DNA of 64,000 nt from Balneicella halophila (GTDB taxonomy: Bacteria > Bacteroidota > Bacteroidia > Bacteroidales > Balneicellaceae): NCBI RefSeq assembly GCF_003096835.1, contig NZ_QENZ01000005.1:62001-126000 (forward strand). The letters run 5' to 3'. Every line of letters begins with the position of its first letter. Within the stretch, counting starts at the first letter, position 1. A program made the position numbers and the translations under genes. Positions 1-64,000 of this stretch are shown here, in pieces. The notes below the pieces were generated by a model. That model was not told where the DNA came from and ran no database searches. It saw nothing but the letters and a program-made list of their open reading frames with translations.

Positions 1-590
1 TTGTATCTGTCAAGTTTCATTGCAGGTAAAAGTTCAACAATCTCACCATCTATACGAGCATGCAGAAATCCTTGCTTACGAAACTGTTCAAAAAGTTCAC
101 GATAATGTCCTTTTCGACCTTTTACTATAGGACTTAATAAATAAACAGGTTTACCCTCAAAATCCTTAATAATCATATCAATGATTTGCTCTTCAGTTTG
201 CTTTACCATCGGTTCGCCAGTTTTGTAGGAATAGGCGATTCCAGCACGTGCATAGAGCAATCGCAGGAAATCATAAAGCTCAGTTACAGTACCTACTGTA
301 GAGCGCGGATTTTTATTCGTTGTTTTCTGTTCAATAGCTATAACAGGACTTAAACCTGTTATTTTATCGACATCAGGGCGTTCTAGTCCGCCTAGAAACT
401 GTCTTGCGTAAGCGGAAAAGGTTTCGATGTACCGACGTTGTCCTTCTGCATATATTGTATCAAATGCAAGTGAAGACTTTCCACTGCCACTAAGTCCTGT
501 AATTACAGTGAGTGCATTGTGCGGTATTCGCACATCGATATTACGAAGATTATGTTCTCTCGCCCCAAATACTTCAATCCAATCTTGCAT
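1..590 (-). CDS. uvrA: Excinuclease ABC subunit A, N-terminal part (runs off left edge)
   Basis: The N-terminal ~196 residues of UvrA, the damage-recognition ATPase of nucleotide excision repair, which acts in the cytoplasm with UvrB and UvrC. The reading frame stays open to the window edge, so the rest of the gene lies to the left. The start is the ATG at 590-588 ([17 protein letters not shown]). A Walker A motif, [12 protein letters not shown], follows at about residues 33-44. The region after it ([20 protein letters not shown], then a stretch on [13 protein letters not shown]) is characteristic of UvrA ATPase domain I. Only six bases separate it from the upstream lytic transglycosylase gene on the same strand, so the two are probably co-transcribed. 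The identification rests on strong motif recognition. Confidence 0.95.
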
Positions 591-596
591 TGTCTT

Positions 597-1559
597 TTAA
601 TTATTATATGTTGAATAGTCGAAGTCAGCCCATCCATCAGCTGGCACTTCAAAATAATAAGTCTTTTTATTTTTATTCTTTAGGTAACTCTGTCTCAACC
701 AAGGATTGAATTCCTTTAAGATAGGGTAATTAATTCCATTTCGCTTAGCCCAAATAGCCAAATCTTCTATTTCAGAATCTACAACTATTCTTTTGGTTGG
801 TATAGGTTGATACAAATCATTAGGATGGAATTTAAATCCATATTTACCTGGATTCTCCAATATCGTTTTTAATGCTAAAATTCGGTAAATGTATCTTCCC
901 GTTTCTGGGTTTAACCGTAAATCATAATAGTTAGAGGCATTTTGCCGTTTCATCTGTCTGCTTATCCCTGCAAAACCCGCATTGTATGCAGCAGCAGCTA
1001 AAGTCCAGCTACCTAAATCAGCTTTCCCTTTTTTTAGGTAATCGCATGCGGCGCGTGTAGCTTTCTCAATATGATAACGTTCATCTACTTCACTGTTAAC
1101 TTCCAATCCATATTCACGACCAGTTGATTTCATAAATTGCCATAGTCCAGCAGCACCAGCAGGTGAAACAATCGTAGGGATCAATCCGCTTTCAATAATG
1201 GCTATATACTTGATATCGTCGGGCATTCCTTCCTCTCTAAGAATTTTTTCTATTAAAGGTATAAAACGGGCAGAACGCTTAATTAGAAGCAATGTTTGTG
1301 ATTGCCAGTAGGTGTTCACTAATAATTCTCTATCTAAAGCTTCTTTCACATACCAACGATTTAGTGGAGCACTTTCACCAGCAAAATCTACAGGCGATGG
1401 TACTTCAAGAGCATAGACATTATAGTTTTGCATATATTCGCTACTGCTTGATGAGGAAACTAGTTGATTGTTGTCATTTACAGCGCTGTTAAAAATAAAC
1501 AAAACACTGCCTAATAGCAATATAAGTAATGATATGCTAATGATTTTATTATATTTCAT
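597..1559 (-). CDS. Lytic transglycosylase, SLT/MltD-like catalytic domain
   Basis: A 320-residue exported murein lytic transglycosylase expected to cleave the MurNAc-GlcNAc bond of peptidoglycan in the periplasm. An N-terminal hydrophobic segment (about residues 6-26) is a signal peptide or anchor. The SLT fold follows: the catalytic Glu is E123 in IAIIESGL, with GLWQFM at 138-143 and the AAAAYNAG motif near 188-195. No LysM repeats are visible at the C-terminus, so it is shorter than classical MltD; the last ~60 residues have no motif I can name. Its gene lies just upstream of uvrA on the same strand. A -7 promoter element lies about 30 bases before the start. Confidence 0.88.
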   Translation of the reverse strand: MKYNKIISISLLILLLGSVLFIFNSAVNDNNQLVSSSSSSEYMQNYNVYALEVPSPVDFAGESAPLNRWYVKEALDRELLVNTYWQSQTLLLIKRSARFIPLIEKILREEGMPDDIKYIAIIESGLIPTIVSPAGAAGLWQFMKSTGREYGLEVNSEVDERYHIEKATRAACDYLKKGKADLGSWTLAAAAYNAGFAGISRQMKRQNASNYYDLRLNPETGRYIYRILALKTILENPGKYGFKFHPNDLYQPIPTKRIVVDSEIEDLAIWAKRNGINYPILKEFNPWLRQSYLKNKNKKTYYFEVPADGWADFDYSTYNN

Positions 1560-1589
1560 AAGGTCATCTTATTAGTCCGAAACAATTTA

Positions 1590-1597
1590 CAAATATA
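1590..1597 (-). promoter_or_regulatory. Bacteroidota -7 element upstream of the lytic transglycosylase
   Basis: On the minus strand this reads TATATTTG, an exact match to TAnnTTTG, about 30 bases ahead of the ATG at 1559. I see no TTG at the expected 19-21 base spacing, so only the -7 half is supported. Confidence 0.4.
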
Positions 1598-1609
1598 ATC
1601 AAAAGAAAA

Positions 1610-1645
1610 ATGATTGCCTTCCATATTTATAAGGAAAACAATCAT
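1610..1645 (-). terminator. Intrinsic terminator after the acyl-CoA ligase gene
   Basis: On the minus strand ATGATTGTTTTCC pairs with GGAAGGCAATCAT (13 pairs, two of them G-U) around a 10-base loop and is followed by TTTTC. It separates the acyl-CoA ligase from the transglycosylase-uvrA pair. Confidence 0.7.
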
Positions 1646-1669
1646 CTTTTATTTGAAGGACTTCAGAAA

Positions 1670-3385
1670 TTATTCCTTGTCTTTTTTGTATAAAAATCGT
1701 TTAATTTTTTGCGTAGGAGTCTTTTCAAAAGGATCATGTTGCAATACCATCTTTTGAATTTGTGAAAACTTATTCAGTTCGTTATTGACCTTGACTTTCA
1801 TTTCTTGCAAAATTTCTTGAGATTTTTCCTCAAGATACTGTTTGGCGTCATCTTTCTTCTGAATAGCATCTGTTTTGAATGTTGACATGTTCGACTGAAT
1901 ACGCTTAACTCGTTTTTCAAGTTCATCCATATTCAAGTGTACCATTGCCACTAACTTACCGCCAATCTGTGTAACTAATGATTCTGAAACTAATTCATCT
2001 TTGTTGATGATTGATTCGATTTCTTCTGGATAAATATTTTCTCCGCTAGCACCTACAAGCATTGTTTTTATACGTCCCTTAATGTATAGATTGCCTTTTT
2101 TATCAAGGAGTCCGAGGTCTCCAGTACGCAACCATCCATCTTCAGTAAAGACTTCTCTAGTGGCTTCAGGATTTTTATAATATCCTTGCATGACATTGTC
2201 GCCTTTCACTTGAATCTCACCAGTTTCTGCATTAGGATTCTCTTTTGCAATTCGAACCTTCAAACCTCTTACAGGTTCGCCTGTAGATCCTAATTTTGTT
2301 TTTCCAACTCCTGCTCCAGCAATTAGAGGGGAGGTCTCCGTCATTCCGTAGCCTATAGAGTAAGGAAATTTGCTGTCCAGAAGAAATTGTTCCACTGTGG
2401 GGTCTAGTTTAGAGCCACCAATACCAAAGAATTTTAAATTACCGCCAAACGCCTCATAAATTTTCTTCCCAGCGACTTTATTGAGCAAACGTCTCCCGAT
2501 AGGTAGTTTATATGCCCACCTTGTCAGGAATTTGTTGTTTATCCCCGGCAATACCTTCGACTTATAGATTTTTTCCATTATTAAAGGTACTGTAAGCATG
2601 AAATCAGGGCGAATTTTTTTCATAGCTGGAAGTAAAACTGATGGAGTAGGTAGTTTTTCCAAATAATATGTTGAAGCACCTGCAACTGTAGCAAACATCA
2701 TCCCGACAGTATTCTCATATGTATGTGATAATGGTAAAACAGACAGAAAACAATCATTCTCTGTAATTTCTTGAACATCGCGTCCTTGATAAACGTTGTA
2801 AAGAATATTCTTATGTGTCAACATTACGCCTTTGGAAGTACCTGTAGTACCTGAGGTATAAATGATTGTCAATAAATCATCTTCTTCCACATCAGCATAT
2901 TGATAGCCCTCTGCTGAAACTATGGCATCTGGAATATTAGTAAAGTTTTCAATAGAAGTGTTGTTCGGAATTTGAGCTAAGCCATCCATTCTAAAAGTAT
3001 ATTCCAAACTCTCAATCTTTGCATCCTGCACTTTAGGATAGAGTTTGGAAGAAACAAAAATAGCTTTGATACCAGAATGCTGAAGTATAGATTCAATTTC
3101 TTTATCAGTAAAGTCTGGCAATATAGGAACTGAAACAGCACCTAGGGTCGCTATCGCGAAATAGCTGGCTACCCAGCTTGGTGAATTTGCACCAAGAATA
3201 GCAATTTTATCACCTTTTTGTATTCCTTTTTCTTGTAGTATATTTCCTATTCTCGCTATTTCTTCTTGTAAATCTCTGTAAGTATTTTGTTTCCCATTTA
3301 CAAAAGAAAATCCTTTTTGATCTATAAATTTATCAAAAACTTCGTCCAATAAAGACGGTACTGTTTGTTTAGTAAGTTCTATCAT
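1670..3385 (-). CDS. AMP-dependent long-chain acyl-CoA ligase family protein
   Basis: A 571-residue member of the adenylate-forming (ANL) superfamily, most like long-chain fatty acid-CoA ligases, which activate a fatty acid with ATP and CoA. The AMP-binding P-loop YTSGTTGTSKG is at residues 176-186. Further on are GYGMTETSP (the A5 motif) and GWLRTGDLG (A7). Near the C-terminus KTPTQKIKRF carries the expected catalytic Lys region. A charged, probably helical insert precedes the C-terminal lid. The substrate cannot be read from sequence; an acyl-acyl carrier protein synthetase is the main alternative. It is a single-gene unit with its own promoter and terminator. Confidence 0.85.
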   Translation of the reverse strand: MIELTKQTVPSLLDEVFDKFIDQKGFSFVNGKQNTYRDLQEEIARIGNILQEKGIQKGDKIAILGANSPSWVASYFAIATLGAVSVPILPDFTDKEIESILQHSGIKAIFVSSKLYPKVQDAKIESLEYTFRMDGLAQIPNNTSIENFTNIPDAIVSAEGYQYADVEEDDLLTIIYTSGTTGTSKGVMLTHKNILYNVYQGRDVQEITENDCFLSVLPLSHTYENTVGMMFATVAGASTYYLEKLPTPSVLLPAMKKIRPDFMLTVPLIMEKIYKSKVLPGINNKFLTRWAYKLPIGRRLLNKVAGKKIYEAFGGNLKFFGIGGSKLDPTVEQFLLDSKFPYSIGYGMTETSPLIAGAGVGKTKLGSTGEPVRGLKVRIAKENPNAETGEIQVKGDNVMQGYYKNPEATREVFTEDGWLRTGDLGLLDKKGNLYIKGRIKTMLVGASGENIYPEEIESIINKDELVSESLVTQIGGKLVAMVHLNMDELEKRVKRIQSNMSTFKTDAIQKKDDAKQYLEEKSQEILQEMKVKVNNELNKFSQIQKMVLQHDPFEKTPTQKIKRFLYKKDKE

Positions 3386-3414
3386 AACAACATATTACCT
3401 TTCAGAAAGTATGC

Positions 3415-3444
3415 CAAAAGTACAAAACACAATGGAATAGTCAA
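3415..3444 (-). promoter_or_regulatory. Bacteroidota-type promoter for the acyl-CoA ligase gene
   Basis: On the minus strand TTG (3444-3442) is followed after exactly 19 bases by TACTTTTG (3422-3415), a full match to TTG-N19-TAnnTTTG. The ligase ATG is 30 bases further on. Confidence 0.7.
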
Positions 3445-3510
3445 TATTTAAATCAGAATAATGTTTTCTTAGCGATAAACAATGAGGATTTTTCCAAAAA
3501 TCATTAGAAC

Positions 3511-4425
3511 TTAATTTAGTTTAGCTTTGTTTTTATAGGAGAAGAAAACTGAAATAACCGCCCCAGTAAGCAGGAGTAAGGCTCCAAAAGCAGAAACTAA
3601 TGAAAGTTGTTCGCCTTCGATCCATGTGATACTCGTATGATAGATTATAGTCATAATTACTAAAGTGATGATTGGGTTCAAAATAATGATGATGCTCACT
3701 TTGTAGGCTTGAGTGTATTTAAATGCTAAAGCTAGGAAACCATAGGCAAATAGTGTGTTTAATCCTAAGAAGACAAGAAGAATCCATTGCCAATTAGCTA
3801 AGTCATTAAATTCATTGAAATCAGTAGCAGGCATAAGCATAATCGCAGGAATACCATAGATAAATAAATTAAGAAGTTGGGGGTCATATTTAGCGACTAA
3901 TTTTTTTTGCAAAATAGCATAAACAGTCCAGCTGACTGCCGCAAACCCTGTCCACAAAAAACCTTTGTTGAACGATTCTACTTCAACAAAATGACTAAGC
4001 TGGTTGTTGTAAAATAATAGTAATCCGATAATGGCAATTGCAAAACCAGTTAATTGCCATTTGTTGACTTTTTCTTTGAAAAATAAAATGCCACTAAGGG
4101 CTAATAATATTGGTCCTATTTGTATGACTATCTGTGCCGTCGATGGTCCTGTGTAATGGAGTCCGTATATATATCCGATATAGTTAAATCCGAGGCAAAC
4201 TGCTGCAATAAATAGGATAATAGGAAAAGCTCGAACAATAGATAGTAACTTAGGTTTAACTATGATAAAATAAAACAGCAAAATGCCTGCTGCAAGTGTG
4301 AAGCGAAACCATGCTACCTCTACGGGGCCAACATATGCTAAGGCAACCTTCATTAGCACAGCTAAGAATCCCCAAAGAATGGCTGTGACACAGGCTGATA
4401 ATATTCCTTTTAAGTTATCACTCAT
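3511..4425 (-). CDS. EamA/DMT superfamily transporter
   Basis: A 304-residue integral membrane protein with about ten hydrophobic helices in two repeats of five, the EamA (DMT/RhaT-like) arrangement. It probably exports a small metabolite across the inner membrane; the substrate cannot be inferred. The first repeat starts at the N-terminus (GILSACVTAILWGFLAVLMK) and the second near residue 155 (FLWTGFAAVSWTVYAIL). Its start is 24 bases after the stop of folE on the same strand, so it is probably co-transcribed with folE, though no functional link is evident. Confidence 0.85.
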   Translation of the reverse strand: MSDNLKGILSACVTAILWGFLAVLMKVALAYVGPVEVAWFRFTLAAGILLFYFIIVKPKLLSIVRAFPIILFIAAVCLGFNYIGYIYGLHYTGPSTAQIVIQIGPILLALSGILFFKEKVNKWQLTGFAIAIIGLLLFYNNQLSHFVEVESFNKGFLWTGFAAVSWTVYAILQKKLVAKYDPQLLNLFIYGIPAIMLMPATDFNEFNDLANWQWILLVFLGLNTLFAYGFLALAFKYTQAYKVSIIIILNPIITLVIMTIIYHTSITWIEGEQLSLVSAFGALLLLTGAVISVFFSYKNKAKLN

Positions 4426-4449
4426 GATCGCTTACAACAGCATAATGAA

Positions 4450-5058
4450 TTAGAGCAAAGTAGTTCCGATTAATCGAATAAACTCCTCACGAGTCTTTAA
4501 TTGGGTCTTGAAAGCCCCAGTAAAATCAGACGTAGTTGTTATAGCATTTTGATTCCGTACACCTCGCATACACATACATAAGTGTTTTGCTTCTATAACC
4601 ACGGCTACACCCAAAGGGTCCAATGTGTCTTGAATACAATCTTTGATTTGCATAGTCAATCGCTCTTGTACTTGCAATCGTCGGGAAAAAGCTTCCACAA
4701 CACGTGCAATTTTACTCAAGCCGGTAATAGTTCCATTGGGAATATAAGCAACATGTGCTTTCCCTATGAAGGGAAGCATATGGTGCTCACAAAGAGAGTA
4801 CATTTCAATATCTTTGACTAGAACCATTTGTTTATAATCCTCTTTAAAAAGTGCTGCCCGCAATATTTCTCGCGGATCTTCAGCATAGCCTTTGGTAAGA
4901 TATTGCATGGCTTTAGCTACACGTTCAGGCGTTTTTAGTAAACCTTCTCTTTCGCTATCTTCTCCGAGTAATTCTAAAATGGCTTTATAATGTTCAGTCA
5001 TTTTTTGAATGCGTTTCTCGTCGTATTCTAACTTTATTTCAAAATCTGGACTATTCAT
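4450..5058 (-). CDS. folE: GTP cyclohydrolase I
   Basis: GTP cyclohydrolase I (202 residues) makes 7,8-dihydroneopterin triphosphate from GTP, the first step to tetrahydrofolate and other pterins. The zinc ligands are visible: C90 and H93 in CEHHMLPF and C161 in HLCMCMRG. The core [20 protein letters not shown] is typical. I chose the ATG at 5058 ([10 protein letters not shown]). The frame is open for 26 more codons, but an exact Bacteroidota promoter lies at 5096-5127, inside that extension, and the extension (hydrophobic, Phe/Tyr-rich) does not resemble the family. The next gene downstream is a DMT transporter, probably in the same transcript. Confidence 0.93.
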
Positions 5059-5095
5059 ATGATGAATTAAATAAAAAAATAGTACGCGAAAGTAG

Positions 5096-5127
5096 CAAAA
5101 GTAGTTTGGCTTACCAAACTCGAGCAA
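5096..5127 (-). promoter_or_regulatory. Bacteroidota-type promoter for folE
   Basis: On the minus strand TTG (5127-5125), 21 bases, then TACTTTTG (5103-5096). This lies 38 bases upstream of the ATG at 5058 and settles the choice of the shorter folE start. It is back to back with the fabI promoter. Confidence 0.65.
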
Positions 5128-5137
5128 TAATGGCAAG

Positions 5138-5167
5138 TTGATTTTTATAAACTATTGCTTATATTTG
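5138..5167 (+). promoter_or_regulatory. Bacteroidota-type promoter for fabI
   Basis: TTG at 5138-5140, a 19-base spacer, then TATATTTG at 5160-5167, matching TTG-N19-TAnnTTTG. The fabI ATG is 43 bases downstream. Confidence 0.7.
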
Positions 5168-5210
5168 TATAATAATTCATACGAGAAATTACGCTCAAAA
5201 TATAGTAAAT

Positions 5211-6029
5211 ATGGGAAGTCTATTAAAAGGAAAAAAAGGAATCATTTTTGGGGCATTAAATGATATGTCCATCGCCTGGAAAGTTGCTGAACGTGCCTAT
5301 GAAGAAGGTGCTGAAATAGTTTTGACCAATTCGCCAATGGCATTGAGAATGGGTACAATCAATGAGTTAGCTGAAAAATGCAATGCTGAAGTAGTACCTT
5401 GTGATGTTACCAAAATGGAGGACATCGAAAAATTGGTTGATAGAGCTATGGAAGTATTTGGCGGGAAATTTGATTTTGTACTTCATTCAATAGGTATGTC
5501 ACCTAACGTTCGTAAAGATATTGACTATGCAGAACTCAATTATTCTTTCTTAGATAAAACATTGGATATATCTGCTATTTCATTTCATAAAGTACTCAAT
5601 GCTTGCTATGCGAAAGATGCTATTAATGAATGGGGATCAGTAGTTGCCTTAACCTACATGGCTGCACAGCGCACAGTGTTCGGATATAATGATATGGCTG
5701 ATGCTAAAGCATTATTAGAATCAATCGCTAGAAGCTTTGGTTATAAATACGGAGTCAGAAACAAAGTGCGTATTAATACTGTTTCGCAGTCGCCAACAGT
5801 AACTACTGCAGGTAGCGGGGTAGGTGGATTGAAAGATTTACTCGATTTTGCGGAGAAAATGTCACCACTGGGAAATGCAGATGCATTAGATTGCGCCAAC
5901 TATTGCATTAGTTTATTTTCAGATCTTACCAAGAAAGTTACCATGCAAAATCTTCTAAATGATGGAGGTTTTTCAAGCATGAGTATGAGTGAAGAAGTAA
6001 TGAAACAATACAAAAAAGGAGACAAATAA
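5211..6029 (+). CDS. fabI: Enoyl-[acyl-carrier-protein] reductase (NADH)
   Basis: FabI (272 residues) reduces trans-2-enoyl-ACP in the last step of each fatty acid elongation cycle and is the target of triclosan-type inhibitors. It has the divergent short-chain dehydrogenase fold of the family: an N-terminal nucleotide-binding segment (GIIFGALNDMSIAWK) and the catalytic pair Y159 and K166 (spacing Tyr-x6-Lys) with Y149 ahead of them, as in FabI rather than ordinary SDRs. Length is normal. It is a single-gene unit between its own promoter and a terminator at 6054-6090, divergent from folE. Confidence 0.95.
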   Translation: MGSLLKGKKGIIFGALNDMSIAWKVAERAYEEGAEIVLTNSPMALRMGTINELAEKCNAEVVPCDVTKMEDIEKLVDRAMEVFGGKFDFVLHSIGMSPNVRKDIDYAELNYSFLDKTLDISAISFHKVLNACYAKDAINEWGSVVALTYMAAQRTVFGYNDMADAKALLESIARSFGYKYGVRNKVRINTVSQSPTVTTAGSGVGGLKDLLDFAEKMSPLGNADALDCANYCISLFSDLTKKVTMQNLLNDGGFSSMSMSEEVMKQYKKGDK

Positions 6030-6053
6030 TTGTTTCTAAAAACCAATAAAGAG

Positions 6054-6090
6054 ATGTGGGAGTTTTAGCGATAAATTTCCACATTTTTTT
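6054..6090 (+). terminator. Probable terminator after fabI
   Basis: ATGTGGGA pairs with TTCCACAT (8 pairs, one G-T) around a 15-base loop and is followed by seven T. The loop is long, so the call is moderate. Confidence 0.55.
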
Positions 6091-6148
6091 GTGCATTTAG
6101 AATATCTAAATTATGTGGGTTGCATTATAATAAAAACATATTTTTTTG

Positions 6149-6156
6149 TATTTTTG
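6149..6156 (+). promoter_or_regulatory. Bacteroidota -7 element upstream of gyrA
   Basis: TATTTTTG is an exact TAnnTTTG match ending 27 bases before the gyrA ATG. A TTG lies 26 bases upstream, further than the usual 19-21. Confidence 0.45.
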
Positions 6157-6183
6157 TGAACCTATTAAATTGAAAGAAAATAC

Positions 6184-8691
6184 ATGAGTTTGGAAGAGAA
6201 GATTATTAAAATCAATATAGAAGACGAAATGAAGTCTGCGTATATTGATTACTCGATGTCAGTGATTGTTTCCAGAGCCTTACCAGATGTACGTGACGGG
6301 TTGAAACCTGTACACCGTCGTGTCCTTTACGGAATGAATGAGCTGGGCTTAACGGCAAACAAATCACACAAGAAATCAGCGAGAATTGTCGGAGAAGTTT
6401 TAGGTAAGTATCACCCACACGGTGACAGCTCTGTTTATTATACTATGGTGCGTATGGCTCAAGACTGGTCATTGCGTTATCCTTTGGTTGATGGACAAGG
6501 TAACTACGGTTCTGTAGATGGCGATAGCCCTGCAGCTATGCGTTATACAGAAGCTAGAATGGAGCGTATTGCAGAAGAAATTTTAAAAGATTTAGATAAA
6601 GAAACCGTTGATCTCTTACCTAATTTTGATGAATCACTTACTGAGCCTTCAGTTTTACCGACACGTTTACCTAATTTGCTTTTGAATGGAGCATCAGGAA
6701 TTGCCGTAGGTATGGCAACGAATATGCCTCCGCATAATTTAACCGATACTGTTAATGCTATCTGTACTTACATAGATGATAATGAAGTAAGTATAGATAC
6801 GCTTATTGATATTATAAAAGCTCCGGATTTCCCAACAGGCGGTACTATCTATGGTTACGCTGGTGTTCGTGAAGCTTTTGAAACAGGACGTGGTCGGGTA
6901 GTAGTAAGAGCTACTACAGAAGTTGAAACTACTTCTTCTGGTCGTGAGAAGCTGATTGTTACAGAGATTCCTTATTTAGTAAATAAGGCAGACTTAATCA
7001 AAAAAATTGCCGAACTTGTAAATGATAAGAAGATAGAGGGAATTTCTAATATAAACGATGAGTCAGACCGTAATGGTATGCGTATTGTGATTGACCTAAA
7101 AAGAGATGCCGTTGCTAATATTGTACTTAATAAATTGTATAAGTACACTGCAATGCAATCGACTTTCAGTGTGAATAATATTGCTTTGGTAAATGGACGT
7201 CCTTCAATGTTGAATCTGAAAGATTTAATCAAACACTTTGTTGACCATCGTCATGATGTTGTGACTCGCCGTACACAGTACGAATTGCGTCAGGCTGAAG
7301 AAAAAGCACATATTTTAGAAGGATTAATAATCGCTAGTGATAATATTGATGAAGTAATTCAAATTATCCGTTCTTCGAAGAGTAGAGATGAAGCTCGCCA
7401 ACGGCTGATAGAACGTTTTGAATTATCGGAAATTCAAGCCAAAGCCATTGTAGAGATGCGCCTGGGACAGTTAACAGGACTGGAACAAGATAAGTTAAGA
7501 GCTGAATATGCTGATCTTCAGAAACTGATTGCTCATTTAAAAGATATTCTTTCAGATATTACGCTTCGTATGCAAATCATCAAGGATGAGTTGATAGAAA
7601 TCAGAGACAAATATGGAGATGAGAGACGTACCAAAATAGAGTACGCTGCTGAGGAATTTAACCCAGAAGATTTCTATGCTGATGATGAAATGGTGATTAC
7701 TATTTCACATGAAGGATATATTAAAAGGACACCGCTTACAGAATATAAAAGCCAACACAGAGGTGGTGTAGGAGCTAAAGGTGCTGCTACAAAAGATGAA
7801 GATTTTGTAGAACACATGATAATGGCTACGATGCACAATACTCTTCTGTTATTTACAGAAAAAGGGCAGTGTTTTTGGCTGAAAGTTTATGAAATACCAG
7901 AAGGTTCTAAAAACTCTAAAGGACGTGCAATCCAAAATCTTCTAAATCTAAGTAGTGACAATAAAGTAAAAGCATACATAAATGTAAAAACGTTGAATGA
8001 TGAAGAATACATCAACAACAATTACATTATGCTTTGTACTAAGAAAGGAATTGTAAAGAAAACAGCACTTGAAGCCTACTCGAGACCACGAGTAAATGGT
8101 GTGAATGCTGTAACCATTCGCGAAGGTGATCAGTTATTAGAGGCACGACTTACCAATGGGCAAAATGATATATTGATGGCAGTACGCTCTGGTAAAGCCA
8201 TTCGTTTCCACGAAGAGAAAGTTCGCCCGATGGGGCGAACAGCTACTGGAGTTCGTGGTATTACCTTGGCTAGCGAAAAGGATGAAGTAGTAGGTATGGT
8301 GTGTATCAAAGACAATGAAAACATACTCGTTGTGTCTGAAAATGGTTACGGTAAACGTTCTGATGTTGATGATTATAGATTGACCAACAGAGGTGGTAAG
8401 GGAGTTAAAACAATTAATATTACTGAGAAGACCGGTGAATTGATTGCAATGCTTTCTGTAACTGATGAGCATGATTTAATGATAATCACTCGCTCTGGAA
8501 TTACTATTCGCATGGCGGTTGCTGACCTTAGAGTAATGGGACGTGCAACACAAGGGGTGAAATTAATTAACCTATCAGAAAAAAGTGGTACGATTGCTGC
8601 AGTAGCTAAGGTAACAACTGAAGATGTAGAAGATCAAGATAGTAGTTTGGAGGACAAATCTTCAGATGCAGAAACAGATAATATAGAATAA
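6184..8691 (+). CDS. gyrA: DNA gyrase subunit A
   Basis: DNA gyrase A (835 residues), the DNA-breaking subunit that with GyrB introduces negative supercoils. The catalytic Tyr is Y121 ([11 protein letters not shown]). The quinolone-determining region is at about 64-105 ([10 protein letters not shown]). S82 aligns with E. coli Ser83, and Y86 sits where E. coli has Asp87. The C-terminal beta-pinwheel carries a GyrA box, NRGGKGV, near residues 734-740, which argues for gyrase rather than topoisomerase IV. The extreme C-terminus is acidic, as in many GyrA proteins. A TPR protein gene follows 16 bases downstream, probably on the same transcript. Confidence 0.95.
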
Positions 8692-8707
8692 TAAAAAGTA
8701 AAAAGTT

Positions 8708-9865
8708 ATGAAAAGAGTAAGTATTTTATTGGCAGTTTTAATGATTGCTGTAGGAGCGATAGCTCAAAAATCAAAATGGAGAGAAGCAAATAGCTACTTA
8801 TCCAAAGGTAAATTAGATCAAGCTAAAGAAAGCATTGATACAGCTTTGAAAGATGCATCTTTGCAAAATGAAGCTAAAGCATATTATACTAAAGGAGAGA
8901 TTTATCAAGCAATAGCTCAAGACCCAACAGGCTTGTTTCAAAAATTAGATGAAAACGCAGCTAGCATGGCTTATGAAGCATACATGAAGGCATTGGAGTT
9001 AGATTCTAAAGGAAAATTGAAGAAAAAAGTTAAGATTAATGTGATTAATTTAACAAATGCTTTAGCGAATGAAGGTGCTAATGCTTTTGAGAAAGAAAAC
9101 TATAAAGGTGCGGTTGATCGTTTTGAAAAGGTATTGGAAATTCAAAATTCTGATTTAGTAAAGATGGAGGGTATTGACACTGCAATGATGTTCAATGTTG
9201 CTTTAGCTGCTGAGAAGGCAGAGGATTATGATAAAGCAATTAAATATTATAATGAAGTAAAGGAATATGGATACCAAGAAGCTAAGACTTATGCACGCCT
9301 TTCTGCAGCTCTAAAAGGCGCTGGTAAAGAAGATGAAGCAACTAAAGTATTAGAAGAAGGTGCAGAAAAATATCCTAATGACTTAAATATCATTTTTGAA
9401 TTAATTAATAAGAACCTACTTGGCGGAACTCCTGAAAAAGCTGCAGAGTATGTAGATAAAGCAATAGAGTTAGAGCCAAATAATGCATCTCTTTATAGAG
9501 CTAAAGGTTCTATTTATGAAAAAACAGGTGATATTGAGCAAGCTAAAGTATGGTATGAAAAAGCCGTAGAAATGAATCCAGATGATTTCGCATCGCAATA
9601 CAACGTTGCTGTGATGTTACTCAAAGCTGTTGAAAAACGTAGAGAAGAGGTAAACGATATTATGGATCAAGCAGAATATGACGCTGCTGTTGAAGATTTA
9701 TATGATCGATATGCGGAAACATTACCATATTTTGAAAAAGCACATAGTATTAATCCTGAGGATGTAGGTACTATCCAAATCTTAAAAGAGATTTATTTCA
9801 AGTTAAGAGAACGCTCTCCAGAGATGATGGAAAAATATGAAAAATATAATGCGATGTTACAATAA
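8708..9865 (+). CDS. Tetratricopeptide repeat protein, exported
   Basis: A 385-residue protein with a Sec signal peptide (MKRVSILLAVLMIAVGAIAQ, cleavage around residue 19-20) followed by TPR-type helical repeats, clearest at about 105-130, 165-225 and 245-300. TPR arrays mediate protein-protein contacts; with a signal peptide this one should work in the periplasm. The partner is unknown. It follows gyrA closely and the pair ends at a strong terminator. I recall a TPR gene beside gyrA in other Bacteroidales, but I know of no functional link to gyrase. Confidence 0.8.
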   Translation: MKRVSILLAVLMIAVGAIAQKSKWREANSYLSKGKLDQAKESIDTALKDASLQNEAKAYYTKGEIYQAIAQDPTGLFQKLDENAASMAYEAYMKALELDSKGKLKKKVKINVINLTNALANEGANAFEKENYKGAVDRFEKVLEIQNSDLVKMEGIDTAMMFNVALAAEKAEDYDKAIKYYNEVKEYGYQEAKTYARLSAALKGAGKEDEATKVLEEGAEKYPNDLNIIFELINKNLLGGTPEKAAEYVDKAIELEPNNASLYRAKGSIYEKTGDIEQAKVWYEKAVEMNPDDFASQYNVAVMLLKAVEKRREEVNDIMDQAEYDAAVEDLYDRYAETLPYFEKAHSINPEDVGTIQILKEIYFKLRERSPEMMEKYEKYNAMLQ

Positions 9866-9888
9866 GATTAACCTTGCATGATATAAGG

Positions 9889-9918
9889 AAATGGAGCAAT
9901 AACTTGCTCCATTTTTTT
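9889..9918 (+). terminator. Terminator after gyrA and the TPR gene
   Basis: ATGGAGCAA and TTGCTCCAT form a perfect 9-pair stem with a 4-base loop, extended by A-T pairs, followed by a run of T. Confidence 0.85.
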
Positions 9919-9981
9919 GTCACTTTATGCATAAAAAGGTATAGTTATAATCAAATAAAACCAATTAAAAAAATAGATATT

Positions 9982-10540
9982 ATGAAATTAAAATTTGTTA
10001 GTTTATTTGCGTTTTTTTATAGCGCTGTTTTTTGTGTCATGTGATGATGACAACGATGGAGTAAAAGCACCTATAGACATTCCCACACCTGTAAAAGATG
10101 TGGAGTTTCCATTTGCATCATTCGATGGATCTAAAATTCCAGTAATAGGTCCTATAGATTTGAATTTTGATGCAGATCAATATCTAAAGGACAATGTACC
10201 TTTGGCTACCATTGATAATGTGAAGTCTGCAAAATTGAAAGACTTTATTGTGGAGTTGGAAGATAGTAGTTTTAAAGGTGATCTTACGGCAATCAGAGAT
10301 GCTGAAGTGTATCTAAAAGCAACAAATCCAGATCATGAAGAAATAAAAGTAGCATGGGTTATAGGAAATACAAATGGTGAGAAAATTGAGTTTGAAGTTG
10401 ATGACAGTATAGAATTGTTACCTTATTTTAAGGCAGAAGACCAATATTTATATCTTAGAAACATAGTAGGAGGTGATGGTTCATTAACTACTTTCACAGT
10501 TAAGTTAACTCCGAAGTGGGAAATGAGTTTTGGTGTTTAA
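9982..10540 (+). CDS. Putative lipoprotein with a poly-T frameshift in its signal peptide
   Basis: A ~185-residue lipoprotein of unknown function. The only ATG, at 9982, opens MKLKFVSLFAFF and then hits a stop, because a run of seven T (10012-10018) shifts the frame. With six T the frame joins the downstream reading frame and gives a textbook lipoprotein signal, MKLKFVSLFAFFIALFFVSC, followed by DDDNDG, an acidic stretch like Bacteroidota surface-export signals. As it stands, translation in the long frame could start only at a non-ATG codon such as TTG at 9995, which still reaches the lipobox Cys. The mature part is acidic, with no motif I recognise. It may be a sequencing indel, a phase-variable switch or a recent pseudogene. 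Confidence 0.6.
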
Positions 10541-10560
10541 ACCTTTAATTTAAACAAATT

Positions 10561-10593
10561 AAAAGAGCTATTTCATTCGAAATAGCTCTTTTT
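10561..10593. terminator. Bidirectional terminator
   Basis: A perfect 14-pair stem, AAAAGAGCTATTTC with GAAATAGCTCTTTT, around a 4-base loop, with T tracts on both strands. It serves the lipoprotein gene from the left and the baeRF-like gene from the right. Confidence 0.9.
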
Positions 10594-10614
10594 GCTTTTA
10601 CCTAAGTTCTTTTA

Positions 10615-11697
10615 TTAGAATCTTTTAATTAGCAAAATATCTCCAAAATCATTTAATTTCTCTTTGTCAGTAAAGATTACCTCACCATCCTTAGACCAAA
10701 CTTCCCAAGCGATTTTACTGACGATATCATCAGTGGTGTTTTGTTGATCTGAGACATTCTCTGCAATCTCGAAATTTCTTTCATCTTTAAAAACTACAGA
10801 TTGTTTGTAGTCCTGACTTACAATGAGTATTTGTCCCAATCCATCAATAGATGCTTTATATATTTCCTGAAGATCTGTGAGTACTCTTCCTTGTGAAACA
10901 ACTTCTTCCGCAGATGCTATAGCTGCTTCAGCTTTTCTATTCTTTTTATCAATAATCAACTTATAAGCTTGTTCTGTTATATGATCTTTGTCAGTATTAT
11001 TATAGTCAATGGAAGCAAAACCAAGGTAAGCTTCAGGTCGATTAGCGACTTCAAGAAGTTTGTTGTAATTATCCGCAGTGCAAATTACAACACATGGCTT
11101 CTTCGCTTCGTTATAAATGTCTACAAATGCTTTGTCTACATTGTTTAGATACTCCCTAATCAAACTATCCATATATTTGGGATCGCTTTTCTTTTTAGCA
11201 TTTGGTGCATAATATCCACTTTCTGGATAAGGAAAATCCTCGTTTTTTATTTCATTCACTATAGCTTCATCACTCGCTTCATATAAATCCACGCCACCTT
11301 GAGAGAGCACCATAATATAATAATCTCTTTCTTTCGTGTAATTTTTGATTAACGGACGAATAACGAAGCTTTCAGAAACGACATATCTTTCTATTTCTGT
11401 TTTACGCTCCAAGCGGATAATCTCCTTCTCATCATTTGAGATGAATATGTGTATGCTTTCAAGATTATAATTAGAGTCAATATCTTTTTCTAAGCTTCCG
11501 AGTTTATCTAACAATTTTGATATCTCCCTCTTATCATATTTATCTAATAACTCTTTTTCAGCTTTTGAAATATAATTTTTTAATTTGATGTCATCTTTCT
11601 CATTATCCGGATGGCTCCTGTGAGTATTAAATGATATGGTGAGACAGGGTGTATTACTTACTTTTGCTAATTTTTCTAACTGTTTGTGTAGTGACAT
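10615..11697 (-). CDS. Probable bacterial archaeo-eukaryotic release-factor-like (baeRF) protein
   Basis: A 360-residue cytosolic protein with no signal peptide or membrane segment. The middle part (a hydrophobic strand pattern IHIFISNDEKEIIRL, then DYYIMVLSQGGVDLYEA, then a central CVVICTADNYNKLLEVA) resembles baeRF domain proteins, distant relatives of eRF1/Pelota domains. The roles of this group are unknown, though ribosome rescue or toxin-antitoxin-like functions have been suggested from comparative genomics. This is recognition by overall pattern, not by a catalytic motif. It stands alone between two bidirectional terminators. Confidence 0.5.
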   Translation of the reverse strand: MSLHKQLEKLAKVSNTPCLTISFNTHRSHPDNEKDDIKLKNYISKAEKELLDKYDKREISKLLDKLGSLEKDIDSNYNLESIHIFISNDEKEIIRLERKTEIERYVVSESFVIRPLIKNYTKERDYYIMVLSQGGVDLYEASDEAIVNEIKNEDFPYPESGYYAPNAKKKSDPKYMDSLIREYLNNVDKAFVDIYNEAKKPCVVICTADNYNKLLEVANRPEAYLGFASIDYNNTDKDHITEQAYKLIIDKKNRKAEAAIASAEEVVSQGRVLTDLQEIYKASIDGLGQILIVSQDYKQSVVFKDERNFEIAENVSDQQNTTDDIVSKIAWEVWSKDGEVIFTDKEKLNDFGDILLIKRF

Positions 11698-11818
11698 AAT
11701 AAATTAGTTTTAAATTAATAAATAGTGTGAAAAATGAACTTCTAAAAATAAAATTATTAGTTTAATAGAAGCTTCTACTATATGAGGCTCAAATACCATG
11801 CAATAGTTCATGAAAAAT

Positions 11819-11854
11819 AAAAACCTTCTTAGATTTTAGGCTAAGAAGGTTTTT
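11819..11854. terminator. Bidirectional terminator between the rhodanese and baeRF-like genes
   Basis: AAAAACCTTCTTAG pairs perfectly with CTAAGAAGGTTTTT (14 pairs) around an 8-base loop. It ends the long minus-strand gene cluster to the right. Apart from this hairpin I see nothing in 11698-11872. Confidence 0.85.
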
Positions 11855-11872
11855 ACATTTATAACTTAGTCT

Positions 11873-12343
11873 CTATTTTTCAATCGTCATATACTGAAAC
11901 ATTCCATTTTCGTTACAGAGTAAATATCCGTTTTTTCTCCATGATTTAATACCCCCAGACAGAATGAAAACATTTTTATAACCAAGTTCCTTTAAAGTTG
12001 TAGCTGATAATAAGGAACGCCCACCGCTCTTGCAATAAACGACAATATCTGCATCAGCATCTTTTAAAACTTCTTGTACTTTAAATTCTAACATGCCCCT
12101 AGGTATCCATTTGGAATTATTAATATGCCCTATCATTCTTTCCTTTTCTGTTCGAACATCGAGAATAGTTATGTTTTCCCCAGATTCAATCATTTCATGA
12201 AGTTGCTCGGCACTTATTTGAGTAACTTTATCTTTATTTTCTTGGACAATTTGTTTGCCTGTTTTGATGTTTTCATCTACATCTTGTGAAAAAAGAAGAA
12301 CAGGAAGTAATGTAATGATGAGTGTTAAGACTTTTTTAAGCAT
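11873..12343 (-). CDS. Exported single-domain rhodanese-like protein
   Basis: A 156-residue rhodanese-fold protein with a Sec signal peptide (hydrophobic residues 5-19, FSQ at the probable cleavage site), so it acts in the periplasm. The active-site loop CKSGGRS places the persulfide-forming Cys at C104, and the loop has the length of sulfurtransferases rather than Cdc25 phosphatases. The CH2A-like motif ILDVRTEKER is at about 60-69. It is the last gene of a co-directional run that also holds cysH, but a sulfur-metabolism link is only inference. Substrate unknown. Confidence 0.8.
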   Translation of the reverse strand: MLKKVLTLIITLLPVLLFSQDVDENIKTGKQIVQENKDKVTQISAEQLHEMIESGENITILDVRTEKERMIGHINNSKWIPRGMLEFKVQEVLKDADADIVVYCKSGGRSLLSATTLKELGYKNVFILSGGIKSWRKNGYLLCNENGMFQYMTIEK

Positions 12344-12375
12344 GACTTTAAATTTTAGTTAGTGTAATTATTAAA

Positions 12376-14145
12376 TTAAATGCTTTTACAAACTTCTTTT
12401 AACCAATTTTTATGTTCTTCATCTAGTTCAGAACTCAGATTTTGATATACCCACTGGTTGTATTCGTTTAACCATTTTAATTCCTCATCATTAAGAAGTT
12501 CTTTAATTATAGGTTCAGTAAAAAATGGACAGATGGTTAAGGTCTCGTGTGCATAGAAGTTTCCGAACTCAGAAGTTTCATCTTCTTTACATAGGATAAG
12601 ATTTTCGTGACGAATACCATATTCTCCTTCTCGATATAGACCTGGTTCGTTGGAGGTAATCATTCCGGGTAAAATTTCTTGATCTTTTAATTCTTGACGG
12701 ATGCTTTGTGGACCTTCGTGTACGTTTAAAAAACAGCCCACTCCATGCCCAGTTCCGTGACCATAGTTTCTTAAGTTTTGCCAAAGTGGTTGTCGGGCAA
12801 TAGCATCAATGTTGCATCCCTTAGAACCCTTTGGGAATCTTGCTAAAGTCAGTGCAATCATTCCTTTTAGCACTAGAGTGTAGTCCTTATTAAAAATTTC
12901 TGAGGTGTTTCCTAAAGGTATAGTTCGAGTAATGTCAGTAGTTCCCTCAAGATACTGGCCACCAGAATCCAGTAAAAGAGAGCCACTGTCAGTTAGAGAC
13001 TTTGCATTTTCAGCTTTTGCTGAATAATGAACAATCGCACCATTTTCATTGTATCCGGCAATAGTTCCAAAACTTGCACCTTGAAATCCTTCCTGTTCGG
13101 CGCGGAAAGAAAGTAGTTTTTTGCCTACTTCATATTCACTTAGAGGTTCAGAACCTACAGCTTTTTTCAGCCAATAAAGAAAATGAACTAAAGCTACCCC
13201 GTCTTTTTGCATAGCTTTCCGCATCCCTTCGATTTCAGTAGCATTTTTTACGGCTTTCAGAAGTTGGGAAGGGGGAGTGGCGTAATAAAAATCGTTATCG
13301 TCTTGCAATCGTTCAAATATTGTTTGATTGCTATGTGCAGCTATTAATATCCGTTGATTTTTTACATTGGTTAAATATTGGAAAAAATCTTCATATTCAG
13401 CTAATCTCACATTAGCTTCGTCCAATTGTTTCTTGACAGTTGGACTACATTTTTCCATATTCACAAACAAAGTTGCATCTTCGTTAGTAATTAAGAGATA
13501 ACTTAAAAATACAGGATTATAAGCTACATCAAATCCTCGAAGGTTTAGAATCCATGCAATATCATCCAAACTGCTCACTAAATGCATTGTTGTATTTGAT
13601 TCCTGCATTTTTTCTCGAATAATCGCTAACTTATCTTTGGCTGATTGTCCTGCATACTCTAGAGGTTGAGTGATTATGGGTTGCATTTCACCTGCAATAC
13701 GAGTATCCCAAAGTTTAGCCAATAGCGGTAAATCTTTGACCTTGATATCTTTTACAGCCAACTTTTGCTCCAGCAATTGCCAATCATCATGAGCACAGCA
13801 TAGTCCATTTATTGCTACAGTTCCGTCACGCTCAACCTCGCTTTTTATCCATTCCATATAATGAGGAAAACCTTCTATTCCCTGTTTGAATAATTCAATG
13901 CCACTGTTTTTTAATTCCTCGGTAGCTTGTACAAAATATCGTGAATCTGTCCAAAGCCCTGCTTTGTCAAGAGTTACTACAACTAAGCCAGCCGAACCTG
14001 TAAAGCCAGACAGCCATTCACGTTCTTTCCATTCTTCGGGTAAATACTCACTCATGTGCGGATCAGCACTGTAAACGATAAATGCATTAACCTGATGTTT
14101 TTGCATTAACTTTCTGAGTGTCTTTAATTTTGTAGGCGTATCCAT
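12376..14145 (-). CDS. Xaa-Pro aminopeptidase (M24B family)
   Basis: A 589-residue cytosolic metalloaminopeptidase of the aminopeptidase P type, removing N-terminal residues that precede proline. It has the long three-part architecture: two creatinase-like N-terminal domains, then the pita-bread catalytic domain. Metal ligands are visible as the two Asp in LLDSGGQYLEGTTDITRT, the His in GHGTGHGVG, and the two Glu in SNEPGLY and GIRHENL. A C-terminal extension (LKWLNEYNQWVYQNLSSEL) is typical of the long form. The gene begins 3 bases after the preceding SDR gene and is followed at 32 bases by the rhodanese. Confidence 0.93.
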   Translation of the reverse strand: MDTPTKLKTLRKLMQKHQVNAFIVYSADPHMSEYLPEEWKEREWLSGFTGSAGLVVVTLDKAGLWTDSRYFVQATEELKNSGIELFKQGIEGFPHYMEWIKSEVERDGTVAINGLCCAHDDWQLLEQKLAVKDIKVKDLPLLAKLWDTRIAGEMQPIITQPLEYAGQSAKDKLAIIREKMQESNTTMHLVSSLDDIAWILNLRGFDVAYNPVFLSYLLITNEDATLFVNMEKCSPTVKKQLDEANVRLAEYEDFFQYLTNVKNQRILIAAHSNQTIFERLQDDNDFYYATPPSQLLKAVKNATEIEGMRKAMQKDGVALVHFLYWLKKAVGSEPLSEYEVGKKLLSFRAEQEGFQGASFGTIAGYNENGAIVHYSAKAENAKSLTDSGSLLLDSGGQYLEGTTDITRTIPLGNTSEIFNKDYTLVLKGMIALTLARFPKGSKGCNIDAIARQPLWQNLRNYGHGTGHGVGCFLNVHEGPQSIRQELKDQEILPGMITSNEPGLYREGEYGIRHENLILCKEDETSEFGNFYAHETLTICPFFTEPIIKELLNDEELKWLNEYNQWVYQNLSSELDEEHKNWLKEVCKSI

Positions 14146-14148
14146 ATC

Positions 14149-15048
14149 TTAATAATTTAGATTTGACAATAATTCTTCAATGCCAGTAGTCAATGAAGTC
14201 TTAGTTTTTATAATTTTCTGTGTTGTTTCGTCTGATTCGATGATATTGTCTTGAAGTCGTAAGTGATGACTTGTAAAAGTGGCTTCTAAATTTGGATAAA
14301 AACTTTTCAATGATTCGTAGATACCCATTCCGTCCCAATGTTCACTATTCGCAAGATATATAGATTGTTCTGGAGTTGTTAAGCTAAGATAGCAGATGAG
14401 TTGGGCTAAATCATTTACATGAACTGCACTTTGCTTATGTAGACCATCTGCATCTAACTGCAAGAGAGCATTGTATTTTGCATCGAAGATGCGCTTGTTT
14501 AATCCATAACTAAAATCCATGGCAGGATTGTAACCATATATGTCAGGTATCCTTACGATAGCAACTTCGCATTTATTTTCGAGCGTTTTTACATACTTTT
14601 CAGCACGGAACATGCTATGAGCATAAGGTGTTTCGGGCATTATTTCATTGGATAAATTGATTTCTTTGTTACTTTGTCCATAAACCTCTGTAGAGCTTAG
14701 GAAAATAAACCGTTTTACAGAATGCTCTTCCATTAAGTTTATCAGGTTAGCTGTACCCCAGTGATTGACCTGCTCCATATAATGATGAAAGCGTTCTGGC
14801 TGTTTAACAGTTGCTAAATGAACTGCAGTATCTATATCTTGCAGTGATTTGCTTAACTTATAATTGTCTAAAATGTCCCCTTCAATAAACTGAATTTTAG
14901 AGCTTTTGACAACTTGTTGTAATAATACATGCTTCCCTTTGCTAAGGTTATCGAAAATTCTTATTTCTTCAACGTCTTTATTACTGATGAGTTGTTGTAC
15001 CAAGGCGTTGCCTGCGTAGCCAGCACCTCCTGTTATGAGTACTTTCAT
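14149..15048 (-). CDS. Extended SDR (NAD-dependent epimerase/dehydratase family) with altered active site
   Basis: A 299-residue protein with the Rossmann start GGAGYAG (residues 7-13) and the body of an extended short-chain dehydrogenase, like UDP-glucose 4-epimerases or dTDP-glucose dehydratases. The Ser-Ser-Thr of the active site is present (FLSSTEVYG). In the usual Tyr-x3-Lys position, however, it reads TPYAHSMFRAEK, with Met where the catalytic Lys belongs. Either it is not catalytic in the usual way or a nearby Lys substitutes. Substrate unknown. It sits in a tight run with cysH (4 bases) and aminopeptidase P (3 bases); no other nucleotide-sugar genes are near. Confidence 0.75.
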   Translation of the reverse strand: MKVLITGGAGYAGNALVQQLISNKDVEEIRIFDNLSKGKHVLLQQVVKSSKIQFIEGDILDNYKLSKSLQDIDTAVHLATVKQPERFHHYMEQVNHWGTANLINLMEEHSVKRFIFLSSTEVYGQSNKEINLSNEIMPETPYAHSMFRAEKYVKTLENKCEVAIVRIPDIYGYNPAMDFSYGLNKRIFDAKYNALLQLDADGLHKQSAVHVNDLAQLICYLSLTTPEQSIYLANSEHWDGMGIYESLKSFYPNLEATFTSHHLRLQDNIIESDETTQKIIKTKTSLTTGIEELLSNLNY

Positions 15049-15052
15049 TTCT

Positions 15053-15703
15053 TTATTTTACTAGATCTGTATTTAATCCACATTCTGTTTTATTCATTCC
15101 AAACCAGCGAGAAGCTCGTTCGTCTCCCAATATCATTTTTCGCGTACAAGGTTCACAACCGATGCTCGAATAACCTTCTTTATCTAAAGGATGATGAGGG
15201 ATATTATGCTCTTTTAAATATTTAAAAATATCTTGTTTACTCCAATCTAACATCGGATGAAAACGCAAAGTGTTGTGTGGTGCTTTTTGTTCTGGTTTCA
15301 TTTGTTTCCTTACAGCACTTTGGTCGGCACGTACACCATTTATCCAGACATCATACTTCGTCAATACACTGTCTAAAGGTACAACTTTATTAACATGGCA
15401 ACAGCGTGTAGGATTTTCTGTAAATAGAAACTTCTCTACACTGTTTTTTTGTGAAGATTTTGGTGTTTCAGGATTTATATTGATAATGTTCAAATCGAAC
15501 AACTCACCTATTTCATCACGAAATTGTATTGTCTCAGGAAAAAGAAATCCAGTATTGATAAAATAAATTGGAATTTCTTTATCAATTCTACTGATGATAT
15601 GTAATAAAACTAAACTGTGTGTTTGGAATGAAGATGAAGAAAACAAACGCAAATCATGCGCTTGGTATTCTTCAATCTGTGTTTTTATCTCTTCAAATTT
15701 CAT
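15053..15703 (-). CDS. cysH: Adenylyl-sulfate (APS) reductase, iron-sulfur CysH type
   Basis: A 216-residue CysH-family reductase that makes sulfite from activated sulfate. A Cys-Cys pair (RCCHVNK) and a CxxC (GCEPCTRK) are the four [4Fe-4S] ligands that distinguish APS reductases from PAPS reductases. The C-terminal catalytic Cys is in KTECGLN, where the family usually has ECG(I/L)H, so Asn replaces His. I chose the ATG at 15703 (MKFEEIKTQ) over a TTG three codons upstream. No ATP sulfurylase or sulfite reductase is in this window, so the rest of the assimilation pathway must be elsewhere. Confidence 0.85.
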   Translation of the reverse strand: MKFEEIKTQIEEYQAHDLRLFSSSSFQTHSLVLLHIISRIDKEIPIYFINTGFLFPETIQFRDEIGELFDLNIININPETPKSSQKNSVEKFLFTENPTRCCHVNKVVPLDSVLTKYDVWINGVRADQSAVRKQMKPEQKAPHNTLRFHPMLDWSKQDIFKYLKEHNIPHHPLDKEGYSSIGCEPCTRKMILGDERASRWFGMNKTECGLNTDLVK

Positions 15704-15753
15704 TATCAACAAAGATAATAAAAAGTATGCCGAGTTTTGTATGATTTCGTATG

Positions 15754-16836
15754 TTAGGAGATAGGGTTTATCACTTTCTTATCGATATATTTGGAATTGA
15801 TAATTCTCAAAATACCCATATAGTTAAGTTTGAATTCAAGCAAATCGCCAACTTTATAATTTTTAGGATTGTTTTTCAAGTCTATCACTAACATATCTGA
15901 ACTTGCCCCCACAAATTCAATATTTTCATCAGTAGGGAAGATATGTTTTTGCTCTACATCTAACAAACCCACATCAATAATTGCTCTGTATGATTTCTCA
16001 CCAAGTTTTGATTCATCAAATTCAAAAGAGTCTCCTTCTAAGTTGGTGCCAAATTCGCCAGTAGGAACTACGGGCTTTTCAATCAATTCAATAATTTGTG
16101 AATGCAATGTGAAAATATCACTTTCCATAGATTTGATAAGTGTTTCGTGATAAACATCTGTGCCTAAAAACAAAGTTTCACCCACTCGGAAGTGATTAAT
16201 TCCTTTAGGTAAGATCTTTTGAAAGATTAGTGGTATTGTTACAGATGAGCCTCCAGAAACAAAGGGGATTTTTTTGTTGAATTTAGCCTCTATGAGTTGC
16301 GAATACAGGCTTAGTTGAATGAGTTTATCTTGATTTGGCAGAACTCCGTATAGACAGGAAAGATTTGTGCCTATTCCAATAACTTCAATATTAGGCAACT
16401 CGAATACTGATTGAAAAAAATGAATGAAGTCATCACGCATCACGCCCTCTCGTAACTCTCCCAAATCTATCATAATGATGATTTTGTGCGTTTTGTCTTG
16501 TTTTTGTGCTTCTTCAGAAAGAAGCTTTATTGTATCAATTCCAGTATTTAGACTTATGTCTGCATAGCGAACAACATTGGGGACAGCACGCTTTGCCGGT
16601 GGTTTTATATATATTGTTTCAATATCAGGATTGATTGATTTTATCGACTTCAAATTTGTAACTCGTGAATCACATATTTGCTTGATATCTAATTTCAAAA
16701 GTTCTAAAAGAAAAGTTTTGTTTCCACTGAGAATTTTTGAAACTACCGACCATTTTATGTTTTTCTTTGCAAATAACTTATCTAAATACTTAAAGTTTTT
16801 TTGAAGTTTTTTTCCGTCTAAAGTTATAAAAGCCAT
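15754..16836 (-). CDS. PLP-dependent alanine/ornithine racemase family protein
   Basis: A 360-residue fold-type III PLP enzyme. The PLP Lys is probably K34 in WSVVSKILSGN. The barrel motifs IIIMIDLGELREGV and FVSGGSSVT resemble ornithine/alanine racemase family proteins such as clostridial Orr, more than canonical Alr, which has a different C-terminal tyrosine motif. It should interconvert L- and D-forms of an amino acid in the cytosol; ornithine is a guess by similarity. It starts 3 bases after a GNAT acetyltransferase gene, so the two are probably co-translated. Confidence 0.72.
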   Translation of the reverse strand: MAFITLDGKKLQKNFKYLDKLFAKKNIKWSVVSKILSGNKTFLLELLKLDIKQICDSRVTNLKSIKSINPDIETIYIKPPAKRAVPNVVRYADISLNTGIDTIKLLSEEAQKQDKTHKIIIMIDLGELREGVMRDDFIHFFQSVFELPNIEVIGIGTNLSCLYGVLPNQDKLIQLSLYSQLIEAKFNKKIPFVSGGSSVTIPLIFQKILPKGINHFRVGETLFLGTDVYHETLIKSMESDIFTLHSQIIELIEKPVVPTGEFGTNLEGDSFEFDESKLGEKSYRAIIDVGLLDVEQKHIFPTDENIEFVGASSDMLVIDLKNNPKNYKVGDLLEFKLNYMGILRIINSKYIDKKVINPIS

Positions 16837-16839
16837 ATC

Positions 16840-17280
16840 TTATTTTTTTAGACGCATTTCAAGGTACGGATTGGTAAAACCAACCTTTTCATACAGGAAT
16901 ATTGCTGGATTGTTTTTCTCTACATGCAAAGCAATATCACCTTCCGTTTTTTCAATAACTTCAGTAATTAGCTTTTTGCCAATCCCTTTTCCGCGAATAT
17001 TTTTATGTGTTGCGATATAAACAAGAATATTCTCAGGAATATAACCTTTCATTCCTGTTTTGTTTATGACTACTGTTCCACAAATTTGCTCATCTTCATA
17101 ACCTACTAAAACGAATCCTCCGAATGACTCAGTTTCTTTAAGTGCATATTTCACGCATTGTTGAATTTGTTCCTTAGGGTCTCCATATTCTTCCAATTGC
17201 TCATATAGAAAAGAGATGAATTCTTCTCTTTGTTCATTATTTGGTTTACTATCTGGTGTGAAAAGTTTTGTTTTAAACAT
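16840..17280 (-). CDS. GNAT family N-acetyltransferase
   Basis: A 146-residue GNAT protein. The acetyl-CoA pyrophosphate-binding loop is at residues 94-104 (NIRGKGIGKKL), preceded by the strand ILVYIA and followed by LHVEKNNPAIFLYEKVGF, the classic motif B. The acceptor is unknown. Being first in a cluster with an amino acid racemase suggests a small amine or amino acid acceptor, but that is inference. It is probably the first gene of the minus-strand run ending at the rhodanese. Confidence 0.82.
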   Translation of the reverse strand: MFKTKLFTPDSKPNNEQREEFISFLYEQLEEYGDPKEQIQQCVKYALKETESFGGFVLVGYEDEQICGTVVINKTGMKGYIPENILVYIATHKNIRGKGIGKKLITEVIEKTEGDIALHVEKNNPAIFLYEKVGFTNPYLEMRLKK

Positions 17281-17421
17281 ATAAATCTATAAATATTTAG
17301 GTTGAATGTTAAAATTACAAGACAATTTGCACAAATTTCTTGCCTAACTTCTGAAATTTCAAAATACTTTACCATTGTTTAAAGCTATAAATAATTAGAT
17401 ATTGAATTATATTGGAGGTAG

Positions 17422-19134
17422 CTACATACCGAATTCAAGTCTAAAGATTTTAAATGATGATGGGGTAAGGTTGATGTGTACTCCCTCATTCATTAGTTGT
17501 GTCTTTGGTATTTTAAAATACTCTTTCTTTTCTCCACAAATTTCCATTCCAAATATCTTAGCACTATTTGAAATTTCCATTACTTCGAAAGTATGTTCAG
17601 GAATTTTAAGTTTAAACTGAAGATTGTCTGTTTTGTTAAAATTCAGCACAAAAAGGAGTCGCTCTGTATTGATGTGTCTGATGTACGCATAAATATAATT
17701 TTGGTCTAAACCTTCGCTATCGTTATTGGCATACATTAGGTCATAAAAAGCACCTTCAGCAACAGCCTCATGTTGGCTTATTTCCATGATTTTAGCGTAT
17801 TGCTTCCTTAATGCTTTTTGCCAGTCGGATAACTTAACTTCATTGAATTTACCTTTATTTGTCCATTTTTGAAATTCTGGCATCGTCCAATAATCAAAAA
17901 TAGTGGTGCGACCATCATCTCCGCTGTATCCGGAGGCACCATCAGCGGGTTCTCCGATTTCTTGACCCGAGTAAATCATTACAGGCCCAGTATGCATTGT
18001 GGCAGTAGCAAGCATTCCTGGAAGTGCTGAAAGAGCATTTCCTAAGAAATGTTTTGAGGCAAGACGTTGCTCGTCATGATTTTCTAAAAAACGCAGCATT
18101 TTAGGAAGTTGTGAGTCTAACTTTCGCCATACTTGTGTGAGTGATGATGCACTATGTCCATGTTGCATGATGTTTCTCAAAGTGTCATACAATCCGTCTT
18201 TGTCATAAAGATAATCAAAACGTCCTCGCTCAATGTAATCTTTGTATTTGTCAGGATTATAAACTTCAGCAATAAAATGAAGTTCTGGAAATTGTTCTTT
18301 TACTTGAGGGATAAGCCATTCCCAGAAAGCTACTGGTGTCATCTCTACCATATCGCAACGGAAGCCATCGACACCTTTTTTCGCCCAGTAGATTATGATG
18401 TCTTTCATCTTTTCCCATACGGAAGGTATGGGGTCGAAGTGTTCAGAGTTTCCATCTGAGTAGTTGATACCGTAGTTTAGTTTTACCGTTTCGTACCAAT
18501 CGTTTTTATCAATATGAGCAGAGAATTTGTCGTTGCCTGTGACCTTAGCTGGTTCTTCATGATACGGAGGACGAGGATTATCCATCGTAGTTCCACACTC
18601 TTCGGGCACTTGCAAAGGTTCATCGAGATAGTAAAAGTCATTTTGTGTAGAGAAATGTATCGTGGTATCGTCATCTGTCCCAAAATCGGAAACACCTTTA
18701 GGTTTCATATCCGATTTGTAAATTCTAGCTACATGATTAGGAACAAAGTCTATAATAACTTTAAGGTTCTCACGGTGAGTACGTAAAATAAGCTCATTAA
18801 ATTCTTGCATGCGTCGATTAGGCTTTTCAGCTAAATCAGGATCAATATCATAATAATCTTTGATGGCATACGGGGAACCAGCTTTCCCTTTAATAACACG
18901 AGGATTACCATCTTCTATTCCATATTTAGGATAACCTTCTACACAGGCGTGTTCTATTAGACCAGTATACCAGATATGCGTTGCACCAAGTTCTTTTATT
19001 CCTTGCAGAGCTTGCGTCGTTATATCATTGAGTTTTCCGCAACCATTTTGTTTGCGTGTACCATTTATTTTAGGCGATCTGGTGTAATTAGAAAATAATC
19101 TTGGAAGTAATTGATAGATGATAGGTTTTTGCAT
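17422..19134 (-). CDS. Alpha-amylase family glycoside hydrolase (GH13), cytosolic
   Basis: A 570-residue GH13 enzyme acting on alpha-glucans. All four conserved regions are present: VIIDFVPNH near 126-134, GVDGFRCDMVE with nucleophile D261, FIAEVYNP with acid/base E290, and FLENHDEQR with D354 as transition-state stabiliser. There is no signal peptide, so it should act on maltodextrin or stored glycogen in the cytosol. The C-terminal beta domain is short. It is a single gene with no sus or glg genes nearby. Exact specificity (amylase, maltogenic amylase or glucanotransferase) cannot be decided here. Confidence 0.88.
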   Translation of the reverse strand: MQKPIIYQLLPRLFSNYTRSPKINGTRKQNGCGKLNDITTQALQGIKELGATHIWYTGLIEHACVEGYPKYGIEDGNPRVIKGKAGSPYAIKDYYDIDPDLAEKPNRRMQEFNELILRTHRENLKVIIDFVPNHVARIYKSDMKPKGVSDFGTDDDTTIHFSTQNDFYYLDEPLQVPEECGTTMDNPRPPYHEEPAKVTGNDKFSAHIDKNDWYETVKLNYGINYSDGNSEHFDPIPSVWEKMKDIIIYWAKKGVDGFRCDMVEMTPVAFWEWLIPQVKEQFPELHFIAEVYNPDKYKDYIERGRFDYLYDKDGLYDTLRNIMQHGHSASSLTQVWRKLDSQLPKMLRFLENHDEQRLASKHFLGNALSALPGMLATATMHTGPVMIYSGQEIGEPADGASGYSGDDGRTTIFDYWTMPEFQKWTNKGKFNEVKLSDWQKALRKQYAKIMEISQHEAVAEGAFYDLMYANNDSEGLDQNYIYAYIRHINTERLLFVLNFNKTDNLQFKLKIPEHTFEVMEISNSAKIFGMEICGEKKEYFKIPKTQLMNEGVHINLTPSSFKIFRLEFGM

Positions 19135-19228
19135 ATCTGAACTTTTTGACTTGAATCACAAATATACTAAATCTACACGTCTTTAATAAAAGTATAATAA
19201 TACATTTTGGTTAAATATATTGGCGCTG

Positions 19229-19990
19229 TTAAAGCAAGGGAACTAGGTGGATTACTACTATTTCTGCATTAGTTCCAAGTCGCATCGGAGGTCCTGCAGT
19301 GCCAATACCTTGAGAAACAAAAATTGATGTGCTTTTATAGTGGCTCAATCCTATATTGTATGGGAAGAAGTAATCTGAAATCTTTGTTACAGGCCACATT
19401 TGCCCACCATGAGTATGACCTGCAAGATATAAATCAACCGCGTGTTTGTTCGCATATTTAATACCATCAGGACTGTGGTGTAATAATATAGATGGTTTGG
19501 TTTTTATTGGAGCTAATTCATCTAAGACTTGCTTTATCGTTGATTTTGTAGATGTTGTATGTCTGCTATGGGTATTTTCATCTTTAACCATATGATTAAG
19601 ACCAATAACCTGTATCCCATTCCATTCTATCATTTCGTTTGCAAGCACCTTAGCACCGTACTTCTTCGCTTTTTTCAATACGACGGGGGCGTTCACTACA
19701 ACATCATGATTACCTTCTACAAAATACAAAGGGGCTTTAAGTTTCGAAAGTGGGGCAAAATGTTTGTCTTTTAAAGTTATGGTAGCATCTAAGTAATCTC
19801 CTGTGAAGAATATTATATCAGGATTTAGTGCATTTGTTTTATCAATTATCTCCTGTAGATACTCTGCATTAGATCGAAAACGACCTATATGTATATCAGA
19901 AAGATGTACTGCTTTGAACTTCTTTTTTAAACCTCTTATTTCAACCGTATGTTCAGTAATTTGATTTTTTTTGCTGTGGTTAGTACCCAT
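19229..19990 (-). CDS. Metallophosphoesterase, soluble half of a split membrane protein
   Basis: A 253-residue calcineurin-like phosphoesterase domain with the metal motifs HLSDIHIG, GDYLD, GNHD and GHTHGGQM. It closely matches residues ~125-370 of the intact paralog at 20430-21542, which also has an N-terminal membrane domain. Here the membrane part is a separate frame at 20054-20353. Between them a stretch resembling the paralog's linker (FLYLLIKFPPKYFN) can be read in a third frame. Two single-base indels explain this: one in a T7 run (A at 20073-20079) and one near 19990-20010. The ATG at 19990 could still give a soluble enzyme, so it may be a working fragment or a pseudogene. Confidence 0.7.
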   Translation of the reverse strand: MGTNHSKKNQITEHTVEIRGLKKKFKAVHLSDIHIGRFRSNAEYLQEIIDKTNALNPDIIFFTGDYLDATITLKDKHFAPLSKLKAPLYFVEGNHDVVVNAPVVLKKAKKYGAKVLANEMIEWNGIQVIGLNHMVKDENTHSRHTTSTKSTIKQVLDELAPIKTKPSILLHHSPDGIKYANKHAVDLYLAGHTHGGQMWPVTKISDYFFPYNIGLSHYKSTSIFVSQGIGTAGPPMRLGTNAEIVVIHLVPLL

Positions 19991-20053
19991 AAGTACACAG
20001 AATAGCCGTAGAACCTATGGTAAAAAAATTAAAATATTTTGGAGGGAACTTGA

Positions 20054-20341
20054 TTAATAGATATAGAAAATCAAAAAAATAGATGAGATTAAGAAATATA
20101 GTACAAATCCCATGGTAAAGACCCCACAGAGATAGATAAAATGGCTTAGTTTATCTGTTTTACTAATAAATGCAAACACTGCTAGATAAGCGAAAATTGC
20201 TAAAAAGAAAAAGCCTAAAAAATAGAAAATCCAACCACTACCACCAATTGACCACATAAATCTCTGTGAAACATACAAAGAACCCAAGACGAGTAGGATA
20301 AAAACGGAGATGAGAGTGATATATGGTGACAATTTCGACAT
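20054..20341 (-). CDS. Membrane-domain fragment of the split metallophosphoesterase copy
   Basis: A 95-residue, three-helix membrane protein (from the Met at 20341) that matches the first ~90 residues of the paralog at 20430-21542, for example GSLYVSQRFMWS against GSLYVSKRFVWS. It ends early because the frame shifts at a T7 run; the paralog continues into the phosphoesterase domain. On its own it has no catalytic residues. It is best read as the 5' half of a disrupted gene duplicate. A start four codons further upstream is possible. Confidence 0.6.
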   Translation of the reverse strand: MSKLSPYITLISVFILLVLGSLYVSQRFMWSIGGSGWIFYFLGFFFLAIFAYLAVFAFISKTDKLSHFIYLCGVFTMGFVLYFLISSIFLIFYIY

Positions 20342-20429
20342 AAAAAGAAGCAAATTTTATTAAAAAGCACTAAATGATATTAAAGCAATTTTTATGCCTA
20401 TACATAGATATGAATTAGATTAAAATAGC

Positions 20430-21542
20430 CTAGTTAGATGGCGTTAAGTGCAAAATTACAATCTCAGATTTTGTTCCAATTCTTATAGGAGGACCAAAAG
20501 TTCCAATTCCTTGAGATACATATATCTTAGTGTTTTTAAAATGATCTAGTCCTTTGTTGTAAGCAAACATATAATTCGCTAAAATGGTGATGGGAAATAG
20601 TTGTCCCCCATGTGTATGACCAGTTAGGTACAAGTCTATGCCGTGTTTGTTAGCGTACTCAATACCATCTGGACTGTGGTGGAGTAAAATGGTTGGTTTT
20701 TCTTTATTAGGAGCTAATTGATTCAAAACTTTTTTAATTGTTGACTTTTCAGCTGAAGTGTGTGGACTGAAACTATTTTCATCTGCAACCATATGATTTA
20801 AACCAATGATTTGTATGCCGTTCCAGTCTGTCATTTGATTCATTAGGACTTTCGCACCGAATCGCTTTGCTTTTCGCAATATTGCCGGAGCATTTGTACT
20901 CACATCATGATTTCCTTCAACAAAAAATAAAGGGGCATTAAGCCTTGTAAGTGGTGAAAAGAATTTATCATCCAAAGCGATAACTGCATCTAAATAATCG
21001 CCAGTAAAAAATATAATGTCGGGATTTTGGGCATTCGTTTTCTCAATAATCTCATTTAAGTATTCAGGATTGGAACGAAAATGTCCTATATGAATATCTG
21101 TAAGATGTACTGCTTTTATAGGCTTAGGCAAACCAATTATTTGAATTGTTTGTTCTGTGATATGTATTTTCTTGCTGTATAAATAGCCACCAAAAAATAA
21201 AATAAATGAAAGGCTTATCGTAAGGTAGTTAAAATATTTCGGAGGAAATTTAATGAGCAAATGGATAAAATCGGCTAAAAGCGTTGAGCATAAGAAGTAT
21301 AAAGCCAAACCCATTGAGAATGCTGAGATTATGTATACTACATGGCTTAAAGTATCTGTTTTGTTCAAACATAGAAACAAGCCAACAAAAGAAAGAATGG
21401 TAAAAGCAAAAAAACCAATAAAAAAGAATATCGTTTTGCCACTGCCGAGCGACCAAACAAAACGCTTAGAGACATATAGAGAACCAAGTATAAGTGCAGT
21501 GAGTAAAAGAGTTGGGACTAAATAAGGTGTTAATTTTAGCAT
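20430..21542 (-). CDS. Membrane-anchored metallophosphoesterase (calcineurin-like)
   Basis: A 370-residue protein with four N-terminal membrane helices (about 8-25, 36-58, 67-93 and 104-122), then a phosphoesterase domain of the YkuE/YaeI type. Metal-binding motifs: D149 and H151 in HLTDIHIG, GDYLD at 181-185, GNHD at 210-213, HHSPDG, and GHTHGGQL. Relatives act on phospholipid headgroups or UDP-diacylglucosamine-like lipids; the substrate here is not known. It lies 12 bases after an SDR gene on the same strand. A second, broken copy lies immediately downstream, so this is a tandem duplication. Confidence 0.87.
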   Translation of the reverse strand: MLKLTPYLVPTLLLTALILGSLYVSKRFVWSLGSGKTIFFFIGFFAFTILSFVGLFLCLNKTDTLSHVVYIISAFSMGLALYFLCSTLLADFIHLLIKFPPKYFNYLTISLSFILFFGGYLYSKKIHITEQTIQIIGLPKPIKAVHLTDIHIGHFRSNPEYLNEIIEKTNAQNPDIIFFTGDYLDAVIALDDKFFSPLTRLNAPLFFVEGNHDVSTNAPAILRKAKRFGAKVLMNQMTDWNGIQIIGLNHMVADENSFSPHTSAEKSTIKKVLNQLAPNKEKPTILLHHSPDGIEYANKHGIDLYLTGHTHGGQLFPITILANYMFAYNKGLDHFKNTKIYVSQGIGTFGPPIRIGTKSEIVILHLTPSN

Positions 21543-21554
21543 AAGTAATTTATC

Positions 21555-22346
21555 TTATTTTTTGAATTGTTGCATTTTATAAACCTGCTTTAATACGAAT
21601 CTCTTTGGGGAAAAAGGAATAAGTTTCATTAGCATTTTAAGTGTCCCGTTTACTCCAGTTACACATTTAAGTTTGCCTTTGAGCATTGCATCATAGCCAT
21701 CTTTTGCAACTTTTTCGGGTGTAGCCGTATTGTCAAATAATACTGTTTTATCCATATCTGAAATTTTACCAAATTCAGTATCAGTAGGTCCTGGCAGGAG
21801 TGTTGTTACGGTCACATTTGTTTTGGTGTGGCGAACTTCTTCATTGATAGCATAGCTGAATGAAGTGACAAATGCCTTAGTCGCATAGTAAATTGACTGA
21901 AGAGGACCCGGCATCCAGCTTGCAGTTGAAGATACATTTAGAATTTTTCCATGGTTTCGGTTTACAAAGTCTGGAAGAAATAAAGCCGTGAGTTCTGTTA
22001 GTGCTAAGATATTTAGTTTAATCATATCGAGATTTCTATTGATATCTTGCTTATGAAATTCCCCAATGCCACCAAATCCGGTATTATTGATGAGGTAATC
22101 AACTTGTATATTTTGTGATTTTATTTCATTATATAGCTTTTTAACGGAATTCTCTAGAGTGAGATCTTTGGTAATTACCAATACTTTAACCTTGTATTGT
22201 GCTTCCAATTCTTTTTTAAGTTGTAGTAATTTATCTTTACGTCTAGCTACTACAATAAGATTTCCACCTTTAGATGCATGAATTTTAGCAAATTCTTTGC
22301 CCAATCCACTACTTGCTCCTGTGATAAGTGCTGTTTTATTCTTCAT
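21555..22346 (-). CDS. Short-chain dehydrogenase/reductase (classical SDR)
   Basis: A 263-residue classical SDR: cofactor loop GASSGLGK at 10-17, the NNTG motif near 87-90 (Asn-Asn-Ala-Gly in most family members), catalytic Ser around 139-140, Y153 and K157 in SIYYATK. An Arg-rich stretch after strand 2 (VVARRKDKL) suggests NADPH preference. C-terminal features (FSPKRFVLKQVYKMQ) resemble the DltE/YqjQ-like group of predicted oxidoreductases. Substrate unknown. Probably co-transcribed with the downstream metallophosphoesterase. An exact TATATTTG element lies upstream at 22368-22375 on this strand. Confidence 0.85.
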   Translation of the reverse strand: MKNKTALITGASSGLGKEFAKIHASKGGNLIVVARRKDKLLQLKKELEAQYKVKVLVITKDLTLENSVKKLYNEIKSQNIQVDYLINNTGFGGIGEFHKQDINRNLDMIKLNILALTELTALFLPDFVNRNHGKILNVSSTASWMPGPLQSIYYATKAFVTSFSYAINEEVRHTKTNVTVTTLLPGPTDTEFGKISDMDKTVLFDNTATPEKVAKDGYDAMLKGKLKCVTGVNGTLKMLMKLIPFSPKRFVLKQVYKMQQFKK

Positions 22347-22418
22347 CTCTGTGTTGTTATCTTAGAACAAATATACATATTATCGAGAACAAGAAAAGAC
22401 TATTATTTCAGAAAGAAG

Positions 22419-22426
22419 TATCTTTG
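22419..22426 (+). promoter_or_regulatory. Bacteroidota -7 element upstream of prfB
   Basis: TATCTTTG, an exact TAnnTTTG match, 22 bases ahead of the prfB ATG. No TTG at the usual distance is evident. Confidence 0.5.
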
Positions 22427-22448
22427 CAAAAAGAAAAATATAGTAGCT

Positions 22449-23544
22449 ATGATTACACACGAGCAATTAAAGGACAGTATAAGACGCTCCGAAGCGTTGG
22501 GGAGGTATCTTTGACATCGAAGATAAACGAATAAAATTACACGAAGAAGAATTGCGTACGCAAGCACCTGACTTTTGGGATAATCCTAAAGAGGCAGAGA
22601 TGCAACTCAAAAAAGTACGAACTCTCAAAAATTGGGTTGATGAGTATGAGAAAGTAACGGCTTCGGTAGCTGATTTATCCATATTATATGATTTTTTTAA
22701 AGAAGGAGAGGGTACAGAGGAAGATGTCGACAAGCAATATCAGAAAGCAATTCAATTGATTGAAAAATTAGAATTGAAAAATATGCTCTCTGAAGAAGAA
22801 GATGCTTTGAATGCGGTTTTACAGATAACAGCAGGTGCAGGCGGTACAGAGAGTTGCGACTGGGCAGAAATGCTCATGAGAATGTATGTGATGTGGGCAG
22901 AGAAAAACGGCTATAAACTCAAAGAGCTCAATTATCAAGCAGGGGATGTCGCAGGCATTAAAACCGTAACCATAGAGATAGAAGGTGATTTTGCTTTTGG
23001 CTACTTAAAAGGCGAGAACGGTGTTCATCGCTTGGTACGTATCTCACCATTTGATAGTAATGCAAAGCGACATACTTCGTTTGCTTCCGTTTACGTTTAC
23101 CCATTAGTTGATGATACTATTGAAATAGAAATAAAACCTTCGGAATATACTTTCGAGACAATGCGCTCAAGTGGTGCGGGCGGTCAGAATGTGAATAAAG
23201 TTGAGACGGCAGTTCGTCTACGTCACATTCCAACAGGTATCGTGATTGAGAATTCAGAAACTCGTTCACAGTTAGACAACAAGGAAAAGGCAATGCAGTT
23301 GTTGCGTTCTCAGTTATACGAAATAGAGATGCAAAAGAAACAGGCGGAGCGAAACAAAATAGAATCAGAGAAGAAGAAAATAGAATGGGGTTCGCAAATC
23401 CGTAACTATGTGATGCATCCCTATAAATTGGTGAAAGATGTACGTACAGGACATGAAACAGGTAACGTAGATGCCGTTATGGATGGACACATTGACGACT
23501 TTCTTAAAGCTTACTTGATGCAAGAAGGCGGAAGTGGGGAATAA
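22449..23544 (+). CDS. prfB: Peptide chain release factor 2, with programmed +1 frameshift
   Basis: RF2 (364 residues) ends translation at UGA and UAA. The gene is in two frames: 22449-22511 encodes the first 21 residues (MITHEQLKDSIRRSEALGRY, then Leu) and hits TGA at 22512-22514. Skipping the T at 22512 continues with GAC to the stop at 23544. The slip site, GGGGAGGTATCTTTGAC, has the internal Shine-Dalgarno-like GGGGAGG, CTT slip codon and TGA-C context of classic RF2 autoregulation, where scarce RF2 favours the shift. The peptide anticodon SPF (VRISPFDSN) and the catalytic GGQ (GAGGQNVNK) are both present. Confidence 0.96.
22497..22515 (+). promoter_or_regulatory. RF2 programmed +1 frameshift site
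   Basis: An SD-like purine tract (GGGGAGG) sits just before TAT CTT TGA C. Ribosomes pausing at the in-frame TGA slip from CTT to TTT and continue in +1, giving RF2 control of its own synthesis. Mechanism known from E. coli prfB; the sequence match here is direct. Confidence 0.93.
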
Positions 23545-23548
23545 AGAT

Positions 23549-23896
23549 TTAAGAGATTTTCTTCTTTCGTGACAAATACTTTATAAAAAACAGGAGTGCA
23601 CATAATGTACTTAGAAACATTACAACTACCCGGATGATAGCTATGCTACTATTTCTGTCTATGGCTCCTAGAAGGGGTTTTATGAGTCCTATGAGAACAA
23701 TCACTGTTAGAATAAGTGATACATTTATTGCAATTTTCTTGTGAGCTTTAATTCCACTATTAAGTAATAACAATGCCAAACCTATAAAGGTAGGAATGAG
23801 CGCTGTTAATGATGGCGTTTCAGAAGATAAATACCCCCAAAGAGATATAACAATAAGGATTAATGCGTTTTGCAGACTAGCTAGATGTAATTTCAT
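23549..23896 (-). CDS. Small integral membrane protein, function unknown
   Basis: A 115-residue protein (from MKLHLASLQN at 23896; the frame is open 16 codons further) with four hydrophobic helices at roughly 8-22, 28-43, 50-72 and 82-105 and a basic C-terminus (KYLSRKKKIS). The shape resembles small TMEM14-like or DUF-type membrane proteins, but I recognise no signature. It is convergent with prfB, with only 4 bases between stops. The 276 bases upstream (23897-24172) hold no gene or clear signal that I can see. Confidence 0.6.
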   Translation of the reverse strand: MKLHLASLQNALILIVISLWGYLSSETPSLTALIPTFIGLALLLLNSGIKAHKKIAINVSLILTVIVLIGLIKPLLGAIDRNSSIAIIRVVVMFLSTLCALLFFIKYLSRKKKIS

Positions 23897-24172
23897 GCAG
23901 TAAAAGTAATTAAATTTAGTTGATTGCATAGAATTTGCAGTCATATCTTGATATAAATAGGCGCAGAAAGTTTAGTAGCCACATACTCTTAGTATTTTAT
24001 TATGCTTGTTGTTCCGTTTTGTCTGTAGTTTAATTATCAAATTGAGTAGTATTTGATTAAAATAAGTGAAGCTGAAATGATTATCTGATCACTATTTTGG
24101 GAAACAGATTTTTAAATTCTCTAAAAACTACTTACTTTTATATAGATAACCAGTTTTTAATTTAATTGAGTC

Positions 24173-25513
24173 ATGAAAATAAAACAGTTTGAGTTTACGC
24201 CTTTAGCACATTATTCTTACGCCATAATTAGTGGAGATAAGATGGCAATAGTTGATCCATCGAGAAATCCTCTGCCTTATTATAATTATGCTGAGGAGAA
24301 TGATGCAAAAATCGTTGCTGTATTTGAAACTCATTTGCATGCGGATTTTATTAGTAGCCATTTACAAATTCATAATGAGACTGGAGCAACTGTATATGTA
24401 AATAAGCATGCAGAGGCAAAATACCCACATAAAGCTTTCAATCATAATGACACTTTTAAGATGAATGACATTGAGTTTCGTTGCATTTACACACCCGGTC
24501 ATTCTAGAGATAGCATTTGTATTCTTGCAGAAAGTGAAAATAAAAAATATGCTCTCTTCACCGGTGACACTCTATTCATAAGTGATATAGGAAGACCTGA
24601 CTTGAGAGAAGCTGGTGGTGAAACCGATGATGAACGAGAAAAATTAGCGAGGATGATGTTTGAAACAATTCAGACAAAATTTTCTGATTTAAGGGATGAT
24701 GTCATCATTTATCCTACGCACGGCGCAGGCTCGCTCTGTGGGAAAGGTTTAAGTGAAGAATTAATTAGCACATTAGGTAAGGAAAGAAGAACCAGTTGGG
24801 CTTTTCAGATTAATAATGAAGAAGAATTTGTAAAAGAATTAACTAGCGGACAGCCTTTTATTCCAAATTATTTCAGCTTTAATGTGGAGCAAAATCGACA
24901 AGGTGTTGGAAAAACAGCGATTAATTTTGCTAATGTAGAATTCATAATGGGAAGAACATCAGGGGGTAAAGAAATTATTACCATAGATATGCGTGGCGAA
25001 GAAAGCTACAAAGATAACCACCTAGAGAATAGCATAAACATTATGTGTACAGATGAGAATGATGCTATGGAAACTTGGCTTGGTTCTATTGTAAAACCAA
25101 ACGAACAGTTTGAAGTTATCATAAATTCTGCAGATGATGTTAAAAGAACGTTTGATAGAATTAGCAGTATAGGTTATGACAAAAATCTTAAGAGTATCTC
25201 GACTTTAGGCAGTGGTGGATTTTGTAAAATGCACCAGTTTTGTTATGAACATTTTAAAAACAATATGGAACTATACACTATAGTAGATGTTCGCAATAAA
25301 GATGAATATGAAGAAAGCAAGGTTTTTGAAAACGCACTAAACTTTCCTTTAGACAAGTTGATGGAAGAAGCTGAAAATATCCCAACAGATAAACCAATTG
25401 TGGTGCATTGTGGTTCAGGATATAGAAGTTCTATAGGAAGTAGTATTATTCATAGGCATTCTCCTGATGCTAAAGTGTTAGATATGGGCGAATATATTAA
25501 AAAGTTTAACTAG
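24173..25513 (+). CDS. Persulfide dioxygenase-like MBL protein fused to rhodanese domains
   Basis: A 446-residue fusion. Residues ~1-230 are an ETHE1-like metallo-beta-lactamase domain with the iron/zinc motif ETHLHADFISSH (H54, H56, D58), the second His in TPGHSRDS, and the Asp in FTGDTLF. Two rhodanese-like domains follow: the first (about 260-350) lacks an active-site Cys, and the C-terminal one has CGSGYRS with C413. This resembles CstB-type proteins, which oxidise low-molecular-weight persulfides and handle thiosulfate. A role in cytosolic sulfide detoxification is likely but inferred. A methyltransferase gene starts 3 bases after its stop. Confidence 0.85.
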   Translation: MKIKQFEFTPLAHYSYAIISGDKMAIVDPSRNPLPYYNYAEENDAKIVAVFETHLHADFISSHLQIHNETGATVYVNKHAEAKYPHKAFNHNDTFKMNDIEFRCIYTPGHSRDSICILAESENKKYALFTGDTLFISDIGRPDLREAGGETDDEREKLARMMFETIQTKFSDLRDDVIIYPTHGAGSLCGKGLSEELISTLGKERRTSWAFQINNEEEFVKELTSGQPFIPNYFSFNVEQNRQGVGKTAINFANVEFIMGRTSGGKEIITIDMRGEESYKDNHLENSINIMCTDENDAMETWLGSIVKPNEQFEVIINSADDVKRTFDRISSIGYDKNLKSISTLGSGGFCKMHQFCYEHFKNNMELYTIVDVRNKDEYEESKVFENALNFPLDKLMEEAENIPTDKPIVVHCGSGYRSSIGSSIIHRHSPDAKVLDMGEYIKKFN

Positions 25514-25516
25514 CTT

Positions 25517-26257
25517 ATGAGTTTAAACGATTCTAATAAATTTTATGCAACAATTGCTCAGTATTATGAGTATATTTTCCCTTTAAAGGAAATGAAACTT
25601 CGTTTTGCAAAAGAACATATAACCTCAAATTCTAATGTGCTGGATGTAGGTTGTGCTACAGGAGCTTTTAGTATTGCTCTTTCAGAGCATTGTCAAGATA
25701 TCAAAGCTTTTGATTTGAGTGAAGATATGATAGAGATAGCTAAAAGCAAATTGAATTCTAAAGTTGGTTTTGCTATTGGTAATATGCTGGAGATAGAGAG
25801 AGATTATTCAGAGAAGAAGTTCGACGTCATTACGTGCTTTGGAAATACTTTAGTACATCTTTTATCCGAGAAGAAGATTCAATCCTTTCTAAAACAAACA
25901 CATCAACTCTTATCTAAAGATGGTGTTTTGTTATTACAAATACTTAATTATGATTATATATTGGATAATAATGTAAATGCATTACCCAAAATAGACAATG
26001 AACAAATTTGTTTTAAAAGAGTTTATGAATTTAAGGAAGACAATCGTCTTATAGATTTCAATACCGAATTAATTGTAAAAGATGAAAATAAGATAGTGAA
26101 AAATAGTTCGTTATTATATGCTATTCGTCCTTTTGAACTGAAAAACCTTTTAGTTGAAGCTGGATTTTTAAGAGTGGAGATGTACAGTTCATTCAAAAAG
26201 GATAGGTTGGATAATAAGAAATTACCGTTGGTAATCCAAGCATTTCGAAATAATTGA
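25517..26257 (+). CDS. Class I SAM-dependent methyltransferase
   Basis: A 246-residue Rossmann-fold methyltransferase. Motif I, VLDVGCATGAFS, is at 41-52, with the acidic end of strand 2 (IKAFDLSEDM) and motif IV region FDVITCFGNTLVHL after it. The C-terminal half is a substrate-binding beta domain typical of small-molecule methyltransferases. Substrate unknown. It directly follows the persulfide dioxygenase fusion, so thiol or sulfide methylation is conceivable, but nothing in the sequence shows it. Confidence 0.8.
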   Translation: MSLNDSNKFYATIAQYYEYIFPLKEMKLRFAKEHITSNSNVLDVGCATGAFSIALSEHCQDIKAFDLSEDMIEIAKSKLNSKVGFAIGNMLEIERDYSEKKFDVITCFGNTLVHLLSEKKIQSFLKQTHQLLSKDGVLLLQILNYDYILDNNVNALPKIDNEQICFKRVYEFKEDNRLIDFNTELIVKDENKIVKNSSLLYAIRPFELKNLLVEAGFLRVEMYSSFKKDRLDNKKLPLVIQAFRNN

Positions 26258-26322
26258 AAAACCCCCAATTTGGATTTATAGACTTGTAGAAAAAGTGTAA
26301 ATTAGCAGCAAATAAAAATACT

Positions 26323-27150
26323 ATGGCAAACATAATTTTACCCGTAAATTTTTCAAGAGAAATAAGACGTGCATTGATTTCTTTTATGAAACAAATGGTT
26401 CAACATGATAGTTCCTCACATTTTACGTTGTTACATGCTTATGATATTTCTGGCTATGGCACAGCTATGCTACGCGACATGACAGAAGTGTTAGAAAAAA
26501 ATGCCTATCAGGATTTAGAGCATGAAAAGGAAGAAATGCTAAAAGAGGTGCCTAATGCATCTATAGCTACCTATGTTGGACGTGGACTGTTACCCAATGT
26601 GGTAAATAGCTATGAAGAGGATAATAGGGTAGATTTCATGGTAGTGGCTTTAAAAGGCAGTAATATGTTACAAAGTTTACTATCATCAAACAAACCCAGC
26701 CAACTTGCACAGAGTTCAAATGTGCCAATGCTTTTCTTGCCAGACGCAGATAACGTAAAACTACCAACGGCAATTGCATTTGGAACTGACTTAAAACCTT
26801 TCCAAAATGTTGAGGACTTTAAAAGCTTACTCAACATGGCTAAAATATTAGACGCAAAACTTCATTTTGTATATGTTAACGAAACAGGTGAGAGCAAAAA
26901 GTCAGCTTTTGAATCTCATTACGTAGAGCATTTGCAGGATGTAGGATATGATTTTGTTGAAATTGAAAATAAAAATGCTGCTAAAGGTATGATGGATTTC
27001 ATTAAAGAGAATAATCTTGATGGTATTGGTTTAATAGAACGGAAAAGCGGTTTTCTGCAACGACTTTTTAGTGAGAGCATGCTGAATCAAATGTTAGGTC
27101 TGGCAAAATTGCCTATTATGGTTATTAACGAATTAAGAGAGGCAGAATAA
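26323..27150 (+). CDS. Universal stress protein, two tandem Usp domains
   Basis: A 275-residue cytosolic protein made of two UspA-like halves (about 1-145 and 146-275). Each half has the alpha/beta pattern of Usp; the first begins IILPVNFSREIRRAL and the second AIAFGTDLKPFQNV. I do not see a complete ATP-binding G-2x-G-9x-G(S/T) signature in either half, so it may be of the non-ATP-binding type. Tandem Usp proteins of this size are common in Bacteroidota. The next gene begins 5 bases after its stop, which suggests co-transcription. Confidence 0.78.
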   Translation: MANIILPVNFSREIRRALISFMKQMVQHDSSSHFTLLHAYDISGYGTAMLRDMTEVLEKNAYQDLEHEKEEMLKEVPNASIATYVGRGLLPNVVNSYEEDNRVDFMVVALKGSNMLQSLLSSNKPSQLAQSSNVPMLFLPDADNVKLPTAIAFGTDLKPFQNVEDFKSLLNMAKILDAKLHFVYVNETGESKKSAFESHYVEHLQDVGYDFVEIENKNAAKGMMDFIKENNLDGIGLIERKSGFLQRLFSESMLNQMLGLAKLPIMVINELREAE

Positions 27151-27155
27151 ATTCT

Positions 27156-27944
27156 ATGCAAGATCAACTTATATTTTTGGGAACAGGCACTTCTCAAGGT
27201 GTGCCTATCATAGGTTGTAACTGTGAGGTCTGTTCATCGAAAGACCCACATGACCATCGCTTACGAACTTCAGCACTATTACAATACAAAGATAAAAATA
27301 TCCTATTTGATACCAGTGCAGATTTTCGCGGACAGCTATTGTCTGAAGGTATTACTAATATTGATTACGTACTTTTCACCCATGAACATCGTGATCATAC
27401 AGCGGGCTTAGATGAATTGCGACCTATAACTTGGAAACGAGAAGATTCCTTGCCGATTTATGCTGAACAGAGAGTACTGACTTACCTACACGCTGCATTT
27501 CCACATATTATGGGCGGGAAACCAAAATATCCAGGAGGAGCAAAGCTACGTGAAGTTGCAGTTGATAAAACGCCATTTGCTTTAAATGATGAAATTCAGG
27601 TTATTCCTATTCGTATGACTCACTTTCAAGGGTTACCAATCTTAGGCTTCAGAATTGACAAAGTCGCTTACCTTACAGACTGCAAAACGATAGATAATGA
27701 AAATTTAAACAAGTTGAAGGACTTAGATGTTTTGGTAATTAATGCTTTAGGTAAAAAAGAGCATCCTTCTCATCTTAGCCTTTCAGACGCATTGGAAATT
27801 ATTGACTATTTAAAGCCTAAGCAGGCCTATCTCACCCATATTGGTCATGCCATGGGTTATCATAAGGATGTTCAAAAAGAATTACCTGAAAATGTTTATT
27901 TGGCTTATGATGGCTTGAAGGTTTCATTAGTAGCAGTCAAATAG
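27156..27944 (+). CDS. MBL-fold metallohydrolase, PhnP-like
   Basis: A 262-residue metallo-beta-lactamase-fold hydrolase with the zinc motif THEHRDHTAG (H76, H78, D80, H81) and the N-terminal FLGTGTSQGVPIIGCNCEVC, in which the Cys pair matches the extra zinc site of PhnP. Further ligands are the Asp in YLTDCKT and His in LTHIGH. PhnP hydrolyses 5-phosphoribosyl 1,2-cyclic phosphate; other members act on cyclic nucleotides. No C-P lyase genes are in this window, so the true substrate is open. Cytosolic; probably an operon with the Usp gene. Confidence 0.83.
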   Translation: MQDQLIFLGTGTSQGVPIIGCNCEVCSSKDPHDHRLRTSALLQYKDKNILFDTSADFRGQLLSEGITNIDYVLFTHEHRDHTAGLDELRPITWKREDSLPIYAEQRVLTYLHAAFPHIMGGKPKYPGGAKLREVAVDKTPFALNDEIQVIPIRMTHFQGLPILGFRIDKVAYLTDCKTIDNENLNKLKDLDVLVINALGKKEHPSHLSLSDALEIIDYLKPKQAYLTHIGHAMGYHKDVQKELPENVYLAYDGLKVSLVAVK

Positions 27945-28043
27945 TGTATTTGTAGCAAAGTAGTCACGTTTTAACAGTTTATAGCACTACTTGGTTTTTA
28001 TTATGAATGATAAACCGTATTTTTGCTTTCTAGAAACCCTCTT

Positions 28044-29966
28044 ATGAAACTACAGCATTTCCTCAAATTAATATTCTTTACATTCTTGTTATCTTTAGGA
28101 TGTGCTCAGCAATTGCAGGCTCAGCTGAATACAAAAAATATTTTATTAGTTGGCAGGAATGCACTGTATTATGATGATTATACCGAGGCGATCAAACATT
28201 TTAACAATATTATTATTGTAAAACCTCATCTGCCTGAGCCTTATTTTTTTCGTGCAGTCGCAAAATTAAATTTAGAAGATTATACAGGAGCAAAGGCTGA
28301 TTGTGATAAAGCTATTGAACTCAATCCAAACTATGCTTATGCCTATATCTACAGAGGAATCGCAAAGCATCATCTAAAAGATTATGAAGGAGCTATGCAA
28401 GATTACGAAACAGCTTCACACTTAGCTCCCGATAATGCTATTAATTATGCTAACCGTGGTATCACTAAAGCAGCTCAGAAAGATTATGAGGGAGCCATAA
28501 AAGATTATACTATTTCCTTGAAGTTTGACAATACACTTATCGGAGTTTATCTGAACCGGGCTATTGCAAAGCAAAAAATGGGCAATACCGATGGAGCTAT
28601 GGCTGATGTCAATAAGGTGCTGGAGTTGAATATGTTTTATGTTGATGGCTATAACACAAGAGGTTACTTAAAGTATAAACAAAAAAACTATCGTTCGGCT
28701 ATTCTCGATTATAATAAATCAATAGATCTAGAGCCAAATAATGCACGCACCTATATGATACGTGGTATAGCAAGATATGAATTGAATGATTTGCAGGGAA
28801 CTCTAGACGATTATAACAAAGCCATAGCCATAGAACCTTACAATGCAGCCGCTTTATTTAATAGAGCTATGCTAAATGCTGAAGTCGGTGATGCAAATGC
28901 GGCATTGGAAGATTTAGAAAAGACCTTAGATTTACAACCCACCAACATTTTATTTTGGTATAATCGTGGCGTTGTGAACTTAGAAATGAAACAATACCAA
29001 CAAGCTATTAGCGACTTTGATGAAGCGATACGGATTTATCCAGATTTTGCAAAAGCTTATATTGCTAGAAGTGATGCTAAACGCAGATTGAGAAACTTCA
29101 TAGCAGCAGAAGAGGATCTAAAAAAAGGTTTGAAGATAGTTGATGATAATAGTGATATTAAAACAGTTGAGGAATTAAAAAATTATCGTGATACTACTGC
29201 TAACTTCCAAGCATTGATTGATATTAATTCCAAAGAATTTACCGATGGCGAGGTTACTGATGGGCGCATTCAGAATAAAAATGTATTCGTAAGCTTGTTG
29301 TCAGATTATCGAGTGATTCTAAATGCAACAGAGCAAAAAGATAGGTTGTTGAATTATGAAAAACATATTGCTGCTTACAATGCACAAAGTAATTTTGAAC
29401 ATAATATTGCGTTGTCTAATCACGAATCAAATAAATCAAATCAAAAACAACAGGGTGCAACGACATTTCTCCAAGGAATAAATGCACTCAAACAGAAAGA
29501 ATATCAGCAAAGCATCGATTTATTTACACAAGCACTAAAAGAGAATGAAGTCGGATTGTTAGGATATTTGAACAGAGCTTATGCTTACACTAAAATGGTG
29601 GAATATATAGCTTCATTTGAAGAAAGTAAAACGAGATTTGAAAACAAATTAATTAAAAAGGAAACAATAATCGACTATTCACAAGCAATAGCCGATTATG
29701 ATACACTTCTGAAGGAAGATGATCAATTTACATATGCTTATTATAATAGAGCAAATTTATATGCCAAGTCTAAGCAGATTGAAAATGCTCTTGCAGATTA
29801 TGGTAAAGCTATTGAATTAGATCCCTATTTTGCAGAAGCTTACTTTAATAGAGGAATTGTTAAGATTTATATGGGTAATACCGAATCTGCATCAGTTGAT
29901 TTAAGTAAAGCTGGAGAATTGGGCTTGCAAAGTGCATATCACATTATAAAGCGTTATTGTAATTAG
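28044..29966 (+). CDS. Large exported TPR protein
   Basis: A 640-residue protein built of about a dozen tetratricopeptide repeats with the [YF]xx[AG]xxDY/YNKAIxLxP pattern, running from residue ~25 to ~380 and again from ~460 to the end, with a charged, repeat-poor middle. The N-terminus is a signal peptide (MKLQHFLKLIFFTFLLSLGC). LSLGC fits a lipobox, so it could be a lipoprotein, although AQQLQAQ just after would also suit signal peptidase I. I chose the ATG at 28044 over a TTG 21 bases upstream. Probably a periplasmic or envelope scaffold; partners unknown. Only 4 bases separate it from rarA. Confidence 0.82.
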   Translation: MKLQHFLKLIFFTFLLSLGCAQQLQAQLNTKNILLVGRNALYYDDYTEAIKHFNNIIIVKPHLPEPYFFRAVAKLNLEDYTGAKADCDKAIELNPNYAYAYIYRGIAKHHLKDYEGAMQDYETASHLAPDNAINYANRGITKAAQKDYEGAIKDYTISLKFDNTLIGVYLNRAIAKQKMGNTDGAMADVNKVLELNMFYVDGYNTRGYLKYKQKNYRSAILDYNKSIDLEPNNARTYMIRGIARYELNDLQGTLDDYNKAIAIEPYNAAALFNRAMLNAEVGDANAALEDLEKTLDLQPTNILFWYNRGVVNLEMKQYQQAISDFDEAIRIYPDFAKAYIARSDAKRRLRNFIAAEEDLKKGLKIVDDNSDIKTVEELKNYRDTTANFQALIDINSKEFTDGEVTDGRIQNKNVFVSLLSDYRVILNATEQKDRLLNYEKHIAAYNAQSNFEHNIALSNHESNKSNQKQQGATTFLQGINALKQKEYQQSIDLFTQALKENEVGLLGYLNRAYAYTKMVEYIASFEESKTRFENKLIKKETIIDYSQAIADYDTLLKEDDQFTYAYYNRANLYAKSKQIENALADYGKAIELDPYFAEAYFNRGIVKIYMGNTESASVDLSKAGELGLQSAYHIIKRYCN

Positions 29967-29970
29967 AACC

Positions 29971-31242
29971 ATGGCTACAACTCATCACATACCCTTAGCA
30001 GAAAGAATGAGACCTACTAATCTTGATGATTACGTGGGACAAAAGCATTTGGTGGGGAAAGAGGGTGTTTTGCGTAAAATGATAGAAAGTGGCAAACTGA
30101 GTTCTTTCATCTTGTGGGGACCACCCGGTGTTGGAAAGACCACGTTGGCAAAAATCATTTCGTCGTCTTTAGATAGACCTTTTCATGCTCTCAGTGCAAT
30201 TAATTCTGGCGTAAAAGAAGTCAGAGAAGTGATTCAAAGAGCCAAAAGCCAAACTTTTTTCTCTTCTCCACGTCCAATTCTATTTATTGATGAAATTCAT
30301 CGATTCAGTAAAGCACAACAAGATTCACTGTTAGGAGCCGTAGAACAGGGAGTGGTGACATTGATAGGAGCTACAACTGAAAATCCTTCATTTGAAGTTA
30401 TCTCGGCATTGCTTTCACGCTGTCAGGTATATGTGTTAAAGCCTATGAGTGAAGAAGATGGGAAAGAGCTGATCCATAAGGCACTTACGCAAGATTGTGT
30501 TCTTAAGGAAAAACATTTTGAAATACAAGAATACGATGCTATTTTACGATTCTCGGCAGGTGATGGTCGTAAACTATACAATATTTTGGAACTATTGGCG
30601 AATACTGATGAGGAAAGAATAATAGTAACGAATGCAAAAGTAGAGAAAGAATTACAAACTCAGACGACTTTATTTGATAAAGGTGGGGAGATGCACTATG
30701 ATATAGCCTCTGCTTTTATAAAATCTATACGAGGTAGTGATGTTGATGCCGCAGTTTACTGGTTGGCTAGAATGCTGGAAGGTGGTGAAGATCCAAAGTT
30801 TATTGCTAGACGTCTAGTCATTTCCGCTGCTGAAGATATCGGTTTGTCTAATCCTAATGCACTATTATTGGCAAATGCTTGTTTCGAAGCTGTTAACAAA
30901 GTGGGAATGCCTGAGTCTAGAATTATTTTATCTGAGGCAACTATATATTTAGCGACATCTTTAAAAAGCAACGCAGCTTATGAGGCTATTAATAAAGCTC
31001 AAGCACTAGTCAGAAAAACGGGTAATCTTTCTGTGCCTTTGCACTTGAGAAATGCTCCAACTAAATTGATGAAAGAATTGGACTACGGCAAAGACTATAA
31101 GTATGCACATGCTTACGAAGGTAATCACGTTCAACAGCAATATCTACCAGATGAAGTAAAAGATGAGAAGCTCTATACGCCACAAAACAATCCTCAAGAA
31201 CAACAAATTGCCGAACGTATTCGTAAATTGAAAAAGAAATGA
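29971..31242 (+). CDS. rarA: Replication-associated recombination protein A
   Basis: RarA/MgsA (423 residues), a clamp-loader-like AAA+ ATPase acting at stalled replication forks. Walker A GPPGVGKTT is at 50-58 and Walker B LFIDEIHRF at about 104-112, with sensor 1 in GATTENPSF. The C-terminal MgsA domain follows (FIKSIRGSDVDAAVYWLARM, then LEGGEDPKFIARRL), which distinguishes RarA from RuvB and clamp loaders. Length is normal. The stop overlaps the next start by 4 bases (ATGA), so translation is probably coupled. Confidence 0.94.
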   Translation: MATTHHIPLAERMRPTNLDDYVGQKHLVGKEGVLRKMIESGKLSSFILWGPPGVGKTTLAKIISSSLDRPFHALSAINSGVKEVREVIQRAKSQTFFSSPRPILFIDEIHRFSKAQQDSLLGAVEQGVVTLIGATTENPSFEVISALLSRCQVYVLKPMSEEDGKELIHKALTQDCVLKEKHFEIQEYDAILRFSAGDGRKLYNILELLANTDEERIIVTNAKVEKELQTQTTLFDKGGEMHYDIASAFIKSIRGSDVDAAVYWLARMLEGGEDPKFIARRLVISAAEDIGLSNPNALLLANACFEAVNKVGMPESRIILSEATIYLATSLKSNAAYEAINKAQALVRKTGNLSVPLHLRNAPTKLMKELDYGKDYKYAHAYEGNHVQQQYLPDEVKDEKLYTPQNNPQEQQIAERIRKLKKK

Positions 31243-31940
31243 TGAAATTGTATTTGATTCCTTGCAATCTCAGCGATAATAAACTTGATGAAGTGCTACC
31301 AAGATATGTACTCGAGGATATTATTCCAAATATTACTGTTTATATGGTGGAAAATTTGAGAACAGCACGGCGTTTCTTAAAAAAAGTAGACCGTTCAATC
31401 AATATTGATGAATTAATTTTCTGTGAGATTGGTAAAAATTCAGATAGGAACGAAGTAAGCCATTTTTTTGAAAAACATTACGACAGATATGATATCGGTG
31501 TGCTTTCTGAAGCGGGTTGTCCTGGTGTAGCTGACCCTGGAAGTGAAATGGTAGCCTTGGCGCATCAAAAAGGAATGCAAGTAGTACCTTTAGTTGGACC
31601 TTCCTCTATTCTTTTAGCATTGATGGGTTCAGGTTTTAATGGACAACAATTTACGTTTCACGGCTATTTGCCTGTACAAAAAGGAGAGAGGGCTAAAATA
31701 TTGAAGCGCTTAGAAGCACAAGTCAGAAAACTACAACAAACACAGATTTTTATAGAAACTCCGTTTAGGAATATGCAATTATTAGATGCAATCGTAGAAC
31801 ATTGTCATCCAAAATCGAAGTTGTGCATCGCCTGTAACCTTACTGCTACGGATGAATTTATCCAAACAAAAACTGTGGGAGAGTGGAAGAGCAATCTCCC
31901 GAAAATACATAAAAAACCTTCTTTATTTATTTTGGGATAA
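31239..31940 (+). CDS. Tetrapyrrole-methylase-fold SAM methyltransferase (RsmI-related)
   Basis: A 233-residue protein of the tetrapyrrole methylase fold, related to RsmI, the 16S rRNA C1402 ribose methyltransferase. Recognisable stretches are VLSEAGCPGVADPGSEMV, VVPLVGPSSILLALMGSGF and FHGYLP. It is shorter than typical RsmI (~280 residues) and its N-terminus differs: canonical RsmI starts with a GNLYVV(A/P)TPIGNL-like stretch, here LYLIPCNLSDN. It is therefore likely a paralog with a different or shifted target. It overlaps rarA by 4 bases. Confidence 0.78.
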   Translation: MMKLYLIPCNLSDNKLDEVLPRYVLEDIIPNITVYMVENLRTARRFLKKVDRSINIDELIFCEIGKNSDRNEVSHFFEKHYDRYDIGVLSEAGCPGVADPGSEMVALAHQKGMQVVPLVGPSSILLALMGSGFNGQQFTFHGYLPVQKGERAKILKRLEAQVRKLQQTQIFIETPFRNMQLLDAIVEHCHPKSKLCIACNLTATDEFIQTKTVGEWKSNLPKIHKKPSLFILG

Positions 31941-31982
31941 TGCTGGTTTATTTTATAAAAGAATTGGTAGTCTTATTTTTTG

Positions 31983-31990
31983 TATATTTG
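31983..31990 (+). promoter_or_regulatory. Bacteroidota -7 element upstream of the clostripain-like gene
   Basis: TATATTTG, exact TAnnTTTG, 25 bases before the ATG at 32016. A TTG lies 16 bases upstream, slightly closer than usual. Confidence 0.45.
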
Positions 31991-32015
31991 TAGTCAATAT
32001 TGTTAATAACAATTT

Positions 32016-33170
32016 ATGAAAAAGCTATTCTTATATTTTATATTCGCCCTGTTTCTATTTACTTCATGTGATGATAGCGACCATCCGGATGTTCCAGAAA
32101 TTGAAAACAGAACCGTTATCTTTTATATGATTGGTGATAACAGTCTTTCACGATTTATTGATGTAAACTTGTCAGAACTCCAAGAAGGGCTTACAGAGAG
32201 TGGTCTTAATGATGGTCACCTTGTGCTTTACATTGATGATAAAGGTGGTAAACCTAAGGTGTTAGAATTGAAAGTAGTAGATGGTACAGTTACTAAGGAA
32301 GTAGTGATGACGTATGATGAACATGATTCTACTGATCCTGCTGTAATGAAGGGAGTGATTAATGACATTAAAACAGAATTTGCAGCTACTAAATATGGGC
32401 TTGTTTTATGGAGTCATGCCACGGCTTGGATGCCTAAGAATGCAGATAACATGATTTCAACTCGCTCTTTTGGAGATGATTATGGACAGGAAATGGATAT
32501 AAACGTTTTAGCAGATGCTTTAAGTAGTTTTCATTTTGATTTCATACTTTTTGATGCTTGCTATATGGCGAGTATAGAGGTGGCTTATGAATTGCGTGAT
32601 GTTGCTGATTATTTAATCGCTTCTCCAATGGAAGTGATGGCTAAAGGATTTCCTTATGAACTTATTGTAAATAAGTTTTTCACCATTCCTAATGCCGATT
32701 TACAGGGTATTGCACGAGATTTTTATAATCACTATAATAGTCAAGAAGGTGATTATAGAACAGCATCAGTGGTTCTAGCAGATATGAGTAAAATCGAGAA
32801 GATAGCTAGTTCTATGCAGACAATAATGGATAAATATAAACCACAACTTTCACAGGTAAATCTTGACGAAGTACAGGCTACAGAGCACCTATATTTTGGA
32901 GAGGAACTAAGCATTTTATACGATTTAGATGATTATGTAAGAGTTTTGACGATTGATGATGCATCTACCGCTGATTATATGGCTTTTCAAGATGCACTGA
33001 ATGACGCAATCTTATATGAGGCTCATACTCCATTTTCATATTTTGCAGAATCTGGATATTCATTCGAAATAAAAAAATGCAGCGGTTTTTCTATTTATCC
33101 TTTAGGATTTCACCCGGAATTAGACAGCTGGTATGAAAAGTTAGAGTGGTATCAAGCGGTGTATCAATAA
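32016..33170 (+). CDS. Clostripain-family (C11) cysteine peptidase lipoprotein
   Basis: A 384-residue lipoprotein with signal MKKLFLYFIFALFLFTSC, lipidated at C18, followed by DDSD, an acidic stretch like Bacteroidota surface-export signals. The C11 catalytic dyad is visible: H134 in LWSHATAW and C182 in FDACYMASIEVA. C11 enzymes cleave after Arg or Lys and often self-process. The unusually short spacing to the membrane Cys suggests a cell-surface or periplasmic enzyme. It has its own promoter and is convergent with pssA. Substrate and activity are not established by sequence. Confidence 0.85.
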   Translation: MKKLFLYFIFALFLFTSCDDSDHPDVPEIENRTVIFYMIGDNSLSRFIDVNLSELQEGLTESGLNDGHLVLYIDDKGGKPKVLELKVVDGTVTKEVVMTYDEHDSTDPAVMKGVINDIKTEFAATKYGLVLWSHATAWMPKNADNMISTRSFGDDYGQEMDINVLADALSSFHFDFILFDACYMASIEVAYELRDVADYLIASPMEVMAKGFPYELIVNKFFTIPNADLQGIARDFYNHYNSQEGDYRTASVVLADMSKIEKIASSMQTIMDKYKPQLSQVNLDEVQATEHLYFGEELSILYDLDDYVRVLTIDDASTADYMAFQDALNDAILYEAHTPFSYFAESGYSFEIKKCSGFSIYPLGFHPELDSWYEKLEWYQAVYQ

Positions 33171-33177
33171 AAATAGA

Positions 33178-33879
33178 TTAGTGTTTGATTTGTCTGTCAA
33201 AATAAGAAAACAGACCACTTCCTACGTAAAGCAATATAATAAAGAATAATCCACCCCAAAGGAAAAAAACTATTAACAAGATAGAGATGATTAGAAAAAG
33301 CCAAAGCGTTTTATTTCTATAACTCTTGTCGTCTTTGGAAAATTTTAATCCAAATAAAGGCAATTTACTCACTAATAGTAGAGAGAAAACTATTACATAA
33401 GTTAATAGTAGGTATGGATTATAAAAGTGATGTATCCATTCAAAATCTATATTTTTCAAAAAGACTAAGCCAACCCATAACATAGCATGTGCAGGAACAG
33501 GCAAACCTATAAATGACGTGGTTTGGTTTGTTGAATTGTTGAATATTGCTAAACGTAGCGCTGAAAAAGGGACGATAATAAATGCTATATATGATAAAAT
33601 CATTAGATGTTCAGGAAGCATTATTTCTAAAAGCTTAAATGCAATACTTGCGGGTGCAACTCCAAAACTTACAATGTCTCCTAATGAATCCAAATCGGCA
33701 CCCAAAGCAGATTTAGCGTTTAATGCACGTGCCAATAATCCATCTACCCAATCACAAAATGCAGCAAGCAGTATGCAATATCCAGCTAAATGGAGCTGAT
33801 CTTGAAATGCAAAAGAAACAGCTAGCATCCCAAAAAGAGAAGCAAGCAGGGTGACTGTATTTGGAATATATTTAGTCAT
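33178..33879 (-). CDS. pssA: CDP-diacylglycerol-serine O-phosphatidyltransferase
   Basis: Phosphatidylserine synthase of the membrane CDP-alcohol phosphotransferase type (233 residues, about eight hydrophobic helices). The catalytic signature D-x2-D-G-x2-A-R-x8-G-x3-D-x3-D is complete from D43: DWVDGLLAR, then ALGADLDSLGD. It makes phosphatidylserine from CDP-diacylglycerol and L-serine in the inner membrane. It is the last gene of the run rsfS-ftsH-cdsA-psd-pssA, 6 bases after psd, so the cluster carries the whole route from phosphatidic acid to phosphatidylethanolamine. Confidence 0.93.
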   Translation of the reverse strand: MTKYIPNTVTLLASLFGMLAVSFAFQDQLHLAGYCILLAAFCDWVDGLLARALNAKSALGADLDSLGDIVSFGVAPASIAFKLLEIMLPEHLMILSYIAFIIVPFSALRLAIFNNSTNQTTSFIGLPVPAHAMLWVGLVFLKNIDFEWIHHFYNPYLLLTYVIVFSLLLVSKLPLFGLKFSKDDKSYRNKTLWLFLIISILLIVFFLWGGLFFIILLYVGSGLFSYFDRQIKH

Positions 33880-33885
33880 TTCGTA

Positions 33886-34539
33886 CTATTTTACATGAGC
33901 TAATACTGTATGTAATCCACTTACTTTCTGTCCAAGGTTAACTTGAATTTCTGCATCTAAAGGAACAAACACGTCAACGCGTGAACCGAATTTAATAAAA
34001 CCAAGTTGCTCACCTTGGATAACCTCATCATTTGTTTTTGCATAGGTCACGATACGCCTAGCCATTGCACCTGCAATTTGGCGAGTGAGTATTTTTACTC
34101 CATCTGCTCTTTCAGTAACTACTGTTGCGCGTTCATTATCAGTAGATGATTTAGGGAGCCAAGCTTTGTAGAATTTCCCGGAATGATGCTTTGAGTAAAG
34201 AACTTTTCCTGATATTGGGTGCCAATTGATATGTACGTTTAGAGGAGACATGAAAATGGATATCTGAATACATTTTTCTTTCAGATATTCTGTCTCAAAT
34301 ACTTCTTCAATTACGACGACCTTTCCATCACAAGGGCAGAGTATAGCGTCATTAATGGTATTAAATATTCGCTTGGGCTCTCTGAAGAAATAAACTACTA
34401 AGAAAAACAGAGCAATACTAATGATTGAAATTATCCATGCCCAAATTGGGGGTAAATAGCAGTAAACGCCTAAATTGATAACAAGCATCAGAAAAAGCGC
34501 AACGCTAATAATGATTATACCTTCCTTATGAAGTCTCAT
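33886..34539 (-). CDS. psd: Phosphatidylserine decarboxylase (short, archaeal-type)
   Basis: A pyruvoyl-dependent decarboxylase proenzyme (217 residues) that turns phosphatidylserine into phosphatidylethanolamine. Two N-terminal membrane helices (about 7-27 and 32-51) anchor it. Self-cleavage should occur between G185 and S186 in KFGSRVDVF, where the Ser becomes the pyruvoyl group. The motifs FMSPLNVHINWHPISG and the short length are typical of the compact form used by Bacteroidota rather than the E. coli enzyme. It is 3 bases after cdsA and just before pssA. Confidence 0.93.
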   Translation of the reverse strand: MRLHKEGIIIISVALFLMLVINLGVYCYLPPIWAWIISIISIALFFLVVYFFREPKRIFNTINDAILCPCDGKVVVIEEVFETEYLKEKCIQISIFMSPLNVHINWHPISGKVLYSKHHSGKFYKAWLPKSSTDNERATVVTERADGVKILTRQIAGAMARRIVTYAKTNDEVIQGEQLGFIKFGSRVDVFVPLDAEIQVNLGQKVSGLHTVLAHVK

Positions 34540-34542
34540 AAC

Positions 34543-35358
34543 TTAAAAAGTTTCGTAACCAATAATTCCTAAATATACAAAAACTGCAGGAAAAGCAAAT
34601 AGCATAGAATCAATTCTATCTAAAATTCCGCCATGACCTGGTAAGATTTTGCCAGAATCTTTAATATTAACACTTCGTTTTAGCTTTGACTGGAATAAAT
34701 CTCCTAAAGTGCTAAATACTATAATAACAATAACAAGAATTAACCTTTCATAAATTGGGAAATTTAAAAGCTTCTCTGGTAAAAAATATCCTAATGTTAG
34801 ACTTGACAGAGCACCACCAATAGCGCCTTCCCAAGTTTTATTTGGAGAAATTTTAGGTGCTAATTTATGTTTTCCAAAGAGTGAACCGATTATATAGGCT
34901 CCAGAATCATTTGCCCAAATAATGAAGAAAATACTTAAAATAAGATAAGGGTTGTATTCTATGTAAAATAAATATTGAATAATTGTAAGAGGTAATGCTA
35001 TATAAAGAATACCCGAAAATAAAGAGCCTATATTAAGGACAGTTGTTTTAGTTTCTCTGAAAATTTCGCATATTAAAACTAAAGAGAGTTCTAAAATAAT
35101 AAAATACATCCAATAAGCATCTTTAAAAGAGCTATGCATATATCCACTAGAAAAAACGGTAGCACCAGTGATGATTCCTAGCCAGGAAAGTGGCATAGCT
35201 CCAGCTAATTTAGCAATCAAATAAAACTCTCGCATTGCAAGAAGTAATATAAGGAAGAAAACGGCAAAGAATGTTTCCTTATAAAACAATACGCTTAGTA
35301 TAATAGTAATGCTAAATAGTAGCCCGAAGACTATTCTTTTTAGCAATGCTTTATTCAT
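34543..35358 (-). CDS. cdsA: Phosphatidate cytidylyltransferase
   Basis: CDP-diacylglycerol synthase (271 residues, about eight membrane helices), making CDP-diacylglycerol from phosphatidic acid and CTP, the precursor of all phospholipids here. The C-terminal family signature is complete: SKLKRSVNIKDSGKILPGHG followed by GILDRID. Its start overlaps the 3' end of ftsH by 8 bases, so translation is probably coupled. The downstream genes psd and pssA use its product. Confidence 0.95.
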   Translation of the reverse strand: MNKALLKRIVFGLLFSITIILSVLFYKETFFAVFFLILLLAMREFYLIAKLAGAMPLSWLGIITGATVFSSGYMHSSFKDAYWMYFIILELSLVLICEIFRETKTTVLNIGSLFSGILYIALPLTIIQYLFYIEYNPYLILSIFFIIWANDSGAYIIGSLFGKHKLAPKISPNKTWEGAIGGALSSLTLGYFLPEKLLNFPIYERLILVIVIIVFSTLGDLFQSKLKRSVNIKDSGKILPGHGGILDRIDSMLFAFPAVFVYLGIIGYETF

Positions 35359-37573
35359 TATACTTCTTTAAAATATCGCGTGCATTTTGTTCGTCCTCTT
35401 TAAGTACTTTTAGCTGTGCTTCGAAAAGCTCACCTACTGTACCGGCAAATGAAGAATCAGTTTGGTCAATAATGATAGACTCAATACCTGCAGTGTCTAA
35501 ATGATTTTTCATTAATTCAACTTGATATCTTTTGTTTGCTTCGTAAACTGTAATCCAATCTTTATCCATGGCGTTTGCTATTAAATTAGTATCCTTTTTA
35601 TCTTTAAGTGTTTCTTTGTTGAATTCTCTTTTACCAAAGATTTGCTCTAAATCCTCACTGAAAACTACTTCTTTTTCAAGCAATAATTTAGCCAATTTTT
35701 CATGACCTTCGGCGTTATCTGCTAGAATTTTTTTAGCTCTTTCATAACTTTTCTCAATCATCTTTTTAGCTTCTGCATCTATCTTTTGTGCAGTCTCTTC
35801 GCTATAGGGTTTTGAGAAGCTGTAGTCTGACTGCCCTGTAGAATCATAGTAACTGAAGTTTCCAACTACTGGACTCATGCCATAAATCGAAATCATTGCA
35901 TAAGCCTGTTTTGTAACTTTCTCCAAATCATTTTGTGCGCCTGTTGATATATTACCAAAAACATTCTCTTCAGCAGCACGTCCACCTAGTACAGCACACA
36001 TTTCATCGAGAAGTTGCTCTTTTGTTGTGATTTGTCTTTCTTCTGGCAAGTACCAAGCAGCACCTAGAGCCTTACCTCGAGGTACTATTGTTACTTTTAC
36101 AAGAGGATGAGCGTGTTCTAACAACCAACTTATCGTTGCATGACCAGCCTCATGGTAAGCGATGCGTCGTTTTTCTGATTCAGTGATAACATGGCTTTTT
36201 CGTTCCAGACCTCCAATAATTCTATCTACAGCATCTAAAAAGTCTTGTTTTGTTACCTCGTTCTTTTTTCCTCTGGCTGCAATCAATGCTGCTTCATTAC
36301 ACACATTTGCAATATCAGCACCAGAAAAACCAGGTGTTTGTTTTGCAAGAAATTTGACATCTACATCCGCTCCTAATTTTAATGGGCGTAAATGCACCTT
36401 AAATATTTCTTCACGCTCTTTAAGGTTAGGCAAGTCTATGTGGATTTGTCTGTCAAATCGTCCTGCTCTCATCAATGCACTATCAAGCATATCAGCGCGG
36501 TTTGTTGCAGCGAGAATGATCACTCCAGAATTTGTGTCAAATCCGTCCATTTCTGTGAGCAACTGATTCAAGGTATTTTCACGTTCATCGTTTGATCCCA
36601 TGTTAGGATTTTTACCTCTAGCACGTCCTATCGCATCAATTTCATCAATAAAAATGATACAAGGTGCCTTCGCTTTTGCCTGACGGAAAAGGTCACGAAC
36701 ACGTGATGCACCTACACCTACAAACATTTCTACGAAATCCGAACCAGACATTGAAAAGAAAGGCACATCAGCCTCGCCGGCAACTGCTTTGGCAAGTAAT
36801 GTCTTTCCGGTTCCTGGAGGTCCTACTAATAGTGCTCCTTTAGGGATTTTACCACCTAATTTGGTGTAGCGATCAGGGTGTTTTAGGAAAGCCACAATTT
36901 CTTCAATTTCTTGTTTCGCTTCTGCCAATCCTGCCACATCTTTGAACGAAACATTGATTTTGGATTCTTTATCAAATAACTTAGCCTTAGACTTTCCGAC
37001 ACTGAAAATGCCACCACCGCCACCTGCACCACCACCGGCACCGCCACTCATTCTGCGCATCATGTATATCCAAAATATAATGATAATAGCTATCGGCAAA
37101 ACACCGATTAAGAAACCGCTGAACCAATCACTTTCTTCCTCGTAGGAGGGTTCTATTATTTTGTCTTCAGGGAGTGATTCTTTTAACTCATCAAATTTTT
37201 CCTCAAAATGTTTGAGAGTCCCAAACTTCTTGATAAATTCAGGTTGACTTTGAGTGCTAAATCTTGATCCTTTGGTTGCATTTGGATAATCTTCTCTACT
37301 TTCTTTTGTTAGATAAATCTTTGCAATTCCTCGATTCTTAATGACTGTAATTTTCTCAGCATCACCTTTTTGAATAATCTCGGAAAGTTTTTGCCAACTC
37401 ACTTCCTCTGTTTGTGAATCTCCACCCATTAAAAATGATGCTATGATAAGTAGCATCAATAATCCATAGATCCAGTAAAAGTTGAATCTTGGTGTTTTCT
37501 TGCCATCATTGCCTCCTTGAGGGAAGAGATTTTTAAATGGTTTATTCTGTTCTGGTTTTTTATTTTCTGCCAT
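35351..37573 (-). CDS. ftsH: ATP-dependent zinc metalloprotease FtsH with C-terminal DUF2007-like domain
   Basis: FtsH (740 residues), a membrane-anchored AAA+ protease that degrades misfolded membrane and regulatory proteins. Membrane helices at about 31-50 and 152-172 flank a periplasmic domain. The AAA module has Walker A GPPGTGKT at 251-258 and Walker [10 protein letters not shown], and the peptidase zinc site is HEAGH at 474-478. A Gly-rich linker (173-189) follows the second helix. The usual FtsH ends near residue 665. The remaining ~72 residues, from [15 protein letters not shown], look like a DUF2007 (putative signal-transducing) domain joined in frame. That domain starts with a Met, hinting at a once separate gene. 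Confidence 0.93.
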
Positions 37574-37608
37574 AATTAATTTCTATACTTGTAGCTTGGA
37601 AGTTCTTT

Positions 37609-37977
37609 TTATTTAACTTCATCAATCGTTACCTGAGGAGCATCTGCCCAAAGTGCCTCCAGTCCATAAAATTCTCTGTATTCTTTTTGGAAAATATGAA
37701 CAACAACATCAACATAGTCTAAAATAACCCATTGAGAATTGTCTAAACCTTCTTTTCGCCATACCTTTTGTCCTAAATTTTCTTGGACATACTTCTCTAC
37801 AGATCGAGCGAGTGAATCAACATGTGTGTTTGATGTTCCTGTGCAAAGAACGAAGTATTTGCATACAGCGTATTCTATGTTTGATAAATCTATTTGAGTA
37901 ATATCAACACCTTTGTTCTCCAAAAGTCCTTCAATTACACCATTCTTTAAGTCTTTAGCTTCTGTTTTTATCTTCAT
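37609..37977 (-). CDS. rsfS: Ribosome silencing factor RsfS
   Basis: RsfS (122 residues; formerly YbeB/Iojap), which binds ribosomal protein uL14 and blocks subunit joining when nutrients are scarce. The family core is clear: ICKYFVLCTGTSNTHVDSLA-like (here VCKYFVLCTGTS), EGLDNSQWVILDYVDVVVHI and REFYGLEALWADAP. It is the first gene of the cluster, 35 bases before ftsH. Upstream on this strand, TATATTTG at 38007-38000 fits the Bacteroidota -7 consensus. Confidence 0.93.
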   Translation of the reverse strand: MKIKTEAKDLKNGVIEGLLENKGVDITQIDLSNIEYAVCKYFVLCTGTSNTHVDSLARSVEKYVQENLGQKVWRKEGLDNSQWVILDYVDVVVHIFQKEYREFYGLEALWADAPQVTIDEVK

Positions 37978-37999
37978 ATTTTATTTTTCGAATAAAATG

Positions 38000-38007
38000 C
38001 AAATATA
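38000..38007 (-). promoter_or_regulatory. Bacteroidota -7 element upstream of rsfS-ftsH-cdsA-psd-pssA
   Basis: Reads TATATTTG on the minus strand, 22 bases before the rsfS ATG. No TTG at 19-21 bases. The rest of 37978-38224 is AT-rich, and I see nothing else in it. Confidence 0.45.
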
Positions 38008-38224
38008 CGCTTTTTATAGCTTTGTTTCTATATTTTAAGACCTATTTGTCTGCTTTTGAACTATAAATTTAATGATTTTTAGTAATTATGTGAGGCTCTA
38101 CAATTATAGAAATAATAAATTATTTGAATTTTAATAAAAAATAAGAATGAAAGTGCTGTTTTGATGAGAATTTTTGAGAGAAAAATCGTACTTTTAACCT
38201 AAAATAATTTAAAAAATTCAAGAA

Positions 38225-38947
38225 ATGAGAAAAATCATTTTATTGTTAATAGCTTTTGTGACAGCAGTAGCAAGCGTTTTTGCACAAGAAGAAACACCAA
38301 ATATACAAGTTCTTGGCACATCCTCTGTTAAAACATCGCCTGAAAACGTCATTATAAATATACCTGTATCTGTTAAACATGTAAGCTATGAAGAGTGTTA
38401 TTCTCTATTAGTCGACAAACTGAGTAGATTACAAGAAGCTTTTAAAGCAATTGGTGTAGATAATAAGCAATTGAAAATTTCAGGATTCTCAATTAGTGAA
38501 AACTACAGGTACATTGAAGAAAAAGAAGAAAACAAATTGATAGGTTATTCTGGAGAAGCTTTTTTCAACATTGAAGACACCTATGAAAAACAACTATTAC
38601 AACAAATCATTGAAATCATTAGTGAAAATGAGACGTCTTATAATGTGAAGTTTAAACTTTCAGAGGAACAAAAAGAAAAGCTCAGAAAAGAAGCTATAGA
38701 AAATGCAGTTAAAGATGCTAAAAATAAAGCGGTAGTTTTGGCTAAATCCTCGGGAATTGTCCTTGGAGATATTATTAAGATTAAATATGGAGTTGTTAAA
38801 AGTGCATCGTATTTTGGAGATATGTTAGATGAGGTTGTAGTAACAGGCTATTCAAACCACAGAAGGAGATTGAATTCTTTAGACCTTTCTCCTCAAGAAA
38901 TTACTATCAGCAAAGAAGTTGTTGTCGTTTGGGCTATTGATATGTAG
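38225..38947 (+). CDS. SIMPL domain (DUF541) exported protein
   Basis: A 240-residue periplasmic protein with a Sec signal (MRKIILLLIAFVTAVASVFA, then QEE). The SIMPL/DUF541 domain spans the rest: IQVLGTSSVKTSPENVIINI at the start of the mature part, KISGFSISENYRY in the middle, and the helix AIENAVKDAKNKAVVLAKSS near 165-184. Members include the oxidative-stress protein YggE; the molecular role is unclear. The biotin ligase gene follows almost at once, with no obvious functional link. Confidence 0.82.
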   Translation: MRKIILLLIAFVTAVASVFAQEETPNIQVLGTSSVKTSPENVIINIPVSVKHVSYEECYSLLVDKLSRLQEAFKAIGVDNKQLKISGFSISENYRYIEEKEENKLIGYSGEAFFNIEDTYEKQLLQQIIEIISENETSYNVKFKLSEEQKEKLRKEAIENAVKDAKNKAVVLAKSSGIVLGDIIKIKYGVVKSASYFGDMLDEVVVTGYSNHRRRLNSLDLSPQEITISKEVVVVWAIDM

Positions 38948-38970
38948 TGCATATTGCTTTACTTTGCAAA

Positions 38971-39699
38971 ATGTTTGAATTGATAAAGAAAGAAGCTCTA
39001 GCATCTACGAATAGCTATGCTTTAGAGTTAATAAATAAAGAAGAGATTTCTGAGCCAACGGTGGTAGTTGCCAAAAATCAATTAAGCGGTAGAGGACAAG
39101 CTCAAAATCAATGGTTTAGCGAAAAAGATAAAAGCCTTACCTTTTCCATCGTTTTGTTTCCAAAGAACATAAAAGCTGAAAGACAATTTATTTTATCGCA
39201 ATGTGTATGCTTAGCATTATATGATACTCTATCAAAATATGTAGAGGGTGTAAGCATTAAATGGCCAAATGATATTTACATAAACGGGAAAAAGTGCTGT
39301 GGGATTTTAATAGAGAATACCGTTATGGGTAATGGACTTGCTTATAGTATCTGCGGAGTTGGTTTAAATGTCAACAATAGTTCTTTTTCCGTAGGTTATG
39401 TTGCAACTTCTTTGGCTTTGGAAGCTGGAAAAACTTTCGATTTGGACGTCATCTTTCAACAACTTTTGATGAGATTTGAATATTACTATCAAAAAGCAGA
39501 AGTTGGAAAGAATACTTTCATCAATACGGAGTATCACAATCATCTTTTTAGATTGGGAGTTCAGTCTTCTTTTGAGGACAAAGATGGACAGTTTCAAGCT
39601 AAAGTGATTGGTGTAGATCAATATGGACAGCTACTTCTCGAAGATAGTGAAAATCAGTTACGAACCTACGGCTTCAAAGAAGTCATGTGGTTGCCGTAA
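38971..39699 (+). CDS. birA: Biotin-[acetyl-CoA-carboxylase] ligase
   Basis: Biotin protein ligase (242 residues) that attaches biotin to carboxylase carrier domains. The biotinyl-AMP loop appears as SGRGQAQNQW and the active-site Lys motif as SIKWPNDIYINGKKCCGILI. There is no N-terminal winged helix, so it is a group I enzyme without repressor function. I chose the ATG at 38971; the frame is open back to a GTG at 38947, overlapping the SIMPL stop. The residues of that extension do not resemble the family. Confidence 0.9.
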   Translation: MFELIKKEALASTNSYALELINKEEISEPTVVVAKNQLSGRGQAQNQWFSEKDKSLTFSIVLFPKNIKAERQFILSQCVCLALYDTLSKYVEGVSIKWPNDIYINGKKCCGILIENTVMGNGLAYSICGVGLNVNNSSFSVGYVATSLALEAGKTFDLDVIFQQLLMRFEYYYQKAEVGKNTFINTEYHNHLFRLGVQSSFEDKDGQFQAKVIGVDQYGQLLLEDSENQLRTYGFKEVMWLP

Positions 39700-39732
39700 T
39701 TTGTTTTAACTTTGCACCAAAATTAAAAGTAT

Positions 39733-40878
39733 ATGCGAATTGTAGTCGGTTTATCAGGAGGTGTTGATTCTAGCGTTGTAGCATTATTGCTAAAGCAACA
39801 AGGACATGATGTTGTGGGGCTTTTTATGATTAATTGGAAAGATACTACGGGCTTAAAATCTGAAGAGTGTGATTATGATAATGATTTACTCTTCGCAAAG
39901 ATGGTTGCCAAAAAGATTGATATACCTTTAAAAGTAGTTGATTTGAGCGATTACTATCGTGAACGTGTTGTTGATTATATGTTTTCGGAATATGAACAAG
40001 GTCGAACACCTAATCCTGATGTATTGTGTAATCGTGAGATTAAGTTTGATGTTTTCATGAAAGAAGCATTAAAGCTTGGTGCGGATTATGTAGCAACGGG
40101 TCATTATTGCCGTAAGAGTGAAGAGATTGTTGATGGTAAAACCTATTATAATTTATTAGCTGGTATTGATAAAAACAAAGATCAGAGTTATTTTCTTTGT
40201 CAGCTCTCACAAAATCAGTTAGCAAAAGCAATGTTTCCTATTGGTGATATAGATAAACCTAAAGTCAGGCGTTTAGCTAAAGAATATGGTTTAGCATCAG
40301 CTGAGAAAAAGGATTCTCAGGGTATATGTTTTGTTGGGAAAGTTGATTTACCTGTGTTTTTGCAACAAAAACTGGAAGCTAAAAAGGGCGACACTATTGA
40401 AATACTAGCAGATACTAAAATAAAAGCTAAAGACAAATATAGTCCTTACGATTTTCAATCATCAGATGGAGAAAAAGTAGGAGAGCATAACGGTGCACAT
40501 TTTTTCACAGTAGGACAACGTAAGGGAATAAATGTTGGGGGTAAGCCTCAACCGCTTTTTGTTTTAGGTACTGATGTAGATAAAAATATCGTATACGTTG
40601 GGCAAGGTCATGAACATCCATTATTATTACGTCAAGGATTATTTATTAGCAACGAAGAAATACATTGGATACGACCAGATTTAGCCTTAAAAGTTGGAGA
40701 GGAGCGTATGTATGATGTCCGTATTCGCTACCGTCAGCCATTGCAAAAGGCAAAGTTGCGTCAAGAGCAAGACGGCTTATACATAGATTTTGAAAAACCG
40801 CAACGTGCTATTGTAGCGGGGCAATTTGCTGCTTGGTATGACGGTGATGTTTTGTTAGGTTCAGGACCTATCTCGTAA
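39733..40878 (+). CDS. mnmA: tRNA-specific 2-thiouridylase MnmA
   Basis: MnmA (381 residues) makes the 2-thio group at U34 of Lys, Glu and Gln tRNAs, using a persulfide sulfur and ATP. The PP-loop [10 protein letters not shown] is at residues 5-14. The two catalytic Cys are in [12 protein letters not shown] and SQGICFVG. The C-terminal region carries the tRNA-binding features (YDVRIRYRQ) of the family. Length is normal. An element TAACTTTG lies about 20 bases ahead of the start. It is convergent with a lipoprotein gene (1 base between stops). Confidence 0.95.
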
Positions 40879-40879
40879 A

Positions 40880-41788
40880 TTATTTTAAAACAATACACAC
40901 TGGTTGGTGGTCAGAAATAATCTGGTCATAATTCTTATCACAACTCATAAATGGATAAGTGTAGGTATCTGCTTTATTATCAAACAGTTCGTTGGTAATG
41001 ATAATATGGTCAATGTGACTTGGCCAACTTGGATAAGACCATTGTGAAGTCTCACTGCTTTCAGCGATTGTAGCATCAGCGAAAGCATAGTTCACTGAAT
41101 CATTTAGGAATACTTGAAATACATTTTTTGCAGGGAGTTCTGTTATTTCATCATTTAAATCACCTAAAATCACAACGTTGTCATCAGGATGTTCTGAGTC
41201 AATCCATTGTTTTAATAATTTTGATGCTTTTCTTCGACGAGCTTCATTTTTTGCACCACTCTTAGCTTTTAGATGATTGTTTACAATAATCACGTCTAAA
41301 CCTGTACTTTTAGAATGTATAGGTAGCACAAATGGTCTTCTTGGGAAGGGGGAGTGATACTCGTCTTCAGGATAAATGCCATAAGGATTACCATTGATAC
41401 TTATTTCAGACGTTTTATAAATAAAAGCGAGATCTAAGCCGGTACGTGCCATAATGACGCCCTCATAACCTGGTAATAGTGCAATGAATTGTTCAAATGT
41501 ACTTTTACTAGTAACTTCTTGTAAAGCCAAAACATCAACATCCATGGCTTTTATTACTTTGGCAACTTCCTTAGCAGTTGAAGTTCCCTTTGGAAAGTTC
41601 TCGATATTCCACGTAACAATTTCTAATTTCTCATCAGATGTACTAACAATACACTTATCTAAGTTTAATAAAACTTCTTGAGGAGGTGCTGGTGTCGGTT
41701 CTTCTGTGTTGTTTGAATTACTTGATGAGCATGCTCCTAAAATAGAAAAGAAATAAAGAATTGTAAGGTAAGTGAGATGTTTCATCAT
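40880..41788 (-). CDS. Endonuclease/exonuclease/phosphatase family lipoprotein
   Basis: A 302-residue exported protein of the EEP (DNase I-like) superfamily. The lipobox is ILGAC near residue 20, followed by SSSNSNN, without an acidic surface-export motif. Catalytic landmarks: IVTWNIENF with the first metal-binding Asn/Glu, LALQEVTS with the metal-binding Glu, VNNHLKAK, LGDLNDEI, and the C-terminal SDHQPV with the catalytic His. Possible substrates are extracellular DNA or phosphoesters. A start one codon later (MKHLTY) is equally possible. Confidence 0.83.
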   Translation of the reverse strand: MMKHLTYLTILYFFSILGACSSSNSNNTEEPTPAPPQEVLLNLDKCIVSTSDEKLEIVTWNIENFPKGTSTAKEVAKVIKAMDVDVLALQEVTSKSTFEQFIALLPGYEGVIMARTGLDLAFIYKTSEISINGNPYGIYPEDEYHSPFPRRPFVLPIHSKSTGLDVIIVNNHLKAKSGAKNEARRRKASKLLKQWIDSEHPDDNVVILGDLNDEITELPAKNVFQVFLNDSVNYAFADATIAESSETSQWSYPSWPSHIDHIIITNELFDNKADTYTYPFMSCDKNYDQIISDHQPVCIVLK

Positions 41789-41870
41789 GTTTTTATAATT
41801 ATATTTTACTGCAAAGATATATTGAAAAAGTGGAAGGCAATAGTTTGTGATAAAATTACTAAAAATAATA

Positions 41871-42800
41871 TTACCAAGAATATTTTCTAGATTCTATATC
41901 ACATACGTTTTTGTGCATCACCTGAATATATTCACAAAAGGCAGCCAATTCAAACTCTACTTCATAATCTTCCATATAAGGATAAACATCTGTAGTTGGG
42001 AAGTCATTGTAAACTTCGTTTAGAAACTCTTCGACACTAAATCTATGTGGTTTGTATTTTGTTAATGGCTCTTTATTAAGAGGTTGCCACCAAATAGTTT
42101 TAGCATCAATACCATACAAAAGTTTTGTTTCTGAAGTTTGAAATACTGTAAATCGTTGGTCTGTAAGTTTACGGAGGATGCTTAAATCAATGAAATCCCA
42201 TAAATAAATAAGAGAGATATCCCTAATATCTTGCCAATTTATATTATTTATTATAAACTCACAAGCATTAAAAGTTAGTCCTTTGTACCATTCGTTTCCT
42301 GTGTTTTTATGAACAAGACAAAGGTTAAGTATGCATTTGTAAAAGATTATATTGTTCAGATTGGTAGAATTGAACGATGTCGATTCTATCTTAGAATCTA
42401 AAAAAAAGAGTGCCTTTGAAATCACAATCTAAAATAAAGCCGTTTTTATTTAAGAATTCCTAAATGATTATTCCTTGTAATTGCAATCAGATGCATGTAT
42501 AGACTCTATTATTGTATTTTTAATCTTTAATCGTCTCGTATCACAATTGTTGACATAGAGACTGATTTCAGAATTATTGAATTTGTTGTTAATCATTGAA
42601 CAATCTATAAAAGAAATAGATTTTATTTGTGCACCTGTTCAGTCGACATTATTTATATTTTCAGATACAACACTAAGATTTTTGAGATTGATACCGTGTG
42701 CTATGGCTTCAATAAGAACAGAGCGATAGTTTTGGAATAAATCACTTTTTGGAAGTTCATATAGAATCTCTTCTTCTATTGTTTTTAATTGAATCATCAT
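41871..42800 (-). pseudogene. Decayed pentapeptide-repeat protein gene
   Basis: The minus strand encodes a protein starting MMIQLKTIEEEILYELPKSD at 42800. It runs into pentapeptide-like repeats (LKNLSVVSENINNVD), but TGA at 42641-42639 interrupts it where a Trp would fit. The repeats go on in the same frame (TGAQIKSISFIDCSMINNKF), reach TAA near 42465, and then resume in another frame (GFILDCDFKGT). At an eight-T run (42407-42400) they cross into the open frame 42425-41871 (SFNSTNLNNIIFYKC), whose 184 codons are intact. At least one nonsense change and two frameshifts are needed, so I read it as a pseudogene. The C-terminal ~100 residues are not repetitive and not recognisable. Confidence 0.6.
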
Positions 42801-42920
42801 AAGTGATATATATTGTTAAGTTATTTTTCGTGATTAAAATTACCAGAAATATATTGATTTATACTCTATAAATAAAAGCATTGTCGAAAACTTTCGTTCT
42901 GTAACAATCTCTTTTTCTCT

Positions 42921-42928
42921 TATCTTTG
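42921..42928 (+). promoter_or_regulatory. Bacteroidota -7 element upstream of the DUF3127 gene
   Basis: TATCTTTG, exact TAnnTTTG, 25 bases before the ATG at 42954. CTG (not TTG) stands 19 bases upstream. Confidence 0.5.
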
Positions 42929-42953
42929 TAGAAAATAAATGATAAAATAAATT

Positions 42954-43328
42954 ATGGAAGTAACGGGAAAAGTAAAAACGGTGCTTGAGCAACAGACATT
43001 TGGCAGTGGTTTTACAAAAAGAGAAGTGGTAGTGACTACAGATGAGCAATACCCTCAACATTTGTTGATAGAATTTGTACAAGATAAAGTGGCTTTACTT
43101 TCTGATCTTTCAGTTGATGATAAAGTGAAAATCAGTATCAATTTGAGAGGTAGAGAGTGGCAAGCACCTGATGGAACAATAAAATATTTTAATTCCATTC
43201 AAGGATGGAGGTTAGAGAAATTAGGAGATAGTCCATCGGGAATTCAAGATACACCTCCTCCTTATGAACAATTTGGCGGAAAAGACCTTGCTCCCCCTAA
43301 TGAAGAAATGGACGATTTGCCATTCTAA
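42954..43328 (+). CDS. DUF3127 protein, OB-fold-like with SSB-type C-terminal tail
   Basis: A 124-residue cytosolic protein matching DUF3127, a mainly Bacteroidota family with a predicted OB-like fold. It starts MEVTGKVKTVLEQQTFGSGF, then VVVTTDEQYPQHLLIEF and DDKVKISINLRGREW. After ~90 residues comes a Pro-rich flexible stretch and the tail EEMDDLPF, strikingly like the SSB C-terminal tip that recruits repair and replication proteins. Binding of single-stranded DNA is plausible but not shown. The aat start follows its stop with no gap, so the pair is co-transcribed. Confidence 0.82.
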   Translation: MEVTGKVKTVLEQQTFGSGFTKREVVVTTDEQYPQHLLIEFVQDKVALLSDLSVDDKVKISINLRGREWQAPDGTIKYFNSIQGWRLEKLGDSPSGIQDTPPPYEQFGGKDLAPPNEEMDDLPF

Positions 43329-43961
43329 ATGTACCAATTAACGAACGAGCTCGTTTTTCCACATCCTATGCTTGCCGATGAGCATGGCATTTTAGCTTAC
43401 GGAGGTGATTTATCAGCGGAACGTCTCATGTTAGCTTATACCTACGGTGTTTTTCCTTGGTATAATGAAGGCGATCCCATAATGTGGTGGTCACCTGAAC
43501 AGCGTTTTGTTTTGTTCCCAGAAGATCTGAGAGTTTCGAAGAGCATGAAAAAAGTCTTGAGAAACAAAGAGTTTGTAATTACTCAAAATGAAGACTTTTC
43601 AGGAGTCGTTCGTTCGTGTAAAGAGGTGCAGAGACCAGGACAAGACGGCACGTGGATAACTGATGAAATGGAAAAAGCTTATACAAAACTCCATGCAAAA
43701 GGAATCGCCCAAAGCATTGAAGTGTGGAAAGAGGATAAACTCGTCGGAGGTCTTTATGGTGTGGTTGTTAGAGATGTTTTTTGTGGTGAAAGTATGTTTG
43801 CAAAAGTCAGTAATGCTTCGAAAGCTGGTTTCATAACTTTAGTGCAGAGTAAACAATTTAAATTGTTTGATTGTCAAGTGCATACAGATCATCTAGAACG
43901 CTTAGGAGCTAAGCATATTCCACGTGAAGACTTTCTTCGCTTTCTGGGTATTGTAGTGTAG
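43329..43961 (+). CDS. aat: Leucyl/phenylalanyl-tRNA-protein transferase
   Basis: Aat (210 residues) transfers Leu or Phe from tRNA to N-terminal Arg or Lys of proteins, creating N-degrons for ClpAP. The family markers are present: LLAYGGDLS-like (here ILAYGGDLSAERL), YTYGVFPWYNEGDPIMWWSP, then LVGGLYGVVVRDVFCGESMF. Length is slightly shorter than E. coli Aat (234). It directly abuts the DUF3127 gene; I know of no functional reason for the pairing. Confidence 0.94.
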   Translation: MYQLTNELVFPHPMLADEHGILAYGGDLSAERLMLAYTYGVFPWYNEGDPIMWWSPEQRFVLFPEDLRVSKSMKKVLRNKEFVITQNEDFSGVVRSCKEVQRPGQDGTWITDEMEKAYTKLHAKGIAQSIEVWKEDKLVGGLYGVVVRDVFCGESMFAKVSNASKAGFITLVQSKQFKLFDCQVHTDHLERLGAKHIPREDFLRFLGIVV

Positions 43962-44019
43962 TTTTTGGAATATTGAAATTTAATGTAATTTAGTCAGCAT
44001 AAAATCTTAAAATAAAATA

Positions 44020-45141
44020 ATGAGAAAATATACATTTTTTTTGCTAATCATAAGTAGTTTCATGCTTTTTTCTTGCGGCAAGAAAACAATAATTGAGGGA
44101 GTCGTTTCTAATGCGGATAGTAGCAAGTTGGTGTTGGAAAATTTCAATGCCGGTACACCTATAGCTCTAGGTGAAAAGAGTTTAGATGAAGACGGTAAAT
44201 TTCGATTTAATGTACCTGCTCTTGATACCACAGAAATTTATAACTTAGTTTTAGATAGTAGTCGTATTATTCGTTTGGTTGTAAAGCCTGAAGAAAAAAT
44301 TTCGATAAAAACTGATAAAAAAACGTTTGGAAAAAACTACGCAGTTTCAGGCTCAGAAGAGAGTGAGTTGTTGCAAGAAGCAGAGATGAGGCTTGCAACT
44401 ACTCGTGCTGAACTTAAAAAACTTCGCAAACAATATACTGAAGCGAAGAATGACGATGAAAGAGAACAAATTTCAAAATCTTTTGATACGAAGCTTAGTG
44501 AGCATTACGAGTATCTACGCCATTTTGTCTTTGATAATGCCCCCTCGCTTGTTTCCTATTTGGCATTGTTTCAAAAGATAGATGCAGAGACTTTTGTGTT
44601 CAATGATTTGAATGATGATAAATATGTGAGAGCAGTAGCTCAAAGGATGAAAACGGAGTATCCCAATTCTCCATATTTGCCTCTATTGATTAAGGAACTA
44701 GACCGTAGAACTGTTCAAAAACAAAACGCACGGATCGCACAAATGGTGGAAGTTGCGAAAAACTCGTTTCCTGATCTTAACTTAAAAAATGCAGAGGGTA
44801 AAGAACGTAGTTTAAAAAATGTGAATGCTAAATATGTATTACTTTGGTTTGGGGTGCTGAATGAAGCTTCAAAAAATCACTTGTTACCTATATATACTAA
44901 GTATCACAATCGTGGTTTAGAAATCTATTTTGTTGATGAAAATCCAAATGAACAAGTATGGAGACAAGCCGTTGAAGACTTGAATACTCCATGGATCAAT
45001 GTGCGTGATAACGGATTGGCTTCTAAAATTTATAATGTAAATAAGCTCCCGGCTAATTATATTCTTGAAGTTGAAGGAACTATAGAAGGCAAGGATTTGT
45101 TCAATGCTTATCTTCCAGAAAAATTAGAAAAGTTATTATAA
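44020..45141 (+). CDS. DUF4369/TlpA-like lipoprotein lacking the CxxC motif
   Basis: A 373-residue lipoprotein (lipobox LFSC, C19). The N-terminal ~100 residues form a DUF4369 domain (TIIEGVVSNADSSKLVLEN). A charged helical part follows (about 115-165), and from ~250 a thioredoxin-like domain begins with FPDLNLKNAEGKERSLKNVN. Where Bacteroidota TlpA-like proteins have WASWCGPC, this protein reads LLWFGVLNEASKN, so it has no redox-active cysteines. The cis-Pro region (NKLPANYIL) is kept. Disulfide reductase activity is therefore unlikely; a binding or structural role in the periplasm is more plausible. The next gene, lpxH-like, starts 5 bases later. Confidence 0.8.
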   Translation: MRKYTFFLLIISSFMLFSCGKKTIIEGVVSNADSSKLVLENFNAGTPIALGEKSLDEDGKFRFNVPALDTTEIYNLVLDSSRIIRLVVKPEEKISIKTDKKTFGKNYAVSGSEESELLQEAEMRLATTRAELKKLRKQYTEAKNDDEREQISKSFDTKLSEHYEYLRHFVFDNAPSLVSYLALFQKIDAETFVFNDLNDDKYVRAVAQRMKTEYPNSPYLPLLIKELDRRTVQKQNARIAQMVEVAKNSFPDLNLKNAEGKERSLKNVNAKYVLLWFGVLNEASKNHLLPIYTKYHNRGLEIYFVDENPNEQVWRQAVEDLNTPWINVRDNGLASKIYNVNKLPANYILEVEGTIEGKDLFNAYLPEKLEKLL

Positions 45142-45146
45142 AGGAA

Positions 45147-45902
45147 ATGTCAAAAACTCCTGTTAAAATATATTTTGCATCTGATTTGCACTTAGGAGCG
45201 AGGGCTGTCAAGAATAATAGGGTTAATGAGTTACGTTTTGTTCGGTGGCTTGAGGAGGTGCGCAAAGATGCGACAGCCATTTATCTACTAGGTGATATTT
45301 TTGACTTTTGGTTTGAGTACAAGCGTGCTGTTCCCAAAGGAGGAGTTAGACTTTTAGGCAAGATTGCAGAAATTGTTGACAGTGGTATTCCTGTTCATTT
45401 TTTTGCAGGTAATCATGATGCTTGGTTGTTTGGTTATTTCGAGGAGGAACTTGGAGTTACTGTACATCATAAACCTATTGATATTACTCTCTCCGATAAA
45501 AAATTCCAAATAGGACATGGCGACGGATTAGGGCCAGGTGATAAGTTCTATAAATTCATGAAAGTGATTATGGATAATAAACTCTGTCGTTTTCTTTTCC
45601 GTTGGCTTCATCCTGACATTGGACTTTGGATAGCACATCAATGGTCTAAAAAAAGTCGTGAGAAAAGTGATGGAGAAGATGTTTATTTAGGAAATGATAA
45701 AGAGTGGTTATACCAATATTGCCAGGAAGAGTTGAAGCGTGAGCATTATGATTTTATGGTGTTTGGACACAGGCATTTAGATATTGATGTAAAACTGAAT
45801 GATGCAGGAAGTCGTTACATCAATATTGGCGAATGGTTCTCTAAATATACCTACGGCGTGTTTAATGGAGAAGGTTTTACATTGAAAAAATATACCAATT
45901 GA
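45147..45902 (+). CDS. lpxH: UDP-2,3-diacylglucosamine diphosphatase (LpxH-like)
   Basis: A 251-residue calcineurin-like phosphoesterase of the LpxH type, which splits UDP-2,3-diacylglucosamine to lipid X in lipid A synthesis at the inner membrane face. The metal site is complete: ASDLHLG (D13, H15), LLGDIFDFWFEY, FAGNHDAW, GHGDGLGPGD and FGHRHLD. GDIFDFWFE and GHGDGLG are typical of LpxH and its homologs in Bacteroidota. No other lipid A genes are close. Its TGA overlaps the probable TTG start of rmuC. Confidence 0.85.
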   Translation: MSKTPVKIYFASDLHLGARAVKNNRVNELRFVRWLEEVRKDATAIYLLGDIFDFWFEYKRAVPKGGVRLLGKIAEIVDSGIPVHFFAGNHDAWLFGYFEEELGVTVHHKPIDITLSDKKFQIGHGDGLGPGDKFYKFMKVIMDNKLCRFLFRWLHPDIGLWIAHQWSKKSREKSDGEDVYLGNDKEWLYQYCQEELKREHYDFMVFGHRHLDIDVKLNDAGSRYINIGEWFSKYTYGVFNGEGFTLKKYTN

Positions 45903-47260
45903 CATCTTTGGAATTAAATATTTTCATAGCTATTGTGATTACAGCATTAGTTGTTTTTCTCATTATGTATCTTTGGTTTCAGCGACAAAGACATAAATTG
46001 AAAGATGAACTTCTTGTAAAAGAAAATCAATGGCAAATTGAAAATAGTAAGCTTCAGCAGAAAATTGATTCTAAAGAAATTGAGATTGCAAAAGCTTACA
46101 AAGAATTAGAGCATCAAGAGATTTTGCATGCAAACCTTCAGGATCGTATAGAAGAATTATTGCAAGAATCAACTCGGTTAGGAGCCGAAAAGCAAGCACT
46201 CACAGAGAATCTTGAGAATCAAAAGAATAATTTAGCAGAAATGGAAGAACGCTTTCGGGTGCAGTTTGAAAATTTAGCAAGCAAAATACTTAAGCAAAAT
46301 ACAATTGACTTTTCTGAAACTCAACAAAAAAATATTTCTGAGATTCTTAATCCCCTGAAAGAAAAAATTCAAACTTTTGAGAAGAAAGTTGAAGATACCT
46401 ATGAGAAAGGACTAAAAGACCAAACGGACTTAAAAGCTGAATTGAAAAAACTTTATGAATTAAATTCTCAAATAAGCACAGAAGCTAATAATCTTACAAA
46501 AGCATTAAAAGGAGATGTGAAGCAACAAGGGAATTGGGGCGAATTGGTTCTGGAGCGGGTATTAGAACGCTCAGGATTGAGCGAAGGTGCAGAATACCAA
46601 CGGGAGAAAGTCGTCAATAATGATTTAGGAGAGCGAGTTCGGTTGGATGTGCTAATTAAGTTGCCTGATAACAAACATTTAATTGTTGACTCTAAAGTGT
46701 CTTTAATCGCTTATGAGAAAGCTGTAAATGAAGAGAATGAAATAGATCGACTGCGATATCTTAAAGAACACGTGAATTCCATAAAGAAGCATATTAAGGT
46801 CTTGTCAGAAAAACACTATTCATCGGTTTCAGGTTTACAGTCGCCAGATTTTGTATTGCTGTTTATTCCTGTAGAATCATCCTTCGCTTTGGCAGTACAA
46901 CAAGATAACGAGTTGTTTAATATCGCTTGGGATAATAAAATCGTGATTGTAAGTCCTTCTACATTATTAGCAACACTTCGTACGGTTTCCTCTATATGGA
47001 AGCAAGAACACCAAACACAGAATGTGCAGGAAATCGCACGACAAGGAGCTTTATTGTATGATAAGTTTGTCAATTTCTATAATGATTTAGAAAAAGTAGG
47101 TGTTAAAATGGATGAAGCGCAACGAGCGTACAGTGATTCCATGAAAAAACTGTATGACGGGAAAGATAATCTGGTGCGAAAGGCAGAACGACTTCGCGAG
47201 TTAGGAGCTCGTCCCAAAAAAGAATTGCCAGAAGAGCTAAGAGAAAGAGCAGGGGCGTAA
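45899..47260 (+). CDS. rmuC: DNA recombination protein RmuC
   Basis: RmuC (453 residues), a predicted nuclease-fold protein that limits inversions at short repeats. Order: a membrane helix (about 6-25), a long coiled coil (about 30-180), then the RmuC domain (VKQQGNWGELVLERVLERSG, LIVDSKVSLIAYEKA, FVLLFIPVESSFALA). The start is TTG at 45899, which overlaps the lpxH stop in TTGA. The next in-frame Met (residue 23) would cut off the membrane helix, so the TTG is preferred. The C-terminus is basic. Confidence 0.9.
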   Translation: MTSLELNIFIAIVITALVVFLIMYLWFQRQRHKLKDELLVKENQWQIENSKLQQKIDSKEIEIAKAYKELEHQEILHANLQDRIEELLQESTRLGAEKQALTENLENQKNNLAEMEERFRVQFENLASKILKQNTIDFSETQQKNISEILNPLKEKIQTFEKKVEDTYEKGLKDQTDLKAELKKLYELNSQISTEANNLTKALKGDVKQQGNWGELVLERVLERSGLSEGAEYQREKVVNNDLGERVRLDVLIKLPDNKHLIVDSKVSLIAYEKAVNEENEIDRLRYLKEHVNSIKKHIKVLSEKHYSSVSGLQSPDFVLLFIPVESSFALAVQQDNELFNIAWDNKIVIVSPSTLLATLRTVSSIWKQEHQTQNVQEIARQGALLYDKFVNFYNDLEKVGVKMDEAQRAYSDSMKKLYDGKDNLVRKAERLRELGARPKKELPEELRERAGA

Positions 47261-47372
47261 GTTGAAGAGTATTAATCAAAAAAACATAAAGTCAATTTTG
47301 TTAATAACTTTTGTACTGATTATCAGCATTAATTTATAGGTCTTATTTCAGCTACTTACAATACAAAACTTT

Positions 47373-47403
47373 TTTGAAGAGATTTGATAAAATTGTACCT
47401 TTA
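47373..47403 (+). promoter_or_regulatory. Bacteroidota-type promoter for dnaE
   Basis: TTTG at 47373-47376, a 19-base spacer, then TACCTTTA at 47396-47403 (one mismatch to TAnnTTTG). The dnaE ATG is 36 bases downstream. The rest of 47261-47438 shows nothing else. Confidence 0.55.
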
Positions 47404-47438
47404 CAAACCTTTTTTACAATTAAAAATCAATTTTAAAT

Positions 47439-50400
47439 ATGCAAAATTTTGTTCATTTACACGTGCATTCGCAGTACTCCATACTTGATGGGGCTTCAAG
47501 TGTAGAGGGTTTAGTAGGTAAAGCCAAAGCTTGTGGAATGCCAGCTATTGCACTGACTGACCACGGAACAATGTTTGGCATAAAACACTTTCATCAGGCA
47601 GCGAAGAAAGAAGGAATAAAACCAATTGTTGGCATGGAAGCCTATGTTGCTAGGGGGAGTCGCCATGATAAAGAAACGCCTTTTAATCGTTCAGGTTATC
47701 ATTTAATATTATTAGCAAAAAATGAACAAGGTTATAATAACTTAGTGAAGTTGTGTTCCTATGGCTATACGGAAGGTTTTTATTACAAACCGCGTATCGA
47801 TAGAGAGTTGTTGGAGAAGTATCATGAAGGTATAATCATTAGTTCTGCCTGTTTAGGAGGGGAAGTGCCACAGCATATCATGAATAATGATATTTCGGCA
47901 GCCGAAGAAACTATAAAATGGTATAAAAGCATCTTCGGAGAAGATTATTATTTGGAATTGCAACTGCAACAGAATGGAGACCCCAAGATTGACGAAAATG
48001 TCTATGAAAACCAATTGCTCTGCAACAAAGTTATCTTGGAATTGGGTAAGAAGCATGATGTTAAAGTAATAGCTACTAATGATGCTCATTTTCTCAACGC
48101 AGAAGACGCTGATGCTCACGATGTTTTAATATGTTTGAATACAGGCAGGGACAGAGATGATGAAACACGAATGCGTTATACTCGACAAGAATATATCAAA
48201 ACTCAAGAGGAAATGTTTGCCTTGTTTGGAGATCATCCTGAAGTGTTGGCAAATACGTTAGAGATTGCTGATAAAGTAGAAGAGTATGAGCTGAATAAAA
48301 AGCCTATAATGCCAGACTTTGAAATTCCTGAGGGATTTACAGATGCAAATGATTATTTACGTCATATTACTTATGAAGGAGCTAAAGAGCGATGGGGCGA
48401 GGATTTGTCTGAAGAAATCACCGAGCGCTTAGATTTTGAACTGCAAACCATCAAGGATATGGGATTCCCAGATTATTTCCTTATCGTTTGGGATTTTATA
48501 AAAGCAGCTAGAGAAATGGGCGTTCTTGTAGGACCAGGACGAGGATCAGCCGCGGGTTCCGCAGTAGCGTATTGTATTAAGATTACGAATATTGACCCAC
48601 TCGCATACAGTTTGCTTTTCGAGCGCTTCTTGAATCCTGATCGGATTTCTATGCCTGATATTGATATCGATTTTGATGATGATGGACGTCAACTGGTGCT
48701 GGACTGGGTAGCTAAAAAATATGGGAAGGAAAAGGTGGCACACATTGTTACATTTGGAACTATGGCAGCAAAGATGGCGATACGTGATGTTGCACGGGTC
48801 TTAAAATTGCCTTTGGCAGAAGCAAATAGGCTTGCTAAACTAATTCCAGATGGAGTTGGTGTAACATTAAAAAAAGCAGAAGAACAATCTCCAGAATTTA
48901 AACAGGAGCTGAATAGTCAAAACCCTTTAGTTGTAGAGACCTTAGAGTTAGCCTCTAAGTTAGAAGGTTCAGTACGTCAAACAGGAATTCATGCCTGTGG
49001 AGTTATCATTGGGAAAGATAAATTAGAGAATTATATACCCATAATGCCTGCAAAAGATTCGGACTTGATGGCGACTCAATATGATGGTCGTTTTGTAGAA
49101 TCTATAGGTATGCTAAAAATGGACTTTTTAGGCTTAAAAACCTTATCCATTTTAAAAGAAGCCGTTGCAAATATAAAATTATCAAAAGGAATTGATGTCG
49201 ATATTGATACTATTCCATTAGACGACGAAGAAACCTTTAAATTATTCTCTCGTGGTGATACCACAGGAATCTTCCAATTTGAATCACCAGGTATGAAAAA
49301 GCATTTGCGAAGTCTGCAACCGAACCGCATTGAGGATTTGGTCGCAATGAATGCTCTCTATCGCCCGGGACCTATGGAGTACATACCTTCATATATTCGC
49401 CGCAAACATGGAAAGGAAGACATCTCCTATGATCATCCTTTGATGGAAACGTATTTGAAAACAACTTATGGGATTACGGTTTTTCAGGAGCAGGTGATGC
49501 TACTTTCTCGCAGTTTAGGTGGATTTACTCGCGGACAATCTGATTCTTTGCGTAAAGCAATGGGTAAGAAGAAGATAGAAGAAATGAATAAACTCAAGAA
49601 GAAGTTTATTTCAGGCTGTCTTGCTAATGAAGATTTCGTAAAAGATGCAGGTAAAGAACCTAAGAAACTCATCGATAAAATATGGAAGGATTGGGAAGCC
49701 TTTGCGAAATATGCTTTTAACAAGTCTCACTCTGTTTGCTATGCCGATGTTGCTTATAAAACGGGATATTTGAAAGCACACTATCCTGCGGAATTTATGG
49801 CTGCAGTATTGAGTCGAAATTTTAGTGATATCAAAAAAGTAAGCATTTTTATGGACGAATGTCAGCATATGGACTTAGATATTTTAGGTCCTGATGTGAA
49901 TGAATCTCATGCACGATTTATGGTAAACAAAGACGGGGCGATTCGTTTTGGGATGGCAGCCATAAAAGGAGTAGGAGCGAATGCTGTCAATGATATTATT
50001 CGAGAGCGTGAAAAAGGAACATATAGTTCTATTTATGATTTTTTTGAACGAGTAAATTTAAGTTCCAACAATAGACGTACTTTGGAGAATTTAACCTTAG
50101 CGGGAGGGTTTGACAGTTTTGGTTTTAAAAGAAGTCAGTTTTTTCAAGATGTTGATGGCAAAACAGTTTTGGAAAATCTCATTAGTTATGGACAAAAGAT
50201 ACAATCAGAAAGCAATATGGGAATGACGCTTTTTGGAGAGATGCAAGCTGAAACTGTCGTGAAACCTGAAATTCCTTATTGTGAACCATGGAGCAAGATG
50301 CGATTACTTTCGGAAGAAAAAGAGTTAGTGGGAATTTATCTCTCTGCGCATCCATTAGATGAATATAAATTCGAAATACAGAATTTTGCAAACACGACTT

Positions 50401-50948
50401 GGGCTGAGGTTAACGGCGATTTGTCAAAATTGCAGGGAAAAACACTTAACCTTGTAGGACTTGTAACTTCTCATAGAACCGGTTACACCAAAAAGAAAAA
50501 TGACCCTTATGGAGTGATAGACATTGAGGATGCCAGTGGAAGCTATCAATTGTTTTTATTTTCAAAGAACTTTTTCGATTATCGTAATTATATGGTAGAA
50601 AACTGTGCATTGTTTATAAAAGCGACTGTAGAACCTCGAAGGTGGGGAAAGCAAGAGGGTGATTTGCAATTTCAAATCAAAAAAATTCAATTATTATCCG
50701 AAGTTCGCGATCAGTATTTAAAATCACTGACACTACATCTATTTGCTGACGATATGACAGAAAAATCTGTAGAAGAGATTGTGGCATTAGCGGAGAAGTA
50801 TAAGGGAAATAAAAAGCTGAAAATACATATTCAGAATGTTGAAGGCTTAAAAGTTAAGATGTATTCTACTAATTTTCAGGTGAATGGGTCAAATAGTTTT
50901 TTTAAAGAACTCGACTTGCTTGAAGATGTATACTATACTATAAATTAG
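47439..50948 (+). CDS. dnaE: DNA polymerase III subunit alpha
   Basis: The replicative polymerase catalytic subunit (1169 residues, DnaE1 type). The PHP domain starts at once with HLHVHSQYSILDGASSVEG. The palm carries PDIDIDFDDDGR at about 404-415 and the third catalytic Asp in LKMDFLGLKTL near 560. The tandem helix-hairpin-helix region (KGVGANAVNDII) and an OB-fold (NLVGLVTSHRTGYTK) follow in the C-terminal third. Length is normal for DnaE1. Single transcription start expected from its own promoter; trxA follows 75 bases downstream. Confidence 0.96.
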   Translation: MQNFVHLHVHSQYSILDGASSVEGLVGKAKACGMPAIALTDHGTMFGIKHFHQAAKKEGIKPIVGMEAYVARGSRHDKETPFNRSGYHLILLAKNEQGYNNLVKLCSYGYTEGFYYKPRIDRELLEKYHEGIIISSACLGGEVPQHIMNNDISAAEETIKWYKSIFGEDYYLELQLQQNGDPKIDENVYENQLLCNKVILELGKKHDVKVIATNDAHFLNAEDADAHDVLICLNTGRDRDDETRMRYTRQEYIKTQEEMFALFGDHPEVLANTLEIADKVEEYELNKKPIMPDFEIPEGFTDANDYLRHITYEGAKERWGEDLSEEITERLDFELQTIKDMGFPDYFLIVWDFIKAAREMGVLVGPGRGSAAGSAVAYCIKITNIDPLAYSLLFERFLNPDRISMPDIDIDFDDDGRQLVLDWVAKKYGKEKVAHIVTFGTMAAKMAIRDVARVLKLPLAEANRLAKLIPDGVGVTLKKAEEQSPEFKQELNSQNPLVVETLELASKLEGSVRQTGIHACGVIIGKDKLENYIPIMPAKDSDLMATQYDGRFVESIGMLKMDFLGLKTLSILKEAVANIKLSKGIDVDIDTIPLDDEETFKLFSRGDTTGIFQFESPGMKKHLRSLQPNRIEDLVAMNALYRPGPMEYIPSYIRRKHGKEDISYDHPLMETYLKTTYGITVFQEQVMLLSRSLGGFTRGQSDSLRKAMGKKKIEEMNKLKKKFISGCLANEDFVKDAGKEPKKLIDKIWKDWEAFAKYAFNKSHSVCYADVAYKTGYLKAHYPAEFMAAVLSRNFSDIKKVSIFMDECQHMDLDILGPDVNESHARFMVNKDGAIRFGMAAIKGVGANAVNDIIREREKGTYSSIYDFFERVNLSSNNRRTLENLTLAGGFDSFGFKRSQFFQDVDGKTVLENLISYGQKIQSESNMGMTLFGEMQAETVVKPEIPYCEPWSKMRLLSEEKELVGIYLSAHPLDEYKFEIQNFANTTWAEVNGDLSKLQGKTLNLVGLVTSHRTGYTKKKNDPYGVIDIEDASGSYQLFLFSKNFFDYRNYMVENCALFIKATVEPRRWGKQEGDLQFQIKKIQLLSEVRDQYLKSLTLHLFADDMTEKSVEEIVALAEKYKGNKKLKIHIQNVEGLKVKMYSTNFQVNGSNSFFKELDLLEDVYYTIN

Positions 50949-51023
50949 TTTTGCATCATTTTTGATAGTATATTTACTGCTTATAAAATAGAGAACAATA
51001 TTAAATTTTAAAATAATTAGATT

Positions 51024-51341
51024 ATGGCAATTAATGTAACAGATGCAAATTTTGAAGAGGTGGTTTTGAAGTCAGACAAACCTGTTTTGGTTGATTTTTG
51101 GGCTGAGTGGTGCGGCCCCTGTCGTATGGTTGGACCTATCGTTGAAGAATTAGCATCAGAATATGACGGTAAAGCAGTAGTAACCAAGATTAACGTTGAT
51201 GAAAACCCTGAGGTTACTGCTAAGTATGGCATTCGCAACATACCTACAATTCTTTTCTTTAAAGATGGAGAAGTTGTTGATAAGACAGTAGGTGCATTGC
51301 CTAAGGGTAAACTTGCAGAAAAATTAGATGGAATAGCTTAA
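51024..51341 (+). CDS. trxA: Thioredoxin
   Basis: A 105-residue cytosolic thioredoxin with [13 protein letters not shown] as active site and the cis-Pro in [10 protein letters not shown]. It reduces protein disulfides and serves ribonucleotide reductase and, probably, the APS reductase (cysH) found elsewhere in the window. There is no signal peptide. The gene ends at a strong terminator. I recall dnaE followed by trxA in other Bacteroidales. Confidence 0.95.
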
Positions 51342-51361
51342 TAACTATTCAATATATGATG

Positions 51362-51389
51362 AAAGAGGCCTCCGAGTGAGGCTTTTTTT
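51362..51389 (+). terminator. Terminator after trxA
   Basis: GCCTC and GAGGC form a GC-rich stem around CGAGT, extended outward by A-T and G-T pairs, followed by seven T. Confidence 0.8.
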
Positions 51390-51421
51390 GTGCTCTTATA
51401 TTATCGCTTCTGAAAAATGTG

Positions 51422-51429
51422 TAACTTTG
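51422..51429 (+). promoter_or_regulatory. Bacteroidota -7 element inside the longer reading of the DUF4010 gene
   Basis: TAACTTTG matches TAnnTTTG and lies 29 bases upstream of the ATG at 51459. It favours that start over the ATG at 51417. Confidence 0.45.
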
Positions 51430-51458
51430 ATACGTATCTTTTTAATGCTTTGAACGTT

Positions 51459-52742
51459 ATGATTGATTTCCTGAATAATATAAATCCTTTATTGGTGAAT
51501 TTCATACTCGTAGTATTGTTTTCCTTAAGCCTAGGCATGGAACGCAGACAGCAGTATGAAACTAAAAGTACCAAGCAAACCTTCGGAACCGATCGTACAT
51601 TTACATTTATTGGCGTTTTAGGTTTTTTACTACTTATAGCAGATCCTAGCAGTAAAATCCCTTATCTTTTTGGTATGGGTGTTTTAGCAGTGTTTATGTT
51701 GGTTTTCTATATTTTTAAAGCTAAAAAAGAAGAACATTATGGAATGACCTCTGTATTGTTGGCATTCATTACCTATGGTTTTCCGCTGTTTTTATCTACT
51801 GCATCCATTTGGCTTTCATTACTTTTATTTGTTGTAGTGCTGATAATGGCAGGTGCTAAAAAACCACTACGCAATGTGAGTAAGGAAATCGCTGACGATG
51901 AATTTCTGACATTAGCGAAGTTCTTGATTATTACGGGGATAATATTACCCATTTTGCCAAAAGAAGACATTCATGCGTACATTCCTGTATCTCCATACAA
52001 AATATGGTTGGCTGTAGTAGTTGTTTCAGCAATTTCTTATCTCAGTTACCTGTTGCAAAAGTATGTTTTCCCTAAAGCAGGTTTGTTGCTCACCGCCTTT
52101 TTAGGAGGATTGTATAGTAGTACTGCCAGTACAATTATTCTAGCGCGAAAAAGCAAGAATCATGACGAACACCCCAAAGCGTACACCGGGGCTATTATGA
52201 TTACTATAGCCATGATGTATTTGCGGGTGTATATTTTACTGATGATATTTATGCCTTCTATTATTCGGCTTACCTTGCCATATTTCTTAGCGCTTTTTAT
52301 CATCAGTTTGCTTGTAGGTATTTTCTATTATCGCGCAAATCATAATAATGATAAACTTGAAACAATCAATACTGCACTGGAAGATGAAAATCCCTTAGAG
52401 TTTAAAGTTTCCATAATATTTGCGGGATTATATGTGCTCTTTTCTGTAATAACCAATCTTGTTCTTACGAATTTTGGTGAAAGTGGATTATCCTTGTTGT
52501 CTATCGTTGTTGGTGTTACTGATATTACCCCTTTCTTGCTGAACCTTTTCCAGGGACATTATCAGGTAGAACATATTATGATTGCAATTGCTACGTTTCA
52601 AGTGATGGCAAGCAACAATGTGTTGAAAGCTGTATATGCACATATTTTCTCAGGAGAAAAGACAAAAAGATATATCTGGAAAGCATTCTCAATAATAATT
52701 GTTGCAAACATTATTGCAGTAATTGTGTTGTATTTTCTCTAA
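51459..52742 (+). CDS. MgtC/SapB-like membrane protein with DUF4010 domain
   Basis: A 427-residue inner-membrane protein with about twelve hydrophobic helices. The N-terminal part (LVVLFSLSLGMERR, then GTDRTFTFIGVLGFLLL) resembles the MgtC/SapB domain, and the C-terminal two thirds a DUF4010 domain (TAFLGGLYSSTASTIILARK). Its function is unknown; a transport or magnesium-related role is only suggested by the family. The start at 51459 is chosen because a promoter element overlaps the 14-codon extension to 51417. The 3' end overlaps the convergent DMT gene by 4 bases. Confidence 0.78.
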   Translation: MIDFLNNINPLLVNFILVVLFSLSLGMERRQQYETKSTKQTFGTDRTFTFIGVLGFLLLIADPSSKIPYLFGMGVLAVFMLVFYIFKAKKEEHYGMTSVLLAFITYGFPLFLSTASIWLSLLLFVVVLIMAGAKKPLRNVSKEIADDEFLTLAKFLIITGIILPILPKEDIHAYIPVSPYKIWLAVVVVSAISYLSYLLQKYVFPKAGLLLTAFLGGLYSSTASTIILARKSKNHDEHPKAYTGAIMITIAMMYLRVYILLMIFMPSIIRLTLPYFLALFIISLLVGIFYYRANHNNDKLETINTALEDENPLEFKVSIIFAGLYVLFSVITNLVLTNFGESGLSLLSIVVGVTDITPFLLNLFQGHYQVEHIMIAIATFQVMASNNVLKAVYAHIFSGEKTKRYIWKAFSIIIVANIIAVIVLYFL

Positions 52743-53677
52743 GACGTTAATGGTTTTTTTCGTTTAAGGACTTTTTTCAAAGTTCTACGGAAGAAACTGC
52801 CTTTAAACTGTGATAAGAACAATCCACCTACGGTGAGTGCTATTCCTGCCACCATATAGACATTCAGTGTGTCTAAACCTTTATGAATAGCAAACGTAGC
52901 CGTAAATACAGGAATTAAATTGATAAAATAATTGGCTTTGCTCACTCCAATATGGCGTATGCCATCAACAAAAAGGATGTAAGCTATGGAGGAGCAAAAG
53001 AAGGCAAGCAAAAACAATTTCTGCCAGCTTTCAGCTGTTACAGCCGTAAAACTAAAAGACTGATAATCATTTATAAAGAAAATAGGAGCAAAGAATATAG
53101 CACCAAAAGCATTCTGATAAGTTATTAAAGAAAATGGAGTATACTGCGTAGATATCTTATTGAGAATAAGAGTATAACCTACCACAGAAGATACAGCTAA
53201 AAACATCAAAAGTATTCCTAAGGCTTGCCCTTTAAGATTATCTCCATTACTTATAATCATGAGCAATACCCCTGAGAAAGAGATCAATGCCCCAATAAAA
53301 CTTAAAAATGGCAAACGTTCTTTAAAAAAAAGAAATGAGGATAGGGCTACAAATAATGGTGTTGTTGCAATAATGATAGAACCTGTTGTTGGAGACACCA
53401 TGGAGATGCCATAGCTTTCACCGATGTAATACAACAAAGGCTCGAAAAAGGCAAGTAGCATTAAGTTCTTTACAGTGCCTTTTTTTATGGGGTTTAAACG
53501 CTTTAGAAGTTTTCCTATGACCAGTAATAAAATGGTGGAAAGAAGAAGCCTAAAAAAAACTAAAGTAATAGGAGTAAAGCTATCATAAGCCTCTTTAACC
53601 CAGACGTAGGAAACTGCCCAAAATAGCATAGCTGTAACTAAGCCCGCATATGGTAATAATTCTTTTCTTTCATTCAT
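52739..53677 (-). CDS. EamA/DMT superfamily transporter
   Basis: A 312-residue protein with ten membrane helices in two EamA repeats (first from LLPYAGLVTAMLFWAVSYVW, second from about 150). It is a predicted small-molecule exporter; the substrate is unknown. The C-terminal tail is strongly basic (RRTLKKVLKRKKP), consistent with a cytoplasmic end. It is related to, but clearly distinct from, the DMT protein at 3.5-4.4 kb. Single gene, divergent from the nucleotidase operon. Confidence 0.87.
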   Translation of the reverse strand: MNERKELLPYAGLVTAMLFWAVSYVWVKEAYDSFTPITLVFFRLLLSTILLLVIGKLLKRLNPIKKGTVKNLMLLAFFEPLLYYIGESYGISMVSPTTGSIIIATTPLFVALSSFLFFKERLPFLSFIGALISFSGVLLMIISNGDNLKGQALGILLMFLAVSSVVGYTLILNKISTQYTPFSLITYQNAFGAIFFAPIFFINDYQSFSFTAVTAESWQKLFLLAFFCSSIAYILFVDGIRHIGVSKANYFINLIPVFTATFAIHKGLDTLNVYMVAGIALTVGGLFLSQFKGSFFRRTLKKVLKRKKPLTS

Positions 53678-53755
53678 GCCACAAAGTTAGTAAATTGAAA
53701 GTGTATGTTCTCATATTTTTATTATTTTGCAGTAAAATTTTTGATGCTGAATAAT

Positions 53756-54532
53756 ATGTTAAAAAAGCTTTTGTCTTTACCGTTTATATTCGTAGTCCTA
53801 TTATCGGTTGCCTGCAATACTACTCAGGTTGATAATAAAACGATTGACTATCAGAATTATCCTATTACAGAAGAAATTCAAGTTGATAGTTTGAGTGATT
53901 TCGTAAATACCATCAATACTTATCGAAAAGAATTAATAGATGAGATGAGTGTTGTAGTTGGATATTCCTCGATGTACATGCCCATTGAACGACCTGAGAG
54001 TTTACTGAGTAATATGGTGGCTGATTTTACGTGGAAATTAGGCAAGGAATATTGTAAAGAGAATCATTTACCTTACACGGTTGATGCTTCTATTATAAAT
54101 ATTGGTGGTCTGCGGAAACCATTGCCTGAAGGAGAGATAATTTTGAGTGATATTTATGAGATATCTCCCTTTGAAAATAAACTCTACATCGTTGCAATGT
54201 ATGGAAAAGACTTGAGAAAGTTATTTGACCATATAACGAGGAGTGGTGGCGAAGGTGTTGGTAATATTCGATTGATTGCTGATAAAGAGACCCATAAACT
54301 AAAAGAAGCTTATATTAACAATGAGCCATTAAACGATGAAAAAATATATCACATCATATCTATAGATTACTTAATTTCCGGCGGGGATGGTATGGTTTCA
54401 TTTAGTAAGAAAATTGATGAAATAGATATGAACTTGAAGTCCAGAGATGCATTATTGGAATATGTGAAACAAGAACATGCAGCAAACCGACCTCTAACCT
54501 CCAGATTAGATAAACGAATCAGTTATGAGTAG
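53756..54532 (+). CDS. 5'-nucleotidase C-terminal domain lipoprotein
   Basis: A 258-residue lipoprotein (lipobox LLSVAC) that corresponds to the C-terminal, nucleotide-binding domain of UshA-type 5'-nucleotidases: NIGGLRKPLPEGEI, SPFENKLYIVAMYG, then SIDYLISGGDGM. It has no metal site of its own. The catalytic half is encoded by the next gene, which overlaps its stop by 8 bases, so the two probably form one enzyme at the periplasmic face. I took the ATG at 53756 since the signal peptide begins there; the frame is open 17 codons further. Confidence 0.85.
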   Translation: MLKKLLSLPFIFVVLLSVACNTTQVDNKTIDYQNYPITEEIQVDSLSDFVNTINTYRKELIDEMSVVVGYSSMYMPIERPESLLSNMVADFTWKLGKEYCKENHLPYTVDASIINIGGLRKPLPEGEIILSDIYEISPFENKLYIVAMYGKDLRKLFDHITRSGGEGVGNIRLIADKETHKLKEAYINNEPLNDEKIYHIISIDYLISGGDGMVSFSKKIDEIDMNLKSRDALLEYVKQEHAANRPLTSRLDKRISYE

Positions 54533-55388
54533 AAGAACTTTTTTAAAGCAACTCACTTTAGGTACAGCAGGACTTGCTTTAGCTCCAACATTAGCCACTG
54601 CAAAACCAAAGCAAAATAATGTAAAATTGACCATACTTCATACGAATGATATGCACAGTCGTATAGAACCATTTCCGGTGTCTGATAAGAAGTACGGAGG
54701 TAGAGGAGGCTTTGCTCGTATCCATTCTTTAGTTAATAGAATTCGCCAGCAGGAATCTAATGTATTATTGCTCGATAGCGGTGATGTTTTTCAAGGAACG
54801 CCTTACTTTAATATGTTTGGTGGTGAATTAGAGTATAAATTAATGAGCAAGATGGGTTACGATGCAGGAACTATTGGTAATCATGAGTTTGATAATGGAA
54901 TGGATAATATCTTAAAGCAGATGAAGCATCTAAATTTCCCGTTAGTTAGTGCGAATTATGATTTTTCAAAGACCGTTTTGGCAAATAAAATTCCTGAATA
55001 TACTATTGTTAAAAGAGCAGGTAAACGAATAGGTGTATTTGGACTTGGTGTGGCACTGAAGGGCTTGGTTGATAAGGGAAGTTATGGTAAGACGGTTTAT
55101 AATGACCCGGTAATAGTGACTAATAGAGTAGCCAAGCATTTGAAAGAAGTCGAAAAATGCGATTTGGTTATATGTTTATCTCATATAGGATATTCTTATG
55201 ACAATAGCCGAATTTCTGATGTTACTTTGGTGAAGCAGATACAAAATGTAGATATTATATTAGGAGGGCATACGCATACGTTCTTAGAACAAGCCGAAAA
55301 ACATACTGATGCTTCAGGCAGAGAGGTTTTGATCAACCAAGTGGGTTGGGCAGGTATTGCCCTCGGTCGTATAGATTATTATATTTAG
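54525..55388 (+). CDS. 5'-nucleotidase metallophosphatase domain, Tat-exported
   Basis: A 287-residue N-terminal, catalytic half of a UshA-like 5'-nucleotidase. Metal motifs: HTNDMHSR (D42, H44), LDSGDVFQGTPY, TIGNHEFD, and GGHTHT near the C-terminus, with CLSHIGY between. The N-terminus is a twin-arginine signal (SRRTFLKQLTLGTAG, then LALAPTLATAK), suggesting folded, metal-loaded export. The substrate-binding half is the lipoprotein encoded just upstream. The dGTPase gene follows 12 bases later, which fits a nucleotide salvage operon. Confidence 0.87.
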   Translation: MSRRTFLKQLTLGTAGLALAPTLATAKPKQNNVKLTILHTNDMHSRIEPFPVSDKKYGGRGGFARIHSLVNRIRQQESNVLLLDSGDVFQGTPYFNMFGGELEYKLMSKMGYDAGTIGNHEFDNGMDNILKQMKHLNFPLVSANYDFSKTVLANKIPEYTIVKRAGKRIGVFGLGVALKGLVDKGSYGKTVYNDPVIVTNRVAKHLKEVEKCDLVICLSHIGYSYDNSRISDVTLVKQIQNVDIILGGHTHTFLEQAEKHTDASGREVLINQVGWAGIALGRIDYYI

Positions 55389-55400
55389 TTTGAAATTTAG

Positions 55401-56735
55401 ATGATGAATTGGAAGCAATTATTGACAACAAAACGCCTAGGGCAAGAAGATTATATTTCTCATAGGATTGATGCCCGGACACAATTCCAAATGGATTATG
55501 ATCGGTTGATATTTTCATCTCCTTTTCGTCGTTTGCAACATAAAACACAGGTATTTCCACTCCCTTCGGGAATATTTGTGCACAATCGGCTCACACACAG
55601 TCTTGAAGTGGCGAGTGTAGGACGCTCTCTGGGGAATATGGTGGCTTCAGGCTTAAAAAACAAAGGAAATGAAGAACCTTTGCTTCAAGAAATTGGAAGT
55701 ATTGTATCTGCAGCATGTTTGGCTCATGATTTAGGAAATCCTCCTTTTGGTCATTCTGGTGAGGATGCTATTTCAAATTATTTTCGTTCGCAAGAGCGAG
55801 AAATACTAAAAACCCAAGTAAAAACAGAAGAGTGGGAGGACTTGAAGTGGTTTGAGGGCAATGCTAATGCATTACGCTTACTTACACATTCATTCAACGG
55901 ATATAGAAAAGGAGGTTATGCGATGACTTATAGCACCTTAGCCTCTATTGTAAAATATCCTTATGATTCGTCTCAACGGGGAGATAAAAAGAAATATGGT
56001 TTTTTTCAAAGTGAAAAAACTATTTATGAAAAGATTGCTAATGAGTTAGGATTGATAAAAAGTGATGGAACTTTTATGCGTCATCCATTGGTGTATTTAG
56101 TAGAAGCCGCCGATGATATCTGTTATCAAGTGATGGACGTTGAGGATGCTTATCGGTTAAAATTATTCTCTGCATCTGAGACAATAACTTTATTCCGTAA
56201 ATATTTTGAAGGTAATGAAAAGGCACAGCAAAGCATTTGTAAAGTCTTTAATATGGTAACTGATGAAAGTGAGCGAATCGCATATCTACGTTCTAAAGTT
56301 ATCGGAAAATTAGTTGAGGAATGCAAGACGGTTTTCATTGAAAATCAAGATAAAATTATGACTGGTAATTTTCATTCTTCTTTAATAAAAAGCACACCAA
56401 CTAATACAGCACAGACTTATAATGAAATTGCTAAGATTAGTTTTGAACAAATTTATAAACACCCTATGGTTGTGGAGATAGAAGTCTCTGCTTATAAAAT
56501 TATTGAAACACTTTTAGATAAATTAGTCAAAGCTATATTGAATCCTTCTAATTCTTATGCTAAAAGTATATTACGCTTAATTCCTTCAGAGTATCGAGTA
56601 GCTGAAGAATCGAGCAATTATGATAAAATACGTTCTGTTTTGGATTTTGTTGCTGGAATGACCGATGATTATGCTTTGAATATGTACCGAACATTCGAAG
56701 GAGTGCAGTTACCCTACGCAAAGCGAGTTTATTGA
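55401..56735 (+). CDS. dgt: Deoxyguanosinetriphosphate triphosphohydrolase-like protein (dGTPase)
   Basis: A 444-residue HD-domain protein that hydrolyses dNTPs (typically dGTP) to the nucleoside and triphosphate. Signature stretches: RTQFQMDYDRLIFSSPFRRL with the typical FRRLQHKTQVF, the first His in NRLTHSLEVA, the HD pair in CLAHDLGNPPFGH, and the C-terminal Asp in VEAADDICYQVMDVED. Cytosolic. The start may be the second of two adjacent ATG codons (55401 or 55404). It closes an operon with the split 5'-nucleotidase. Confidence 0.9.
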   Translation: MMNWKQLLTTKRLGQEDYISHRIDARTQFQMDYDRLIFSSPFRRLQHKTQVFPLPSGIFVHNRLTHSLEVASVGRSLGNMVASGLKNKGNEEPLLQEIGSIVSAACLAHDLGNPPFGHSGEDAISNYFRSQEREILKTQVKTEEWEDLKWFEGNANALRLLTHSFNGYRKGGYAMTYSTLASIVKYPYDSSQRGDKKKYGFFQSEKTIYEKIANELGLIKSDGTFMRHPLVYLVEAADDICYQVMDVEDAYRLKLFSASETITLFRKYFEGNEKAQQSICKVFNMVTDESERIAYLRSKVIGKLVEECKTVFIENQDKIMTGNFHSSLIKSTPTNTAQTYNEIAKISFEQIYKHPMVVEIEVSAYKIIETLLDKLVKAILNPSNSYAKSILRLIPSEYRVAEESSNYDKIRSVLDFVAGMTDDYALNMYRTFEGVQLPYAKRVY

Positions 56736-56831
56736 TTCAAAAATGAAATTCATTATTTTTCTGTAGTATAGATTTTGGAATAATTCTTGTTTTACATATT
56801 CTGAGATATAAAAACTAAAAAAAACATTATT

Positions 56832-56903
56832 ATGAGAAATGTAAAGAAGTATTTGTTTTTATTATTAGCTACCTATATTGCCAAAAAGATTTTTGGGAAG
56901 TAA
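56832..56903 (+). CDS. Possible small membrane peptide (23 residues)
   Basis: A 23-codon ORF, MRNVKKYLFLLLATYIAKKI plus FGK, with a basic start, a hydrophobic core and a basic end. It could be a small membrane or toxin-like peptide, or the leftover signal sequence of a lost gene. The 3' part of the ORF overlaps a 42-base hairpin (56870-56911). In 56736-57060 there is otherwise no gene; the region ends in the 57000-57040 terminator. Evidence is weak. Confidence 0.2.
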   Translation: MRNVKKYLFLLLATYIAKKIFGK

Positions 56904-56911
56904 TATAGGTA
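56870..56911. repeat. Inverted repeat / hairpin in the 56.7-57.0 kb intergenic region
   Basis: TACCTATATT (56870-56879) pairs perfectly with AATATAGGTA (56902-56911), and inside that CCAAAAA pairs with TTTTTGG around GA, giving a long two-part stem. It is not followed by a T tract, so it is not a simple terminator. Confidence 0.5.
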
Positions 56912-56999
56912 CTATACATTCAAGCTGGTTGCATGTTTTTTTTGATTAAGGCTGTTATTTGCAGTTTGGTCATTTAACAATACGACTGTCAGTATTAAT

Positions 57000-57040
57000 A
57001 AAACCAAAGGGAAGATGCTACGCATCTTCCCTTTGGTTTT
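57000..57040. terminator. Strong bidirectional terminator
   Basis: A perfect 19-pair stem, AAAACCAAAGGGAAGATGC with its complement, with a 3-base loop and T tracts on both strands. It ends the FKBP gene from the right and any transcript through 56.8 kb from the left. Confidence 0.92.
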
Positions 57041-57060
57041 GAAAACATATATTTTATTGG

Positions 57061-57612
57061 TTAGATTCCTTTACGAACCTCTTCGACCTCTATTTCAAAA
57101 ACAAGCGTGGTATATCCAGGAATGTTTCCATTGCCATAATATCCATAGCCCATGTTCGATGGAACTACTATACGAGCTTTTGTGCCTTCGTGCATCTCTA
57201 GTAATGCTGGAGGCCATCCTCTTATTACACTTCCTGCAGCAACTCCTTGTCTTATGATTTGTGCATTATAGTTATCTTGTATATGGACAGTCATAGGCTC
57301 GAATTTACCGTACAATACATTTGAATCGAATACTAGTCCATCCAAAAAGTATCCTGTATAATAAACGACAACATGATCACCGGCTTCAACTTTCTTCGAT
57401 TCTGTAGTGTCTGTAGGTACATACAGTTCTTGGTAATAAATTCCTTCGTCCAAGAGGTGTTCCTTAGTTATACCATGCTCATTTAGATATCGTTTCCGAT
57501 CATTTCGCTCATCTTCTATACGTGTTTGGTATGTTTCATTATCATCGCAAGAAGCAGAGAAGAATACAATACTACTAAAAGCAAATAGGTACAAAATATA
57601 TTTACGAATCAT
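57061..57612 (-). CDS. FKBP-type peptidyl-prolyl isomerase lipoprotein
   Basis: A 183-residue lipoprotein with signal ending FFSASC and then DDNE, like Bacteroidota surface-export signals. The C-terminal ~115 residues form an FKBP domain: GDHVVVYYTGYFLDGLVFDS, VIRGWPPALLEMHEGTKARI, then GYGNGNIPGYTTLVFEIE-like ending. It should isomerise prolyl bonds during folding of envelope proteins. A helical region of ~55 residues precedes the domain. Start 4 bases after the NrnA-like stop: probable operon. Confidence 0.87.
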   Translation of the reverse strand: MIRKYILYLFAFSSIVFFSASCDDNETYQTRIEDERNDRKRYLNEHGITKEHLLDEGIYYQELYVPTDTTESKKVEAGDHVVVYYTGYFLDGLVFDSNVLYGKFEPMTVHIQDNYNAQIIRQGVAAGSVIRGWPPALLEMHEGTKARIVVPSNMGYGYYGNGNIPGYTTLVFEIEVEEVRKGI

Positions 57613-57616
57613 GGTT

Positions 57617-58594
57617 TTAAATTATGTTTTTACTATATAAATCAGTAGCTTCTTGAAGTGTTCCATAAAAACGTCCTCCGGAAGCATTTTGATGACCACC
57701 ACCATTAAAATGGTTGCGCGCCAGCAAATTTACATCAAATTCTACTCTTGAGCGAAGAGATATCTTAATATAATCATCTTTTTCAATAAAAATAGCAGAA
57801 ATATATACATCTTTAATTGTCAAAGGGTAGTTTACAAAATCTTCAGTGTCGTTGTATTTAGCATTCAATGAAGAGATTTCTTGTTCAGTAAGTGTGATAT
57901 AAGCTGCATGATTACCAACTCTTTTCATTTTTTCATTTAATACAAATCCTAGAAGTCGTAACCGGTTTTCTGTATTGCTATAATATATTTGCTGAGTAAC
58001 CTGTTCCTTATCAATTCCCAATATGATGAGTTCAGAAGTGATGCGAAATAACTGAGCCATACCTTTCCCATAGCGAAAATTGCCAGTATCAGTTATGATT
58101 CCGGTATATAAACATGTGCCCATTGTTTTAGATATGTGAGCATTTAATGCTACAAATATTTCATACAAGACACAGCAAGTTGCTGCGCTTTCTACTTCAG
58201 ATATAGCTATTGCTACCTCTAAGTTAGGCGAAGGATGATGATCAATAAACACTCGTTTTTCTGTAGGCGCTGTTAGGTAATCTGACACAGAGCCATTTCT
58301 TCCGTCACTGCTATGGTCTACGAATACAACGGTATCAAACTCTTGAAGTTGTTTTTGGTGTGATTGTAAAGTCTCGTCAAAAATAAAAATATGTTCGCTA
58401 TGTGGCATCCATAACAGATTCTCGTTGATAGGAGTAGGGCTAATGACTGTAGCTGAAGTTCCCGAATCATTAGCATACTCATAAAGAGCTAAAGCCGAAC
58501 CCATAGCATCTCCATCAGGATTTTGGTGCATGACTACAGCTAGACGAGTAGACTCTTCAATCAGTTTTTTTAATCTTTTTATCATAGCTGTCAT
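57617..58594 (-). CDS. DHH/DHHA1 phosphoesterase, NrnA-like
   Basis: A 325-residue DHH-family phosphoesterase, similar to NrnA (oligoribonuclease and 3'-phosphoadenosine-5'-phosphate phosphatase). Motifs: MHQNPDGDAMGSAL, VFVDHSSDGR, the namesake FIDHHPSPN, ITDTGNFRY, and the DHHA1 ending GGGHQNASGGRF. It would degrade short RNA fragments and perhaps pAp, a by-product of sulfur assimilation. Cytosolic. Start at 58594 or at the fourth codon (Met). An exact TATCTTTG element lies just upstream at 58612-58605 on this strand. Confidence 0.87.
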   Translation of the reverse strand: MTAMIKRLKKLIEESTRLAVVMHQNPDGDAMGSALALYEYANDSGTSATVISPTPINENLLWMPHSEHIFIFDETLQSHQKQLQEFDTVVFVDHSSDGRNGSVSDYLTAPTEKRVFIDHHPSPNLEVAIAISEVESAATCCVLYEIFVALNAHISKTMGTCLYTGIITDTGNFRYGKGMAQLFRITSELIILGIDKEQVTQQIYYSNTENRLRLLGFVLNEKMKRVGNHAAYITLTEQEISSLNAKYNDTEDFVNYPLTIKDVYISAIFIEKDDYIKISLRSRVEFDVNLLARNHFNGGGHQNASGGRFYGTLQEATDLYSKNII

Positions 58595-58682
58595 TATTTT
58601 CAGTCAAAGATAAGAAAACCTTATATATTCCACATTTTTTCCTATTTTTATGCTGAAATAATCAAAAGATACTATATATAAT

Positions 58683-59105
58683 ATGAGAACAAACAGAACT
58701 TTTACAATGATTAAGCCTGATGCAGTAAAAAATGGCTACACAGGAGAGATTTTAGACAAAATTATTAAAGCTGGCTACAAAGTTATTGCATTGAAATATA
58801 CAAAGCTGACTAAACAAGAAGCTGAAGGTTTCTATGCAGTCCATTCTGATAAGCCTTTCTTTGAAGAACTAACCAATTTTATGAGTTCAGGACCTATTTA
58901 TGCTGCTATTTTAGAAAAAGAAGATGCTATCAAGAGTTTTCGAGCATTCATAGGTGCTACCAATCCTGTGGATGCAGCTGAAGGCAGTATTCGTAAGTTG
59001 TACGCTACTTCCTTAGGGGAAAATGCTATTCACGGGTCTGATAGTGATGAAAATGCACTTATTGAGGGTAGTTATTTCTTTTCAAAATTAGAAGAAGTAG
59101 AATAG
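58683..59105 (+). CDS. ndk: Nucleoside diphosphate kinase
   Basis: NDK (140 residues) transfers the gamma-phosphate between nucleoside triphosphates and diphosphates through a phospho-His. The beginning [20 protein letters not shown] and the active-site loop [12 protein letters not shown] (catalytic His) are diagnostic. It lacks a signal peptide and has normal length. Divergent from the NrnA-like gene and convergent with the UreH/NicO-like gene. Confidence 0.95.
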
Positions 59106-59121
59106 CTTGGTAGTTATTATA

Positions 59122-59760
59122 TTAATGATGGTGTCCTAATGCATCATGTGTTCCGCTGAGAAAAAAGATGACAATAAGGACACCTAATGCAATTGATACA
59201 ATTCCACTCCATTTGCAGATTTTCTGGTATAATTGCTCTTTGCTAGTGATTCTTGTTGGGATAAAGCAAAGCAGATAGGTAAATAGTACAACTGAGGCAA
59301 TACTTCCGAAAGCAAAACCACCAAAATAACTAAAGAAGTCGGTATCATTCATTGAAATAGTGGGGGCTAAAGAATAAATGTGTGAAAAGCCTGCAAAACC
59401 ATGTACAACTCCGGTTCCGATACTAATGCGTGAGAGATGTTTGTGGGTTTTGGGTGATGGTTTTAGTTTTATTCGTCCGCTTTTTACGACTACCCATATT
59501 CCAATAAGAATGAGTAGAATCCCTATATACAATAATGAGTAATGTGAAAAAGCATCAATGTTTATCAGCGATTTGAAGTAGTAAAGAAGAATTCCAAGTA
59601 GCAATAAGCCAATTAAATGACCAAATCCCCAAAGTAATCCTACTCGCCAACTTTTTTTGCTGTCCATTAGACTCAAAGGAATGAGAGCAGCTAAATGATC
59701 TGGTGAAGTAAATATATGGATAGAACCGATATAAAGTCCTGTGAATAGTAATTCTAACAT
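59122..59760 (-). CDS. UreH/NicO-like membrane protein
   Basis: A 212-residue inner-membrane protein with about six hydrophobic helices. GSIHIFTSPDHLAAL near the start and GLLWGFGHLIGL after it resemble the NicO/UreH family of nickel/cobalt transporters, whose hallmark is HAxDxDH. Here the first acidic residue of that motif is replaced (HIFTSPDH), so metal specificity is doubtful. The C-terminus ends GHHH, compatible with metal binding. No urease or other nickel enzyme gene is near. Sulfite-exporter-like relatives are the alternative. Confidence 0.65.
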   Translation of the reverse strand: MLELLFTGLYIGSIHIFTSPDHLAALIPLSLMDSKKSWRVGLLWGFGHLIGLLLLGILLYYFKSLINIDAFSHYSLLYIGILLILIGIWVVVKSGRIKLKPSPKTHKHLSRISIGTGVVHGFAGFSHIYSLAPTISMNDTDFFSYFGGFAFGSIASVVLFTYLLCFIPTRITSKEQLYQKICKWSGIVSIALGVLIVIFFLSGTHDALGHHH

Positions 59761-59920
59761 GATGCAAAAATAGCTAAAAAGAATGAATGTTTTTTTTCGT
59801 AACGCAATATATTGAATATTTATAGCGACATATTTATTCTTTTAATTTTAGTGTCGAAAAGCAAAAACTGCTTATATTGTAGATGAAAATTATCAAAAAG
59901 GTGATTATTAGAAAGATTAT

Positions 59921-60934
59921 ATGCGAAAGATTGAGATAGAAGGCAGTAAAATTTATGTAGGTGAATCCTATCAGAATATAACCAAATATCTGCCAGATGC
60001 ACAAATAATTATGATTTCGGATATGAATGTTTATACTCATTATAAGCATTTTATAGACAAATACGATAATATTATTATCCCCACAGGAGAGAAATCCAAA
60101 AACTGGAGCACTGTGGCCTTAATTGTAGAAGAACTACTTAAACTAAAGGCAGATCGAAATACTTTTCTTGTGGGAATGGGGGGTGGAGTTGTAACCGACA
60201 TTACAGGTTTTGTTGCTTCTGTATTTATGAGAGGTGTACGCTTTGGATTTATTGCAAGTTCTTTATTAGCTCAAGTTGATGCGAGTTTGGGAGGTAAAAA
60301 TGGAATCAATTTCCATACATTTAAGAATATGATAGGTGTTTTCAATACTCCTGAATTTGTTATATGTGATGCTGAATTACTTAAAACTTTGCCAAAACGA
60401 GAGGTGCAGAGCGGTTTTGGTGAGATAATAAAGCATGCACTTATCAAGGATCATGAATTGTTTGTTTACTTAAAAGAAAATTATAAACTTCTCTTAGAAT
60501 TAGAAAATAGGACTTTAGAATTTGTAATTTGGAAGGCTATTGGTATAAAAGCACTTGTCGTTTCAAATGATTGGCTGGAAAAAGGAGAACGTAAGCAACT
60601 CAATTTTGGTCATACATTAGGACATGCCATTGAGAACAATAGCGACTACACACATGGTGAAGCTGTTGCAGTTGGAATGTATTGGGCAAGTAAATGGTCT
60701 GTAGAAAAAGGCATTCTTTCAGAAACGGATTTTGCAGAAGTACAACACATTTTGAAACTTTATCGATTGCCAATAAATTTCTCTTTAGATAAATATATTT
60801 TAACATCTTATCTTTTGAAGGATAAGAAAAAGCATGGAAGTGCTATAGATTTTGTATTTTTGAAAGAAATAGGAGCAGCTCAAGTAATGAGCGTACCTAT
60901 GGAGGAATTAGTCAGAGCGATAGAACGTTTATAG
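59921..60934 (+). CDS. aroB: 3-dehydroquinate synthase
   Basis: AroB (337 residues) closes the ring of DAHP in the second shikimate step, using NAD and a divalent metal. Family motifs: MGGGVVTDITGFVASVFMRG, SLLAQVDASLGGKNGIN, the metal ligand region GEIIKHALIKD, and NFGHTLGHAIEN, which holds further metal-binding His. Length is close to the usual ~350. aroC follows 3 bases later; both enzymes serve aromatic amino acid and folate synthesis. Confidence 0.94.
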   Translation: MRKIEIEGSKIYVGESYQNITKYLPDAQIIMISDMNVYTHYKHFIDKYDNIIIPTGEKSKNWSTVALIVEELLKLKADRNTFLVGMGGGVVTDITGFVASVFMRGVRFGFIASSLLAQVDASLGGKNGINFHTFKNMIGVFNTPEFVICDAELLKTLPKREVQSGFGEIIKHALIKDHELFVYLKENYKLLLELENRTLEFVIWKAIGIKALVVSNDWLEKGERKQLNFGHTLGHAIENNSDYTHGEAVAVGMYWASKWSVEKGILSETDFAEVQHILKLYRLPINFSLDKYILTSYLLKDKKKHGSAIDFVFLKEIGAAQVMSVPMEELVRAIERL

Positions 60935-60937
60935 ATT

Positions 60938-61930
60938 ATGAATCATTGGGGACGAATATTTTCAGTAAGTATTTTTGGCGAATCGCACGGTGCTGGGGTT
61001 GGTGTAACCATTTCGGGTTGCCCAGCGGGTATCTCTTTGAAATTAAAAGATTTCGAAGCAGACTTGTCACGTAGAAAATCAGGTGCTAAAGGTACTACAC
61101 CAAGAATTGAAAGTGACAAGCCTCAGTTACTATCTGGTGTTTTTGAAGATAAGACGACTGGAGCCCCACTGACTGTCTGGTTTGAAAATAGGGATTCAAA
61201 ATCCAAGGATTATGCTACAGTAATTAAGCAACCTAGACCGGGACATGCAGACTTTGTTGCGAAACAAAAATTTGCAGGATTTAACGATTACCGTGGTGGC
61301 GGACACTTTTCAGGCAGACTCACTTTAGCTTTAGTTGTCGCAGGCGTGATTGCCAAAAAAATTGTGAGTGAAGTTGAAATAGATGCATTTATTGAATCAA
61401 TTAAGGGAAGGACTGATTTTGATGAAATTATAGAGGAAGCTTTGGCTAAACAAGACTCGGTAGGTGGGCTGGTGCGCTGCGAGGCAAAGAATATACCTGT
61501 AGGTTGGGGTGAACCATTTTATGATAGTATAGAATCTGTGATCTCACATTTAGCATTTGCAATACCTGCCATAAAAGGCATTGAATTTGGCAATGGTTTT
61601 AGTTGTACAGAACTATGGGGAAGTGAACATAATGATTTGATAATAAATGAGAAAGGGGAGACGGAAACCAATAATTCAGGAGGTGTTTCAGGAGGAATCA
61701 CGAATGCGAATACGCTAACTTTCAAAGTCGCGGTAAAACCGACTTCAAGTATCGGTAAGGAGCAAAATACGATGAATTTTGAAGAAGGCAGAATTAAACC
61801 ACTGATAATAAAGGGGCGCCATGATGCTTGTATTGCATTGCGAGTGCCTGTAGTTTTAGAAGCAATTACAGCTATGGCATTAGCAGATTTTAAATTGATA
61901 CGAAAAACACAAACACAACCTAATAAATGA
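60938..61930 (+). CDS. aroC: Chorismate synthase
   Basis: AroC (330 residues) makes chorismate from EPSP using reduced FMN. Motifs: FGESHGAGVGVTISGCPAGI, SRRKSGAKGTTPR, then RPGHADFVAKQKFAGFNDYR and NNSGGVSGGITNA, and RHDACIALRVPVVLEAITAM near the end. It is ~20-30 residues shorter than typical, mainly at the C-terminus, but conserved cores are intact. Its stop overlaps the next ORF by 4 bases (ATGA). Confidence 0.95.
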   Translation: MNHWGRIFSVSIFGESHGAGVGVTISGCPAGISLKLKDFEADLSRRKSGAKGTTPRIESDKPQLLSGVFEDKTTGAPLTVWFENRDSKSKDYATVIKQPRPGHADFVAKQKFAGFNDYRGGGHFSGRLTLALVVAGVIAKKIVSEVEIDAFIESIKGRTDFDEIIEEALAKQDSVGGLVRCEAKNIPVGWGEPFYDSIESVISHLAFAIPAIKGIEFGNGFSCTELWGSEHNDLIINEKGETETNNSGGVSGGITNANTLTFKVAVKPTSSIGKEQNTMNFEEGRIKPLIIKGRHDACIALRVPVVLEAITAMALADFKLIRKTQTQPNK

Positions 61931-62124
61931 AACTAATGAAAAAAAAATTATATAGAAATGCAATTATTCTTTTTGTTGTAGTCTGGTTTATATTGGCTTC
62001 TGTATTGGTATATATTGTAGGTATTCCTTTCTCCTTTGCACTTGCCTTTAAGATAATGATTGGTTGTGCTATGATTGCGATGTCATACTACTATGTAGTG
62101 AGCCGGAACCATGATTTAGATTAA
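61927..62124 (+). CDS. Small two-helix membrane protein
   Basis: A 65-residue protein with two membrane helices (about 11-31 and 36-57), a basic N-terminus and the tail RNHDLD. It overlaps the aroC stop in ATGA, which supports real, coupled translation; an alternative ATG lies 9 bases later. I know no family for it. A link to the shikimate enzymes is not suggested by its sequence. Confidence 0.55.
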   Translation: MKLMKKKLYRNAIILFVVVWFILASVLVYIVGIPFSFALAFKIMIGCAMIAMSYYYVVSRNHDLD

Positions 62125-62128
62125 AAAA

Positions 62129-63379
62129 CTACCCTTTTATAAAAGTTGTTTTTGTTAATTCTTCTCGCAGATAGTGGAGTAATACTTCGGGATTTGAGTA
62201 TTGCCTTTTCCCTACGCTTGGCAGACATGCAATAGCATGAAAAATGCCTACTTTCTGCAAAAAATGAGTGTGCGTAAAGTTCAGATACTTTATGATTTGA
62301 AAAATAGAAAAACTTTCAAAAAACTTTTTTGAAAACATCGCTTTTGATGCACAATTTGCATTTATCTGTTCTAGTTCTTTAAAGAAATCATTGGCAACAA
62401 GCCAACTTTTTATTAAGCCCCCTAAGTCATTATAAATAATGTCTTCATAGGCTTCTTTTGTTATTTTGTAAAATGATGTGTGTTTATTAAAAAATACTTT
62501 AAGTTCTTCGAAGGCTTTGAAACTATGGGTTTGAAGTTCCATATTATTACTAATTAATTCTTGTATTGCTTTACCAGTACCAAAAGGAACACGATTAGAT
62601 ATTCGTGAAGAAGGATAAACACATGTAGAATTTAACTCAGAACATCTTCCTAATTGTAACATCTTTTGAATGAAATAAAAATCTTCACCAGCTTGTCGTC
62701 GGTTCATGCCATTTTGTTTACAATAGGCTGTTGCTTTTACTGCAAAAGCAGAACCAATAGTGTGAAATGCATTTGGGTGACCTACATATCTGTATGCTAG
62801 CGTCATATACCGTAAATACAATTCGTACTGAATGATTGCTAGTTGTTGCTCTTCAGACAGATTTTCTAGTTGATGCTGGTAGTTTATGATTAGGGTGTTT
62901 GTTTTAGTAAAGGTTTTAAAATGGCGATAAATTTCCGACAAATAATTGTTTTCACAAAGAGTATCAGCATCTAAACTTACAATGATGCCGTCTTTTTGAT
63001 GATGAGCATATTGATTAATTGCTTCGTCCATGCCTAATTTTCTTGCTTCACCTACACCTGATGTGTTTTTTGGAAATTCAACCACAATAATTTCCAAAGT
63101 GCGCAAGCTGGTTTCGTACTTCTTTTTCCAGTTAACGAGTTCATGTAGAGTTTTTTTATTTTGAACTTTCACTGTATCAGGACTGTTGCTACTTTGATTT
63201 ATAACAACAATAGTGAGCAAATATTCATCATAAGATGTGTTGTTCCAAAGTGACGAAAGTGTATCTAAAATATGAGGTTCATCATAACAAGGAATCACTA
63301 CGATTATAGGAGCATAGTTAGAAATTGTGAGTCTTGGCTTAAAGTGTTGCCTGTTTAAATAGTCATTAAAAACTCTCAT
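62129..63379 (-). CDS. Glycosyltransferase family 2 protein
   Basis: A 416-residue GT-A glycosyltransferase, family 2. The start of the fold is IVVIPCYDEPHILDTL (about 26-41), and the metal-binding DxD is in IIVSLDADTLCENNYL. RRQAGEDFYFIQKMLQLG contains an acidic GED-type catalytic region. It has no clear membrane helix, so it probably works at the inner face, on a glycolipid or glycoprotein acceptor. No other glycan genes are in the window, and its 3' end is only 4 bases from the small convergent gene. Confidence 0.82.
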   Translation of the reverse strand: MRVFNDYLNRQHFKPRLTISNYAPIIVVIPCYDEPHILDTLSSLWNNTSYDEYLLTIVVINQSSNSPDTVKVQNKKTLHELVNWKKKYETSLRTLEIIVVEFPKNTSGVGEARKLGMDEAINQYAHHQKDGIIVSLDADTLCENNYLSEIYRHFKTFTKTNTLIINYQHQLENLSEEQQLAIIQYELYLRYMTLAYRYVGHPNAFHTIGSAFAVKATAYCKQNGMNRRQAGEDFYFIQKMLQLGRCSELNSTCVYPSSRISNRVPFGTGKAIQELISNNMELQTHSFKAFEELKVFFNKHTSFYKITKEAYEDIIYNDLGGLIKSWLVANDFFKELEQINANCASKAMFSKKFFESFSIFQIIKYLNFTHTHFLQKVGIFHAIACLPSVGKRQYSNPEVLLHYLREELTKTTFIKG

Positions 63380-63395
63380 GATTTTGTGAAAATAA

Positions 63396-63429
63396 AAAAC
63401 TCTCTACAATTAGGATTGTAAAGAGTTTT
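63396..63429 (-). terminator. Terminator after the OmpH/Skp gene
   Basis: AAAACTCTCTACAAT pairs with ATTGTAAAGAGTTTT (one mismatch) around TAGG. Read on the minus strand it is followed by TTTTTTATTTT, so it terminates transcription from 63460. Confidence 0.75.
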
Positions 63430-63459
63430 AGAATTTATGAGTAGTAGAAACTCTTAAAT

Positions 63460-64000
63460 TTATTTTTCGGTATTTCCCTCTATTGTTTCTTCTGTGCTAA
63501 CTTTCATATCATTAGAATCATCGTCAGAAACATCCCCTTTATACCCTTTATTTAATTGATTTACGAATTCTTCAGTGATGTCTAATTCAGGTTTTCCATA
63601 CAAAACATTACCACCCTTAGTTGTACGTAGGATAAGGTCGTAGCCTGCCTTCTCATTGAACAATTCAAGCTCTTTCGAAATAGTGTCTTGCAATCTTGTG
63701 ATTATAGCTTGGTATTCTTCAGAAAGTTCATTTTTCAAGGTCTGGTCTAGTTCCATTAACTCTTGGCGTTTTTTCTCAATCTGCTTTTGCTCGTTTTCGG
63801 CACGAGTTCTGCTGGCAAAACCGTTATTCTGAAGACGATATTGGAAAGATTTTACCATATCTTCAAATTTCCTGGCTTTCACATTCAAATCAGCAGTCAT
63901 ATTTTCCTGCTTTTTTGTGAATTCCTCGTTAAGATCTTTAGCAAACTGGTACTTCTCCATAAGTGTATCTACATTCACATAGGCGATATTTCCTGTGCTT
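63460..64000 (-). CDS. OmpH/Skp-family periplasmic chaperone, N-terminus beyond right edge
   Basis: The C-terminal ~180 residues of an OmpH/Skp-type chaperone that holds unfolded outer-membrane proteins. The frame is open to the window edge and reads GNIAYVNVDTLMEKYQFAKD at the boundary, the start of the mature domain in this family, so the signal peptide lies outside. A long coiled coil (about 20-110 of the visible part), rich in Lys, Glu and Gln, follows, then YDLILRTTKGGNVLYGKPEL and an acidic tail (DVSDDDSND). A Met or GTG near 63978 is not the true start. Confidence 0.88.
   Translation of the reverse strand, partial: STGNIAYVNVDTLMEKYQFAKDLNEEFTKKQENMTADLNVKARKFEDMVKSFQYRLQNNGFASRTRAENEQKQIEKKRQELMELDQTLKNELSEEYQAIITRLQDTISKELELFNEKAGYDLILRTTKGGNVLYGKPELDITEEFVNQLNKGYKGDVSDDDSNDMKVSTEETIEGNTEK

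Follow-up and report, generated by a model that had tools for sequence, protein, structure and literature searches.

The tail of the bacterial single-strand DNA-binding protein (SSB) organises DNA repair and restart. In Bacillus subtilis, it recruits at least 12 proteins, according to an excerpt of one report (PMC3000357). Excerpted passages of another state that loss of the terminal Phe of SSB abolishes partner binding and that replacing the penultimate Pro by Ser reduces it strongly (PMC10164576). Whether or not the linker is included, peptides of the SSB tip are described, in part of a third report, as binding RecO, PriA, chi, and PriC equally well, and RecO as making additional interactions with the whole SSB (PMC7145534). 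Fitting PriB with the SSB tail improves its binding of ssDNA, and the engineered protein stimulates PriA, as stated in an excerpt of the corresponding work (PMC8509808).

The family considered here, DUF3127 (PF11325), is known in part. Its phage branch already bears the SSB label in PHROGs and in the majority of the RefSeq records listed, and a Pantoea phage SSB with a match to the DUF3127 superfamily appears in an excerpted report (PMC8004638); Pfam gives the family as one of unknown function. In the literature searched, PF11325 is unmentioned and DUF3127 is barely mentioned by name, and the titles and abstract openings of work on a second SSB in Bacteroidetes, on Flavobacterium phages, and on Riemerella transformation did not yield the family. 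What is new here is a chromosomal family, present in nearly all sampled genomes of the class, that exists beside SSB and combines an SSB/PriB-type predicted fold with an invariant SSB-like end.

We analyzed a window of 64,000 nucleotides from Balneicella halophila, which carries one member of this family (Table 1). The PF11325 model matches the protein over residues 2 to 88 (1.5e-28; 99.3 bits, above the cut-off of 27), and its C terminus reads ...APPNEEMDDLPF in the ORF translation. By this protein, the nearest named relatives are flavobacteria, with at most 62% identity. The source genome, which spans 2.09 Mb and is 98% complete, encodes DUF3127 and canonical SSB once each. Upstream, TATCTTTG begins 33 bases 5' of the DUF3127 ATG and is the only match within 100 bases to TAnnTTTG, the Bacteroidota -7 promoter consensus. 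For a 184-aa ORF on the minus strand of the window (41871-42425), the 80 related loci from genome contigs contain no relative in the vicinity of DUF3127.

We propose that DUF3127 probably represents a compact SSB-type protein additional to canonical SSB, one that would bind ssDNA and recruit the proteins that interact with SSB, and that its phage form serves phages as their SSB. This reading builds on the ORF, its predicted OB fold, the conservation of its tail, its co-occurrence with SSB, and its phage context, which are shown here.

Table 1. Features of the DUF3127 locus, in window coordinates
Feature	Position	Strand	Basis
Candidate Bacteroidota -7 promoter element TATCTTTG	42921..42928	+	Match to TAnnTTTG
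DUF3127 / SSB-like protein gene	42954..43328	+	ORF of 124 aa plus stop
OB domain, residues 1-91	42954..43226	+	AlphaFold2 model, fold matches, aromatics kept
Linker, residues 92-116, Pro-rich, variable, low-confidence	43227..43301	+	Conservation, low pLDDT
Acidic tip EEMDDLPF, residues 117-124	43302..43325	+	Conservation in 127 bacterial-genome sequences
aat, leucyl/phenylalanyl-tRNA protein transferase	43329..43961	+	PF03588, 6.4e-71

We determined how DUF3127 and canonical SSB are distributed. DUF3127 is present in 171 of 296 genomes of the phylum, each at least 90% complete, and in 72 of the 73 genomes sampled from the class, the latter count being read by us from the kinship columns. In a further sample, taken from the order of the source organism, 17 of 21 genomes have DUF3127, as do 16 of the 17 genomes in this sample that are at least 90% complete; the family was not found in the other 4 of these 21 genomes, one of which is 90% complete, nor in 1 of the 73 class genomes. 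Canonical SSB was found in 293 of the 296 genomes of the phylum, and the 171 that have DUF3127 include 169 with SSB; the host therefore keeps both, and replacement of SSB by DUF3127 in the host is ruled out. The two DUF3127 genomes without SSB (G024 and G220) may be assembly gaps. Among 14 control genomes, DUF3127 was found only in Bacteroides ihuae, and 4 of 72,556 plasmid records contain it.

A preliminary description of this DNA had read the protein as a short OB-like domain followed by a Pro-rich linker and an SSB-like end, EEMDDLPF, and had named structure prediction against OB folds and tail conservation across DUF3127 as checks. The layout is borne out in all three parts, and both checks gave positive results. 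The AlphaFold2 model, computed with 67 aligned sequences, has a mean pLDDT of 83.8, with 90 to 97 per block of ten over residues 1 to 90. It contains strands at residues 2-10, 21-29, and 36-42, a helix at 43-49, and strands at 57-70 and 76-89, which is the order of an OB fold. Beyond this domain, the modeled tail is unstructured and of low confidence, and the 27 residues from 92 to 118 include 6 Pro (counted by eye).

The best solved matches to the predicted fold are SSBs and PriB. Namely, Foldseek returned 79 PDB chains at E<=0.001, and all but one of the 50 rows listed are SSBs, the remaining one being a PriB. In VIA-align, the top row is PriB (1woc; Z 9.8, rmsd 2.9, 74 aligned), tied with a Salinibacter SSB (Z 9.5, rmsd 5.3, 85 aligned). 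When viral models were searched by fold, a DUF3127 protein ranked first, and the named rows beneath it are DUF3127 or SSB, many rows being unnamed. By prediction, the protein has the SSB-type OB fold of canonical SSB, and its model has the compact version of that fold represented by PriB. Six positions of the domain (F20, Y33, W69, Y78, F79, and W85) are each aromatic in 126 or 127 of 127 sequences.

The top VIA-align row brings up the alternative of a PriB-like primosome protein with a tail, which would act mainly in PriA-directed replication restart and not as a general ssDNA coat. Such a role would agree with the properties excerpted for the PriB-SSB tail chimera (PMC8509808) and with a PriA domain match in the source genome. 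Yet the PriB and SSB rows lie within 1 Z of each other, Foldseek puts SSBs first, and several phage copies lie near annealing and exonuclease genes, though primase/helicase neighbours occur too. On balance, we regard a dedicated PriB-like role as unlikely.

Returning to a second SSB-type protein, the similarity of DUF3127 to SSB at the sequence level is weak yet reciprocal, and extends over the OB half. The window protein gives a full-length match to PHROG_4932, named "single strand DNA binding protein," at 2.6e-38 (residues 1-124; profile positions 1-117 of 117), and reciprocally the SSB of the source genome matches PHROG_4932 at 2.6e-5. The SSB profile PHROG_44 matches the window protein at 1.9e-4 over residues 52-124. 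With phmmer, the window protein reaches a Deinococcus SSB at 0.0026; a profile of the family alignment (A1) searched against the PDB finds SSBs at 0.049 or worse, the Deinococcus SSB being at 0.049. Profile-profile comparison of DUF3127 with SSB gave an E of 3.5e-7 (probability 93%) when the tail was included, and 2e-4 (47%; local) or 6.8e-4 (11%; global) for the OB part alone.

The Pfam model of SSB, PF00436, is reached at E<=0.1 by 7 of 67 DUF3127 family members, the best at 0.0026. The window protein has no match to PF00436 at E<=1; thus, it is not filed as a canonical SSB. A PF00436 search of the source genome likewise returned one place, the canonical SSB, and the DUF3127 gene is not among the matches. 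In E. coli SSB, the base-stacking residues named in an excerpted source are W40, W54, F60, and W88 (PMC3991886). By sequence alignment, aromatics are kept at W40 (Y33) and W88 (W69), F60 falls on F41/V42 with a doubtful register, and the W54 position is absent from DUF3127, lying in a shortened loop.

The acidic end provides a further link to SSB. The canonical SSB of the source genome (136 aa) terminates in ELDDADDLPF, its last five residues, DDLPF, being common to the DUF3127 protein. A search of the 2.09-Mb genome for D-[F/L/I/M/V]-P-F followed by a stop (TAA or TGA; TAG not covered) gave 5 matches, against 1 for the reversed pattern. Two of the five end ORFs longer than 100 aa, and these are the canonical SSB and the DUF3127 gene; the remaining three terminate open frames of 9, 6, and 40 residues. 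Across bacterial genomes, Pro-Phe forms the last two residues in all 147 DUF3127 copies read, among which species may be repeated. These comprise the window copy, 80 relatives from genome contigs (the best 80 of 379 by tblastn score, the tail being included in the score), 46 whole-genome loci (16 from the same order, and the top 30 of the phylum sample), and 20 further copies, the lowest-scoring among the phylum matches listed, which are those of 2e-23 or stronger. The 66 whole-genome rows were not selected for their tail because the PF11325 model stops at residue 88. A chance origin of the tail is ruled out, given that just two ORFs of more than 100 aa are among the five pattern matches and that Pro-Phe is present in 147/147 copies.

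Conservation along the protein is uneven. Identity to the window protein in the OB domain drops to 21% among the 127 aligned bacterial-genome sequences, and the mean majority-residue frequency is 0.66 in the OB domain versus 0.38 in the linker (residues 92-115). In the tip of these same sequences, majority frequencies are 0.90 for D120, 0.95 for D121, 0.93 for L122, and 1.00 for both P123 and F124. Since the tip is kept while the linker drifts, we conclude that the tip is under selection as a motif. The Pro and Phe of the SSB tip that partner binding requires, according to published work, are exactly the two invariant residues of the DUF3127 tail.

The tip of DUF3127 can differ from that of the host SSB. 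Both tips were read in 13 genomes, which were picked for their listed SSB coordinates and include odd-tip lineages: SSB ends in DDLPF in 13/13, and DUF3127 differs from DDLPF in 8/13, ending instead in HDVPF, DGEAPF, DGDAPF, DGDMPF, or DVLPF. The idea that DUF3127 carries an exact copy is thus unsupported. Because its tip departs from DDLPF in these genomes, DUF3127 may not serve every SSB partner there; as far as sequence goes, the divergent tips hint that it could serve a subset of them. At loci L174, L181-L183, L188, L192, and L193, the DUF3127 tip is HDVPF, DGEAPF, DGDAPF, or DGDMPF, and the SSBs of the same genomes (L239-L245) keep DDLPF.

Based on these features, we infer how such a protein might work in terms of ssDNA binding, oligomeric state, partners, and pathway. 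The OB domain most likely binds ssDNA as a small oligomer, as its fold, conserved aromatics, and phage context suggest, and the flexible linker would let the tip reach its partners. Like the SSB C terminus (SSB-Ct), the tip would dock in pockets of SSB-interacting proteins, e.g., RecO, PriA, and RecQ; domain matches for these three proteins are present in the source genome. DUF3127 would then act beside canonical SSB and deliver selected partners to ssDNA, the likeliest pathways being recombination, repair, or the restart of replication.

A DUF3127 relative was found in 127 of 50,697 phage records. Of these, 124 are named for genera of Bacteroidota, and three have no host genus ("Bacteriophage sp." twice and "Dulem" once). 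Most of the RefSeq versions listed give "single strand DNA binding protein" as the product name, with Polaribacter phage Freya_1 as an exception, and the GenBank versions mostly read "hypothetical protein." For one gene of Tenacibaculum phage Gundel_1, GenBank (MT732474.1) gives the label DUF3134 and RefSeq (NC_062747.1) that of a single strand DNA binding protein.

In Nonlabens phage P12024L, the order is Erf annealing protein, YqaJ exonuclease, and DUF3127; in phi18:3, RecT lies five genes upstream of DUF3127; and other phages have NinG, a RusA-like resolvase, or primase/helicase genes nearby. Among the 137 proteins flanking 47 of the 80 viral copies, called with a greedy ORF caller, we counted up to 11 matches to exonuclease PHROGs, 6 RecT-like, 4 Erf-like, and 4 NinG, any one PHROG family accounting for at most 11 of the 137. 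Exonuclease, RecT, and Erf lead the named PHROGs among these neighbours (25 of the 151 matched families shown).

DUF3127 and SSB also appear to avoid each other in phages. A canonical SSB above the cut-off is missing from 37/37 viral records with DUF3127, and DUF3127 is missing from 10/10 viral records with SSB. This comparison covers 37 of the 80 loci with DUF3127 and 10 of the 17 with SSB, which we chose mostly by record size, the two longest viral records (L008 and L009) being left out. In 2 of the 37 records, a sub-threshold match to the SSB model falls inside the DUF3127 gene itself. The pattern supports, without proving, that the two proteins stand in for each other in phages, given that records may be fragments and that a base rate is absent. 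Phages of Bacteroidota hosts have probably taken (or given) DUF3127 as their own SSB for annealing-type recombination.

The viral tails are more varied than those of bacterial genomes. PF closes 60 of the 80 viral relatives, which are the best 80 of 184 and not entirely free of near-duplicates; another 10 are long but end differently, and the remaining 10, at 91-98 aa, have no tail. Nine of the 10 long non-PF ends are near the tip motif, e.g., DLPFN, DDLPY, and DDLPW. The tail-less copies end right after the OB domain (L054, L059, L060, L066, L067, L069, L070, L073, L080, and L081), and these ten are a natural control set.

The preliminary description had offered two readings, an SSB variant or a competitor of SSB. 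The variant is favoured by the weak SSB profile matches over the OB half and by the recombination/replication context in phages, and the competitor is less supported. The latter would be a regulator without ssDNA binding of its own, whose tip fills partner pockets off ssDNA or whose OB domain joins SSB tetramers. It could account for the two of four base-stacking positions that are lost or doubtful, and for a tip kept even at 21% OB identity. Yet the six aromatic positions of the OB domain are kept in 126 or 127 of 127 sequences; the OB domain is useful by itself, since 10 of 80 viral copies keep it without the tail; and, because SSB above the cut-off is missing from all 37 viral DUF3127 records, DUF3127 must do more than modulate an SSB encoded by the phage that carries it. 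We regard a competing regulator as improbable.

The second SSB-type protein that we favour is encoded, in the host, next to a gene of another kind. The aat ATG abuts the DUF3127 stop at the next base; thus, the two genes are probably co-transcribed. Of the 80 nearer relatives, 75 have aat downstream in the same orientation, 55 of these no more than 300 bases away as judged from the match ends. In the whole-genome loci (1.5-kb flanks searched), it was found in 10 of 46. This gene order looks like operon history, not mechanism. No repair or replication family was found among the 19 host neighbours scanned at 14 distant loci; these belong to metabolic, envelope, toxin-antitoxin, and unknown families, with one dCMP-deaminase-type protein, one aat, and three without a match. 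The aat of the window completed this set of 20 proteins. As a functional clue, host neighbours offer nothing beyond aat in nearer relatives and are mixed farther out. One chromosomal DUF3127 gene is directly adjoined, at L182:1860-2532, by paired genes for a RelE-type toxin and an HTH protein.

That the OB domain serves another ligand (RNA, tRNA, or protein), with the acidic Pro-Phe end acting differently, is very improbable: aat works on charged tRNA, its order is kept in 75/80 nearer relatives, and weak IF3_C matches occur in 22 of 67 DUF3127 members (best 0.0026), yet the match of the window protein is below the cut-off (18.1 versus 34.8 bits), aat is found in just 10/46 whole-genome loci, and named phage neighbours are mostly DNA recombination/replication genes. 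We took the IF3_C and HexPS-like matches, which are below the cut-off, as chance. IF3 is absent among the fold rows listed for Foldseek and VIA-align, an absence that does not argue against such a relation.

If DUF3127 is indeed a second tail-bearing protein, current models of how RecO, PriA, and RecQ are recruited in Bacteroidota, which are major gut and environmental bacteria, would be incomplete. A widespread uncharacterised family would gain a concrete candidate function, and the family would suggest a protein to co-express with phage annealing proteins in genome-editing tools for laboratory strains of Bacteroidota. A broader model, to which we give a little less than an even chance, is that Bacteroidota operate a pair of SSB hubs in parallel, one formed by canonical SSB and the other by a compact OB protein of the PriB kind whose own SSB-Ct tip serves a chosen subset of repair proteins. 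For many of their phages, the latter hub would be the sole SSB in annealing recombination, host and phage thereby sharing one docking code.

Overall, DUF3127 resembles several described systems without coinciding with any of them. Like bacterial SSB (PF00436; E. coli SSB and B. subtilis SsbA), it has an OB fold, a flexible linker, and an acidic D-L/I-P-F tip. Yet its sequence similarity to SSB is weak and best over strands 4-5, and its OB domain is shorter (about 91 residues versus about 107 in the SSB of the source genome), with a shortened loop. With the PHROG_4932 phage proteins it forms one family, matched over the full length and including the tail; in contrast to them, the window copy is chromosomal, has an SSB in the same genome, and lies next to aat, not recombination genes. 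As an extra SSB-type protein beside a main SSB, it recalls B. subtilis SsbB. SsbB belongs to PF00436, is not known to carry the tip, and functions in natural transformation, whereas DUF3127 is a separate family in which the tip is present. PriB is the closest in predicted structure, since the model has a compact SSB-type OB fold and gives its best structural Z with PriB. Natural PriB is described in an excerpt of PMC8509808 as lacking an SSB tail, whereas DUF3127 has one in all 147 bacterial-genome copies read; the layout of PriB plus an SSB tail, engineered in that work, is thus one that DUF3127 has naturally.
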